A stretch of 43,111 nucleotides of DNA. Source: Gammaproteobacteria bacterium (GTDB lineage: Bacteria > Pseudomonadota > Gammaproteobacteria > Enterobacterales > Alteromonadaceae). The notes under the pieces were generated by a model that worked only from the letters and a program-made list of their open reading frames with translations, was not told the DNA's origin and did not search any database. The DNA lies in the NCBI GenBank assembly GCA_017302255.1, contig JAFLDV010000035.1:1-43111 (forward strand), read 5' to 3'. Positions 1 through 43,111 of the stretch are shown one piece after another. Each line of letters starts with the position of its first letter. Position 1 is the first letter of the stretch. The translations under genes and the position numbers were made by a program.

Positions 1-2688
1 GTCTGGATGTATCACAAAAGCGGTGGCAACGGCGTGATGCTAACCGCCAAAGCCAACGATGAAAAAGATTTAGGTGAGCCAGCGTTTTCTCCAGATGGGA
101 AGTATGTGTATTTCTCTCAAGATGACACGCCAGGTAAAACTTTCCATTACAGCAAAGACTCTGAGCAAGGGATCTACGCGATAAAACGATTCGAGCAGGA
201 AACTGGCGAAATTGAAGTCTTATTGGAAGGCGCAGGTGGTGCAATTCGACCAACGCCATCACCAGATGGCAAGTACCTTGCCTATATTCGTCGCGTTGAC
301 TACCAAACTACCCTATTCCTGTATGACTTGACCTCAGGCGAACATACCGAGTTATACCGTGGCTTAGACCGCGATATGCAAGAGACTTGGGCGATCCACG
401 GTGTCTATCCAGCGATGAGTTTTACCCCTGACAGCCAACAAATTGTGTTCTGGGCTGGTGGCGGCATCAAATCACTCTCGTTAAAAGACAAGTCTGTGAA
501 GGATATTCCGTTTAGCGTTAAAACTGATAAACAAATTCAAAATGCAGTGCGCGTGCAACAAGATATCGACCAAGCTGATGTCGATGTGAAGATGCTGCGT
601 TTTGTGCAAACTTCACCAGACGGTAATTCGGTGGTGTATTCGGCGTTAGGTCATTTGTATCAAGTGCCGGCAAAAGGTGGTAAACCAAAACGTTTAACCA
701 GTAGCAACGACGAGTTTGAGTCATACCCGCAGTTCTCGCGAGATGGCAAAAAGTTGGTGTATGTCAGCTGGCATGATCAACGGCAAGGGCGTATTAAAGT
801 TATCGACCTGAAAAGTGGCAATATTACTGAAGTACTCGCTGCGCCGGGTAAATACCTAGAACCGACCTTTAGCCCAGATGGTTCGCAAATTGTATTTAGA
901 AAAGGCGGCGCTGGTGATCTTCTTGATAAAAAGTGGTCATTAAATACTGGGATCTACCTGATGCCAGCTCAAGGCGGCGAACCGAAATTAATCAGCCGCA
1001 ATGGTTACAATGCACATTTTGCGGAGCGTTCAGACCGTATTTTTGCGATGGACTACTCTGAACAACCGACGCTGTTGAGTATTGATTTAGCCACTAAACA
1101 GCAACGCACTTTATATTCAGCAAAATATGGTACTGAATTTAAAGTTTCGCCAGATGGTCAGTTCGTTGCATTTGCCGATAGATTTAAAGTTTACATTACG
1201 CCTTTTGCCGAACGAGGCACTGCCATCGACGTGAGTGGCGATGACGAACAATTCCCAGTGAAACAGCTCTCAGTAAGAGCTGGCGAAAACATTAGTTGGA
1301 CGACAAATAGTCAGCAACTTTATTGGAGCCTTGGTCCTGAACTCTATCACGCCGATTTACGTGACGTATTTGCGGTAGGTAAACCTCGCGATTTCAAAGT
1401 CGCAAACGGCACCAACATCAGCTTTAACACCAAAGCCTACATTCCAAATGAAACTGTCGCTTTTGTTGGCGGCCAAATCATTACTATGGAAGGCGAAAGT
1501 GTTATTAAAGATGGCGTAGTTATTGTCGAAAACAATAAGATTACTGCTGTTGGTTCGCGTGCTGACGTCAAAATCCCGGCCAATGCAAAACAAATAGATA
1601 TTCGTGGCAAAACACTAATGCCAGGTTTATTCGATGCACATGCTCACGGCAGCCAAGGCGTTAACCAACTGATCCCACAGCAAAACTATGTGAACTATGC
1701 GAGTTTAGCTTTGGGTGTGACTAGCATCCACGATCCTTCTAACGATACTCAAGAAGTGTTTAGCGCCAGCGAACTGCAAAAAACCGGACAAATTGTTGGA
1801 CCGCGAATTTTCTCGACCGGTACTATTTTGTATGGCGCATACGGCGCGGGTTATACCTCGCACGTTGATAACGTCGCAGATGCAAAATTCCATTTGGAAC
1901 GGTTGAAAAAGGTCGGTGCCTTTACCGTGAAGAGTTACAACCAGCCACGTCGAAATCAACGCCAACAGATCATTCAGGCTGCGCGTGAACTTAACATGAT
2001 GGTGGTACCGGAAGGTGGTTCGTTGCTCCAGCACAATCTCAGCATGGTGGTCGACGGTCACACCACACTTGAGCACTCGCTACCTGCGGCAAGTTTGTAT
2101 GACGACGTAAAACAATTGTGGCAAGCAGGCGCAACCGCCTATACACCAACTTTAGTGGTTGCGTACGGCGGGATCTGGGGTGAAAACTATTGGTATGATA
2201 AAACTGATGTGTGGAAGCACCCTCGGTTGTCTAAGTACGTGCCAATGTCATTATTACGCCCTAGAGCTATGCGCCGACCAAAAGCGCCTGACCATCATTA
2301 CAACCACTTCCACATTGCAAAAAGTGCTAAAGAGCTCAATGATTTAGGTGTTCTAACTAACATAGGAGCCCATGGTCAACGTGAAAGCTTAGGCGCGCAT
2401 TGGGAAATTTGGATGTTTGCTCAAGGTGGCATGAGTCCACTTCAGGCATTAAAAACAGCGACAATTAACCCTGCCAAAACCTTTGGTCTAGACCAGCAAT
2501 TGGGATCGGTTAAAGTCGGCAAACTTGCTGATTTAATCGTCATTGACGGTGATCCGTTAACTGATATTCGCCAAACCGACAAGGTGCAATACAGCATGGT
2601 GAATGGCCGCTTGTTTGATGCTGAGACTATGCAAGAACTGAATGGCAAGCAGCAACAACGGCAGAAATTCTATTTTGAAGCACAGTAG
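1..2688 (+). CDS. Amidohydrolase with N-terminal TolB/PD40 beta-propeller (5' partial)
   Basis: The reading frame is open to the first base of the window, so the N terminus, including the expected signal peptide, lies upstream. Counting from the ATG at base 7, residues 1-470 carry repeated SPDG-type PD40/WD40-like blades (near residues 28, 85, 203, 244, 289 and 381), as in TolB propellers. Residues from about 480 form a metal-dependent amidohydrolase (imidazolonepropionase-like): the strand LMPGLFDAHAHG carries the HxH metal ligands (His545, His547), and the C terminus has the typical GSVKVGKLADLIVIDGDPL segment followed by VNGRLF. Proteins with this architecture are usually about 1,000-1,100 residues, periplasmic, and annotated as amidohydrolases or peptidase-like enzymes of unknown substrate. 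The GC-rich hairpin just after the stop probably marks its 3' end. Family confidence is high; the substrate is unknown. Confidence 0.9.
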   Translation, partial: VWMYHKSGGNGVMLTAKANDEKDLGEPAFSPDGKYVYFSQDDTPGKTFHYSKDSEQGIYAIKRFEQETGEIEVLLEGAGGAIRPTPSPDGKYLAYIRRVDYQTTLFLYDLTSGEHTELYRGLDRDMQETWAIHGVYPAMSFTPDSQQIVFWAGGGIKSLSLKDKSVKDIPFSVKTDKQIQNAVRVQQDIDQADVDVKMLRFVQTSPDGNSVVYSALGHLYQVPAKGGKPKRLTSSNDEFESYPQFSRDGKKLVYVSWHDQRQGRIKVIDLKSGNITEVLAAPGKYLEPTFSPDGSQIVFRKGGAGDLLDKKWSLNTGIYLMPAQGGEPKLISRNGYNAHFAERSDRIFAMDYSEQPTLLSIDLATKQQRTLYSAKYGTEFKVSPDGQFVAFADRFKVYITPFAERGTAIDVSGDDEQFPVKQLSVRAGENISWTTNSQQLYWSLGPELYHADLRDVFAVGKPRDFKVANGTNISFNTKAYIPNETVAFVGGQIITMEGESVIKDGVVIVENNKITAVGSRADVKIPANAKQIDIRGKTLMPGLFDAHAHGSQGVNQLIPQQNYVNYASLALGVTSIHDPSNDTQEVFSASELQKTGQIVGPRIFSTGTILYGAYGAGYTSHVDNVADAKFHLERLKKVGAFTVKSYNQPRRNQRQQIIQAARELNMMVVPEGGSLLQHNLSMVVDGHTTLEHSLPAASLYDDVKQLWQAGATAYTPTLVVAYGGIWGENYWYDKTDVWKHPRLSKYVPMSLLRPRAMRRPKAPDHHYNHFHIAKSAKELNDLGVLTNIGAHGQRESLGAHWEIWMFAQGGMSPLQALKTATINPAKTFGLDQQLGSVKVGKLADLIVIDGDPLTDIRQTDKVQYSMVNGRLFDAETMQELNGKQQQRQKFYFEAQ

Positions 2689-2697
2689 TTAGATTTC

Positions 2698-2723
2698 GTT
2701 GGCGGTGCGCATGCGCCGCCAAC
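2698..2723 (+). terminator. GC-rich hairpin after the amidohydrolase gene
   Basis: Arms GTTGGCGG (2698-2705) and CCGCCAAC (2716-2723) pair perfectly around a short, partly self-complementary GC loop, starting 10 nt after the stop codon. No T-run follows, so it could be a 3' stabilising stem rather than a complete intrinsic terminator. Confidence 0.5.
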
Positions 2724-2791
2724 AATACCTAACTACCCTAGTCATGCTTACTTAGATAACAATCTTCTGCAAAAAACCAAAACATCTAAAT

Positions 2792-2820
2792 AAAAAACGG
2801 CTCATCATGAGCCGTTTTTT
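2792..2820. terminator. Bidirectional intrinsic terminator
   Basis: Arms CGGCTCA (2798-2804) and TGAGCCG (2808-2814) form a compact stem flanked by A6 on the left and T6 on the right. It can therefore terminate transcription from both strands. It lies between the convergent amidohydrolase (+) and coiled-coil (-) genes, as expected for a shared terminator. Confidence 0.9.
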
Positions 2821-2851
2821 AATTGCATCCTAAAAAGATTTATCTACTGGA

Positions 2852-4489
2852 CTAGGTACCAGTCGCCTGCTCAAATTGTTTTAAACGAGCTTGGGCTTTT
2901 TCCCAGTTCACAGTTAACCGTTCGATGGTGGCTGAAGTCGAAGACTTCACGAACGATAATTGCTCTGACAACTGTGAGTTCTGCGCACGAATTTGTTGAC
3001 GTTCTTCGCTCAACTGTTGAGTTTGATCTTTTAACATCATCAACTCTTCACGCAACGACTTAATAGTTTCGCGTTGTACTGTTTGATGCTCAGACACACT
3101 AGCATGTTGCTCGCGGAACATTTGGTTCGCTTCTTTAAGCTGCGCAAAATTTTGTTCCAATTCAGGCAAGTATTGAGTTAGTCGCGCAATCTCTTGTTTT
3201 TGCTGAGAAATAGTCAGCTCAAGCAACTCAACCGATTTCTGTTGAGATTGCTGATTCTTGCCAACGTTATCGCGTTCTTGTTGCAATAATTGCTGTTGCT
3301 GCAGGCTGCTCTCAAGCTTCGCTTGCAACGATTCAATCTGTGCAGTCAATTGTTGGTTTTGCGCGCTGACTTCAGCAAATTGCGCTTGAACATTCGAATC
3401 ATTACGGTTTTGATCCGCAGTCTGCGCCTGTAAATCCGCAAGCTGTTGCTGATATTTATTGGTGATTGCCGTTTGCTCAGCAAGATCAGCTTGTAATACT
3501 TGCTGCTGATGCAGATTCTCTGCATATACCTGCTCGGCTTTTGCAGCGTAGGCTTGCACTTGGGTCTGCAGTTGCTCTACTTCTTGCTGCCATTGCAGGC
3601 TTTGCTGCTCAGCATCAGCCAACTGTTGTTGCAGTTGCGCGGTTAATTCATTGGTTTGTGCATATTGCTGACCTGAGTCAGCCAATTGCGCTTCAATTCG
3701 GGCAAGTGCTTGTAATTTCTCTTTTAACTGTTCCTGCAACTCGGTACGTTCATTGGCTGTACGTGCAACGGAAGCAGTTAAGGTTTCAGATAAATCACTT
3801 AAATCAGCAACACGGTTTTTCAGTGCCGTGTTTTCTTGTGACAGGGCTTGGACATTACTTTCAGTGGTCCGATAAGCATCTTGCAACTGCAGATATTGCT
3901 GACGGCTCTGTTGTAAGTCGTCACGCAGCTGAGGCAACTCAGCATCTAATTCAGATAAACGTGCGCTATAAGCAAGTTCTTTTTGCTGCAGATCATCAAT
4001 GCTTTGCTGCAACTGGGCAATGTGGCGTTCGTGTTGTTGTTCAAGCACGACAACTTCTTGTGCCGTGGCTTTAGTTAAAGCAATGGCTTGGTCGCGTTCG
4101 GCTTCTGCATCAGCCAGTTGCTGGTGCAAGGCACTTTGCATTTCTTGAACTTGCTGTTGGTACTGCACATGAGCCGCTTCAAGCAACATTTTGTGCTCTT
4201 CGGCCATGAATTCAGCTTGTTGACGCTGTGACGATAACAACTCGTCTTGCGCCATAATTGTTTCCTGCAGCGATTGCTCATTCAACATTTGCGCAGCAAA
4301 TTGACGTTCGAACTGATAATTCAATTCTTGGGCTGATTGCAATTGTTGACTAATTTGCGCCGTCATTTGTTGCGCAATGGCACTAGCCTGGTTTTTAAAC
4401 GCAGCAACAAATTCATGGCTGAATTGAAATTCAGGTTCCGATTGACTATCGGGCACCACAGTTAAATTAACTGGCTGCAAATGTTTCAT
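2852..4489 (-). CDS. Long glutamine-rich coiled-coil protein, function unknown
   Basis: 545 residues with no signal peptide and no membrane segment. Residues from about 25 to 535 are almost continuous heptad-like helix, very rich in Gln, Glu, Leu and Ala (runs such as QLQQSIDDLQQ and QLQQQLADAEQQ). The first 25 residues are not coiled-coil. A ribosome site GGAG lies 8 nt before the ATG. The gene stands alone: it faces the amidohydrolase across a shared terminator and has a 400-nt gap upstream. The composition suggests an elongated cytoplasmic rod, perhaps a scaffold or chromosome/cell-division accessory factor, but I recognise no SMC head, TolA or MukB feature. A 202-residue open frame on the opposite strand (3466-4074) is a by-product of the repetitive CAG/CTG codon use. 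The gene is certain; the function is not. Confidence 0.85.
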   Translation of the reverse strand: MKHLQPVNLTVVPDSQSEPEFQFSHEFVAAFKNQASAIAQQMTAQISQQLQSAQELNYQFERQFAAQMLNEQSLQETIMAQDELLSSQRQQAEFMAEEHKMLLEAAHVQYQQQVQEMQSALHQQLADAEAERDQAIALTKATAQEVVVLEQQHERHIAQLQQSIDDLQQKELAYSARLSELDAELPQLRDDLQQSRQQYLQLQDAYRTTESNVQALSQENTALKNRVADLSDLSETLTASVARTANERTELQEQLKEKLQALARIEAQLADSGQQYAQTNELTAQLQQQLADAEQQSLQWQQEVEQLQTQVQAYAAKAEQVYAENLHQQQVLQADLAEQTAITNKYQQQLADLQAQTADQNRNDSNVQAQFAEVSAQNQQLTAQIESLQAKLESSLQQQQLLQQERDNVGKNQQSQQKSVELLELTISQQKQEIARLTQYLPELEQNFAQLKEANQMFREQHASVSEHQTVQRETIKSLREELMMLKDQTQQLSEERQQIRAQNSQLSEQLSFVKSSTSATIERLTVNWEKAQARLKQFEQATGT

Positions 4490-4892
4490 CGAACTACTCC
4501 TGATTCAGCTGGACACGGAAAGCACAACACCGGATAACAACCTACTTCACCAGATCAAGATACACTGCCGGGGGGTAAGTAAATCTTTCGTCAAGTAACA
4601 AGTATGGATCTAATCGTTAGCGCTTTTTATTATTATGATCGACTGCTCACACTGCATGGCGAACTTCTCCATTTTGCATTATTTATAGGATCAAGATCAA
4701 TGCTAAAACGATGAAAAAATGTACTACCAAGCATTTATTATTCGAACAGCCACATCTTTCATTCTAAACAGGATCTGGATAGATAGCCATCATAAAGTTA
4801 ACAAATCATATGTAAATTTTTAATAAGCGCGAGCGCGAGACTGTCTTAACGGTATTGCTAAGCAGTCTCGCTAACTATTTGTTTTACATTGA
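4490..4892. other. Intergenic region between coiled-coil gene and GDT1-family gene
   Basis: About 400 nt, AT-rich. The left part must hold the promoter of the minus-strand coiled-coil gene, but no convincing -35/-10 pair stands out. It includes a G-run (GGGGGG near 4570) and, at the right end, the inverted repeat annotated at 4835-4871. I see no convincing small gene or RNA. Confidence 0.5.
4835..4871 (-). terminator. Hairpin downstream of the Mn2+ exporter gene
   Basis: GCGAGACTG (4835-4843) and CAGTCTCGC (4863-4871) are perfect inverted repeats, extended inward by CTTA/TAAG with one bulged base. It begins 21 nt after the minus-strand stop codon. A T-rich stretch follows only after about 10 nt of GC-rich sequence, so it is not a textbook intrinsic terminator. 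Confidence 0.5.
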
Positions 4893-5459
4893 TTACTTAA
4901 GAAAGCCAGATGCAATTGTGAGGATCCCAATTGCAAAGAATACTGCACAGGCCGCTTTTCTTGCTAGATCTAATGGGATCTTTGCCATCAGCAATGCCCC
5001 AAAATATACCACTGGCACATTGGCCGCGAGCATGCCTAATGTAGTTCCAAGGATCACCAGCCAAGTAGCATCATAGGTCGCAGCCAATAACACAGTAGCA
5101 ATTTGAGTTTTATCACCGATTTCAGCGACGAAGAAGAGCAAGCAACTTGCCGCAAATGCGCCGTATTTTAGCCAACTACTTTCTTCACTATCGTCTTTAT
5201 CTGGGATGAGTAACCACAGAGCAACCGCGATAAAAGAGCCGCCTAACAATGGTGCCTGCCAAGTCACAGGAATAAATTGGGTAACCCAAGCACCAAGCCA
5301 CGCGGATGCCGCATGATTGAGTAGAGTTGCCACTAAGATACCAGCGCAAATACCGAGTTTCGAACGAAACCGCGCAGCCAGAAATAATGAGAGAAGTTGA
5401 GTTTTATCACCGATTTCGGCGATAGCAACACCGGTGAATGAATAGAGTAAGGCGTCCAT
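4893..5459 (-). CDS. GDT1/TMEM165 (UPF0016) family Mn2+ exporter
   Basis: 188 residues, almost entirely transmembrane helices arranged as two homologous halves. Each half carries the family signature E-x-G-D-K-T: EIGDKTQLLSLF near residue 16 and EIGDKTQIATVL near residue 112, with a short charged linker (PDKDDSEESS) between them. Bacterial members, such as MneA of Vibrio cholerae, are inner-membrane Mn2+ exporters; the paired acidic motifs are thought to form the cation path. The gene is preceded on the same strand by a yybP-ykoY riboswitch, which senses Mn2+ and commonly controls this family. That makes the Mn2+ role here much firmer than family membership alone. GAG about 8 nt before the ATG serves as a weak ribosome site. 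The gene appears monocistronic. Confidence 0.93.
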   Translation of the reverse strand: MDALLYSFTGVAIAEIGDKTQLLSLFLAARFRSKLGICAGILVATLLNHAASAWLGAWVTQFIPVTWQAPLLGGSFIAVALWLLIPDKDDSEESSWLKYGAFAASCLLFFVAEIGDKTQIATVLLAATYDATWLVILGTTLGMLAANVPVVYFGALLMAKIPLDLARKAACAVFFAIGILTIASGFLK

Positions 5460-5479
5460 AATGTATCTCAGCGGGAATA

Positions 5480-5528
5480 ATTAACCAAAGACAATAGCGT
5501 AACTCCCGCTTTGGGTTACGTTATTGTC
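5480..5528 (-). promoter_or_regulatory. Expression platform of the Mn2+ riboswitch (terminator/antiterminator hairpin)
   Basis: Downstream of the aptamer, GACAATAACGTAAC (5515-5528, minus) pairs with GTTACGCTATTGTC (5490-5503) over 14 positions with one mismatch, followed by TTTGGTTAATTATT. Its 5' arm is also complementary to TTATTGTC in the aptamer (near 5593-5600) and overlaps the closing P1 strand by 2 nt, so aptamer and hairpin compete. The loop sequence AGCGGGA is complementary to TCCCGCT next to the ribosome site. These pairings are read directly from the sequence; the direction of the switch (Mn2+ turning expression on) is inferred from known members. Confidence 0.7.
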
Positions 5529-5632
5529 TCAGGTCTCATCAGAATACCAAGGTACCCTGTTATTGCCATGCACAATGAGGTGCAAGTATGTTGACAATAA
5601 CCTGACTGACGTCAGCGATTACTCCCCTAAGA
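5527..5632 (-). promoter_or_regulatory. yybP-ykoY manganese riboswitch aptamer
   Basis: The minus strand contains the hallmark segments in the right order: GGGGAGTA (5620-5627), GTCAACATACTTGC (5582-5595), CCAAGGTACC (5547-5556) and GATGAGACC (5532-5540). P1 is formed by TCTTAGG (5626-5632) pairing with CCTGAGA (5527-5533). A second helix can form between TTATTGTC and GGCAATAA. These motifs match the E. coli alx/mntP leader class as I remember it. The element lies 67 nt upstream of a GDT1-family exporter, the expected partner. A covariance-model search (Rfam yybP-ykoY) would settle it. Confidence 0.9.
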
Positions 5633-5636
5633 AGGA

Positions 5637-5663
5637 AGGGGCATTCTACGGAAAAATGCCCCT
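5637..5663 (-). terminator. Intrinsic terminator of the RND efflux operon
   Basis: AGGGGCATT (5655-5663 on the minus reading) and AATGCCCCT (5637-5645) form a perfect 9-bp stem with a 9-nt loop, followed on the minus strand by the pyrimidine-rich TCCTTCTT. It begins 31 nt after the stop of the second RND gene. It also contains the -10 of the promoter proposed for the next transcript. Confidence 0.75.
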
Positions 5664-5671
5664 ACTCGCAA
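5643..5671 (-). promoter_or_regulatory. Candidate sigma70 promoter for the riboswitch-exporter transcript
   Basis: On the minus strand TTGCGA (5666-5671; 4 of 6 to TTGACA) is followed after exactly 17 nt by TAGAAT (5643-5648; 5 of 6 to TATAAT). The predicted start, near 5636-5638, is a few bases before the P1 strand of the aptamer, which is just where the riboswitch RNA should begin. The -10 lies inside the terminator stem-loop of the upstream operon. Confidence 0.6.
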
Positions 5672-5694
5672 TCTGAAAATCTTAGGCTTTTAAC

Positions 5695-8600
5695 TTATTG
5701 CTCAACCAACCAACGATCTGCGCGAGCTCGTGCACTGGTGATAAATCTGCTAAACCGCAGGCCAAGACGAACTAGTCCCCAGTATGTTAATGGCACCAGC
5801 AACAAACTAGTCAGGGTAGAAAACACCAAGCCACCGATAATTGCCACAGCCATAGGCGCATAACCTGGACCGCCACCGCCGATGTTCGCATCGCCAAATG
5901 CCAGTGGTAACAAGCCGAGCACTGTAGTCGACACTGTCATTAGGATTGGCCGTAAACGAACTTCGCAAGCTTCAACAATAAGTGGAACTAGCGGAGCTTC
6001 TGGACATTCATGTCGTAACTGGTTCACCCGGTCAACTAGCACGATACCATTGTTCACCACGATCCCCATCAAGATCAGCATCCCAATCAAGACCATAACG
6101 CCCATACTGGTTTGAGTAATAGCTAATGCCCAGAATACCCCGACAAAAGAGAACAATAACGAACCAATGACTGCCGTTGGCAACAACAAGGATTCAAACA
6201 GGGCCGCCATCACTAAATAAATCATGGCAACTGCCAGCAACATGTTAAACACCATGACATTCTCAGCATCATCCTGATACTGAAAGCTGCCTTCAAATGA
6301 CCAGGTGTAGCCTGCAGGTAACTGCAATTGGTCCATCACTTTGGTGATTTGCTCCATGGCATCATCCATTTTCATGTCTTTATCCAAGTTCATCCCAACC
6401 GCAAGACCTGTCTGGCGATTAAAACGACGGATCTCGCCTAATCGCTCTTTCACTTGCAGCTTGGCAACTTGGCCTAAGCGAACCACTTGTTCTCCAGATC
6501 CACCCACAGGAATGGCCTCTAGCTCTTGCTGAGAATGACTGACCTTTTCGTCATACAAAACTCGCAATGGCACTTCACCCTGATCAACAGTTCTCAAGGT
6601 CCGCAAATTTGTACCGCGTAATGCCAAACTTACTGAGCGAGCAACAGCCTGTGCAGAAAGGCCTTGGCGCTGCAATTCGTCGTGATTTAAGTGGATCTGT
6701 AACTCTTTCTGGCCGCCTTGGACCTCAGAACGAACATCACTCAGCCCTTTGATTTGACTTAAAATTGGTACCAAACTTTCCGAAAGCTCAGAGAGTACTT
6801 GAGTCGATGGTCCAAGCAAATGGATTTGCATACCACCACCGGCGTCGCCCCAACCAAACTGCGGTTTTGCCCGCACCAATACCGGCCAATCTTTACGGAT
6901 TTTCTCTTTAAGTTCCTCAACCGAGATTGGTAAATCATCGGCTAACATAATTGTTGAAACCGCAAAACCCGGTTGGTAGTAGCTATAGACGGAAGAAATG
7001 TGAAACTCATCTTTGCGGCTATACAAATAAGCTTCCATCTTAGTCACTTCTTGCTCGACTTCTGCCAGTGCATAGTTGGTTTGAATATTGTAATTAAGCC
7101 ACAACCTTTTATTATCCCCGCCGCCTTCATCGCCGCCAGAAACAAAATTCATCGGAATAGCAATACTGCCCAAGAGCATAAGTGCAATGACTGTCGACTT
7201 ACCTGGATTCGCCATAGTCCAATGCAGGCTGCGGCCGTAGAACTTATCAATCTTGGAAGGTGCTGCGTTTTCCTCGCCCTTTTTGATGTCTATTTTAGTC
7301 GACAACCAAGGGATTAAGGTGATTGCCACCATCAGCGAAACAGCAAGTGAAATAGTAATTGCGATAGCCACATGTTCCAAAAATACCGTGACATCAATTT
7401 TGCTACCGACAATATTTGGCAAGAACACAATGGCTGTGGTCGCGGTTCCAGCCAGTACCGCTAAAGCGACTCGATAGACACCACGTTCGGTAGCTTCGCG
7501 CACATTCCCGCCCCGCGCCCGCTCGCGGAAGATACTTTCGACCACAACGACTGAGTTATCAACCAACATCCCGACGGCAAGCATTAAGCCCATCATTGAC
7601 AGCACGTTTAAGCTGTAACCAAGGAAATACATCATGCCCAGAGTAATGGATAACGACACCGGCACTGACAGCACCACCAGCAAGGTCGTTGGGGTATGTC
7701 TTAAGAACAAAAACAACACAATAAATGAAAGTGCCGCCCCAATTCCGCCGGATTCCAGCAAATTGGATAAACTGTCGGTAACACCCTTTGCGGTATTATC
7801 CATCACAAAGATATTAATGCCGTTTAATGCTGGATCTTTACCCGCGTTATCCACAACCGCCATCGCCGCAGCAGCGACATCCACTAGATTGGCACCAGAT
7901 TCTTTAAACACTTGGATCCCAACCGCATAACGTTGATCCAAACGTCGACCTTCAACCCGTTTTGGTAGCTCCAAATGGATTTCAGCGATATCAGCCAACT
8001 GCAAACCACGGCCTATCGGTAAGCGTTTGATGTCATCAATACTGGTAAACTCGCCAACAGGTTTAACTAGAATACTTTCGTCTTTATTACGAATTTCACC
8101 AGCCGTCATCGCGAAATTTTGCTTTTGCAAATCCGCTAATAATTGAACCGGCTCAATTTGCAAACTGCGTAATCGGTCAGGCAACAAGCGAATGGTCACC
8201 TGGCGTTTGTCCACACCATACAGATCGACTTTCGATACACCAGGTACCCGCTCTAGCGGACGTTTGATGACTCGTTCCAGTAAATCGTATGCCATTGATA
8301 AATCGCGTTCGCTTGAAATACGCAGCTGAAAAATTGGCATATCATTGGTGTTAAATTGGAATACTAATACCCGTTCCACATCCGCTGGCAGCAGATGACG
8401 CACGCTGTCGATCCGCTCACGCACTTCGATGCTTTTGGTATTAATGTTTTCTTCCCAATTGAATTCAAGACCGAGCTCGGCTGAATCTTCCTTGGAGAAT
8501 GATTTCATTTTTTTAATACCAGTGACCGTTGAAAGCGCTTCTTCCAGTGGTCGTGTGATCAGCCGTTCTATTTCGGCTGGAGTGGCATTCGGGTATGGCA

Positions 8601-8805
8601 CATTGACATAAATTTCTGGAATATCGATACCTGGGAAATTTTCCAATGGCAGCATACGGCTGGCAAAGATCCCAAAAACTAGCATCGATAAAAATGCCAT
8701 ACATAAGGTCACAGGCCGACTCAGCGCAAAGCGTGTGAACATGTTGGATTTATAGTCTTGGCTATGCTCAGTAGCTTTCTTATCTTCCGATTTGAACTTA
8801 CTCAT
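5695..8805 (-). CDS. RND-type efflux permease (HAE1/AcrB-like), second permease of the operon
   Basis: 1,036 residues, the normal length for an RND permease. The family layout is clear: TM1 near residues 30-50 after a short cytoplasmic tail, a large periplasmic porter domain, TM2-TM6 with the TM4 proton-relay segment (GMLVDNSVVVVES, one Asp where AcrB has two), a second periplasmic domain, and TM8-TM12 ending near 1020. It should sit in the inner membrane as a trimer, exporting hydrophobic or toxic compounds with proton uptake. The start is supported by AAGGAG 5 nt upstream, overlapping the stop of the preceding permease gene; only 2 nt separate the two. The substrate cannot be predicted. It is most likely translationally coupled to the first permease, as in MdtB/MdtC-type pairs. 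Confidence 0.93.
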   Translation of the reverse strand: MSKFKSEDKKATEHSQDYKSNMFTRFALSRPVTLCMAFLSMLVFGIFASRMLPLENFPGIDIPEIYVNVPYPNATPAEIERLITRPLEEALSTVTGIKKMKSFSKEDSAELGLEFNWEENINTKSIEVRERIDSVRHLLPADVERVLVFQFNTNDMPIFQLRISSERDLSMAYDLLERVIKRPLERVPGVSKVDLYGVDKRQVTIRLLPDRLRSLQIEPVQLLADLQKQNFAMTAGEIRNKDESILVKPVGEFTSIDDIKRLPIGRGLQLADIAEIHLELPKRVEGRRLDQRYAVGIQVFKESGANLVDVAAAAMAVVDNAGKDPALNGINIFVMDNTAKGVTDSLSNLLESGGIGAALSFIVLFLFLRHTPTTLLVVLSVPVSLSITLGMMYFLGYSLNVLSMMGLMLAVGMLVDNSVVVVESIFRERARGGNVREATERGVYRVALAVLAGTATTAIVFLPNIVGSKIDVTVFLEHVAIAITISLAVSLMVAITLIPWLSTKIDIKKGEENAAPSKIDKFYGRSLHWTMANPGKSTVIALMLLGSIAIPMNFVSGGDEGGGDNKRLWLNYNIQTNYALAEVEQEVTKMEAYLYSRKDEFHISSVYSYYQPGFAVSTIMLADDLPISVEELKEKIRKDWPVLVRAKPQFGWGDAGGGMQIHLLGPSTQVLSELSESLVPILSQIKGLSDVRSEVQGGQKELQIHLNHDELQRQGLSAQAVARSVSLALRGTNLRTLRTVDQGEVPLRVLYDEKVSHSQQELEAIPVGGSGEQVVRLGQVAKLQVKERLGEIRRFNRQTGLAVGMNLDKDMKMDDAMEQITKVMDQLQLPAGYTWSFEGSFQYQDDAENVMVFNMLLAVAMIYLVMAALFESLLLPTAVIGSLLFSFVGVFWALAITQTSMGVMVLIGMLILMGIVVNNGIVLVDRVNQLRHECPEAPLVPLIVEACEVRLRPILMTVSTTVLGLLPLAFGDANIGGGGPGYAPMAVAIIGGLVFSTLTSLLLVPLTYWGLVRLGLRFSRFITSARARADRWLVEQ

Positions 8806-8807
8806 AG

Positions 8808-11800
8808 TTACTCCTTGGCAACTGAGGCTGACTCACGGCTTGTTAGGTGATAAATCACCGGAATGAACAACAAGGTGAGTAAGGTCGCAAAGGACAAGCC
8901 GAATATCACGGTAATCGCCATCGGCGCACGTAACTCCGCCCCTTCGCCACCAAACACCATTGGCAATAAACCTAAAACAGTTGTCAGCGTCGTCATCAAT
9001 ACAGGACGCAAGCGCGTAGTACCAGACTCGATAATGGCTGCCGCCTTGGTCATCCCTTCAGCACGCAGTTGATTAATGCGGTCAATCAAGACGATGGCGT
9101 TGTTAACCACAATACCCGCCAGCATGATAAAACCGATAAACACAATCACTGAGATGCGGGTGTCGGTGAGCCACAAGCCCAAAATTGCACCAGCACCAGC
9201 CAGAGGTACGGTAAATAGGATTAACATCGGCTGCAGCAAGTTTTCAAATTGTGACGCCATCACCAGATAAACTAGGAATACGGCAAGCAATAGCGCGATA
9301 ACCAATGAGTTATAAGACCGCTCAAGCTCTTCACTTTGCCCAACTATGGTCGCTGAAACACCATACGGCCATTGCTGTGCAGCCAGTATTTGTTTGACGG
9401 CTTGACCTGCCTGTTCGACGTCCCCGTACGCTAAGTTAGCGCTGATCACGGCAACACGTTGTTGACCAATCCGAGTAATTTCACTAGGGCCAATTTCGCG
9501 GCTAATTGTTGCAACTGCAGAAAGTGGCAATGGCGATGGGCTACTTGGGTTAATGATAATCTGAGCAAGTTCTTGTTCTGAATCGCGGAATTGTTCAGCA
9601 AGACGCACACGAATATCTACTTTGCGATCTTGAATACTGTACTGTCCAGCCACTTCACCGCCCACATAGTTTGCGACACGCTTCGCCACATCAGAGGCTT
9701 GGAAACCTAACTGAGCTAGACGACCATGGTCAAAATGTAAGGTAATTTCTGGCTGCCCTGCACGCAGGCTTGATTTGATATCGCTAAAGCGGCCATTTGC
9801 TTCCATCTTTTGCACTAGTTGATCAGTCGCCGCTTTAAGTGTCGGCAAATCATGACCTGCAACTTCGATTTCCATCGGCGTGCTGAATGTAAACAATTCT
9901 GGAGTATCAATTTTTCCTACCAAATCAGGCGTTTTTGCCACAGCATCACGAAATGCTTGCATGACCTGCTGCTCGTCACTACCGGTAGAGCCAGCTTTTA
10001 ACACCACATTGAGTCTTCCCCAATGACTGCCACCCACGGAAGGATCAACACTCATTTGTTGGCCAGTGCCGGCTTGGGCATAGGTCCGCTCAACTTGTGG
10101 TAAATCTTTAGCAACTTGTGCTAATTGCTTTAACACTCGGTCGGTATTTTCAATCGCGGTGCCAACCGGAAGATGAATTTCGACATAGAACTCGCCCTGA
10201 CTCATGCTTGGGATCACGTCAAAGCCTAATTTTGGAATTAAGCTGTAACACAGCACAGTTGCAGCTAATGTTGTCATAACTACCGTGCCACGGGCGTTCA
10301 GTGCAAAGGTAAGCGCTGATTTATAAATTCCCTCGAGTCCTCGTAACATCGCTTGCACTAAATTTAGCAATGGATTCAGAAGTACCGATAAGATCTTGGC
10401 AATACCGCGCCAAATCAGGGTAAATGCGGTAAGGATTATGCTGATAACCCAAGCAAGACCACGCCAAATCATCTTGAAGAATAATCCGATGTAACCTAAA
10501 ACTTTACGGAATTTAGTTTGTACTTTTGGCGTAGTATCAATCTCGTCATTTGTCACATTAACTTCGATGAAATTACGTTCACGCGCCGCCATTGCAGGGA
10601 TCAGTGTCAGCGCCACCAATAATGAAGCGAGCAAGGCATAGGTTACTGTCAGTGCTTGGTCTTTAAAGAGTTGACCGGCAACACCTTCTACAAACACCAG
10701 CGGGAAGAAAACTGCTACTGTGGTTAAAGTCGACGCGGTAATTGCCATTGATACTTCGCTAGCGCCTTTTTTCGCCGCTTCCATTGGGCTATAGCCTTGT
10801 TCACGGTATCGGGATATGTTTTCGAGTACCACAATGGCGTTGTCAACGAGCATACCAATTGCAAGAGCAATACCGCCCAAACTCATGATATTTAAACTGA
10901 TATCTTGGCTATGCATTAAGTTAAAGGTTGCAATGACCGAGACCGGAATTGAAATTGAAATAACCAGCGTAGTCCACACATTACGCAGGAATAAATAGAT
11001 GACCAACATCGCCAATAAACCGCCAGCTAACGCCGCTGATTTCACTTCGGTTATGGCGTCGCTGATGAAGGTAGATTGATCATAAACCAAGGTTAATTCA
11101 AAACCTTGTGGCAAGTTTTTCTGCAAATCTTCAAGGCGCTTTACCAGAGTTTTGGCCACTTGCACCGTATTAGCATCACCTTCTTTATAAACGGCAATTT
11201 CTATCGCTTCTTTGCCATTTACATAGGTAATACTTTGACGGTCGACATAACCATCCCGGACTTCCGCGATATCGGACAAACGCACCTGAGTTCCATTGAC
11301 GTTAGCGATGTATAAGTTGCGGATCTCGTCCAAAGATGCAAATTGGTTGATGGTCCGGACTAAATAATCATGGGCAGCTGTTTCTAAACGACCACCCGCT
11401 TGATTTAAATTTTGCTCTTTCAGACGGGTATTCACAGTGCTGATATCCAACTTAAGTTGGCTCAGCTTTTCATTATCAACCAGAATTTGAATTTCTTGAG
11501 TTAAACCACCATCAGGACGGACAGCCGCAACGCCTGTGATAGCTTCTAATTTACGACGTAATTCTTCATCGGCAAATGTTCTTAAACCAACTTGCTGAGC
11601 GCTAGTTAAGCCATTTGGCGCGTCGGTGCGACTTAGAGCTAACCGGACTATAGGATCGAGGTTTGGATTAAAGCGCAATAACAGTGGCTTTTTTACATCA
11701 AGGGGTAAAAACAACACATCCAGCTTTTCCCGGACTTCCAGACCAGCGAGGTCCATGTTGGTGCCCCATTCGAATTCCATAATGACATCAGAACGTCCTG

Positions 11801-12056
11801 CCCGAGACACTGATTCAACTTTACGAATGCCTTTGACAATACCTACGCTTTCTTCGATAGGTTTACTGACCAGCTGTTCAACTTCAGCGGGCGCAGCACC
11901 TGGATATTCGCTGCGGATGGTGAGAGTCGGATAAGATAAATCGGGTAATAAATTTACCGCGAGGCGAGACATCGCCACTAAACCAAAAAGTAAAATACCG
12001 AGAGTAAACATCCATATAGTTACCGGCCGGGCAACTGCTAAATTAACCAGTTTCAT
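8808..12056 (-). CDS. RND-type efflux permease, first permease of the operon, with enlarged TM6-TM7 linker
   Basis: 1,082 residues. TM1 lies at about 12-32, the TM4 relay GMLVDNAIVVLEN centres on Asp405, and the second-half repeat runs to a last helix near 1,065. Periplasmic porter motifs (YPGAAPAEVEQLVSKPIEE) are typical of the HAE1 family. It is about 45-50 residues longer than usual: residues 515-575, in the cytoplasmic linker between TM6 and TM7, contain two strongly hydrophobic stretches separated by IWRG motifs (IWRGLAWVISII and IWRGIAKILSVL). This segment is absent from AcrB and from the neighbouring permease. It follows the adaptor gene by 62 nt, a gap that holds a strong hairpin. It probably forms a pump with the adaptor and the second permease, using an outer-membrane channel encoded elsewhere. 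Confidence 0.93.
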   Translation of the reverse strand: MKLVNLAVARPVTIWMFTLGILLFGLVAMSRLAVNLLPDLSYPTLTIRSEYPGAAPAEVEQLVSKPIEESVGIVKGIRKVESVSRAGRSDVIMEFEWGTNMDLAGLEVREKLDVLFLPLDVKKPLLLRFNPNLDPIVRLALSRTDAPNGLTSAQQVGLRTFADEELRRKLEAITGVAAVRPDGGLTQEIQILVDNEKLSQLKLDISTVNTRLKEQNLNQAGGRLETAAHDYLVRTINQFASLDEIRNLYIANVNGTQVRLSDIAEVRDGYVDRQSITYVNGKEAIEIAVYKEGDANTVQVAKTLVKRLEDLQKNLPQGFELTLVYDQSTFISDAITEVKSAALAGGLLAMLVIYLFLRNVWTTLVISISIPVSVIATFNLMHSQDISLNIMSLGGIALAIGMLVDNAIVVLENISRYREQGYSPMEAAKKGASEVSMAITASTLTTVAVFFPLVFVEGVAGQLFKDQALTVTYALLASLLVALTLIPAMAARERNFIEVNVTNDEIDTTPKVQTKFRKVLGYIGLFFKMIWRGLAWVISIILTAFTLIWRGIAKILSVLLNPLLNLVQAMLRGLEGIYKSALTFALNARGTVVMTTLAATVLCYSLIPKLGFDVIPSMSQGEFYVEIHLPVGTAIENTDRVLKQLAQVAKDLPQVERTYAQAGTGQQMSVDPSVGGSHWGRLNVVLKAGSTGSDEQQVMQAFRDAVAKTPDLVGKIDTPELFTFSTPMEIEVAGHDLPTLKAATDQLVQKMEANGRFSDIKSSLRAGQPEITLHFDHGRLAQLGFQASDVAKRVANYVGGEVAGQYSIQDRKVDIRVRLAEQFRDSEQELAQIIINPSSPSPLPLSAVATISREIGPSEITRIGQQRVAVISANLAYGDVEQAGQAVKQILAAQQWPYGVSATIVGQSEELERSYNSLVIALLLAVFLVYLVMASQFENLLQPMLILFTVPLAGAGAILGLWLTDTRISVIVFIGFIMLAGIVVNNAIVLIDRINQLRAEGMTKAAAIIESGTTRLRPVLMTTLTTVLGLLPMVFGGEGAELRAPMAITVIFGLSFATLLTLLFIPVIYHLTSRESASVAKE

Positions 12057-12087
12057 CGTTAATTTCCTGTATTGTCATTATGAGAAG

Positions 12088-12107
12088 CGGGCAGCGGACG
12101 CTGCCCG
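12088..12107. other. Perfect hairpin between adaptor and permease genes
   Basis: CGGGCAGCG and CGCTGCCCG form a perfect 9-bp GC-rich inverted repeat around GA, inside the 62-nt gap of the efflux operon. With no T-run it is unlikely to terminate. A role as an mRNA-processing or stability element setting adaptor-to-permease ratios is an inference. Confidence 0.55.
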
Positions 12108-12118
12108 ACAGGGCTGGA

Positions 12119-13189
12119 TTAACTGTTGCCTTTGACAACATTTACCGTTGTTTTATCTTTCAGACCGGCTTGACCGGCTGTCACTACTTGCTCGCCTTCG
12201 GCCAAGCCCTCCACGACTTCCATAAACTCATCACTTTCATAGCCAAGCTTGATGGCTTTGCGTACCACGGTATTGTCTGCACCAACAACAAAGACGCTAG
12301 TTGCATTATCCATGGCCATAACCGCACGTTTAGGTACTAATAACGCGTCGGTTTTGTTGTCATATTGCAGTTCAACTTGGGTGAACATCCCCGCTTTTAA
12401 CACTAAGTCATCGTTATCGATACCGATAGTTACCCGAGCTGTGCCAGATGTTGCATCAACTACTGGCGAAATCCTGACAATCTTGGCCTGACGTTGTGGC
12501 ATGCCAGCAAAGTTCAAAAAGGCTGTTTGCCCAACTTTCGCCCGGCTTAATTGGTGTTCAGGCAAATTAATCACGGCTTCTAAACGTTGCTGTGAAACTA
12601 CAGTAAACAAAGATTTTGACGAGAACTCAGTCATCAATTGGCCGACTTTTACATAACGGCGAGCAATAACACCACTGATTGGCGCAATGATTTTAGTATC
12701 ACGCAGAGCTAATTCTTGCATGGAAACCGATGCAGACAAGGATTCAACTTGCCATTTCAATTTATCGTAAACATCAGCACTAACCAGTTTACGAGCATAC
12801 ATTTTTTCAACACGTTCTAATTCGCTTTTCAGCTGCCCCAAATCCGCACGGCCTTTAGCCAATTGAATCACTTGGCGTTCGGTATCCAATGTTGCAAGGA
12901 CTTGACCCGCTTCAACTAAATCACCTTCTTCAACTAAAACGGTTTGCACTATGCCGGTAGACTTGGAGTTAACTTCGGCATCGGCCTTAGATTCTAAAGT
13001 TGAAGTTGTGCGGTATGTGCTGCTAATTTCGCCGCGGCCTACCTTGATAGCCTCAACTGGAATAGCAACAACTGGTTCATTTTTTTCAGTATCAGGGCTG
13101 CTGTTCGCGGATCCGCAGCCAGTTAACAACAGCATCGAAGACAATAAAGCAACGCTGATGGCGGCGGCTAAGGTTGATGGCTTGTTCAT
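12119..13189 (-). CDS. Periplasmic adaptor (membrane fusion) lipoprotein of an RND efflux pump
   Basis: 356 residues. The N terminus is a lipoprotein signal with lipobox LLTGC (Cys near residue 25), so the protein should be anchored by lipid in the periplasm. It shows the HlyD/AcrA order: beta-barrel start (VEAIKVGRGEISSTYRTT), lipoyl half (KSTGIVQTVLVEEGDLVEAGQVLATLD), a short alpha-helical hairpin (about 110-150), second lipoyl half (IIAPISGVIARRYVKVGQLM), beta-barrel and membrane-proximal domain (YESDEFMEVVEGLAEGEQVVTAGQ). The short hairpin is typical of MexH/TriA-like adaptors. It is the first gene of the operon, with AAGGA 7 nt before the ATG. No regulator or outer-membrane channel gene is adjacent. 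Confidence 0.93.
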   Translation of the reverse strand: MNKPSTLAAAISVALLSSMLLLTGCGSANSSPDTEKNEPVVAIPVEAIKVGRGEISSTYRTTSTLESKADAEVNSKSTGIVQTVLVEEGDLVEAGQVLATLDTERQVIQLAKGRADLGQLKSELERVEKMYARKLVSADVYDKLKWQVESLSASVSMQELALRDTKIIAPISGVIARRYVKVGQLMTEFSSKSLFTVVSQQRLEAVINLPEHQLSRAKVGQTAFLNFAGMPQRQAKIVRISPVVDATSGTARVTIGIDNDDLVLKAGMFTQVELQYDNKTDALLVPKRAVMAMDNATSVFVVGADNTVVRKAIKLGYESDEFMEVVEGLAEGEQVVTAGQAGLKDKTTVNVVKGNS

Positions 13190-13460
13190 AGTTGATTCCT
13201 TTACTTTAAACTTAATATTAATTTTGATATCTCAGTGGTGCTGGTCACTGCTATCACAAATTCGTGTTCGGATTAGTTTCGTTCTGCACTTGCCGTGCCA
13301 ATCAGTTATTACATTCAATTATGCTTGAAAATCATTAAGATAAAACCTTTTGTCCCGCTTTGATTGCAACAAGATGTTTCGGCGAGAATAGTTTTTTTCA
13401 CCACAAATTAGTCATTTACGTCAAATTTGCAGATGCGACGAAATACAACTTAACGCCGAT

Positions 13461-13478
13461 TTAGAGTCTGTACTCTAA
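13461..13478. promoter_or_regulatory. 18-bp palindromic operator (TTAGAGT-N4-ACTCTAA)
   Basis: TTAGAGTCTGTACTCTAA is a perfect 7-bp inverted repeat around CTGT. A nearly identical palindrome precedes the desaturase operon at 30033-30046. It lies immediately upstream of, and overlaps the -35 position for, the candidate -10 TATACT (13492-13497) of the FadL-type gene, so a repressor bound here would block that promoter. The size suits a TetR-type dimer, but I do not recognise the exact motif. Confidence 0.65.
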
Positions 13479-13491
13479 GTATTTCTGTCCG

Positions 13492-13497
13492 TATACT
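13492..13497 (+). promoter_or_regulatory. Candidate -10 element of the FadL-type porin promoter
   Basis: TATACT matches TATAAT at 5 of 6 positions. The -35 position, 17 nt upstream, is TGTACT, a poor match inside the palindromic operator; such a weak -35 would fit a promoter governed by that site. The distance to the ATG is about 60 nt. Confidence 0.4.
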
Positions 13498-13559
13498 GCC
13501 GGCCCTCGCTGGTCTGTCCAGCTTTTATCTTCAAAAACTAAAAAAATCAGGGCCCTTTT

Positions 13560-15023
13560 ATGAAAATCTCGTCATTTGTGCTGACACTTACCGCGCTTTG
13601 CATTTGCCAAAACCTACATGCTGAAGGCTTCAAATTATATGAGCAATCCGTCTCTGCAATGGGTAACGGCTATGCGGGGCGCGGAGCCCAAATCAGTGAT
13701 GCCAGTCTGGTTTACTCTAACCCAGCAGCACTTACGGAACTAAACCAAGCCCAGCTGAGCAGCGGAGCCACATTCATTCATGCCAGAACCGATTACCAGG
13801 TTGATTTAGCAAAAAGCGCTGCAGGCCAATCAGTTATGGGTCGTGAGTCGGGTCAAAATAGTTTAAATGAATTAGTCCCTTTTTTATTTTATGCAGACAA
13901 ATTGTCTAGCCAATGGAGTTATGGCTTAGGATTTTACGTGCCATTCGGCTTATCCAGTGATTATGCTGATGATTGGGCGGGTCGATATTTTGCAGATAAA
14001 ACTGCAATCGAAGTTGTTGCATTACAAGCTTCTGCAGGATACCGACTGAACGAGCAATGGTCATTAGGCGGCGGCATCAGTGTCAATCGAGTCAGTGGCG
14101 AATTATCAAAATTTAAAGACCACAGTGGCCTCTGTGAAACCGGCAGCAACATCAACGCGATGTTTGGTGCAGATGTTTATAATGATGCTTATTGCCACAG
14201 CCACTACCAGGTTGCCGGGGATGATGTAAAACTTGGTTACAATCTGGCAATTCATGGTCGCTTTGATACCGGTACTAAGCTTGGTCTTATTTACCATTCA
14301 AAAATTGATTTTGTTTTGCACGGTAACTCGGAAATTACCAACACACCAATTACCGGAGCTAACGTTGTTGGCTCACCAAACTTTATTGTGATCGCACCAA
14401 ATCTGCCGGCTATCAACAAAGCCACCGGTAAATTGGCGCATAATCCGTTAGCTGTCGAGAAAAGCGCTGTAGCACTTACTACACCGGCTGATTTGACTTT
14501 TAGCCTTGATCAAGAGATTGCTAAGGATTGGTCATTGCAAGGTAGTATCAGTTGGACTGGCTGGAGTAAATTCCAAAGCATTGATATTGTGAGCCGCGAC
14601 GCAAATCCAAGTATGTCGTTGTCGACACAACAGCCGCAAAATCTGAATAAGCCGGGCTATATTGGCTATATTCCAGAGTACTGGCACGATACGATTTCCG
14701 GTGCCGTAGGCGCAACTTGGCAATTAACCACACATCGTCAATTAAAAGCTGGTTTGGCCTATGATGAAAGTCCAATTAGTTCAACACACCGTACAGCCCG
14801 AGTTCCAACCAAAGACCGGATTTGGGGAACGTTAGGCTGGCATGAACAATTAAACACTAAATGGAATATGGATTTAGCGCTTGGCTATCTTTGGATGTCT
14901 GATTTAACAAGCAACGAGGCTGAGTACAACGTGCAGGACGTGCGCATCAACCGAGCCAATCTGCAAGCCACCTACAGCAACCATGCAATCCTTGCTGGAG
15001 TGCAGTTTAACTATCTATTTTAA
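13560..15023 (+). CDS. FadL/OmpP1-family outer-membrane long-chain fatty acid transporter
   Basis: 487 residues with a cleavable signal peptide (first 21 residues, cut after HA in NLHAEGF). The mature N terminus has the FadL signature: GFKLYEQSVSAMGNGYAGRGAQISDASLVYSNPAAL, the hatch segment that plugs the barrel. The rest alternates aromatic and polar residues as expected of a 14-strand beta-barrel and ends in the aromatic C terminus FNYLF recognised by the Bam machinery. Homologues carry long-chain fatty acids or other hydrophobic molecules across the outer membrane by lateral diffusion. An AGGG 7 nt before the ATG is a modest ribosome site. A palindromic operator in its promoter is shared with the fatty acid desaturase operon, which supports a lipid role. 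Confidence 0.92.
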   Translation: MKISSFVLTLTALCICQNLHAEGFKLYEQSVSAMGNGYAGRGAQISDASLVYSNPAALTELNQAQLSSGATFIHARTDYQVDLAKSAAGQSVMGRESGQNSLNELVPFLFYADKLSSQWSYGLGFYVPFGLSSDYADDWAGRYFADKTAIEVVALQASAGYRLNEQWSLGGGISVNRVSGELSKFKDHSGLCETGSNINAMFGADVYNDAYCHSHYQVAGDDVKLGYNLAIHGRFDTGTKLGLIYHSKIDFVLHGNSEITNTPITGANVVGSPNFIVIAPNLPAINKATGKLAHNPLAVEKSAVALTTPADLTFSLDQEIAKDWSLQGSISWTGWSKFQSIDIVSRDANPSMSLSTQQPQNLNKPGYIGYIPEYWHDTISGAVGATWQLTTHRQLKAGLAYDESPISSTHRTARVPTKDRIWGTLGWHEQLNTKWNMDLALGYLWMSDLTSNEAEYNVQDVRINRANLQATYSNHAILAGVQFNYLF

Positions 15024-15045
15024 AGTCTGATTATTGGCCTTAAAA

Positions 15046-15078
15046 ATTGTCGCTAGTAAGCATTGAGCTAGCGACAAT
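15046..15078. terminator. Convergent terminator hairpin between FadL-type and binding-protein genes
   Basis: ATTGTCGCTAG (15046-15056) and CTAGCGACAAT (15068-15078) are perfect 11-bp inverted repeats with an 11-nt loop. On the minus strand the stem is followed by TTTTT, a good intrinsic terminator for the gene ending at 15099. On the plus strand no T-run follows. Confidence 0.75.
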
Positions 15079-15098
15079 CAACTAAATTAACTTTACCA

Positions 15099-16010
15099 CT
15101 AATTATTTGACGGCAGCGGATGCCAAAGCTCAGTGCGCTCTAGCGGGACATTGGCCGGTAATAGCGGATTTTTCAACTTGATAACCCGACGATTTTCCAG
15201 ATTTAATTGCTGCAAGACGCCGGAATAATATTGGTCAAAAAGCTTAGTCAGCTTTCCATCTTTTTGCGCATGCTCCAAACCACATTGGATGGCAGCTGCA
15301 AGCTCAGCATTATCTTTTGCCACATAGAAATACACAGCGGTCGGGTAATACATTAAAACATATGGATCAATTTCTAGCTGTAACGACGAATGTTCTTGCT
15401 GGTTGAATTGAACCTCCAACACCGAGCGTGGAAAATAATCGATACGTCCTCGAGCAAGCATTTGATATAGCCCACCTAAATCACTTCCTGCTTCAACGTT
15501 AAAACCGTTTGCCTGTAAAATTTCAGTATCGCTCCAAGTTGAAAACTGGCCGACTCTGAGTTTTGCTAGCGTGGATAAACTATGAATATTTTTAAGTTTA
15601 TGTTTACCATCTTTGCTTACCAAAGCAACGCGTAAGCCCATTAACCCGCGCATTATAGGAAATGGTACAGCCCGATATTCAGCGATCCTTTCGTTAGTTG
15701 CACTGCCGTACATCACATCTATGCCATTGTGTTCATTCATCAAATCAAAGGCACGCTTTTTCGGCATTTCCAATTTTGAGGGCAGCAATTGGTATTGTTG
15801 TTGGCAGGGATAACTAAGCGCTAGCTGCAAAAGGTCAATGTAATACTCTTTCCGCTCATGACCTGGGTAAAAGATTTTCTGCGGCTTCGACGATTTTTCT
15901 TGATTGGCACTTACCAAAGCGCTGAAAACTAACGTAAATAACGCAGCCAATCGACATAAAAACAGAAAACGGCAGGAGATGTTGGTGAGCAAATAATGGC
16001 GAGCCAGCAT
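15099..16010 (-). CDS. Orphan periplasmic substrate-binding protein (SBP type 3-like)
   Basis: 303 residues. The N terminus holds a hydrophobic signal (FLFLCRLAALFTLVFSALVSA, cleavage near residue 35). The mature part resembles family-3 extracellular solute-binding proteins: two alpha/beta lobes, with LSTLAKLRVGQFSTWSDTEIL and GLYQMLARGRIDYFPRS near the hinge and a C-terminal AIQCGLEHAQKDGKLTKLFDQYY helix. No permease or ATPase gene is adjacent, so it may work alone, serve a distant transporter, or act as a sensor partner. The ATG chosen has no clear ribosome site; a later start would still leave a signal peptide. The ligand is unknown. It is transcribed alone towards the terminator at 15046-15078. 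Confidence 0.8.
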   Translation of the reverse strand: MLARHYLLTNISCRFLFLCRLAALFTLVFSALVSANQEKSSKPQKIFYPGHERKEYYIDLLQLALSYPCQQQYQLLPSKLEMPKKRAFDLMNEHNGIDVMYGSATNERIAEYRAVPFPIMRGLMGLRVALVSKDGKHKLKNIHSLSTLAKLRVGQFSTWSDTEILQANGFNVEAGSDLGGLYQMLARGRIDYFPRSVLEVQFNQQEHSSLQLEIDPYVLMYYPTAVYFYVAKDNAELAAAIQCGLEHAQKDGKLTKLFDQYYSGVLQQLNLENRRVIKLKNPLLPANVPLERTELWHPLPSNN

Positions 16011-16383
16011 AAATACACAAATTCAGATAAGAGCCTAACCTAGTATATACAGATTTTTGAGATGTCAAAGTAATGGCTTGCGCGAAGTCGAGATCTAATT
16101 GCCGCGACGTGCGCGTTATGAAAAATACCTAAATTTCGAATGAGCTGTTAGCTCGACCTTTGGCATATGGTTTAAATAAGCGAAAACTAGCTCGGGGATT
16201 ACGTTGTTGATGGGGATTTGAGTTTGGAATTTTTATAATTGCGATGGTGGGAAGCGACATCCATATCCGCATTTCCGCTTGGTTGCTGTAAAACTAGTCG
16301 TCTAAAAACTAGATACTGCAAAAATACACTGTTTTAAAATCTTGCAGTCGATAATTCGGCTGGCGGCACGCTGCCACAGCTGA
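16011..16383. other. Intergenic region without a recognisable gene
   Basis: 373 nt between two minus-strand genes. It contains the upstream region of the binding-protein gene, a small palindrome GAGCT-GTT-AGCTC (16143-16155), and three copies of AAAACTAG (near 16183, 16292 and 16307). No open frame with a ribosome site and no known RNA is visible. Confidence 0.5.
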
Positions 16384-16884
16384 TTAGGCTGATTTTCCAA
16401 AGCCGCAATTCTGCATACCTTTAAACTGAGATAGGCATTGATATTTTGCTTTACGTTTGTCCACTGCGACCACACAATCTTGAATTGAAACAGTTCTAAG
16501 CGCAGTCGTCAGCGCACTGAGTTGTTGCTTCATTTCATCACGAGTAATGTAACCGCCACTATGATTTTTCTTCACTGTATCTTGGCCGATTTCATATTCA
16601 CGATGGGCATTGTCTACTGCGGTTTGACACTTATCCCGCCACTCGACCTGAGGGTCAAGCAGTGAAGACAAACTCGCGCGGCCATCTGCAGAAGTCACAG
16701 TCGAGGCACCATCTGCTTTTGCCTGTTCTTTAAAATTCACATTCACGGCCTCGGCCTTTTTCAGTTCAGCCGGTGGCGGCGTAGTACTAAAATTGACTTG
16801 GCCTTTTTCATCAACCCAGCGATATATTTCACCGGCATTGGCCGATGCAGCAAACAAAGCTGACACGAGAATAAGCTTGAACAA
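16384..16884 (-). CDS. DUF4124-domain secreted protein
   Basis: The product is a small secreted protein: signal peptide (FKLILVSALFAASANA, cleavage before GEIYRW), then the DUF4124 core GEIYRWVDEKGQVNFSTTPP, a linker, and a C-terminal helical part with four cysteines (DKCQTAV, IQDCVVAV, YQCLSQF, QNCGFGKS) that could form disulfides. DUF4124 proteins are common in Gammaproteobacteria and have no established function. The start is a judgement: the GTG at 16890 leaves only 2 nt after its GAGG, while the TTG at 16884 has GAGG about 7 nt upstream and gives a normal signal peptide, so TTG is preferred (166 residues). It stands alone. Confidence 0.8.
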   Translation of the reverse strand: MFKLILVSALFAASANAGEIYRWVDEKGQVNFSTTPPPAELKKAEAVNVNFKEQAKADGASTVTSADGRASLSSLLDPQVEWRDKCQTAVDNAHREYEIGQDTVKKNHSGGYITRDEMKQQLSALTTALRTVSIQDCVVAVDKRKAKYQCLSQFKGMQNCGFGKSA

Positions 16885-16890
16885 AACCAC

Positions 16891-17272
16891 ACCTCATTTA
16901 CGCTATAAAAACAAAAGTTACATAAAATAAACCAATGCTGTTATATCGCACATGTCCAAACTAAGCAATAAAGACTGAGAGTGATTTTTGCCTTTGCCAG
17001 ACTCTTTGCTATGTTGTACCGATTTAGCTTTTTACTGTGCCGCGATCTGCGCTTACCCTGCAAGCAGCGGTAAAATTTGGAACAATTTTTTGTAAAAGCA
17101 TAAAACGCGAAGTAAAGATGGAAGTGAAGGTTGTTGATTGCTTTTGAGTGCATAGGCACGAGTGGTAAACCATAAAAGGTGGAATGTGTGTTTTAGTCGA
17201 CAGTAGCAGAGCACTGTTTAGAGAAATAAGGCAGGCCCGACATTCAGTCAGACCTGCTTAAGCACAAGATAA
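16891..17272. other. Intergenic region downstream of the DUF4097 gene
   Basis: 382 nt. The right end holds a weak stem (GCAGG 17231-17235 with CCTGC 17253-17257) that may terminate the sigma factor operon. The left end must contain the DUF4124 promoter. A 72-codon open frame on the minus strand has no ribosome site or protein-like composition, and I do not call it a gene. Confidence 0.5.
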
Positions 17273-18244
17273 TTAACGTTTTTTCAGTTCAATCTCACCT
17301 GAAACAGTTGAGATCTCAACATCACCGCCAGAGCCAGTGCTAAATTCTAAATCGCGACTAGGGCCGTATTTAGCATGTTCAACTTTATCGTCGGTCAAGC
17401 CATTGTCGATATCACCACCAGCACTGCCAGAAAGCTCGAAACGTGCTTTCACGTTTGCGTCTAAGGTCAAACGAATAGAACCACTCACGGTGCTCGCTTC
17501 GATTTTCGGTGTTTGACTATTTTTCAAATCCACAGTGATTTCGCCATTAACTGAATCGAACTCTAAGCGTTCAGTGCCATCCAGTTGTAAACGTCCTTCA
17601 CCATTGACTACAGACAATTCGACTTCTTTTGCTTGTGATGTTGATTTGATTTCGCCATTCACTGATTCTAAGGTCAAGCGGCCTTGCGAGCCTTCATCAG
17701 TAATTTCACCATTTACGGTTTGTAGGGTGACTCGGCCACTGTTGTTTTTACTGTTGATTGTGCCATTCACTGTTTCTAACGACACATCACTTCCAAGCTT
17801 TTCACCAACAACAGTGCCGTTGACTGAGGTTAAGGTTGTGCCACCTTGGATCCCGCTCGCAGTAACGTCGGCATTCACCCCAGTAAACTCAACTTGGCTG
17901 CCAACCGGCACCCGGATCTCTAAACGAGAACCCACTTCTTGCTCATCTTCGTTGTAATCTGAATACACTCGACTCGGCATTTTTACTTCAAACTTTGTAA
18001 TGCCATTCTTGCTGGTCAGGTCAAAACCTTTCGCTTTTTCATCCAAGGTACCTTGCACGCTAAACTCGGCTTTATCTACGGCAACAATATTGACGACACC
18101 GCGCATATTATTGATTTGGATTTTTTCATTGCTACTTACCGCGCGTTTTTCATTGATGGCGGCTCCTGCGGCAAAAACCTGAGCACTACAAACAAATCCG
18201 GCAACCAATAATGCAGATTGAACAAAATTTAATTTAACTTTCAT
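17273..18244 (-). CDS. DUF4097 secreted beta-helix repeat protein
   Basis: 323 residues with a signal peptide (first 25 residues, cleavage after VFA). The mature protein is built of short beta-strand repeats, each with a V-N-G or V-S-G turn: at residues 141, 159, 177, 195, 213, 232, 253 and 315. The 18-19-residue spacing over the first six indicates a right-handed beta-helix or solenoid. This is the DUF4097 (LiaG-like / putative adhesin) family, often the last gene of sigma/anti-sigma units. The charge is strongly acidic, with almost no cysteine beyond the signal. It follows the anti-sigma gene by 26 nt on the same strand and is probably cotranscribed, so it is likely an effector or surface-exposed output of the ECF pathway. 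Function unknown. Confidence 0.85.
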   Translation of the reverse strand: MKVKLNFVQSALLVAGFVCSAQVFAAGAAINEKRAVSSNEKIQINNMRGVVNIVAVDKAEFSVQGTLDEKAKGFDLTSKNGITKFEVKMPSRVYSDYNEDEQEVGSRLEIRVPVGSQVEFTGVNADVTASGIQGGTTLTSVNGTVVGEKLGSDVSLETVNGTINSKNNSGRVTLQTVNGEITDEGSQGRLTLESVNGEIKSTSQAKEVELSVVNGEGRLQLDGTERLEFDSVNGEITVDLKNSQTPKIEASTVSGSIRLTLDANVKARFELSGSAGGDIDNGLTDDKVEHAKYGPSRDLEFSTGSGGDVEISTVSGEIELKKR

Positions 18245-18270
18245 GGTATTACTCCAAATTAACTGGGTTA

Positions 18271-18834
18271 TTAGCTCATCTGCCCGACACGGACTAAACG
18301 GCTGATGTATTGAATTTGTTGTTGCTGTAAACGCGTTAATTGTTTTAATAATTTTGGATCGTCAGGCTGAAACTCCAAAGCAAATGCAACTTGAGCTGTC
18401 GCCTGATGCCAAATATCTAACTGGCGCTGAAAATCAGCAAACTCGCTAGGCACTACTGTAACCTGTGCCAACTGCCTGGATTTTTCGCGCTCAAACTCGG
18501 TCAAAAGCGTTGATGCCACCGGACTTAAATTTTTCGAATTCATAGCTGACAGGCTGACCTGTGGCTCGGCAGATTGTGAAGCACTTGCGAGCATGTCCTC
18601 GTTATTGTTAATCCCCTGCCACAGCGGCCACATCAGTCCAAGCATGACGGCAGCAGCAATGGCTGGCCAATAACGACGTTTTGGCTGCTCTGGCAGCGGC
18701 TGATCGGTTTGCTGTTCAGTGACGGCTAGACGAGCAGACAACTCAGGCCATAGGTCGCGGCTTGGCTGGATCTCAAGTGGCAATTCTTGCAGTGCCTGCT
18801 CGAGTTGTTGTTCAAGTTGCTGATCAGTTTTCAT
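18271..18834 (-). CDS. Putative membrane anti-sigma factor
   Basis: 187 residues starting at the ATG at 18834 (AAGGA 7 nt upstream; an in-frame TTG just before it is less likely). A cytoplasmic N-terminal region of about 65 residues (QQLEQALQELPLEIQPSRDLWPELSARL) precedes one transmembrane helix (YWPAIAAAVMLGLMWPLW). A periplasmic part of about 100 residues follows, with helices rich in Gln and Leu. No HxxxCxxC zinc motif of the ZAS class is present. The gene overlaps the end of the ECF sigma gene by 11 nt, the usual arrangement for sigma/anti-sigma pairs and a sign of translational coupling. The role is inferred from topology and position; the sequence itself matches no anti-sigma class I can name. 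Confidence 0.75.
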   Translation of the reverse strand: MKTDQQLEQQLEQALQELPLEIQPSRDLWPELSARLAVTEQQTDQPLPEQPKRRYWPAIAAAVMLGLMWPLWQGINNNEDMLASASQSAEPQVSLSAMNSKNLSPVASTLLTEFEREKSRQLAQVTVVPSEFADFQRQLDIWHQATAQVAFALEFQPDDPKLLKQLTRLQQQQIQYISRLVRVGQMS

Positions 18835-19336
18835 CAATCCATCCTTTTAATAATTGCCGAGCGCGATGGTACTGCGCTTTACTACTGCCCTCGGCAATAC
18901 CTAACAATTCAGCGATTTCATCGTGCTGATAACCTTCGATGGCAAACAAAACAAAAACAGCTCTGGCTTGCGCTGGTAATCTCGCAATCGCTTGTTCGAT
19001 ACTTTTACATACTGGTTCTACTTGCTCAAACGACTGCTCGACGTCATCTGAGGTCACTAAACGCAACACTTTGTTTTTTCGCCAAATATCGACCGCCGCA
19101 CGGCTACTAATCGTATGTAACCAGGTCGAAAAGCTACTATCACCGCGAAAGCTTGGCAGTTGTTGCCATGCGCGGACAAAGGCTTCTTGACAGGCATCTT
19201 CGGCTTGCGTCTGTTCAGCGAGCAATCGCCAACATACTGCATAGACACGCCCCTTAAACTGCTGATATAGCTGAAAAAAGGCATTCTGATCGCCCTTTTG
19301 CGCTTGTGCTACCCAGCTGTTCACCTGCTCCTGCAT
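18824..19336 (-). CDS. ECF-type RNA polymerase sigma factor
   Basis: 170 residues, normal for ECF sigma factors. Region 2 covers about residues 8-80 (NAFFQLYQQFKGRVYAVCWRLL, AEDACQEAFVRAWQQLPSF, FSTWLHTISSRAAVDIWR) and region 4 about 110-165 (AIARLPAQARAVFVLFAIEGYQHDEIAELLGIAEGSSKAQYHRARQLLK), with the helix-turn-helix for the -35 element. It is the first gene of a unit with the overlapping membrane anti-sigma and the DUF4097 gene, so it probably responds to an envelope signal. Autoregulation is plausible: GGAAC (minus strand, 19456-19460) recalls ECF -35 elements, but no convincing -10 follows, so this is weak. Confidence 0.93.
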   Translation of the reverse strand: MQEQVNSWVAQAQKGDQNAFFQLYQQFKGRVYAVCWRLLAEQTQAEDACQEAFVRAWQQLPSFRGDSSFSTWLHTISSRAAVDIWRKNKVLRLVTSDDVEQSFEQVEPVCKSIEQAIARLPAQARAVFVLFAIEGYQHDEIAELLGIAEGSSKAQYHRARQLLKGWIDEN

Positions 19337-19552
19337 TTGCTGCCTGTATCCACTGTTGTTAATTTGATTAGTTAGTCGAGATGGCGCTTCGAAGGGTTTA
19401 AATACATTTTAAAAATAATTAAATAATTTTCTTTAAACAGGAAATTTCGGCGAGCGTTCCTGCCTAGAAGCCAAATTTAATTAGGTAAATTAATGAAAAA
19501 TAAAAACTTTTGCAAATGATTATGCGGGTAAAGCAGAGTCGAAAAAGCAATT

Positions 19553-19588
19553 ATAACCGCCGAAATTTTAGCAACTTCGGCGGGTTAT
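19553..19588 (-). terminator. Terminator-like hairpin after thyA
   Basis: ATAACCGCCGAA (19553-19564) pairs with TTCGGCGGGTTAT (19576-19588) with one bulged base, starting 6 nt after the minus-strand stop of thyA. A TTTTT run appears only some 8 nt after the stem. It probably ends the rppH-to-thyA gene string. Confidence 0.65.
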
Positions 19589-19594
19589 GGAAGA

Positions 19595-20428
19595 TTAAAC
19601 CGCCACAGGCGCTTTAATATGCGGATGCGCTTGGTAACCTTGTAACTCAAAATCGGCAAACTCAAAGCCAAAAATATCACTGACCGCAGGGTTGATCTGC
19701 ATTGTCGGCAATGGATATGGCTCTCGACTCAATTGCAACTTCACTTGTTCTAAGTGATTTGAATACAAATGAGCATCACCAAAGGTATGCACAAAGTCAC
19801 CCGGTTTTAAACCACAGACCTGCGCAACCATTAAGGTCAATAAAGCATAACTGGCGATATTAAACGGTACGCCAAGTAAAATATCAGCACTGCGTTGATA
19901 CAGTTGACAGGATAACTTGCCGTCATTCACGTAAAACTGAAACAGGGTATGGCAAGGCGGCAATGCTTGTTTGCCAAGAGCTGCATTATCACGCGGCGAC
20001 ATGCTGGTATCAGGCAATACAGCCGGGTTCCATGCGCTAACAATCAATCGGCGCGAATCTGGTGTGCGTTTAATGTCAGCAATTAACTGACTTATTTGAT
20101 CAATGACCTGACCATCCGGAGCCTGCCAACTACGCCATTGTGCGCCATAAACCGGACCTAGTTCGCCATCGGCAGTCGCCCATTCATTCCAAATCGACAC
20201 ACCATGTTGTTGCAAATAAGCAATATTGGTTTCGCCTTTTAAAAACCATAAAAGCTCATGAATAATCGATTTCATATGGCACTTTTTGGTGGTAACCAAA
20301 GGAAAACCTTGGCTTAAATCAAAGCGCATTTGATAGCCAAATACACTAATGGTGCCGGTACCTGTGCGGTCAGTCTTGGTGTGGCCATGCTCTAAAACAT
20401 GACGCATTAAATCTAAGTATTGTTTCAT
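19595..20428 (-). CDS. thyA: Thymidylate synthase
   Basis: 277 residues from the ATG at 20428, which overlaps the lgt stop as TAATG. A longer frame exists but its first ten residues match no ThyA, and AAGGAG lies 10 nt before this ATG. ThyA converts dUMP and methylenetetrahydrofolate to dTMP and dihydrofolate. Seen here are the N-terminal phosphate-binding segment DRTGTGT, the catalytic Cys159 in [30 protein letters not shown] and GDAHLYSNH. It is 13 residues longer than the E. coli enzyme, explained by an insertion just before the active site ([15 protein letters not shown]), a variant I believe is common in marine Gammaproteobacteria. Cotranscription with lgt is the classic arrangement in this class. 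Confidence 0.97.
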
Positions 20429-21234
20429 TAGTACGCGGCTCCTTGTTGCCGACGCCAATAGCCCCAGCTAATAAAAAACAGCCCTGACAGGATCATTGGC
20501 ACACAAAGCCACTGCCCCATTGTCATGCCTAAATTAAGAATTCCCAAATGTTTATCCGGTTCGCGGAAGAATTCAATACCAAAACGGAAAACGCCGTAGC
20601 CAAGCAGGAATAAACCACCAACAGCACCTGCAGGTGGCGATAGCCGACGGTACATTACCAACATAATAAACAATACAATGCCTTCGAAAAAGAACTCATA
20701 TAGCTGCGACGGGTGGCGCGGTAAGGTTCCACCTGTAGGGAATAACATGGCCCAAGGGACATCAGTTACGCGCCCCCATAACTCGCCGTTAATGAAATTA
20801 CCAATGCGGCCAGCACCAAGGCCTAATGGCAATAGCACCACAACAAAATCACCTAAAGCTAAGTAGTTTTTCTGGTATCGCCGCGCAAAATAGGCCATCG
20901 CCAACAACACGCCAATCACGCCACCGTGGAAGGACATGCCGCCTTCCCAAGTGCGGAAAAGATACATTGGGTCTGCGATTAATTTTTGGAAGTTATAGAA
21001 GAATACATAACCAAGTCGGCCACCAACCACCACCCCAATAAAACCATAAAACAGTAAATCACTGACTTGATCTTTCGTCCATCCAGAATCTGGTTTAGCT
21101 GCTGCGCGATTGGCCAATAGATGCGCCATAACAAATGCCAACAAATACATCATGCCGTACCAATGAATGCTCAGTCCAAAAACTTTGACCATCACCGGAT
21201 CAATTTGCGGAAATACTAAATAACCTGAATCCAT
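20428..21234 (-). CDS. lgt: Prolipoprotein diacylglyceryl transferase
   Basis: 268 residues, an inner-membrane enzyme with about seven transmembrane helices. It transfers diacylglycerol from phosphatidylglycerol to the lipobox cysteine of prolipoproteins, the first step in lipoprotein maturation; this window itself encodes two such substrates (12119-13189 and 25999-26868). Diagnostic segments are [12 protein letters not shown] near the N terminus, [15 protein letters not shown] with the essential His, the Lgt signature [14 protein letters not shown], and [13 protein letters not shown]. The length matches the family. Its stop overlaps the thyA start by one base, so the two are translationally coupled; the TSUP gene lies 9 nt upstream. 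Confidence 0.97.
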
Positions 21235-21243
21235 TTCATACCC

Positions 21244-22038
21244 TTAACTGAACAACATTCTGACACTAACGATTAAAAGAAAAACGCCGAATATTTTTTT
21301 AATTTTCTCGACTGGGATCCAACTTGTTAGCCTCGCGCCAAACTGCGCCGCGACAAGTGAAGTTGCAACTATCCCGGCGACTCCTGGCCAATAAACATAA
21401 CCGATATAACCAGCATGATTAGCAGTCTGCTCCCAACCCGCCATAACATACCCAGTAGTGGCAAAACAGGCAATCACAAATCCAATGATTGCTGCCGCGC
21501 CAATAGCATGCCGAACTCCCACGGAAAAGTGAGTAAGCATCGGCACGTACAGTGCCCCTCCTCCTATCCCTAATAAACTGGATATGCTGGCAAGTGACAC
21601 CGAAATTGTACCGAGCATGCCATGGGAAGGTAATTTTCGTCTGCTTAAATTCACTTTATTGATAAGCATGCGCACGCCCAAAAATAGCACCGCACAACCG
21701 AAGAACTTTTTGAGAACATTGGCATCAATAAAATGTGCCAAGTAACCAGTCGAAGCAGCGCCAATAGCTGCACCAATTAACAAGGTTGGCGTGTAATCCC
21801 AAGAAATGTGATGTAATTTCTGATGAGCCCACGCAGAGGATGCGCAGGTAAAAATAATTGAACTCAATGACGTTGCCACAGCAACTACCATAACCAGTTC
21901 AGGCGGCAAATCTTGAAATATCGGCAACAGAAAAACCAGTGCTGGCACTATTATTAGACCACCACCAATTCCCAATAAACCAGCCATCAATCCAGCAATG
22001 GCTCCAAGTCCCATACAGATGAATACAAAAGTCAGCAC
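21244..22038 (-). CDS. TSUP (TauE/SafE) family membrane permease
   Basis: 264 residues with about eight hydrophobic helices in two repeats. Family features include GLGAIAGLMAGLLGIGGGLIIVPAL at the N terminus and the second-half echo SLASISSLLGIGGGALYVPML, the duplicated glycine-rich TSUP motif. Members export or import sulfite, sulfonates or other small anions, and the substrate here is not predictable. The start codon is a GTG with AAGGG 5 nt upstream. The gene lies between ptsP and lgt on the same strand, 9 nt before lgt; this order recurs in Shewanella- and Vibrio-like genomes (recollection, not checked). Confidence 0.9.
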   Translation of the reverse strand: MLTFVFICMGLGAIAGLMAGLLGIGGGLIIVPALVFLLPIFQDLPPELVMVVAVATSLSSIIFTCASSAWAHQKLHHISWDYTPTLLIGAAIGAASTGYLAHFIDANVLKKFFGCAVLFLGVRMLINKVNLSRRKLPSHGMLGTISVSLASISSLLGIGGGALYVPMLTHFSVGVRHAIGAAAIIGFVIACFATTGYVMAGWEQTANHAGYIGYVYWPGVAGIVATSLVAAQFGARLTSWIPVEKIKKIFGVFLLIVSVRMLFS

Positions 22039-22128
22039 GACAACCCTTACTGCTGCGACGCGGATTTACTGGAGCGCCTTTAACGGTGGGCTATTGTACA
22101 GAGTGACTTGTGACGACACTAGCGTTAA

Positions 22129-24393
22129 TTAGGCTCTGAGCTGGTTTAATAACTGTTTCTGATCGAGGAAACGCTGTACTTGCAATCGTACTTGTTTTGG
22201 CGATTGGCAAGCCAAAATCTCAGGCAGTAATAATTGAAGCTCCGAAAGCTCAACCCGTCTCAGTAACCATTTGATTTTAGCTAAATTACTGTGGTTCATC
22301 GAAAAGCTATTAAAGCCCATGGCCGCTAGAATTAGCACGCCCATAGGTTCGCCCGCGAGCTCACCACAAATACTGATGGGGAATTGCAAACCATGGGCTT
22401 GTTGACCCAACTGATTTAGCGCTCGCAGCACTGCTGGATGCATTGCATCATACAAATTACCAACACGCGGGTTGTTACGATCAACCGCGAGCAAATACTG
22501 CGTTAAGTCATTGGTACCGACAGAGCAAAAATCAACTTTTCGAGCCAACTCAGGCAATTGATACATGATTGATGGAACTTCAATCATGACACCGACTTTT
22601 GGCTTGGCAACTATCCCCTCGCCATTAAACTCGTCATCAACTTCAAACCAAGCTTGACGGATTAAGCGCAGAGATTCGTCAACTTCCGACAGATCGGAAA
22701 TCATTGGCAGCAAAATATGCAGATTGTTATAGCCGATATTCGCCTTAAGCATGGCGCGGATCTGCACCAAGAAAATCTCAGGATGATCTAGAGTTAAACG
22801 AATACCACGCCAGCCCAAAAATGGGTTTTCTTCTGAAATTGGGAAATATGGCAGTGGCTTATCGCCGCCAACATCCAGTGTCCGCATCACCACAGGCTTG
22901 CCCGGGTACCCTTGCAAAATTTTGTGATAAAGCTCGACTTGTTCCTGTTCCGTTGGGAAACGACTGCGCATGATAAAGGGGAACTCGGTACGATAAAGAC
23001 CAACGCCGTTGGTGAATTCGCTTTGGGTGGTCTCAAGTTCAATGGCCAGCCCTGAGTTTACCATCAAGCTAAAAGGCGCCTGACAAGCACTTTGTGCCGG
23101 CAGATGTAATTCTGATTGATACCGAGCACTAAGCTCAGCATCCTTGTTCATCAGCAGTTGGTATTCATTACAAATGGCATCGGCTGGTGATACCAAAATA
23201 TTGCCTTGATAACCATCGACGATCAGCCGCTGACCGTGCCACTGCATGAGAGGTAAATCGTCAACCCCCATCACAGCAGGAATACCTAAAGCACGCGCCA
23301 TGATCGCTGCGTGTGAGTTCACCGAACCTTTTAGCGAGACAATTGCCACCAACTGCGCTCGCGGAATTTCCGCAAGCATAGAGGCAGTCACATTTTCCGC
23401 AACCAATACCACCTGCTCTGGCAGCTTGTACTGACGTTGTTCGGTTTCTAATAAGTGATTAAGGACCCGCTGACCTAAATCGCGAATATCAGTTCCACGC
23501 TCGCGCAGGTATGGGTCATCCATATCATCAAATTGCCGAGCGAAACGTTCAACCACTCGCTTTAATGCACTTTTTGCACACCAACCTTCGGCGATTTGCG
23601 CTTCGATTTCACTGCCAAGACTCGCGGCGTCCAACAGCTGATGGTAAACATCAAAGATTGCTAATGCGTCGGTTGGCAAGTGGCCGCTCATGCGCTCAGC
23701 AAGCCGATTAAATTCGGCTTTGGTGACTTTTACTGCTCGATAAAAGCGACTCAGTTCCTTTTCAGGATCATCACTTTTTTGTAGAGAAATCGCATCAAAA
23801 TCACTGGCTGGTTGTAAAACAAAACCTTCACCAAAGGCGATGCCTGAAGAACCAATGAGCCCTGTTAGCTGCGATTTTTGGATTTGTTGCTGCGAGCCAG
23901 CCGCCGCAACTTGCCGCATTTCAGCATTAACTAATACCGAAGCTAATTGCACGCCTAGCGTAACTAAAAATGACTCTTCGTCTTCATTGAACACGCGTGA
24001 GGCAGATTGCTGAATGGTCAGGACACCCAAAACTTTTCGATGATGAATAATCGGACAGCCTAAAAATGCGGAAAAACAGTCTTCCGATACTTCCGGCGTA
24101 ACTTTAAACCGCGGATGCAGATGTGCTTGCGCCAAGTTGATTGGCTCTTCACGTTGCCCTACCCAGCCGATTAAACCTTCAGAAAAACCAATAGAGACAT
24201 TGCCGATGGCATCTGGGTTTAAACCATCAGTCGCCATAAGCATAAAATGTTGTTGTTGATAATCCGCGAGATAAACTGAACAGCACTCGGTTTTGAGTGC
24301 AGCTTTGACGTTGCTGACAAGCCCAGAAAGCGCGCTAGCAAGCGTCGGTTCCTGTGCAACATCCTGTACGATTCGCCGCAGTTGGCTCAGCAT
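22129..24393 (-). CDS. ptsP: Phosphoenolpyruvate-protein phosphotransferase of the nitrogen PTS (EI-Ntr)
   Basis: 754 residues from the ATG at 24393, chosen because AAGGGG lies 6 nt upstream and the protein then begins MLSQLRRIVQDVAQEP as in known PtsP; a 12-codon upstream extension has no support. Domains: GAF sensor (about 10-155), PEP-utilising N-terminal helical part (about 175-330), swivelling domain with the phosphorylated His361 in GSVNSHAAIMARALG, and the PEP-binding TIM barrel (about 420-720) with GVGLYRTEFPFI, LGWRGIRLTL and SVGTNDLTQYLLAVDRNNP. It passes phosphate from PEP to NPr and on to EIIA-Ntr; the GAF domain in EI-Ntr binds glutamine or 2-oxoglutarate. It lies 50 nt downstream of rppH, a conserved pair. 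Confidence 0.97.
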   Translation of the reverse strand: MLSQLRRIVQDVAQEPTLASALSGLVSNVKAALKTECCSVYLADYQQQHFMLMATDGLNPDAIGNVSIGFSEGLIGWVGQREEPINLAQAHLHPRFKVTPEVSEDCFSAFLGCPIIHHRKVLGVLTIQQSASRVFNEDEESFLVTLGVQLASVLVNAEMRQVAAAGSQQQIQKSQLTGLIGSSGIAFGEGFVLQPASDFDAISLQKSDDPEKELSRFYRAVKVTKAEFNRLAERMSGHLPTDALAIFDVYHQLLDAASLGSEIEAQIAEGWCAKSALKRVVERFARQFDDMDDPYLRERGTDIRDLGQRVLNHLLETEQRQYKLPEQVVLVAENVTASMLAEIPRAQLVAIVSLKGSVNSHAAIMARALGIPAVMGVDDLPLMQWHGQRLIVDGYQGNILVSPADAICNEYQLLMNKDAELSARYQSELHLPAQSACQAPFSLMVNSGLAIELETTQSEFTNGVGLYRTEFPFIMRSRFPTEQEQVELYHKILQGYPGKPVVMRTLDVGGDKPLPYFPISEENPFLGWRGIRLTLDHPEIFLVQIRAMLKANIGYNNLHILLPMISDLSEVDESLRLIRQAWFEVDDEFNGEGIVAKPKVGVMIEVPSIMYQLPELARKVDFCSVGTNDLTQYLLAVDRNNPRVGNLYDAMHPAVLRALNQLGQQAHGLQFPISICGELAGEPMGVLILAAMGFNSFSMNHSNLAKIKWLLRRVELSELQLLLPEILACQSPKQVRLQVQRFLDQKQLLNQLRA

Positions 24394-24443
24394 AGGGTTC
24401 CCCTTGTCAGCACAAAAATGCGCCAGCACATTGCTGGCGATTT

Positions 24444-24944
24444 TTATTTTTTCTTAATGTCCCGTCGAACAAATGGTAGAGCGATAGGGGCAAATTCTTT
24501 CATCACTTTCCGGTAAACTTCCCGTTTGAAAGCAACAACTTGACGCACCGGATACCAATAACTGACCCATCGCCAATCATCAAACTCCGGATGCGAAGTC
24601 TTTAGCAGATTTACGTCCTCATCCTTACAAGTCAATCGCAGTAAAAACCACTTTTGCTTTTGTCCAATACACACTGGATTGGAGTCGCGTCTGATCAGTC
24701 GTTTGGGAAGTTTATAGCGCAACCAATGTTTTGTCGTCGCAACGATTTCGACATCCGCAGGCAATAAGCCGACTTCTTCATTTAATTCGCGATACATGGC
24801 TTGCTCTGGCGTTTCGCCATCGTCAATGCCACCCTGTGGGTATTGCCAAGAATGCTGGCCGTATCTCCGTGCCCAAAACACCTGTCCTTGGTGGTTACAT
24901 ATCACTATACCGACATTGGCCCGAAAGCCTTCGGCATCGATCAC
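24444..24944 (-). CDS. rppH: RNA 5'-pyrophosphohydrolase
   Basis: 166 residues. The complete Nudix box runs from Gly38 to Leu60 ([23 protein letters not shown]), with catalytic Glu53, Glu56 and Glu57 at the same numbers as in E. coli RppH. The N terminus ([17 protein letters not shown]) and the [26 protein letters not shown] segments are diagnostic. The enzyme removes pyrophosphate from triphosphorylated mRNA 5' ends and so triggers RNase E-dependent decay. It is the first gene of the minus-strand string rppH-ptsP-TSUP-lgt-thyA. The upstream region is shared with mutH, transcribed divergently, an arrangement common in Gammaproteobacteria. Confidence 0.97.
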
Positions 24945-25037
24945 ACAAACCTCTGGCTTGTTTACAACAGCGTTTAAGCGATTCTTTCATAATCTCGCGA
25001 TGACGGCAACGGGTATTTACTAGTTACAAATCAATAG

Positions 25038-25046
25038 TTATCCACA
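25038..25046 (+). promoter_or_regulatory. Consensus DnaA box between rppH and mutH
   Basis: TTATCCACA is an exact match to the strongest DnaA-box sequence. It is a single copy in the divergent promoter region, close to where the rppH promoter should lie. A 9-mer can occur by chance, so occupancy is not implied. Confidence 0.4.
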
Positions 25047-25178
25047 ACTCACTATTTAAACAGTAGCGCTTTGTGAACTTCTGCACAGATGCAGTGGATA
25101 TATCTGTGTGTATCTATGGTTTTATCCTTGAATAACTCTGAATTTCAAACATCCACCTGAACAACATTACATTATTTT

Positions 25179-25994
25179 TTGATTAAAATCATTAAGTTAA
25201 GCAACGATACCAGGGTGTATTTAGCAAAACTTACTGTGCATAACTCTCAGTGGCGAGAAAATGACCAGCAAAATCAGCGTAAAAATGCTAATTTGCTCTG
25301 GTCATCTTCAACTTGGATCTTAGCTTTGTTACCACCTGATAGCATTGAGCAGTTGTTGGCCCGAACCCAAGCCATCGCCGGCCTAACCTTGGCCGAGTTA
25401 GCTGGACAATTGGAAGTAAAGCTGCCCGTTGATCTAAAGCGAGATAAAGGGACTGTTGGTCAGCTAATTGAAGCTGCGCTTGGTGCTTGTGCGGGCTCAA
25501 AAGCCGAACCAGATTTCCCTCACCTTGGGGTTGAACTCAAAACTTTACCCATTGACCGCTATGGCAAACCGCTAGAAAGTACTTACGTCTGTGTAGCGCC
25601 ACTAACCGGCACTGTGCTGGAACAATTTGCCGAATCTTGGGTTTGTCGGAAATTGCAGCGAGTGCTTTGGGTACCCATATTTGCCGAGCGGGAGATCCCG
25701 CTTGCTGAACGCATCATTGGCAATGGTTTTTTATGGCAGCCCTCCGTGATGCAATATCAAGCTTTGCAGCAAGACTGGGAGGAATTAATGGAACAGATCA
25801 GTCTAGGCGGGTTGGATCAAATCCGAGGAGCGAACGGCAAATACCTGCAACTCAGACCTAAAGCTGCAAACAGTAAGGCCCTGACCACAGGGATTGGTAG
25901 TCAGGGCGAAGCGGTACAAACCTTACCACGCGGTTTTTATTTAAAGACCAGCTTTACCAGCGCGGTATTGGCTGCGCAATTCAACTTAGCCTAA
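25179..25994 (+). CDS. mutH: DNA mismatch repair endonuclease MutH (start uncertain)
   Basis: MutH nicks the unmethylated strand at hemimethylated GATC sites when activated by MutS/MutL. The catalytic triad D-x6-E-x-K is intact (Asp112, Glu119, Lys121 counted from base 25179, in EPDFPHLGVELKT), with LKRDKGTVGQLIE, YVCVAPLTG and the C-terminal YLQLRPKAANSKALT and LPRGFYLKTSFTSAVLA. No ATG exists in frame before the conserved core. The frame opens with a TTG at 25179, but the alignment offset to E. coli MutH (42 residues) points to a start near the TTG at 25293, giving about 233 residues. Neither has a good ribosome site. The first 38 residues therefore may not be translated. Its stop lies 4 nt from the convergent binding-protein gene. 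Confidence 0.93.
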   Translation: MIKIIKLSNDTRVYLAKLTVHNSQWRENDQQNQRKNANLLWSSSTWILALLPPDSIEQLLARTQAIAGLTLAELAGQLEVKLPVDLKRDKGTVGQLIEAALGACAGSKAEPDFPHLGVELKTLPIDRYGKPLESTYVCVAPLTGTVLEQFAESWVCRKLQRVLWVPIFAEREIPLAERIIGNGFLWQPSVMQYQALQQDWEELMEQISLGGLDQIRGANGKYLQLRPKAANSKALTTGIGSQGEAVQTLPRGFYLKTSFTSAVLAAQFNLA

Positions 25995-25998
25995 TTCG

Positions 25999-26868
25999 CT
26001 ATTGTTGGTATTTATCAAGAATTTCCTGATACTTGCCATTTTTTGCAATAGCGGTAAGGGCGTCGTTAAATGCCCCGACTTGCTGCGACGTCACTGATTT
26101 TTTACTAAACATTACAAACACATCACCACTACTGAGTTCAATTGAATGTCGACCAATTTGTTGCTCCAAGCCTTTTCGTCTTAACATCGAGCGAGCGACA
26201 AAGCTATCTTCAATCATCCCGTCAATTTCTTCGTCTAACAAACGGGCTACATTCAATTCGCTCAGTGAAGCTTCAACAAACTGTGCTTTAAATTTCTCAT
26301 CAGACAATAGCGTCGCAAACTCAGCACCGTAATAATACTCGCTAACGATCCCTACTTTTTTGCCTGCGGCTAAGAACTCATCAAGTGTGGTTTGTGGCAG
26401 TGACGCTGATGCAGCACTTCGCACAAACATCACAAATTGTTCTTTGCGATACGGTTTTGAAAAGTAAGCAAATTCTTCGCGAGCTGGAGTTACTGAAGCG
26501 CCAAGTAATAGATCAACGTCACCCGATTTAAGTTGGGTCATTAAATCCACCCAAGTTCCTTGTTTCATCTCGAGTTGACAGTTCATTTCATGGGCAACAG
26601 CTTGCATCAGTTCCACATCAAGGCCACTGGCTTTGTTATCGAGCCCCATAAACTGGTACGGCTCCCAAGCTTCAAAACCAAGTCGCAACAGACAATTTGC
26701 ATCTGGTGCCGTGTTGGCTTGAGGTTCGGTTGCAGGAGGTGTTGTTGCCGGCGCTCCCGATGTGCTCGCAGGCGGGGTTGCCGTGGGTTTGGTATTAGCT
26801 TGTTCGTTATTAGGGTTACAGGCGGTCAGGCAAAAAATTGTCAAGAACCATAAGATTGTTGTTTTCAT
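25999..26868 (-). CDS. Orphan substrate-binding lipoprotein (SBP family 3)
   Basis: 289 residues. The N terminus is a lipoprotein signal with the lipobox CLTAC (Cys17), followed by a low-complexity linker rich in Thr, Pro and Ala (about residues 22-52) that should act as a tether. From residue 58 the family-3 solute-binding fold is clear: LRLGFEAWEPYQFMG, ASGLDVELMQAVAHEMNCQLEM, DLMTQLKSGDVDLLLGASVTPAREEFAYFSKPY and NDALTAIAKNGKYQEILDKY. Such proteins normally deliver polar amino acids to an ABC importer, but no permease or ATPase is adjacent. It reads convergently with mutH, the two stop codons being 4 nt apart. The ligand is unknown. Confidence 0.88.
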   Translation of the reverse strand: MKTTILWFLTIFCLTACNPNNEQANTKPTATPPASTSGAPATTPPATEPQANTAPDANCLLRLGFEAWEPYQFMGLDNKASGLDVELMQAVAHEMNCQLEMKQGTWVDLMTQLKSGDVDLLLGASVTPAREEFAYFSKPYRKEQFVMFVRSAASASLPQTTLDEFLAAGKKVGIVSEYYYGAEFATLLSDEKFKAQFVEASLSELNVARLLDEEIDGMIEDSFVARSMLRRKGLEQQIGRHSIELSSGDVFVMFSKKSVTSQQVGAFNDALTAIAKNGKYQEILDKYQQ

Positions 26869-27007
26869 CAGCGGCCTCGGTAAGGTTGTCTATCCAAGCC
26901 AAGCTTAGTGCAAAAAACAACCTTTGCCGAACCGCAAGTGAACTTCCCTATTTTGTTAACACAACGAGTTTAAGTGAATTAAATTAACGTCGTTATGCCG
27001 ACAGTTT

Positions 27008-27802
27008 TTATGCAAACACCGTCACAGTTTGTCGACTAATTGCCACTAATTTGCCTGCAGCATCGATGAATTTGGCTTCAATATGGCTATAACCTTCATG
27101 GGCTGCATCAATTTCTGCGCGGTAATACCACCAATCTGTTGCCGCATAATCAAAGTCTGTCGTTAAAAATTCAAGACTCCAAGTCAGCGAACTTGCCGGT
27201 GCAGGCGCTTGTAACCAACTTAAGGTCGCTGGCGGCCACGCATCAATTAGTGCAATAACTGCTTCAACACTGCAAGGGCCTGATATCGCAGGTCCACTAA
27301 ACCTATTGCGACCGTGCATGTGCACCGATGCAGTCGCCGAAAATGGAAAACCGCCCTCGGTCAGTTCGTAATCAAAATGACGGGTGAACTCAGGCACTGG
27401 CCCTTGTTTTGGCAATTTTGCTAAAACTGGTGCAGAGAGGTCCATCAATTCAGGTTGATGCTCGACGCTGGACGGTCTTGCCGCGCCAAAGCTTGCTAGC
27501 ATGACCAGTGCGAGCTGATCTTGCTGATAAATTCGCACTTCGGCATGTTGCACCGATTTACCAACTCTTAAAATCTCACGCTTAAGTAGCGCTGGGCCTG
27601 GGGCAATAGGCGCAATAAAAGATACCGCAAGTGAACGCACTTTCGCCGCATCGCCAAGCAGAGCGCGCAAATACCGAAAAGCGATTGCCGCCGCCATTCC
27701 GCCAAACAATGCTCTACCCTGCCCCCAATCTGCGGGGATTTCAAAAACACACTGCTCACCGCTTTCGACATTCAGTGGTGCTAATACCTGTTGAAACTCC
27801 AT
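27008..27802 (-). CDS. Acyl-CoA thioesterase-like double hotdog protein
   Basis: 264 residues from the ATG at 27802, chosen over a TTG four codons earlier because GGAG lies 6 nt before the ATG. The sequence fits a tandem hotdog (TesB-like, 4HBT_3) thioesterase: WGQGRALFGGMAAAIAFRYL in the first hotdog, LAVSFIAPIAPGPALLKREILRVGKSVQHAEVRIYQ, and in the second half SLTWSLEFLTTDFDYAATDWWYYRAEID with SHIEAKFIDAAGKLVAISRQTV. Such enzymes hydrolyse acyl-CoA to free acid and CoA. It follows the desaturase by 35 nt on the same strand and is likely the third gene of that operon, so it may act on desaturated or excess acyl-CoA. That assignment is inference. Confidence 0.8.
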   Translation of the reverse strand: MEFQQVLAPLNVESGEQCVFEIPADWGQGRALFGGMAAAIAFRYLRALLGDAAKVRSLAVSFIAPIAPGPALLKREILRVGKSVQHAEVRIYQQDQLALVMLASFGAARPSSVEHQPELMDLSAPVLAKLPKQGPVPEFTRHFDYELTEGGFPFSATASVHMHGRNRFSGPAISGPCSVEAVIALIDAWPPATLSWLQAPAPASSLTWSLEFLTTDFDYAATDWWYYRAEIDAAHEGYSHIEAKFIDAAGKLVAISRQTVTVFA

Positions 27803-27837
27803 GGCAAACTCCAATCATTAAACTGTCAATCAATCGC

Positions 27838-28923
27838 TTAGCCCGGCAGCGAATAACGTAAGATCCGACGCAGTACTGTTAAATACTGCCCTGCGAAAGA
27901 GCCTGTATTGTAGGGGATCCCATGACGTTTAGCGATCTGTTGCACTTTTTTCGCCAACGCTGGGTAGCGCCAAGCTGGTAAATCTGGAAATAAATGGTGC
28001 TCAATTTGACAGCTCAGATGCCCGGTTAATATGTGCAACCAACGCGGCCCGGTAAAATTTGACGAGCCCAGCATTTGTCGATAGAACCATTGGCCACGGC
28101 TTTCATTGTGGCAATCCTCTTCTTTAAATGTATAAACTTGCTCGGTGAAATGACCGCAAAAAATCACCGTTGCGGTCCACCAATTCCGGATCAAATTGGC
28201 TAGGAAATTTCCAAGCAGCACCCAACCAAAGACTGGCCAGCATAAAAGTGGGAAAAAAACATAATCCTTGGCTAACTGCTTGAAGCCTTTACCAAAAAAA
28301 GCGCGTTTTAATTCGTGATCACTCACTTGGGTATGCCTATCCGCTTTTTTCTTACCGAAAAACACCCGTTGCGCAGCTAGCTCATGGTAGGACACACCCC
28401 ATTGAAACAATGTGCTCAACATAAAATAGGTGAAGACTTGCCAAAGGTTACGCAAACGCCAACGGAAATCGTTACTTAAACGTAATAAGCCATAGCCAAA
28501 ATCGCGGTCCTTACCAATAATATTGGTGAACGTATGATGCTCAAAGTTATGAGTGCGCTGCCAAGACTTCGCATCACAGGCGATATCCCACTCAAAATGC
28601 TTAGAATTAAGGTAGCGATGCTGCAGAAAATCATACTGGCCGTGCAACACGTTATGACCAATTTCCATATTGTCGATTATTTTTGCCAAAGCCAATAGCA
28701 AGACTGCTGGCAGTAAAAACCAAGCCGACCAAAAGCAACCAAGCATCAACACCCTACCAGTAATGGCAAAAATTCTCTGCCATTGCACAAGTTTAAGTAG
28801 GTAGTTGGCGTCGGCAACGCCTAAAGTTGTTCTCTCTTGCTGTGCAAGTTCCGTCAATTCGGCAGCGAGTTGCTGAGCAGTTGCTTCCGGTAATAATGGC
28901 GTAGTTGTTGTGATAGTTTTCAT
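27838..28923 (-). CDS. Membrane fatty acyl desaturase (DesB-like)
   Basis: 361 residues with hydrophobic spans near 55-82 and 222-255. All three histidine clusters of di-iron membrane desaturases are present: HNVLH (His90, His94), HNFEHH (His125, His129, His130) and QIEHH (His309, His310), plus an extra conserved His in CGHFTEQ (His258). This is the acyl-CoA or acyl-lipid delta-9-type desaturase family that includes Pseudomonas aeruginosa DesB. It inserts a double bond using O2 and electrons from a reductase; the gene just upstream (12 nt) encodes a fitting ferredoxin reductase-like partner. The operon would let the cell add unsaturation aerobically to exogenous or existing saturated acyl chains. 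AGG lies 6 nt before the ATG. Confidence 0.92.
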   Translation of the reverse strand: MKTITTTTPLLPEATAQQLAAELTELAQQERTTLGVADANYLLKLVQWQRIFAITGRVLMLGCFWSAWFLLPAVLLLALAKIIDNMEIGHNVLHGQYDFLQHRYLNSKHFEWDIACDAKSWQRTHNFEHHTFTNIIGKDRDFGYGLLRLSNDFRWRLRNLWQVFTYFMLSTLFQWGVSYHELAAQRVFFGKKKADRHTQVSDHELKRAFFGKGFKQLAKDYVFFPLLCWPVFGWVLLGNFLANLIRNWWTATVIFCGHFTEQVYTFKEEDCHNESRGQWFYRQMLGSSNFTGPRWLHILTGHLSCQIEHHLFPDLPAWRYPALAKKVQQIAKRHGIPYNTGSFAGQYLTVLRRILRYSLPG

Positions 28924-28935
28924 AGTAGACCTGAG

Positions 28936-29979
28936 TTATAACCGAATATCGACAGAAGTGACTGCTTCACTAATGCACAACTGGATAGGTTCTGCGCCCG
29001 CGCCAGACAGCTCGCCAGTCAGCAAATTCTTGACCTGACCTTGAAGTTTCTGGCATTGGCATTGTTGACAGATCCCTCGCCGACAACCGTATCGTGGATT
29101 TAAACCAGCTTGTTCAGCCAACTGCAGCAGCGTACCTTGGCCAGAAACTTGTTGTTGCGCACTTTCTCGGTGAAAAGTAACAGCCTGCACTAAAGCGTCG
29201 CTGCTAACGCCACCAAAAGACTCGGAACTGACACGATGTCCAAGCTGTTGCAGTGCTGGTTTTAATTGCTGGATCATCGGGGTTGGGCCGCAAAGATAAA
29301 AATCAGTCGCTGCCGGATCCGATATGTGCTGCATTATGCTATCGACCGATAATCGGGGTGAATTTTCTGTGTCGTGAGCAATAAAGTTAAACAGTGGAAA
29401 CTCAGCAGCTAAGGCGCGGAAATCATCATTAAAAACGCCATCACCACGATAGCTATAAATCAAGGTAATCGGCTGAGTCATTCTGGAAATGGATAACAGC
29501 ATGGCACGAATTGGCGTGATACCAGAGCCTGCAGCAATTAAACATAACGGCTTTTGTTGTTTAAGTACAAATTCGCCCTGAGCCTTTGACATATAGAGCC
29601 AAGAGCCTAAGAGCACAGATCGTTCTAACCAACGACTTAACTGGCCGTTTGCGACTAATTTAATTGCTAAATCAATAGTGCCATTTTGCTGAAACTCCTG
29701 CAGCGAAGAGCAGATACTAAAAGTCCGCTGCACTCGAGACCCATTAATTTCACACGATAAATCAATGTGTTGACCTGGTAAAAAACCATTAAAACCAGAG
29801 CTTGGCTTAAGCGTTAGCCAAACGTATCCCGCTTGCTTTTTTATTTTCAGAACTTTTGCCGCAATTGCGCCAGCTCGGTAATGCGGCACCAATAATCGGA
29901 CCAGAGGTTCAAAATAACTTCGAACCGAAGATTGCACCAACATACTTTCGGTGATGTGGCGGGTAAGAACAGACTTCAT
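28936..29979 (-). CDS. Ferredoxin reductase-like electron donor for the desaturase (DesC-like)
   Basis: 347 residues from the ATG at 29979 (GAG 7 nt upstream; a GTG two codons earlier is the alternative). The domain order is FAD-binding (RTFSICSS near residue 86), NAD(P)-binding (GSGITPIRAML near 152 and YLCGPTPMI near 228), and a C-terminal plant-type [2Fe-2S] domain with the C-x4-C-x2-C motif in YGCRRGICQQCQC (Cys299, Cys304, Cys307) and a fourth Cys near 335. This is the architecture of DesC/PA4889-type reductases that pass electrons from NAD(P)H to DesB. It is the first gene of the operon; the upstream region carries two candidate operators. Confidence 0.9.
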   Translation of the reverse strand: MKSVLTRHITESMLVQSSVRSYFEPLVRLLVPHYRAGAIAAKVLKIKKQAGYVWLTLKPSSGFNGFLPGQHIDLSCEINGSRVQRTFSICSSLQEFQQNGTIDLAIKLVANGQLSRWLERSVLLGSWLYMSKAQGEFVLKQQKPLCLIAAGSGITPIRAMLLSISRMTQPITLIYSYRGDGVFNDDFRALAAEFPLFNFIAHDTENSPRLSVDSIMQHISDPAATDFYLCGPTPMIQQLKPALQQLGHRVSSESFGGVSSDALVQAVTFHRESAQQQVSGQGTLLQLAEQAGLNPRYGCRRGICQQCQCQKLQGQVKNLLTGELSGAGAEPIQLCISEAVTSVDIRL

Positions 29980-30032
29980 TAGCACACTCTAAGCATTGAT
30001 TTCAGCGCACATTTGTACTCTATAATTAAATT

Positions 30033-30046
30033 AGAGTCTATACTCT
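30033..30046. promoter_or_regulatory. Palindromic operator before the desaturase operon, copy 2
   Basis: AGAGTCTATACTCT, with flanking TT and CA, matches the porin operator at 13461-13478 at all ten arm positions and differs in the spacer (CTAT versus CTGT). On the minus strand the flank reads TTGAGA, 5 of 6 to a -35 element, so the site overlaps a possible promoter of the desaturase operon. Confidence 0.6.
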
Positions 30047-30133
30047 CAATTTTAAATTAAATCAAACAACTGATTTTAATGAACATTTAAAATGACAGAC
30101 AAACATAAAAATGGTACACACGTCCATTTTTAC

Positions 30134-30151
30134 AGCGTACAACTGTGCGCA
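30134..30151. promoter_or_regulatory. Possible FabR/DesT-type operator
   Basis: AGCGTACAACTGTGCGCA is an imperfect palindrome: the arms AGCGTACA and TGTGCGCA agree at 6 of 8 positions around AC. It resembles the E. coli FabR site as I recall it (AGCGTACA, 2 nt, TGT-CGCT type), which controls unsaturated fatty acid genes. It lies about 155 nt upstream of the reductase start codon. Functional assignment is tentative. Confidence 0.4.
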
Positions 30152-30328
30152 ATAACTAATTACAGAATAGCCAAACGCTTAAATCTAGGCCCTAAGCCGA
30201 GCTTTCGCTAAAGTTGCAGCACGACAATTTACAAGGTTGTGAAACTTTATGGCGCAGCAACTGGATGAAGCTGCAAATAGCAGTGGGATTAAGATGGCAA
30301 AGCAGATGAACTTAGATTGGTTTAGCAG

Positions 30329-30362
30329 TCCAGCAACTGACTGATGCTAGTCAGTTGCTGGA
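30329..30362. other. Perfect 13-bp inverted repeat downstream of tpx
   Basis: TCCAGCAACTGAC (30329-30341) and GTCAGTTGCTGGA (30350-30362) pair perfectly with an 8-nt loop. It is 50 nt beyond the tpx stop (minus strand) but has no T-run on either strand. It may be a 3' stabilising or Rho-assisted end structure, or part of an unannotated small RNA. Confidence 0.6.
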
Positions 30363-30411
30363 TAATTGATGTTGGATGTTGTTAAAACATGCCGAACAAG
30401 AAGGCTGGTTA

Positions 30412-30909
30412 TTAATTCAGTGCGGCAATCGCTTGCTCGTATGATGGTTCGTCAGCAGTTTCAGCGACTTGCTCTGTGAATAACACTTTGCCATCAGTAC
30501 CGATAACAACCACTGCGCGTGATAACAAACCAGCTAGTGGGCCATTTGCAAAACTAACGCCATAGTCAGCACCGAATGAACTTCTAAAAGTTGAACCATT
30601 TAACACTGATTCTAAACCTTCAGCACCGCAGAAACGCGCCTGCGCAAATGGCAAATCAGCAGAAACACACAGCACTTTAGTATTTTCTAAGCTGCTCAAT
30701 GCTTGATTGAATTTGCGCACAGAAGTCGCACAAGTTGGGGTATCTACGCTTGGAAAAATGTTTAAAACCAAACGACTACCTGCAAAATCCGCTAATTTTA
30801 CATCGGCTAAACCAGCGCCGGTCACGGTAAAATCTGGGGCTTGGCTACCAATTGCTGGCAATTCGCCGACAGTTTGAAATGGATTGCCTTTAAGCGTCAC
30901 TGTTGCCAT
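30412..30909 (-). CDS. tpx: Thiol peroxidase
   Basis: 165 residues, an atypical 2-Cys peroxiredoxin that reduces hydrogen and alkyl (including lipid) hydroperoxides using thioredoxin. The peroxidatic Cys60 sits in FPSVDTPTCATSVRKFN and the resolving Cys94 in FAQARFCGAEGL, matching Cys61 and Cys95 of the E. coli enzyme; a further Cys81 is present. The N terminus VTLKGNPFQTVGELPAIGSQAPDF is diagnostic of Tpx. AAGGAG lies 7 nt before the ATG. It lies upstream of the desaturase operon on the same strand but is separated from it by more than 400 nt, so it is probably expressed on its own. Confidence 0.96.
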   Translation of the reverse strand: MATVTLKGNPFQTVGELPAIGSQAPDFTVTGAGLADVKLADFAGSRLVLNIFPSVDTPTCATSVRKFNQALSSLENTKVLCVSADLPFAQARFCGAEGLESVLNGSTFRSSFGADYGVSFANGPLAGLLSRAVVVIGTDGKVLFTEQVAETADEPSYEQAIAALN

Positions 30910-31006
30910 GTAAATACTCCTTTGAGTTCGATAAGTCGTGTGGGGATCTCAATCCCGGCCTGCAGAGAAATGCTGCCTGCTGGATATGGTTACGATTAAT
31001 CAGTTT

Positions 31007-31636
31007 TCAATAACTGTTACCAAAACCTTTTTTCGGTTTCGTCGGTTTTTGCTGGCGTAGCACATCAATTTTAAACACTACTTCGCCGCTTAAAGGTATA
31101 GAGACTTGGCCAATAGCCGGATCACTTTGCTGCCAAGGATGCCAAAGCTTTACCTGATATTGCCCGTCCGGAATATCAAGTAAATTTGCTACTCCTTGGC
31201 TATTAGTGACGGCCAAAAATGGACTATCACCAACATAAACATAAGCTTGCATATAATCGTGTATATTACAGCCCAGCGCGACAATGCCAGACTTTTCAAA
31301 GCGAACTGGCGCTTCGGGTTTGCCAGCATATAACTTCAATTCAAAAACTTTCGCTGGGGAAAACGAGTACACGTGGTGGCGAGTTTTATCTTGGTTGGGG
31401 AATTCGATAGCACTGCCTTTTTGTACGGCAGTGACAAAAGGCACAAAGGTTAAATCTTTTTGTGCAACACTGAGCGTGGTCAAACGTTCAGTCTGCGGAC
31501 TGGCGCTAACAAGCTCCACCACAGCGTCTTCAAGCGGTAAGCCATCCTGTGCTTGGATCTTTATTTCAATTGCTTGCGCTGAAGATGCAAACAAAAAACA
31601 TAACCATGCCCATAAGTGCGAAGATTCTTTTAACAT
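31007..31636 (-). CDS. Secreted cupredoxin-like protein (annotated elsewhere as methylamine utilisation protein)
   Basis: 209 residues from the ATG at 31636 (AGGA upstream; a TTG one codon earlier is possible). A signal peptide (WAWLCFLFASSAQA) is followed by a plastocyanin/azurin-like domain (about 22-135) with type-1 copper ligand candidates His87 or His88 in DKTRHHVYSF, Cys123, His126 and Met129 in LGCNIHDYMQAYV. A second region, SPFLAVTNSQGVANLLDIPDGQYQVKLWHPW, resembles a carboxypeptidase-regulatory/Ig-like fold. It should be a periplasmic electron carrier or copper-binding protein. It is transcribed divergently from an outer-membrane protein gene with 81 nt between the start codons, which suggests a shared control region. 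No methylamine dehydrogenase genes are present, so that name is misleading. Confidence 0.8.
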   Translation of the reverse strand: MLKESSHLWAWLCFLFASSAQAIEIKIQAQDGLPLEDAVVELVSASPQTERLTTLSVAQKDLTFVPFVTAVQKGSAIEFPNQDKTRHHVYSFSPAKVFELKLYAGKPEAPVRFEKSGIVALGCNIHDYMQAYVYVGDSPFLAVTNSQGVANLLDIPDGQYQVKLWHPWQQSDPAIGQVSIPLSGEVVFKIDVLRQQKPTKPKKGFGNSY

Positions 31637-31717
31637 CAACAGTGTTCCTGTGAGTAATTATCAACTAGATTACTACATAGCCAACCACAACGTTAGCCAA
31701 ATATTCAAGGAGTCGAA

Positions 31718-32959
31718 ATGAAAGCTTGGGCCTGTTTGGGGCTTTGTCTAGCGACTTTCCAGTTGGGAGCAGTTGAGATTGCCCCATGGCTGCAAATCTC
31801 AGCCAAAGGTGAAGCTGGTTACACCTCGGTACGTCAACAACCCAAAAGCCTGCGGCCTTGGTGGCAAGAAGGCACCGGCCAGCTCGCCGCTGCCCGTTCT
31901 GATTGGATGTTAGGCCCTCAATTGGCAAGTATTCATATAACCCCTGACAGTGATTTCTCAGCGACTATCAATGGCCAGTGGCAACAAATTCCGGACAAAG
32001 CGCTTGGACTTACCGAATATTGGATAAATTACGCGCCGCTCCCTATCTCAGGTTATCGTCTACGAGCTCGCGCGGGCTGGTTTTATCCAGCAATGTCATT
32101 AGAAAATAGCGATGTCGCATGGAGTTCACCTTACAGCAGCAGTTTTTCGGCGATTAATAGCTGGATTGGCGAGGAACTTCGTAGTCAAGGGGTTGAGTTG
32201 AGTTTAAGTCGCCCCGGTAACGCTTTTAATTCTGCGCATAATTTCACGGCTGTCGCTGGAGGCTTTCGGGGCAACGATCCGATTGGCACTTTGATTAGTT
32301 GGCGTGGCTTCGCCATTCATTCCAATCAAACCAATCTTAATCAAGATATTGATTTTGCCTATTACCCAAGTTTAGAGGTGCCGCCGCTAAACTGGCAGCC
32401 GAACTGGGTTAAACCCTTTGTCGAAATTGACGATCGTTTAGGTTATTACCTTGGCCTACATTGGCAATGGCAGCAGCAAACTGAGCTTAGATTCTATTTT
32501 TACGATAACAACGCAGACCCTTCCGCTTTTGCCATGGAGCAATATGCTTGGCATACCCAATTCTCCCATTTAGCATGGCATCAACAGCTCAATGACCGCT
32601 GGCAGCTCGTGGCACAGTGGATGAACGGCAATACAGAAATGGGTCCTGGGGTTGTCAACGTGGATTTTAACTTGTGGTTTCTATTGGCCAATTATCAGCT
32701 CGATGACTGGCAATTTAGTGCACGCCTCGATCATTGGCAGCAAATGGACCGAGATCTGACCCCACTGGACGACAATAACGGCAATGGTGAAGGCTTAACC
32801 GCGAGCGTCCAGTATCAATGGACCCCAGAAATCAGCGTGCAACTTGAATGGCTATTGATTGATACATCGCAACAATCCAGAGGCCAATGGCAGCATTGGC
32901 CTATAGATCGTAAGTTTGGTCAAAGCAGTTTGTTACTGGTCTGGCGCTTGCCGGAATAA
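31718..32959 (+). CDS. Predicted outer-membrane beta-barrel protein, function unknown
   Basis: 413 residues. A signal peptide of about 18 residues (cleavage after LGA) precedes a sequence dense in Trp, Tyr and Gln with alternating polar/aromatic residues, as in outer-membrane barrels; strands such as WQLVAQWMNGNTEM, WQFSARLDHWQQM and SVQLEWLLIDT recur every 20-30 residues. The C terminus ends LLLVWRLPE rather than in a terminal Phe. It resembles porin-like proteins found beside cupredoxin genes, but I know no function. AAGGAG sits 5 nt before the ATG. It is divergent from the cupredoxin gene and runs into the convergent LysE gene, the stop codons being one base apart. Confidence 0.75.
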   Translation: MKAWACLGLCLATFQLGAVEIAPWLQISAKGEAGYTSVRQQPKSLRPWWQEGTGQLAAARSDWMLGPQLASIHITPDSDFSATINGQWQQIPDKALGLTEYWINYAPLPISGYRLRARAGWFYPAMSLENSDVAWSSPYSSSFSAINSWIGEELRSQGVELSLSRPGNAFNSAHNFTAVAGGFRGNDPIGTLISWRGFAIHSNQTNLNQDIDFAYYPSLEVPPLNWQPNWVKPFVEIDDRLGYYLGLHWQWQQQTELRFYFYDNNADPSAFAMEQYAWHTQFSHLAWHQQLNDRWQLVAQWMNGNTEMGPGVVNVDFNLWFLLANYQLDDWQFSARLDHWQQMDRDLTPLDDNNGNGEGLTASVQYQWTPEISVQLEWLLIDTSQQSRGQWQHWPIDRKFGQSSLLLVWRLPE

Positions 32960-32960
32960 C

Positions 32961-33587
32961 CTATTGACCACTTAAGGCAAGCCACACGCCAACACCCAGC
33001 ATCAGACTGCCGGCAATGCGGTTAAGTAAACGCACGTTTTTCTCTTCAGAAAACAACATTCGTAATGCTTTCCCGCCGCTTGCATACAACAACATAGAGG
33101 CAAATTCCAGCAGGAGAATAATGCTGAGCAACACTAAAAGTTGGGGCCAAAATGCCAGTTTACTATCAATAAATGGCGGTAATAACGCCATATGAAAAGC
33201 CCAACCTTTTGGATTTGACACTGCAGTAATAAAACCTTGGCTAAACAACTGCACTGCCGAGATCTGCCGTACTTCACCAGCTTCGGGAATGGCTAACTTG
33301 CCTTTGGACTGCCACATTTGCAGGCCAACATACACCAAATATGCACCGCCAAGCCACTTTAGACCGACCAATAACCACGGCATGCTAGTAACCAGCGCGG
33401 CGACACCAAGCACCGCTGAAGCCGCAACCAAACCGACGCCGAGTAATTCGCCCCACATCATCCACAGTGTTCGACGTACACCAAGACTGATGCCAAGCGT
33501 CATGGCCAAGGTCATGCAAAGCCCAGGGGTGATAGATACAAATAAAAATGTCGGCACAAAAGCCGACATCAAAGCCAAGTTAATCAT
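32961..33587 (-). CDS. LysE-family amino acid exporter
   Basis: 208 residues with about six hydrophobic helices, standard for the LysE/RhtB family. Family features are the N-terminal FLFVSITPGLCMTLAMTLGISLGVRRTLWMMWGE, LKWLGGAYLVYVGLQMW, and the loop QLFSQGFITAVSNPKGWAFHMALLPPF containing the conserved NPK. These inner-membrane proteins export amino acids (lysine, threonine, homoserine, leucine) or related compounds; the substrate is not predictable. GAGAG just upstream of the ATG serves as ribosome site. It follows the sterol desaturase-like gene by 18 nt and is probably cotranscribed with it, though no functional link is obvious. Confidence 0.93.
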   Translation of the reverse strand: MINLALMSAFVPTFLFVSITPGLCMTLAMTLGISLGVRRTLWMMWGELLGVGLVAASAVLGVAALVTSMPWLLVGLKWLGGAYLVYVGLQMWQSKGKLAIPEAGEVRQISAVQLFSQGFITAVSNPKGWAFHMALLPPFIDSKLAFWPQLLVLLSIILLLEFASMLLYASGGKALRMLFSEEKNVRLLNRIAGSLMLGVGVWLALSGQ

Positions 33588-33605
33588 GCAGCTCTCGAGT
33601 CCACG

Positions 33606-34442
33606 CTATTCTTTTGCAACTTTAGGCTGTGGCGGTCCAAACAACAAGCGCAATTTCGCTGAAAATCCAGTGGTTTGCGGCCACTGAGCGATCATCCGCC
33701 GCCATTCATAAAACGTGATAGTCCAAGGATGCACCGATTCAAACTCATCTGTAATGCCAAAACGACAGGGTTCAGCTGCATCTTCAGGCTCAAAAGTGCC
33801 GAACATTCGATCCCAAATCACTAAAACACCCGCGAAGTTTTTGTCGATATATCGAGGATTGCAGGCATGATGCACCCGATGCCAGCTTGGCGTATTAAAT
33901 AGATATCCGGCAACCCCCCAATGCTGCCACCAACGGGTATGCACGAAAAATTGGAAGCCCAAATTAATTGCGACAACCGAAATCACTAGCTTTACCTCAA
34001 ATCCCAGCATGATCAGCGGGGTCCAAAACAACCACATCCCAGAGATTGGGTAGGTTAAGCTTTGGCGAAACGCCGTACTGAAATTCATTAATCGCGAGCT
34101 ATGGTGAGTAACATGCGACGCCCACAACCAACGAACGCGGTGTGACGCACGATGGAACCAGTAATATAAAAAATCTTGCAGAACAAATAACAACAATAAA
34201 TTCAGATAATTAAATTCAATTTTCCAAATTGCGTATTGGCTCAACCAAAGAAATAGCGGCATTAACAACAACAAAGACACTGCTTCGCCAAACTGATGCA
34301 TGGCCGATAACACAAAATTAGCGACACTATCCCGCCATTGATAAACCGCAGGCTTTTGTTTGCGAGTTTGCCACCATTCAAACGCGACAAAAGCAAAGAA
34401 AATCGGACTAAGTATTATCAACACATACTCAGCAGGGATCAT
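33606..34442 (-). CDS. Sterol desaturase / fatty acid hydroxylase family membrane enzyme
   Basis: 278 residues from the ATG at 34442, supported by GAGG 6 nt upstream; a TTG 13 codons earlier is less likely. Several hydrophobic segments precede the di-iron histidine motifs of the family: HRASHRVRWLWASHVTHHSSRLMN, HTRWWQHWG and WHRVHHACNPRYIDKNFAGVLVIWDRMFGTF. Members hydroxylate or desaturate lipids, carotenoids or alkyl-glycerol ethers with O2; the bacterial substrates are mostly unknown. It appears to head a two-gene operon with the LysE exporter. It is the second oxygen-dependent membrane di-iron lipid enzyme of the window, besides the DesB-like protein. Confidence 0.92.
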   Translation of the reverse strand: MIPAEYVLIILSPIFFAFVAFEWWQTRKQKPAVYQWRDSVANFVLSAMHQFGEAVSLLLLMPLFLWLSQYAIWKIEFNYLNLLLLFVLQDFLYYWFHRASHRVRWLWASHVTHHSSRLMNFSTAFRQSLTYPISGMWLFWTPLIMLGFEVKLVISVVAINLGFQFFVHTRWWQHWGVAGYLFNTPSWHRVHHACNPRYIDKNFAGVLVIWDRMFGTFEPEDAAEPCRFGITDEFESVHPWTITFYEWRRMIAQWPQTTGFSAKLRLLFGPPQPKVAKE

Positions 34443-34627
34443 AAAACACCTCGTTGTTCTGATTATTTTTGGGGTTTTCAAGTTTTTACTCTAACAAATC
34501 TGCCACAAAAATTCCGTAAAAATTTCATGGCTATTGCACCTTAGCTGCACGTCAAAGGCTCTAGACTGCACCAAAACAGTAACCCGTGATTCCCAGTTCA
34601 TTTTCTACTGTTTTAAATCAATAGCTT

Positions 34628-34655
34628 AGCAATGGTTTATAGCTGGAACATTGCT
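34628..34655. repeat. Small inverted repeat upstream of the DUF3422 gene
   Basis: AGCAATG (34628-34634) and CATTGCT (34649-34655) form a 7-bp inverted repeat with a 14-nt loop, about 40 nt before the start codon. It may be a leader hairpin or an operator; no family is recognised. Confidence 0.3.
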
Positions 34656-34695
34656 TGCTTCGATTAATTCGAGGTCCAAGCGAAGGAGTCGTTTT

Positions 34696-35979
34696 ATGTT
34701 AGAACTGATGCTGAGAAACCATCCACAACGCGACATGGCAGAAAAGGAATTACAACAGCGCTTTTTTCCCGCGCTAGCAGCCCCCTGCTCGATCTGCCAT
34801 TTCATGCTGACCGTTAACGCAGCCTCCCGAGATGCCGAGTTTGCCTCCTTATCTCGACTAGCGAGTGCTCAAGGTCGACCTTTTCAGGAGACCGATACCG
34901 ATTTAACTTTGAGTTTTGATGCGATATTGCTGCGCTATGAGCGACATTCAGAATTTTCAACCTACAGCTTTATTCGCCAAGGCATTGCTACTGAATTTAG
35001 TGAGCCACAGCACTTCCTGCCTTTTAACGACTTTTTCCAACAGCTACCAGGACAATTATTTCGGGTTGTGCAGCTCAACATTTTAACGGCTTCGTTACTG
35101 AAACCAAATCAAGAAATCGATAACTTATGGCAGCGATTTTTCGCCAGCGAACACTGCATTTCGAGCCAAGTTGCAAACAAACAGGCACAAGTTTGGACGG
35201 ATTTCCGTAAACACCCAGAAGGTGGTGGCCGAATGCTGTTGCTTGATTTTGGTTTAAGTCCAAGCGCCTTAGCTCGATTAGTGCAACAACTATTTGATTT
35301 AGGTAATTATCGCAAACTGAGCTTATTGAGCTGGCCACTTGTTCGGCAAAGTTTATCGCGCTTGCATCAATTGGAGCAGCAGCTTTCAGATGTCACTCAA
35401 CGGATTGAACAGCAACAAGGTTCCGACGAGCAACTGCTTCGCGAAATTAGTCAGATGACGGCGCAGACCGAGCATTTGATTGCCAATAATAGCGCGCGAA
35501 TTGAAGCAAGTGCGGCGTATTATCAACTAACGCTGGACCGCCTAAAAAGCCTGAGAGAGACATCGGTCGACGGCATGATGTCCTTGCAGGATTTTTCTGA
35601 GCGACGGTTAACGCCAGCCTTTCGCACTGCGCAATCGGTATTGAGTCGCCAACTTAGCTTATCAAATCGCTTGGGACGTTCAACTGAACTACTAAGAACG
35701 CGTATTAACTTGCAGCTCGAACGTCAAAACACCGAGTTACTCGCGTCAATGGAACAACGAGCTCGATTGCAATTAAGTCTGCAAACCGCGGTGGAGCGAT
35801 TATCGGTGGTTGCGCTTAGCTATTATGCGGTGCAACTTGCTGATAAAGCGTTGTATTCAATCCATGGCTGGTTTGAAAAATTTCCGCTACAACTGATGCA
35901 AACGCTCAGTTTGCCTGCAGTTATTCTGCTGGTTGCATGGTTGTTGTACCGACTGCGCCGGGCGCATCAGCAACACTGA
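34696..35979 (+). CDS. DUF3422 family membrane-anchored protein
   Basis: 427 residues from the ATG at 34696, which has AAGGAG 7 nt upstream; a TTG 15 codons earlier lacks support. It fits DUF3422: N-terminal RNHPQRDMAEKELQQRFFPAL, a mixed alpha/beta part with LLLDFGLSPSALARLVQQLFDLGNYRKLSLL, a long helical stretch (about 215-365) with RIEASAAYYQLTLDRLKSLRET and SVDGMMSLQDFSERRLTPAFRT, and two C-terminal hydrophobic helices (about 370-420). The family is widespread in Proteobacteria, probably inner-membrane anchored, with no established function. It is monocistronic, ending before a bidirectional terminator. Confidence 0.88.
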   Translation: MLELMLRNHPQRDMAEKELQQRFFPALAAPCSICHFMLTVNAASRDAEFASLSRLASAQGRPFQETDTDLTLSFDAILLRYERHSEFSTYSFIRQGIATEFSEPQHFLPFNDFFQQLPGQLFRVVQLNILTASLLKPNQEIDNLWQRFFASEHCISSQVANKQAQVWTDFRKHPEGGGRMLLLDFGLSPSALARLVQQLFDLGNYRKLSLLSWPLVRQSLSRLHQLEQQLSDVTQRIEQQQGSDEQLLREISQMTAQTEHLIANNSARIEASAAYYQLTLDRLKSLRETSVDGMMSLQDFSERRLTPAFRTAQSVLSRQLSLSNRLGRSTELLRTRINLQLERQNTELLASMEQRARLQLSLQTAVERLSVVALSYYAVQLADKALYSIHGWFEKFPLQLMQTLSLPAVILLVAWLLYRLRRAHQQH

Positions 35980-36014
35980 TTATCTTTAGAAGTCATAATA
36001 ATTTCGGCTTTAAA

Positions 36015-36046
36015 AAAGCACATGGTGCAGGAACTCCATGTGCTTT
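36015..36046. terminator. Bidirectional intrinsic terminator (DUF3422 / upp)
   Basis: AAAGCACATGG (36015-36025) and CCATGTGCTTT (36036-36046) form a perfect 11-bp stem with a 10-nt loop, extended by A-runs on the left, so the minus-strand transcript ends in T6. It lies between the convergent DUF3422 and upp genes. Confidence 0.85.
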
Positions 36047-36073
36047 CTAACACCTGATTGGCGCAAGGCAAAC

Positions 36074-36727
36074 TTAGCGTTTGTCGCCAAAACTTAAGTC
36101 ACCAGCATCCCCAAGGCCCGGCACAATATAATCATCAGCATTTAAATGATCGTCTATTGCACCAATCCAAAGATTTACATCTTCCCCGAGTTGCTGTTGG
36201 ATAAACCGAACGCCTTCAGGTGCAGCGATAGCAGCAGCAATATGTAAACTGCGCACGGCACCTTGTTGTTCCAATAAACGCCAAACTTTAACTAGCGACG
36301 AGCCGGTGGCGAGCATCGGATCTATTAAAATCACATCTCGCCCAGCGATGTCGGGTGTTGCGCTATAGCCCAAGAAAATATCTTGGGTCCCAGATGGGGT
36401 AAGTTCTTGGCGATAAGCACCGATAAAGCCACTATCGGCCTGCTCGAACATATCGGAAAAACCTTGATAAAAGGGTAAGCCAGCGCGCATTACGCATACT
36501 AGTACCGGTTGCTGTTCAAGATCTGCGACCTTGGCTTGACCTAAACCCGTTTGCAAAGGGAAACTGACGTAGGTCAGTGACTTGGATAATTCATAAGCCA
36601 ATAACTGGCCAAGTCTCTGCAAATTATGCCGAAACCGGAATCTATCTAATTGAATATCAGGGTCACGCAATTGCGCCAAAATGCCCTGAGCGACTGATAA
36701 TTCTTGCTTCAACTCAAAAATAGCCAT
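36074..36727 (-). CDS. upp: Uracil phosphoribosyltransferase
   Basis: 217 residues from the ATG at 36727 (GGAG 6 nt upstream); a ten-residue extension upstream has no family match. The enzyme joins uracil to PRPP to make UMP in pyrimidine salvage. Seen here are the PRPP loop DVILIDPMLATGSSLVKV, VCVMRAGLPFYQGF, and the uracil-binding C terminus DDYIVPGLGDAGDLSFGDKR. It is slightly longer than E. coli Upp (208 residues). No uraA permease gene follows. It is transcribed divergently from mtfA, about 90 nt apart. Confidence 0.95.
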   Translation of the reverse strand: MAIFELKQELSVAQGILAQLRDPDIQLDRFRFRHNLQRLGQLLAYELSKSLTYVSFPLQTGLGQAKVADLEQQPVLVCVMRAGLPFYQGFSDMFEQADSGFIGAYRQELTPSGTQDIFLGYSATPDIAGRDVILIDPMLATGSSLVKVWRLLEQQGAVRSLHIAAAIAAPEGVRFIQQQLGEDVNLWIGAIDDHLNADDYIVPGLGDAGDLSFGDKR

Positions 36728-36819
36728 GTAACTCTCCGATGTTGCCGACACCGGCAACTTGAAAATACTTCAAACGGACCAAATAACAGCAGTCACTGTT
36801 ATTATCCGGCAACCGATAC

Positions 36820-37671
36820 ATGCTAGCTGATTTCTTCAAACAACACAGCTCTACCTTGTTGATTTTCCTCATTGCAACACTCTGTATTGCGATGGTGTTT
36901 TGGCCACAGATCCGAAAAAAAATCCGGCAAAAACAGCTGCAAGATATGCCCTTCCCGGCAACTTGGCGAAAGATCCTGCGTGAGCATTGGCCAATCTATC
37001 GTCGCCTACCGGCCGATCTGCAGTTAAGACTGAAAAAGCACATTCAGCTTTTTCTGCTAGAAAAACAATTTATTGGTTGTGATGGCTTAGTGGTGAGCGA
37101 TGAAATGCGAGTGCTAGTCGCAGCACAAGCTTGCCTATTAACACTGCAAAGGCCAACACCACATTATCCAGATCTTGGGACCATTTTGCTGTATCCACAG
37201 GCCTTTAATGTCGATACTAAACTGCAGGATTCCGGGGTGGTTACCGAACAAACGCAAGTTCGCTTGGGAGAATCCTGGCAGCATGGTCAGGTAGTTTTGT
37301 CCTGGCCGCATTCCAAAGCTGGCGCTGCCAATGCAGAAGATGGCCACAATTTAGTGTTGCACGAGTTTGCGCATCAACTTGATCAGCAGACCGGCCAAGC
37401 CAACGGCGCTCCCGATCTCGGCAGTGCAGCGCGATATCAACAATGGAGCCAACATTTCTCGCAAGCTTTTGCTCTGCTGCAACAACAAATAAATCAGCAG
37501 CATTCGACCTTTTTAGACCCCTATGCTGCAACTAACCCTGCAGAGTTTTTTGCCGTCGCAACCGAAGCATTCTTTGAACAACCTGAAGATTTCCAGAAGG
37601 TTTATCCGAATTTATATCCTTTAATGCGAACCTTTTATCAGTTGGACCCAATTACTTGGCAACAGCACTAA
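36820..37671 (+). CDS. mtfA: M90-family zinc metallopeptidase (MtfA)
   Basis: 283 residues. An N-terminal hydrophobic helix (about 12-28) suggests membrane anchoring, unlike the soluble E. coli protein. The peptidase core carries the zinc motif HEFAH (His181, Glu182, His185) and the downstream acidic segment NPAEFFAVATEAFFEQPEDF, with family segments FIGCDGLVVSDEMRVLVAAQACLL, YPDLGTILLYPQAF and LYPLMRTFYQLDP. E. coli MtfA binds the repressor Mlc and cleaves small peptides, linking it to glucose PTS control; whether that holds here is unknown. The ribosome site before the ATG is weak. It is divergent from upp. Confidence 0.92.
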   Translation: MLADFFKQHSSTLLIFLIATLCIAMVFWPQIRKKIRQKQLQDMPFPATWRKILREHWPIYRRLPADLQLRLKKHIQLFLLEKQFIGCDGLVVSDEMRVLVAAQACLLTLQRPTPHYPDLGTILLYPQAFNVDTKLQDSGVVTEQTQVRLGESWQHGQVVLSWPHSKAGAANAEDGHNLVLHEFAHQLDQQTGQANGAPDLGSAARYQQWSQHFSQAFALLQQQINQQHSTFLDPYAATNPAEFFAVATEAFFEQPEDFQKVYPNLYPLMRTFYQLDPITWQQH

Positions 37672-37753
37672 AAACCATTTTTTCAGTTCAGAATTGATTC
37701 AGCTGAAATTGACCACTCTGTAGATGCGATAACGCAATCCAGTGAGGTTCCAA

Positions 37754-38164
37754 ATGAACTTTAAATTTTTAGCCAGCACAATATTCTCGGTAACCCTGAA
37801 ACTAGGCATTGGTTTAGGTGTGAGTTTAGGTCTTAGTTCAACTGCTAATTCGGCGGATGTAAGCGTGCAAATTCATGGCCAAATCCTCCCTGGAATTTAC
37901 GGACAAGTGCAAATCGTTGAGCCAGTCGAACGCTACGAAAGAGCAGGACGGTATTATGTCGAGTCTGTGCCAGTGGTTTATATCGAAGTGCCACACTCAC
38001 ATCGCAGAAATTGGCGCAAACATTGTCATAGCTATAGAGCTTGTCAGCAAAGAGTCTATTTTGTCGATCCTAGACCAGTTGAATACCGCGAATATCGGCG
38101 TGAACACAGACATCATCACGGCCGTCATCATGGCCACGGTCGTAGTCGACACGATCACCATTAA
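37754..38164 (+). CDS. Small secreted basic, histidine-rich protein
   Basis: 136 residues from the ATG at 37754 (GAGG 6 nt upstream; the GTG at 37742 is less likely). A signal peptide with a glycine-rich core (LGIGLGVSLGLSSTANSA) precedes a short domain (VSVQIHGQILPGIYGQVQIVEP and YYVESVPVVYIEVPHSHRRNWRKHCHSYRACQQRVYFVD). It ends in a tail of alternating His, Arg and Gly (HRHHHGRHHGHGRSRHDHH). Two cysteines could form a disulfide. Similar small proteins are common in Gammaproteobacteria without known function; the tail suggests binding of Ni, Zn or Cu in the periplasm, but that is inference. The next gene, slyD, also has a His-rich tail. Confidence 0.75.
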   Translation: MNFKFLASTIFSVTLKLGIGLGVSLGLSSTANSADVSVQIHGQILPGIYGQVQIVEPVERYERAGRYYVESVPVVYIEVPHSHRRNWRKHCHSYRACQQRVYFVDPRPVEYREYRREHRHHHGRHHGHGRSRHDHH

Positions 38165-38193
38165 TTGACCAAGCAACTGCTCGATTCTTTTTG

Positions 38194-38199
38194 TATAAT
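38194..38199 (+). promoter_or_regulatory. Candidate -10 element of slyD
   Basis: TATAAT is a perfect -10 match, 34 nt before the slyD start codon and after the stop of the preceding gene. No good -35 stands 16-18 nt upstream; TTGACC occurs at 38165-38170 but with a 23-nt spacer. Confidence 0.4.
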
Positions 38200-38232
38200 G
38201 CAGCCCTTTTAAATAATGAAGGGCTGCTTCAA

Positions 38233-38715
38233 ATGATTATTGCCAACGACAGCGTTGTACAACTCCACTACCGTTTGAGTGACGAAAACGGTTTGATCGA
38301 AGACTCAAACAATGGTGAACCATTGTTGTATCTGCACGGTCATCAAAATATGCTGCCAGCGATTGAAGCTGCACTCACCGGCAAAACCGTCGGTGACGAA
38401 ATCGAACTTGTGGTTGCACCAAAAGATGGATACGGCGAGCGCGACGAAAATGCGGTTCACAGCGTGCAAGTAAAACACTTAAAAGGCGCAAAAAAATGGG
38501 CTCCGGGAATGACTGCGGTTATCGAAACGGAACAAGGCCCACGCCAAGTGAAAATTGTAAAAGTCGGCATGTTTAAAGCAGATGTGGATGTTAATCACCC
38601 ACTGGCTGGTAAAACTCTGACTTTTAATCTGAAAGTAGTTGATGTCCGCGCTGCCACCAGCGAAGAAATTGCCCACGGCCATGCTCATGGTGTCGGCGGC
38701 CATCATCACCATTAA
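38233..38715 (+). CDS. slyD: FKBP-type peptidyl-prolyl isomerase with His-rich tail (SlyD)
   Basis: 160 residues from the ATG at 38233. A 14-codon upstream extension begins before the -10 element and cannot be used from that promoter. The FKBP core (VVQLHYRLSDENGLIEDS, PLLYLHGHQNMLPAIEAALTGKTVGDE) is interrupted by the insert-in-flap chaperone domain (PKDGYGERDENAVHSVQVKHLKG to KVGMFKADVDVNHPLAGKTLTFNLKVVDVRAAT), the SlyD arrangement. The tail HGHAHGVGGHHHH is a shortened form of the Ni2+-binding tail of E. coli SlyD. The protein is a cytoplasmic folding helper that also supplies nickel for hydrogenase maturation in E. coli. It is probably monocistronic, with a stem-loop after the stop. Confidence 0.95.
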   Translation: MIIANDSVVQLHYRLSDENGLIEDSNNGEPLLYLHGHQNMLPAIEAALTGKTVGDEIELVVAPKDGYGERDENAVHSVQVKHLKGAKKWAPGMTAVIETEQGPRQVKIVKVGMFKADVDVNHPLAGKTLTFNLKVVDVRAATSEEIAHGHAHGVGGHHHH

Positions 38716-38723
38716 TTGCGAAA

Positions 38724-38745
38724 AGGCCGACTTTTATGTCGGCCT
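38724..38745. terminator. Stem-loop after slyD
   Basis: AGGCCGAC (38724-38731) and GTCGGCCT (38738-38745) form a perfect 8-bp stem with a 6-nt loop, 8 nt after the slyD stop. The plus-strand tail is AATTA rather than a T-run; on the minus strand it is followed by TTT. Confidence 0.65.
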
Positions 38746-38817
38746 AATTACAACAGATGACGCAATAGGATATTTGCTGCTAGGATTTGATCACCAGCAA
38801 TTTTCGTGTGTCATCTG

Positions 38818-39789
38818 ATGAAATTCTACCTCTTGATCGCCGTCTTTGTTCTGCTCGGCATTGGCACATGGCTGATTACCAGCGGTTCGGCTAGTCAACC
38901 TGCGATTAATGCATCAGCTAATGCATCCACCAATTCATCAACAGCAATCCCTGCAGTTACCCCTGATGAGACCATTGTTGCAAGTCAACTTGGCCGAAAC
39001 CAACTGTTGAAAATCCAATGGGGTGTCACCCCAGAAGCACCTTTCCATATTGCGCAAGGTCCCGATCAAGGCAATGGCTTTTGCGACGTATTGCTGCAAC
39101 GACTTGCAGTATATTTGCCTGATGTCCGTCAAGAACGACTGTTAGACAGTCATGCGAACATTCGACTGCGCATGCAGCAACATCAACAAGTCTGCTTCCC
39201 TTGCACCCTATTCAAACCGGAAACGGCGACTGCTCAAGCTAGAATTTATAGTGAACCAACGCACTTTTACCGGCCGCACGGCGTCGTTGTGCGAAAAGCT
39301 GCAGCCAAAAGCTTTATTGAGAAATTTGGGTCACCTATCGATTTAGTAAAATTGCTGCAAAGTGATTATCGATATTCGTTTCCGGCAGCACGGCGTTTTG
39401 GTGATTTACAGCCATTAATTGACCAATACTTAAAGAATTACCACGCAATTCCTGATGCTAAAAACAGCCAAGATATTTTCCGCCTCGTCGACCAATCCGC
39501 CCTCGATTTTAGTATTGATTATCAAAGCGCTCTGACTTATTACAATCGCAGCGAACAACATCAATTAATCTTTCTACCGATAGCTGGGCAACCGCAGTTA
39601 CTTGCTGGAGCTATTAGTTGCCCAGATACCAACTGGGGGCAACTTGCTATTTTCCGAATCAATAAAGTGGTTGAAAAACTTAGAGAAGACCCGCAACTAT
39701 TGGAAAATCTTCGTTTTTGGCAGGGTTCGGACTTGCCAGCCTATCAATCTGAGCTCGCCACTGGCCGGAATGCACCAGAATCACCTTAA
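38818..39789 (+). CDS. Periplasmic substrate-binding-like protein (TIGR02285-like), function unknown
   Basis: 323 residues from the ATG at 38818; a GTG at 38806 is the other option, and neither has a clear ribosome site. An N-terminal hydrophobic helix (FYLLIAVFVLLGIGTWLI) acts as signal or anchor and is followed by an Ala/Ser/Thr/Asn-rich linker (ASANASTNSSTA). The remainder resembles type-2 periplasmic binding folds: LKIQWGVTPEAPFHIAQGPDQGNGFCDVLLQRLAVYLPDV, then CFPCTLFKPETATAQARIYSEPTHFY, which matches my memory of the TIGR02285 family. No transporter genes are adjacent. The penicillin-binding protein gene follows 71 nt downstream on the same strand and may share the transcript. The function is unknown. 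Confidence 0.72.
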   Translation: MKFYLLIAVFVLLGIGTWLITSGSASQPAINASANASTNSSTAIPAVTPDETIVASQLGRNQLLKIQWGVTPEAPFHIAQGPDQGNGFCDVLLQRLAVYLPDVRQERLLDSHANIRLRMQQHQQVCFPCTLFKPETATAQARIYSEPTHFYRPHGVVVRKAAAKSFIEKFGSPIDLVKLLQSDYRYSFPAARRFGDLQPLIDQYLKNYHAIPDAKNSQDIFRLVDQSALDFSIDYQSALTYYNRSEQHQLIFLPIAGQPQLLAGAISCPDTNWGQLAIFRINKVVEKLREDPQLLENLRFWQGSDLPAYQSELATGRNAPESP

Positions 39790-39860
39790 CTCGGTAAAAT
39801 TCAGCTGCAAAACCAGCATAATCCAGTTAAAATTGGCGCCTCATCTGTTCAGTCATTCAA

Positions 39861-42800
39861 ATGGAATTTCAGTTGTCAGCGCCCTCACCGTTAGAAAATA
39901 TGCACTTTGATAATGTCCGCGAGCCGCAGCCGAGCGCCGTTGTTGAAGCTAAACCCGACCGTGCGCCAAGACGTAGTCTGATCCCAGCATTATTATTGTT
40001 GGTCGTTGCTGCCGGTGGCGTATTAGTTGCGTATGAAATGCATACTGCACATTACAGCGCGAAACACATTACTGAATATGCAAAAACCTTAACTTATCAA
40101 CTGCAAGCAGCACCTGCGCAGCAAGTGGTTTACCCTGAAGCTGGCCCCTTTGATGAGCGACATGGTTATACAAAACTACCGGTATTGCTGCCAAGGTTAT
40201 TAGAACGTGGCTTTAAGGTCACTGCGCAAGCTGAATTCTCGCCAGCACTGAATCAATATGCGCTGCAGGGATTTTTCCCACCTTATCGGGAAAAAGTGCA
40301 ATCAGGTTTATTTCTTGCCGACTGCCGCAACGAAACTATTTTCGATTTTAACTATCCGCAACGAGTCTACACAGACCCTCGCACCATCCCGCACCTGGTT
40401 GCGCAAAGTTTGTTATTTATTGAAAACCGTAATCTGTTAAAGATCCCAGCGCAGGCAAACCCTGTAATGGACTGGCCGCGTTTTGTCATGGCCGCATTGA
40501 GCCAAGTTGGTAAAGTACTGTCGGTTGGAGGTCAATCCGCGGGCGGCAGTACACTGGCGACTCAAATCGAAAAGTTTCGCCACTCGCCACAAGGCCTGAC
40601 CCAAAACTTTAAAGACAAAGCGATTCAAATTGTCTCGGGAACAGTCCGTGTTTACCAACATGGCACTAATACCATGGCGATGCGCACGCGAATTGTTCAA
40701 GATTACTTAAATACAGTGCCATTATCCTCTGCGCCAGGTCATGGTGAAGTCCATGGCGTTGGTGACGCGATGTGGGCTTGGTTTGGTTCTGATTTCGCAC
40801 GTGCCAATGCCCTACTTAGCGCTGAAGCCACAGCCGAAAACAGCACTGAACGTGCGCAATACTTCCGACAATTCCTGTCGTTGATGATCGCGCAGCGCCG
40901 TCCATCTTATTATTTAATTCAAGGTCACGATGACCTAGAGGAACTGACCAACAGCCACATTCGCCTTTTGGCTCGTTCGGGCATTATCGATGCAGGACTT
41001 CGCGATGAAGCGCTAAACCAGAAGCTGACCTTCCGCACGCAAAAGCCGAATACTCAGAAAACTGAATTAGAAAGCCGCAAAGGGATCAATGCAGCGCGTT
41101 TACGACTTGGCAATTTATTAAATCAACCAATGTATGATTTAGACCGGTTGGATTTAAATGCTCACAGCACCCTGCATAGTGACGTACAGCAGAAGGTTTC
41201 TGCCTACTTACGCAGTTTGGCGGATCCAACTGTGGCAGGTAAATATGGCTTACTCGGCGAGCGATTACTGTCAGCAAGTGGCACCGATGATGTGCTTTAC
41301 AGTTTTACCTTGTTTGAGAAAACGCCGGACGGCAACCGCGTTCGGGTACAAACTGATAGTACCGATCAGCCGTTTGATTTAAACGAACACAGTAAACTGG
41401 AGTTGGGTTCAACGGCAAAATTGCGAGTGCTGACGACCTACCTCGAAATTATCGCCGAATTACATCAGAACTTTGCTGATGAGTTGCCGGATAACTTACT
41501 AAGCATGGACATTGCGCCGGGAGATAACTTAACCCGCTGGGCAGCAAACTACATGGCTACGACAACCGACCGTAGTTTGCCAACTATGCTCGAAGCTGCC
41601 TTGGAACGCACATACTCCGCCTCCCCGACTGAACGCTTTTTCACCGGTGGCGGCTTGCAGGTGTTTAATAACTTCGATTCTAAAGAAGACAGTAAAGTCC
41701 CGACCATCCGTGAATCGCTGCAAAACTCAACCAACCTATCATTCGTTCGGTTGTTCCGCGATGTGGTGACTTACGCCAGTAGCTATCAAACCAGCGGCAG
41801 TGCTAGTTTGTTGCAACTTAGCGATTCTGATCCAAAACGTGAAGAAGTATTACGTCGGTTTGTTGATAAAGAAGGCACCGAATTTTTACGTAAATTCTGG
41901 AAAAAGTATCAACAAAAACCAGCAGAAGAGCGCTTAGAAGTTTTCTTTGATGGCTTAAAGCAGACTTCTGATCGACTGGCCGCCGTGCATCGCTATTTAT
42001 TGCCAGAAGCAACGCTGGAACAGTTCTCTACGTTCCTCAAAACTAAACTTCCGGAAGATAAAGAACTGACGCCGAAAAAGCTGCAAGCGTTATACGCTCA
42101 GTATGGACCGGGCAAATTCAGTCTTCCAGATCAGGGATATATAGCAAAAGTTCACCCATTAGAACTCTGGGTGCTGAGTTATATGAATCAAAACCCTACA
42201 GCCAGCTTTAAAGATGCCGTGGGCGCAAGCGGCGAGCAACGTCAACAGGTGTATCGTTGGTTATTCCGAACCAGTAACCGCGGCGCCCGCGATGCCCGGA
42301 TCCGGATCATGCTGGAAGTTGAAGCCTTCTTGGACATTCATCAACGTTGGGTCAAGTTGGGCTATCCCGTTGATCACTTAGTGCCATCACTCGGGACTGC
42401 ATTAGGTAGCTCAGGCGACCGCCCTGCGGCCTTAGCTGAACTTATGGGTATTATCCAAAACGACGGGATGCGTCTTCCGACAATTCGTATCGACAGCTTA
42501 CATTTTGCCGCCAAAACGCCATATGAAGTTGCACTGCAATACAACGCAAGCGCAGGCGAACGCGTGATGCGCCCAGAAGTTGCTAGAGCACTGAAAAAGG
42601 CCTTAAGCCAAGTGGTTGAAGGCGGTTCGGCGCGTCGTCTAAATGGCAGTTTTACTAAGAGTGATGGCTCACCGCTTAAAATTGGTGGGAAGACGGGTAC
42701 CGGTGATAACCGGATAGCGACACAAGTAGTGCGTGGCAAAGCTGTTGCCTCGACGGCAGTGAACCGAACCGCTACCTTTGTGTTCTATTTGGGCGACAAC

Positions 42801-42953
42801 TACTTCGGTACATTGACAGCCTTCGTTCCGGGCAAAGGTGCTGAAGATTTCAGCTTTACTTCTGCTTTGCCATTGCAGGTATTAAAAGGAATGGCTCCAG
42901 TTTTACAACCATACGTTAAATCGAATGCGCCAATGTGTGGTGTCGGTAAGTAA
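39861..42953 (+). CDS. Divergent class A penicillin-binding protein (transglycosylase + transpeptidase) with large insertion
   Basis: 1,030 residues; the start is uncertain (ATG at 39861 or 39900, neither with a strong ribosome site). A short cytoplasmic tail and one transmembrane helix (about 39-58) precede a GT51 transglycosylase domain with atypical motifs: FIENRNLL (Glu188) in place of EDRRFF, GGSTLATQIEKF (228-239) and DYLNTVPLS. The transpeptidase motifs are all present: S-x-x-K at Ser517-Lys520 (GSTAK), S-x-N at Ser623-Asn625 (STN) and K-T-G at Lys944-Gly946 (GGKTGTGDN). About 320 residues lie between S-x-N and K-T-G, versus roughly 125 in E. coli PBP1b, the extra part being charged and helical (about 655-800). 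It should polymerise and cross-link peptidoglycan from the inner membrane, or be a specialised variant. Confidence 0.88.
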   Translation: MEFQLSAPSPLENMHFDNVREPQPSAVVEAKPDRAPRRSLIPALLLLVVAAGGVLVAYEMHTAHYSAKHITEYAKTLTYQLQAAPAQQVVYPEAGPFDERHGYTKLPVLLPRLLERGFKVTAQAEFSPALNQYALQGFFPPYREKVQSGLFLADCRNETIFDFNYPQRVYTDPRTIPHLVAQSLLFIENRNLLKIPAQANPVMDWPRFVMAALSQVGKVLSVGGQSAGGSTLATQIEKFRHSPQGLTQNFKDKAIQIVSGTVRVYQHGTNTMAMRTRIVQDYLNTVPLSSAPGHGEVHGVGDAMWAWFGSDFARANALLSAEATAENSTERAQYFRQFLSLMIAQRRPSYYLIQGHDDLEELTNSHIRLLARSGIIDAGLRDEALNQKLTFRTQKPNTQKTELESRKGINAARLRLGNLLNQPMYDLDRLDLNAHSTLHSDVQQKVSAYLRSLADPTVAGKYGLLGERLLSASGTDDVLYSFTLFEKTPDGNRVRVQTDSTDQPFDLNEHSKLELGSTAKLRVLTTYLEIIAELHQNFADELPDNLLSMDIAPGDNLTRWAANYMATTTDRSLPTMLEAALERTYSASPTERFFTGGGLQVFNNFDSKEDSKVPTIRESLQNSTNLSFVRLFRDVVTYASSYQTSGSASLLQLSDSDPKREEVLRRFVDKEGTEFLRKFWKKYQQKPAEERLEVFFDGLKQTSDRLAAVHRYLLPEATLEQFSTFLKTKLPEDKELTPKKLQALYAQYGPGKFSLPDQGYIAKVHPLELWVLSYMNQNPTASFKDAVGASGEQRQQVYRWLFRTSNRGARDARIRIMLEVEAFLDIHQRWVKLGYPVDHLVPSLGTALGSSGDRPAALAELMGIIQNDGMRLPTIRIDSLHFAAKTPYEVALQYNASAGERVMRPEVARALKKALSQVVEGGSARRLNGSFTKSDGSPLKIGGKTGTGDNRIATQVVRGKAVASTAVNRTATFVFYLGDNYFGTLTAFVPGKGAEDFSFTSALPLQVLKGMAPVLQPYVKSNAPMCGVGK

Positions 42954-42988
42954 GCTTAACGCATGAAAAAAACCGCCTTTGGGCTAAC

Positions 42989-43032
42989 ACCGATCAGTTA
43001 AGCAACTTTTTTAGCTGATCGGTTGACCGATC
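42989..43032 (+). other. Mutually exclusive hairpins after the PBP gene
   Basis: The segment ACCGATCAG (42989-42997) can pair with CTGATCGGT (43015-43023), whose GATCGGT part can instead pair with ACCGATC (43026-43032). A second pair, AAGCAAC (43000-43006) with GTTGCTT (43038-43044), crosses the first. The arrangement resembles a leader with alternative folds before the terminator at 43048-43086, but could be an elaborate 3' end. Confidence 0.45.
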
Positions 43033-43047
43033 CTCTGGTTGCTTCAG

Positions 43048-43086
43048 AATACCCTCATCACCGTCCGGTCATGAGGGTATTTTTTT
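43048..43086 (+). terminator. Strong intrinsic terminator
   Basis: AATACCCTCAT (43048-43058) and ATGAGGGTATT (43071-43081) form a perfect 11-bp stem with a 12-nt loop; counting the end of the stem, T7 follows. It ends the PBP transcript about 95 nt after the stop codon, or serves as an attenuator for a gene beyond the window edge. Confidence 0.92.
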
Positions 43087-43111
43087 GCTGCAACATTGGT
43101 TACTTGATACA

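Follow-up and report, generated by a model that had tools for sequence, protein, structure and literature searches.

Three candidate operator sites lie in front of lipid genes in the window, by which we mean the whole 43,111-nucleotide stretch analysed here. The sites and genes concerned are listed below, together with a regulator gene located outside the window.

12119-13189, minus strand: RND efflux adaptor, divergent from fadL (NCBIfam TIGR01730, 236.5 bits, over cut-off)
13461-13478, no strand: candidate fadL operator, TTAGAGTCTGTACTCTAA, its centre about 35 bp 5' of the probable transcription start
13492-13497, plus strand: probable −10 element of fadL, TATACT, assigned by eye; TATAAT or TATACT is aligned 11-14 bp 3' of the operator in most same-genus promoters
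13510-13520, no strand: FadR-like site TGGTCTGTCCA, 3' of the fadL −10; relatives carry AGGTCTGACCA(G)
13560-15023, plus strand: FadL-type outer-membrane fatty-acid channel (Pfam PF03349, 271.1 bits, cut-off 29.7)
27008-27814, minus strand: acyl-CoA thioesterase, third gene of the desaturase run (PF20789 and PF13622 over cut-off)
27838-28923, minus strand: fatty-acid desaturase (PF00487, 91.4 bits, cut-off 29.7)
28936-29985, minus strand: ferredoxin-type NAD(P)H oxidoreductase, gene 1 of the desaturase operon (PF00970, PF00175 and PF00111 over cut-off)
30031-30048, no strand: candidate operator of the desaturase operon, context TTAGAGTCTATACTCTCA, minus-strand reading TGAGAGTATAGACTCTAA, matrix score 19.3
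33606-34442, minus strand: fatty-acid hydroxylase (PF04116, 97.3 bits, cut-off 31), start taken from the translation
34477-34494, no strand: third candidate site, TTCAAGTTTTTACTCTAA, minus-strand reading TTAGAGTAAAAACTTGAA, matrix score 21.7
G000:C56:22036-22695, outside the window: candidate reader, a TetR of the PF13972 class, beside coaD

Against the narrower NCBIfam models the fadL product scores 151.5 bits (FadL, equivalog cut-off 585) and the desaturase 32.7 bits (DesB, cut-off 500). Judging from gene spacing, the reductase, desaturase and thioesterase genes presumably form one transcript. The listed frame of the hydroxylase extends to a TTG at 34481, and its first ATG is at 34442.

The fadL palindrome is located 81 bp 5' of the fadL ATG (13560) and the desaturase palindrome 45 bp 5' of the GTG (29985) with which the reductase gene, the first of the desaturase operon, starts. 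Both palindromes have identical arms and differ at one base of the spacer, such that 13 of 14 core bases are alike; the 14-nt core of the second, AGAGTCTATACTCT, occupies 30033-30046 within the candidate site at 30031-30048. A sequence-only reading of this DNA had reported identical arms with the same 4-nt spacing in intergenic DNA at promoter position before both transcription units, and this description is borne out. The third site, which was absent from the list in that reading, lies 34 bp 5' of the probable hydroxylase ATG (34442), differs by one mismatch from the relaxed form TTARAGYNNNNRCTYTAA, and is similar to a site found before fadD in the same genome, TTAGAGTAAAAACTCAGA.

Two such palindromes had been called unlikely by chance, which proves correct for perfect arms: the window has two exact AGAGT-N4-ACTCT sites where 100 dinucleotide shuffles gave a mean of 0.01, and no shuffle gave two. 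The same cannot be said once up to two mismatches are allowed, where nine places were found against 11.0 expected. In the whole genome, the relaxed form TTARAGYNNNNRCTYTAA with at most one mismatch is not enriched either (22 forward places versus 18 for the mirror pattern). Only perfect arms carry signal in the window, and with mismatches the pattern drowns in the background. Because the relaxed pattern stands at background level, operator function had to be judged by conservation.

A scan of the genome for exact AGAGT-N4-ACTCT, which had been proposed as a check, returned three sites in 4,031,574 bases on 77 contigs; two are the window sites before lipid genes, and the third falls in a coding frame at C8:338. 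When the 18-mer TTAGAGT-N4-ACTCTAA is used, the fadL site (no mismatch) and the desaturase site (one mismatch, second best) are the best two places in the genome, all others having at least two mismatches. A scoring matrix (PWM) built from 23 sites, the fadL site among them, gave within the window 24.0 for fadL, 21.7 for the hydroxylase site and 19.3 for the desaturase site, with the next place at 11.7. The exact site at C8:338 lies in a gene that by eye resembles purH, close to the end of its contig (L001, G000:C8:1-1851); the AT-rich genes there look unlike the rest of the genome and might be foreign or contamination.

Conservation at fadL was assessed in the best 30 homologues from 118 relatives, using the pattern TTAGAGYNNNNRCTCTAA over 200 bp upstream and its mirror as control. 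A site with at most two mismatches is present in 23 of these best 30 promoters, and the mirror pattern in none. Among the 23 closest homologues, the own genome's included, 19 are positive, as are four of the next five (41-47% identical); TTAGAGCATGTACTCTAA is the most frequent form. The site is missing in G003, G009 and G018, has three mismatches in G038 and in G085, and is lacking at two remote homologues (27-28% identity). In same-genus promoters, TATAAT or TATACT lies 11-14 bp beyond the site as judged by eye, so the site appears to cover the −35 region; a promoter scan found no sigma-70 pair at the fadL −10. At three more distant homologues (L102, L103 and L105), the site is instead placed 3' of a TATATT box, also read by eye. 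Given that it can stand either 5' or 3' of the −10, a repressor would fit better than an activator. These comparisons support the view that the fadL palindrome behaves as a conserved candidate operator.

Just 3' of the fadL −10, half of the genus (L080-L083, L087 and L089) carries a FadR-like palindrome, which suggests a second regulator at fadL. This label, given to 13510-13520, refers to what we take to be the FadR consensus, TGGTCNGACCA, and the AGAGT motif does not match that presumed consensus. About 51 bp 5' of the fadL operator, L081-L083 and L089 share a further conserved degenerate palindrome, TTAGTGATTTAGCTCAA(C/T).

The divergent gene for the RND adaptor starts 271 bp from the fadL operator, and the pump had been considered a possible member of the regulon. 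We see no sign of this. A divergent RND adaptor is found upstream of fadL in all 23 close homologues and in none of seven others, four of which keep the site. These four are among the five more distant homologues (41-47% identical), whose upstream 1.5 kb shows no RND adaptor. Since the site is kept at four fadL homologues that have no adjoining adaptor, it goes with fadL.

The desaturase and hydroxylase sites give a different picture. None of eight orthologous, mostly syntenic reductase-desaturase operons in the fetched relatives (desaturases 73-77% identical) has the site, the best places having 3-5 mismatches, as for the mirror pattern. The proposal of one repressor for both uptake and desaturation, which was to stand or fall with conservation at orthologous promoters, thus keeps its fadL half (23 of the best 30, mirror none) and finds no support for its desaturase half (0/8). 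Among the matches listed, 29 other reductase homologues also lack the site (best place with at least four mismatches), and no site precedes the hydroxylase gene in any of the six relatives that have this gene in the fetched stretch. Because the desaturase site is absent from all eight orthologous operons, it is either a recent gain or a chance occurrence. These absences, and the missing enrichment of the relaxed pattern in the own genome, would agree with chance matches at 30031-30048 (desaturase) and 34477-34494 (hydroxylase), leaving the fadL site as the only one that works in the window. This explanation is nevertheless rather unlikely when set against the perfect arms, the near-identity to the fadL site (13 of 14 core bases), the promoter position, the occurrence of just three exact sites in 4.03 Mb, and the distance between the three lipid-gene sites and the next matrix score in the window (the matrix includes the fadL site). 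We therefore regard the desaturase site as a probable lineage-specific gain.

The motif recurs before genes of other functions. For genes of the DUF1302 family, all loci among the matches listed were considered (n = 30), again with the mirror pattern as control. A site with at most one mismatch precedes DUF1302 in all 22 same-genus genomes (own included) and in four of eight others, for 26 of the 30 listed matches, while the mirror pattern occurs at none. The outer arms of these sites are conserved and the inner bases vary. In the own genome, the operon behind the DUF1302 site (G000:C7:25538) encodes DUF1302 and DUF1329 proteins, a BNR protein and an MMPL transporter.

Across the 22 same-genus genomes, TTAGAGYNNNNRCTCTAA with at most one mismatch was found at 101 forward versus 33 mirror places. 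The listed places number 67 (134 strand rows), and surroundings were read for part of them, chosen for recurrence (40 loci, then further ones); six of the 40 loci are flagged as coding. The loci read all come from genomes with a listed site, so the occurrences of pdhR, aceB and a TonB-dependent receptor gene are given as counts that have no denominators. Among genomes with a listed site, pdhR carries one in G000, G001, G005, G009, G011, G015, G017, G019, G020 and G034, and probably in G018; aceB does so in G001, G002, G010, G011, G012, G014, G015, G017 and G019. The identities of PdhR (388.4 bits, cut-off 330) and of AceB as malate synthase A (675.9 bits, cut-off 594.5) are well above threshold. 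The own-genome fadD gene (950.8 bits, cut-off 884) has a two-mismatch site 20 bp upstream, and in G029 a site lies 5' of a fadD-like gene that is incomplete at the locus end. In other genera, sites are located 5' of mdh in G034 and in Colwellia (the latter mdh named by eye), of gltA in G024, and of pdhR and fadL in G034. By eye, a lipase gene seemed to follow the site at C15:57432; as no Pfam or NCBIfam match supports this label, the site was left out of the count. These findings support a clustering of motif sites before genes for fatty-acid and acetyl-CoA metabolism.

Several recurrent places involve other types of elements. In six same-genus genomes (G001, G002, G010, G012, G014 and G015; L160-L163, L187 and L190), a site is found 35 bp upstream of the TonB-dependent receptor gene. 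Near engB and polA, a site recurs 31-41 bp beyond the 3' end of a Spot 42-like RNA (L014:1501-1518, L174, L176 and L257) that scores 50-56 bits in Rfam, below the gathering score of 80; a role as the Spot 42 promoter was rejected because the site sits beyond the 3' end of the RNA match. A conserved site also adjoins a CsrB/RsmB-like RNA (L164:1537-1554, also L165 and L166), which at L164 scores 44.4 bits (gathering 71), is GGA-rich and reads as a false ORF. Finally, at L155:1533-1550 and L158:1494-1511 a site lies about 60 bp 5' of a c-di-GMP-I riboswitch (60.2 bits, gathering 35), which precedes a gene resembling those for small secreted proteins.

The sequence-only reading had named a lipid regulon. 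Related sites before fatty-acid and acetyl-CoA genes agree with that proposal, and its scope proves wider than was suggested, taking in DUF1302/DUF1329/MMPL, pdhR, aceB, fadD and tetR. The TonB receptor, Spot 42-like, CsrB-like, c-di-GMP riboswitch and coding places fit no lipid role and count as evidence against it.

That reading had also guessed at a regulator of the TetR type. Seven TetR genes are recognized in the own genome by PF00440, including PsrA and the gene beside coaD. The coaD-linked protein has a TetR_N helix-turn-helix (PF00440, 54.3 bits, cut-off 24) and a C-terminal ligand/dimer domain (PF13972, 139.9 bits, cut-off 25), and its 26-residue recognition region is identical across the 22 loci L206-L227. 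Its own-genome promoter carries a three-mismatch site. Rheinheimera tetR promoters retain only one arm, which reads CTAGAGTTTTT at 20 of 22 loci; at least three mismatches separate them from the full 18-mer. Outside the genus the association is clearer: TTAAAGTATTTACTCGAA and near forms, at one mismatch, lie 5' of tetR in six of 14 fetched loci, all from other genera. For the five further TetR genes (besides PsrA and the candidate, with FabR among them), no site with fewer than three mismatches was found in the fetched loci.

With a pattern fixed beforehand on the fadL and DUF1302 sites, we then searched 300 bp at 72 named tetR loci outside the Rheinheimera group, among the matches listed, with the eight Rheinheimera-group loci (L291-L298) excluded. 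Sites with at most two mismatches are present at 22 of the 72 listed loci (mirror pattern, one; shuffles, 1.3), although related loci are not independent. Positive loci include Marinobacter, Colwellia and relatives, Thalassotalea and Chromobacterium; the 50 listed loci that have no such site comprise Shewanella, Aeromonas, Photobacterium and Pseudoalteromonas loci and all Vibrio loci but one. The best candidate for the guessed regulator is accordingly predicted to be this PF13972 TetR, a widespread protein that has received little study.

The presence of the site also follows that of the regulator. A DUF1302 match is present in ten genomes from other genera, of which five have a close TetR orthologue (E 1e-58 or better) and five do not. 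Four of the first five (G022, G024, G075 and G085) carry the DUF1302 site, and the fifth, G071, has a match to it only at two mismatches. Neither a close orthologue nor the site is found in G023, G025, G076, G082 and G083 (best E 1.8e-5, 2.6e-22, 2.4e-5, 1.1e-23 and 7.3e-8, respectively), where G082 is 85% complete and has an uncertain DUF1302 start. As an illustration, eight chosen genomes contain 11 zero-mismatch places for TTARAGYANNTRCTCNAA, seven at tetR and two at DUF1302; because the tetR sites guided the choice of the genomes and, in part, of the pattern, this count is no test.

What emerges from the comparisons is a conserved candidate operator upstream of fadL and DUF1302, a motif upstream of tetR in several genera, and the joint presence of site and TetR. 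The orthologues outside the genus that have the site at their own promoter decide for the coaD-linked PF13972 TetR as the most likely reader. We consider it very likely that this putative repressor reads the palindrome at 13461-13478 as its operator, with the consensus TTARAGYANNTRCTYTAA.

A different and as yet unseen regulator might own these sites and control tetR as one of its targets. The single arm at the Rheinheimera tetR promoters speaks for such an arrangement, as does the joint loss of the fadL and tetR elements in G003 and G009, whose TetR proteins are intact (92% and 89% identical, same recognition helix). The fadL site is gone from G018 as well, and all three genomes keep the DUF1302 site, which, together with the site at the pdhR place in G009 and probably in G018, rules out loss of the regulator there. 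Against an unseen owner, the site tracks the TetR orthologue outside the genus (4/5 versus 0/5), and the tetR promoter is the most frequent zero-mismatch place in other genera, for a pattern partly drawn from those sites. On this evidence, we judge TetR being a target and not the reader to be distinctly improbable.

The motif had been said not to match PsrA, FadR or FabR sites, and it differs from the sites that we presume for PsrA, PdhR and FadR, the PsrA box being found in the PsrA promoter and the FadR-like box apart from the motif. The promoter of the PsrA gene (protein score 328.8 bits, cut-off 300) carries a TTCAAACACTCGTTTAAA box (TTCAAAC-N4-GTTTAAA), and no match to the relaxed motif at two or fewer mismatches was found in the fetched PsrA region; the pdhR promoter carries AATTGGTCTTACCAATT in addition to the motif. 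FabR is also encoded in the own genome (340 bits, cut-off 151). PsrA, PdhR and FadR were rejected as readers, each having another box. A local form of a known PsrA, PdhR, FadR or FabR site is therefore highly improbable, even though the regulon content (fatty-acid degradation, aceB, pdhR) resembles that of PsrA in Shewanella (PMC5343134 and PMC3223726) and PsrA motifs drift between lineages (PMC3223726).

Known systems offer some orientation regarding the coaD-linked TetR. LaoR (PA0367) of Pseudomonas aeruginosa is a regulator adjoining genes for long-chain alcohol and aldehyde oxidation in the laoABCR cluster (PMC7318663). Similar to what is described there, a Marinobacter relative of our TetR (42% identical) is divergent from an aldehyde dehydrogenase gene, with a GMC oxidoreductase gene further on, and TTAGAGTATATACTCTAG lies between the divergent tetR-class and aldehyde dehydrogenase genes. 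Unlike laoR, the Rheinheimera tetR stands beside coaD and peptidase-like or kbl/tdh-like genes (in the own genome, coaD on one side and a peptidase-like gene on the other), and lao-like neighbours are seen only in the Marinobacter relative. By analogy, the coaD-linked TetR may be a relative of LaoR. In Shewanella, CalR is the predicted regulator of calB (PMC3223726), which encodes coniferyl aldehyde dehydrogenase, an enzyme of the same class as the product of the gene adjoining the Marinobacter TetR relative; our guess is that CalR belongs to the PF13972 TetR class.

The PsrA of Shewanella is a TetR repressor of fatty-acid degradation with a regulon that includes aceBA, sdh and gltA (PMC5343134). 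The proposed TetR would likewise work as a fatty-acid repressor, but alongside PsrA, which this genome encodes separately and whose promoter carries another type of box. The same source (PMC5343134) describes FadP of Burkholderia and relatives as a TetR-family regulator of fatty-acid degradation that takes the place of PsrA in some lineages; in contrast to those lineages, PsrA is still present here. The nearest solved relatives of our TetR, PDB 3rh2 and 3nnr (E 7.3e-65 and 1.6e-48, almost full length), are structural-genomics proteins labelled only TetR-like, and their listing names no operator or ligand. Within open-licence PMC text, no paper was found that describes this operator or has this TetR regulate fatty-acid genes.

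Returning to the coaD-linked TetR as the reader, we infer physical binding and repression, with a lipid ligand. In the resting state, a TetR dimer would lie across the fadL −35 region and block the promoter, and it would leave the operator in response to a fatty acid or fatty acyl-CoA. Release would turn on fatty-acid uptake and activation (fadL and fadD), the outer-membrane operon for DUF1302, DUF1329, BNR and MMPL proteins, and, in relatives, entry points of acetyl-CoA metabolism (pdhR and aceB). The desaturase operon, and perhaps the hydroxylase gene, would have been added to the regulon in this species, with both sites presumed to work.

On balance, we lean towards seeing the conserved PF13972 TetR as one more global lipid regulator beside PsrA and FadR in proteobacteria from marine and freshwater habitats. 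Through TTARAGYANNTRCTYTAA, it would link the DUF1302/DUF1329/MMPL outer-membrane system and the pyruvate and glyoxylate nodes to the uptake and activation of fatty acids, and in this species its reach would extend to desaturation and hydroxylation. Fatty acids from outside would then set their own uptake as well as membrane remodelling. If true, a function, an operator and a list of targets would be available for a TetR class that has solved structures and, in the literature searched, no assigned operator; the DUF1302, DUF1329 and MMPL genes, whose role is unclear, would come under fatty-acid control; and a second TetR lipid regulator would act alongside PsrA in one cell.
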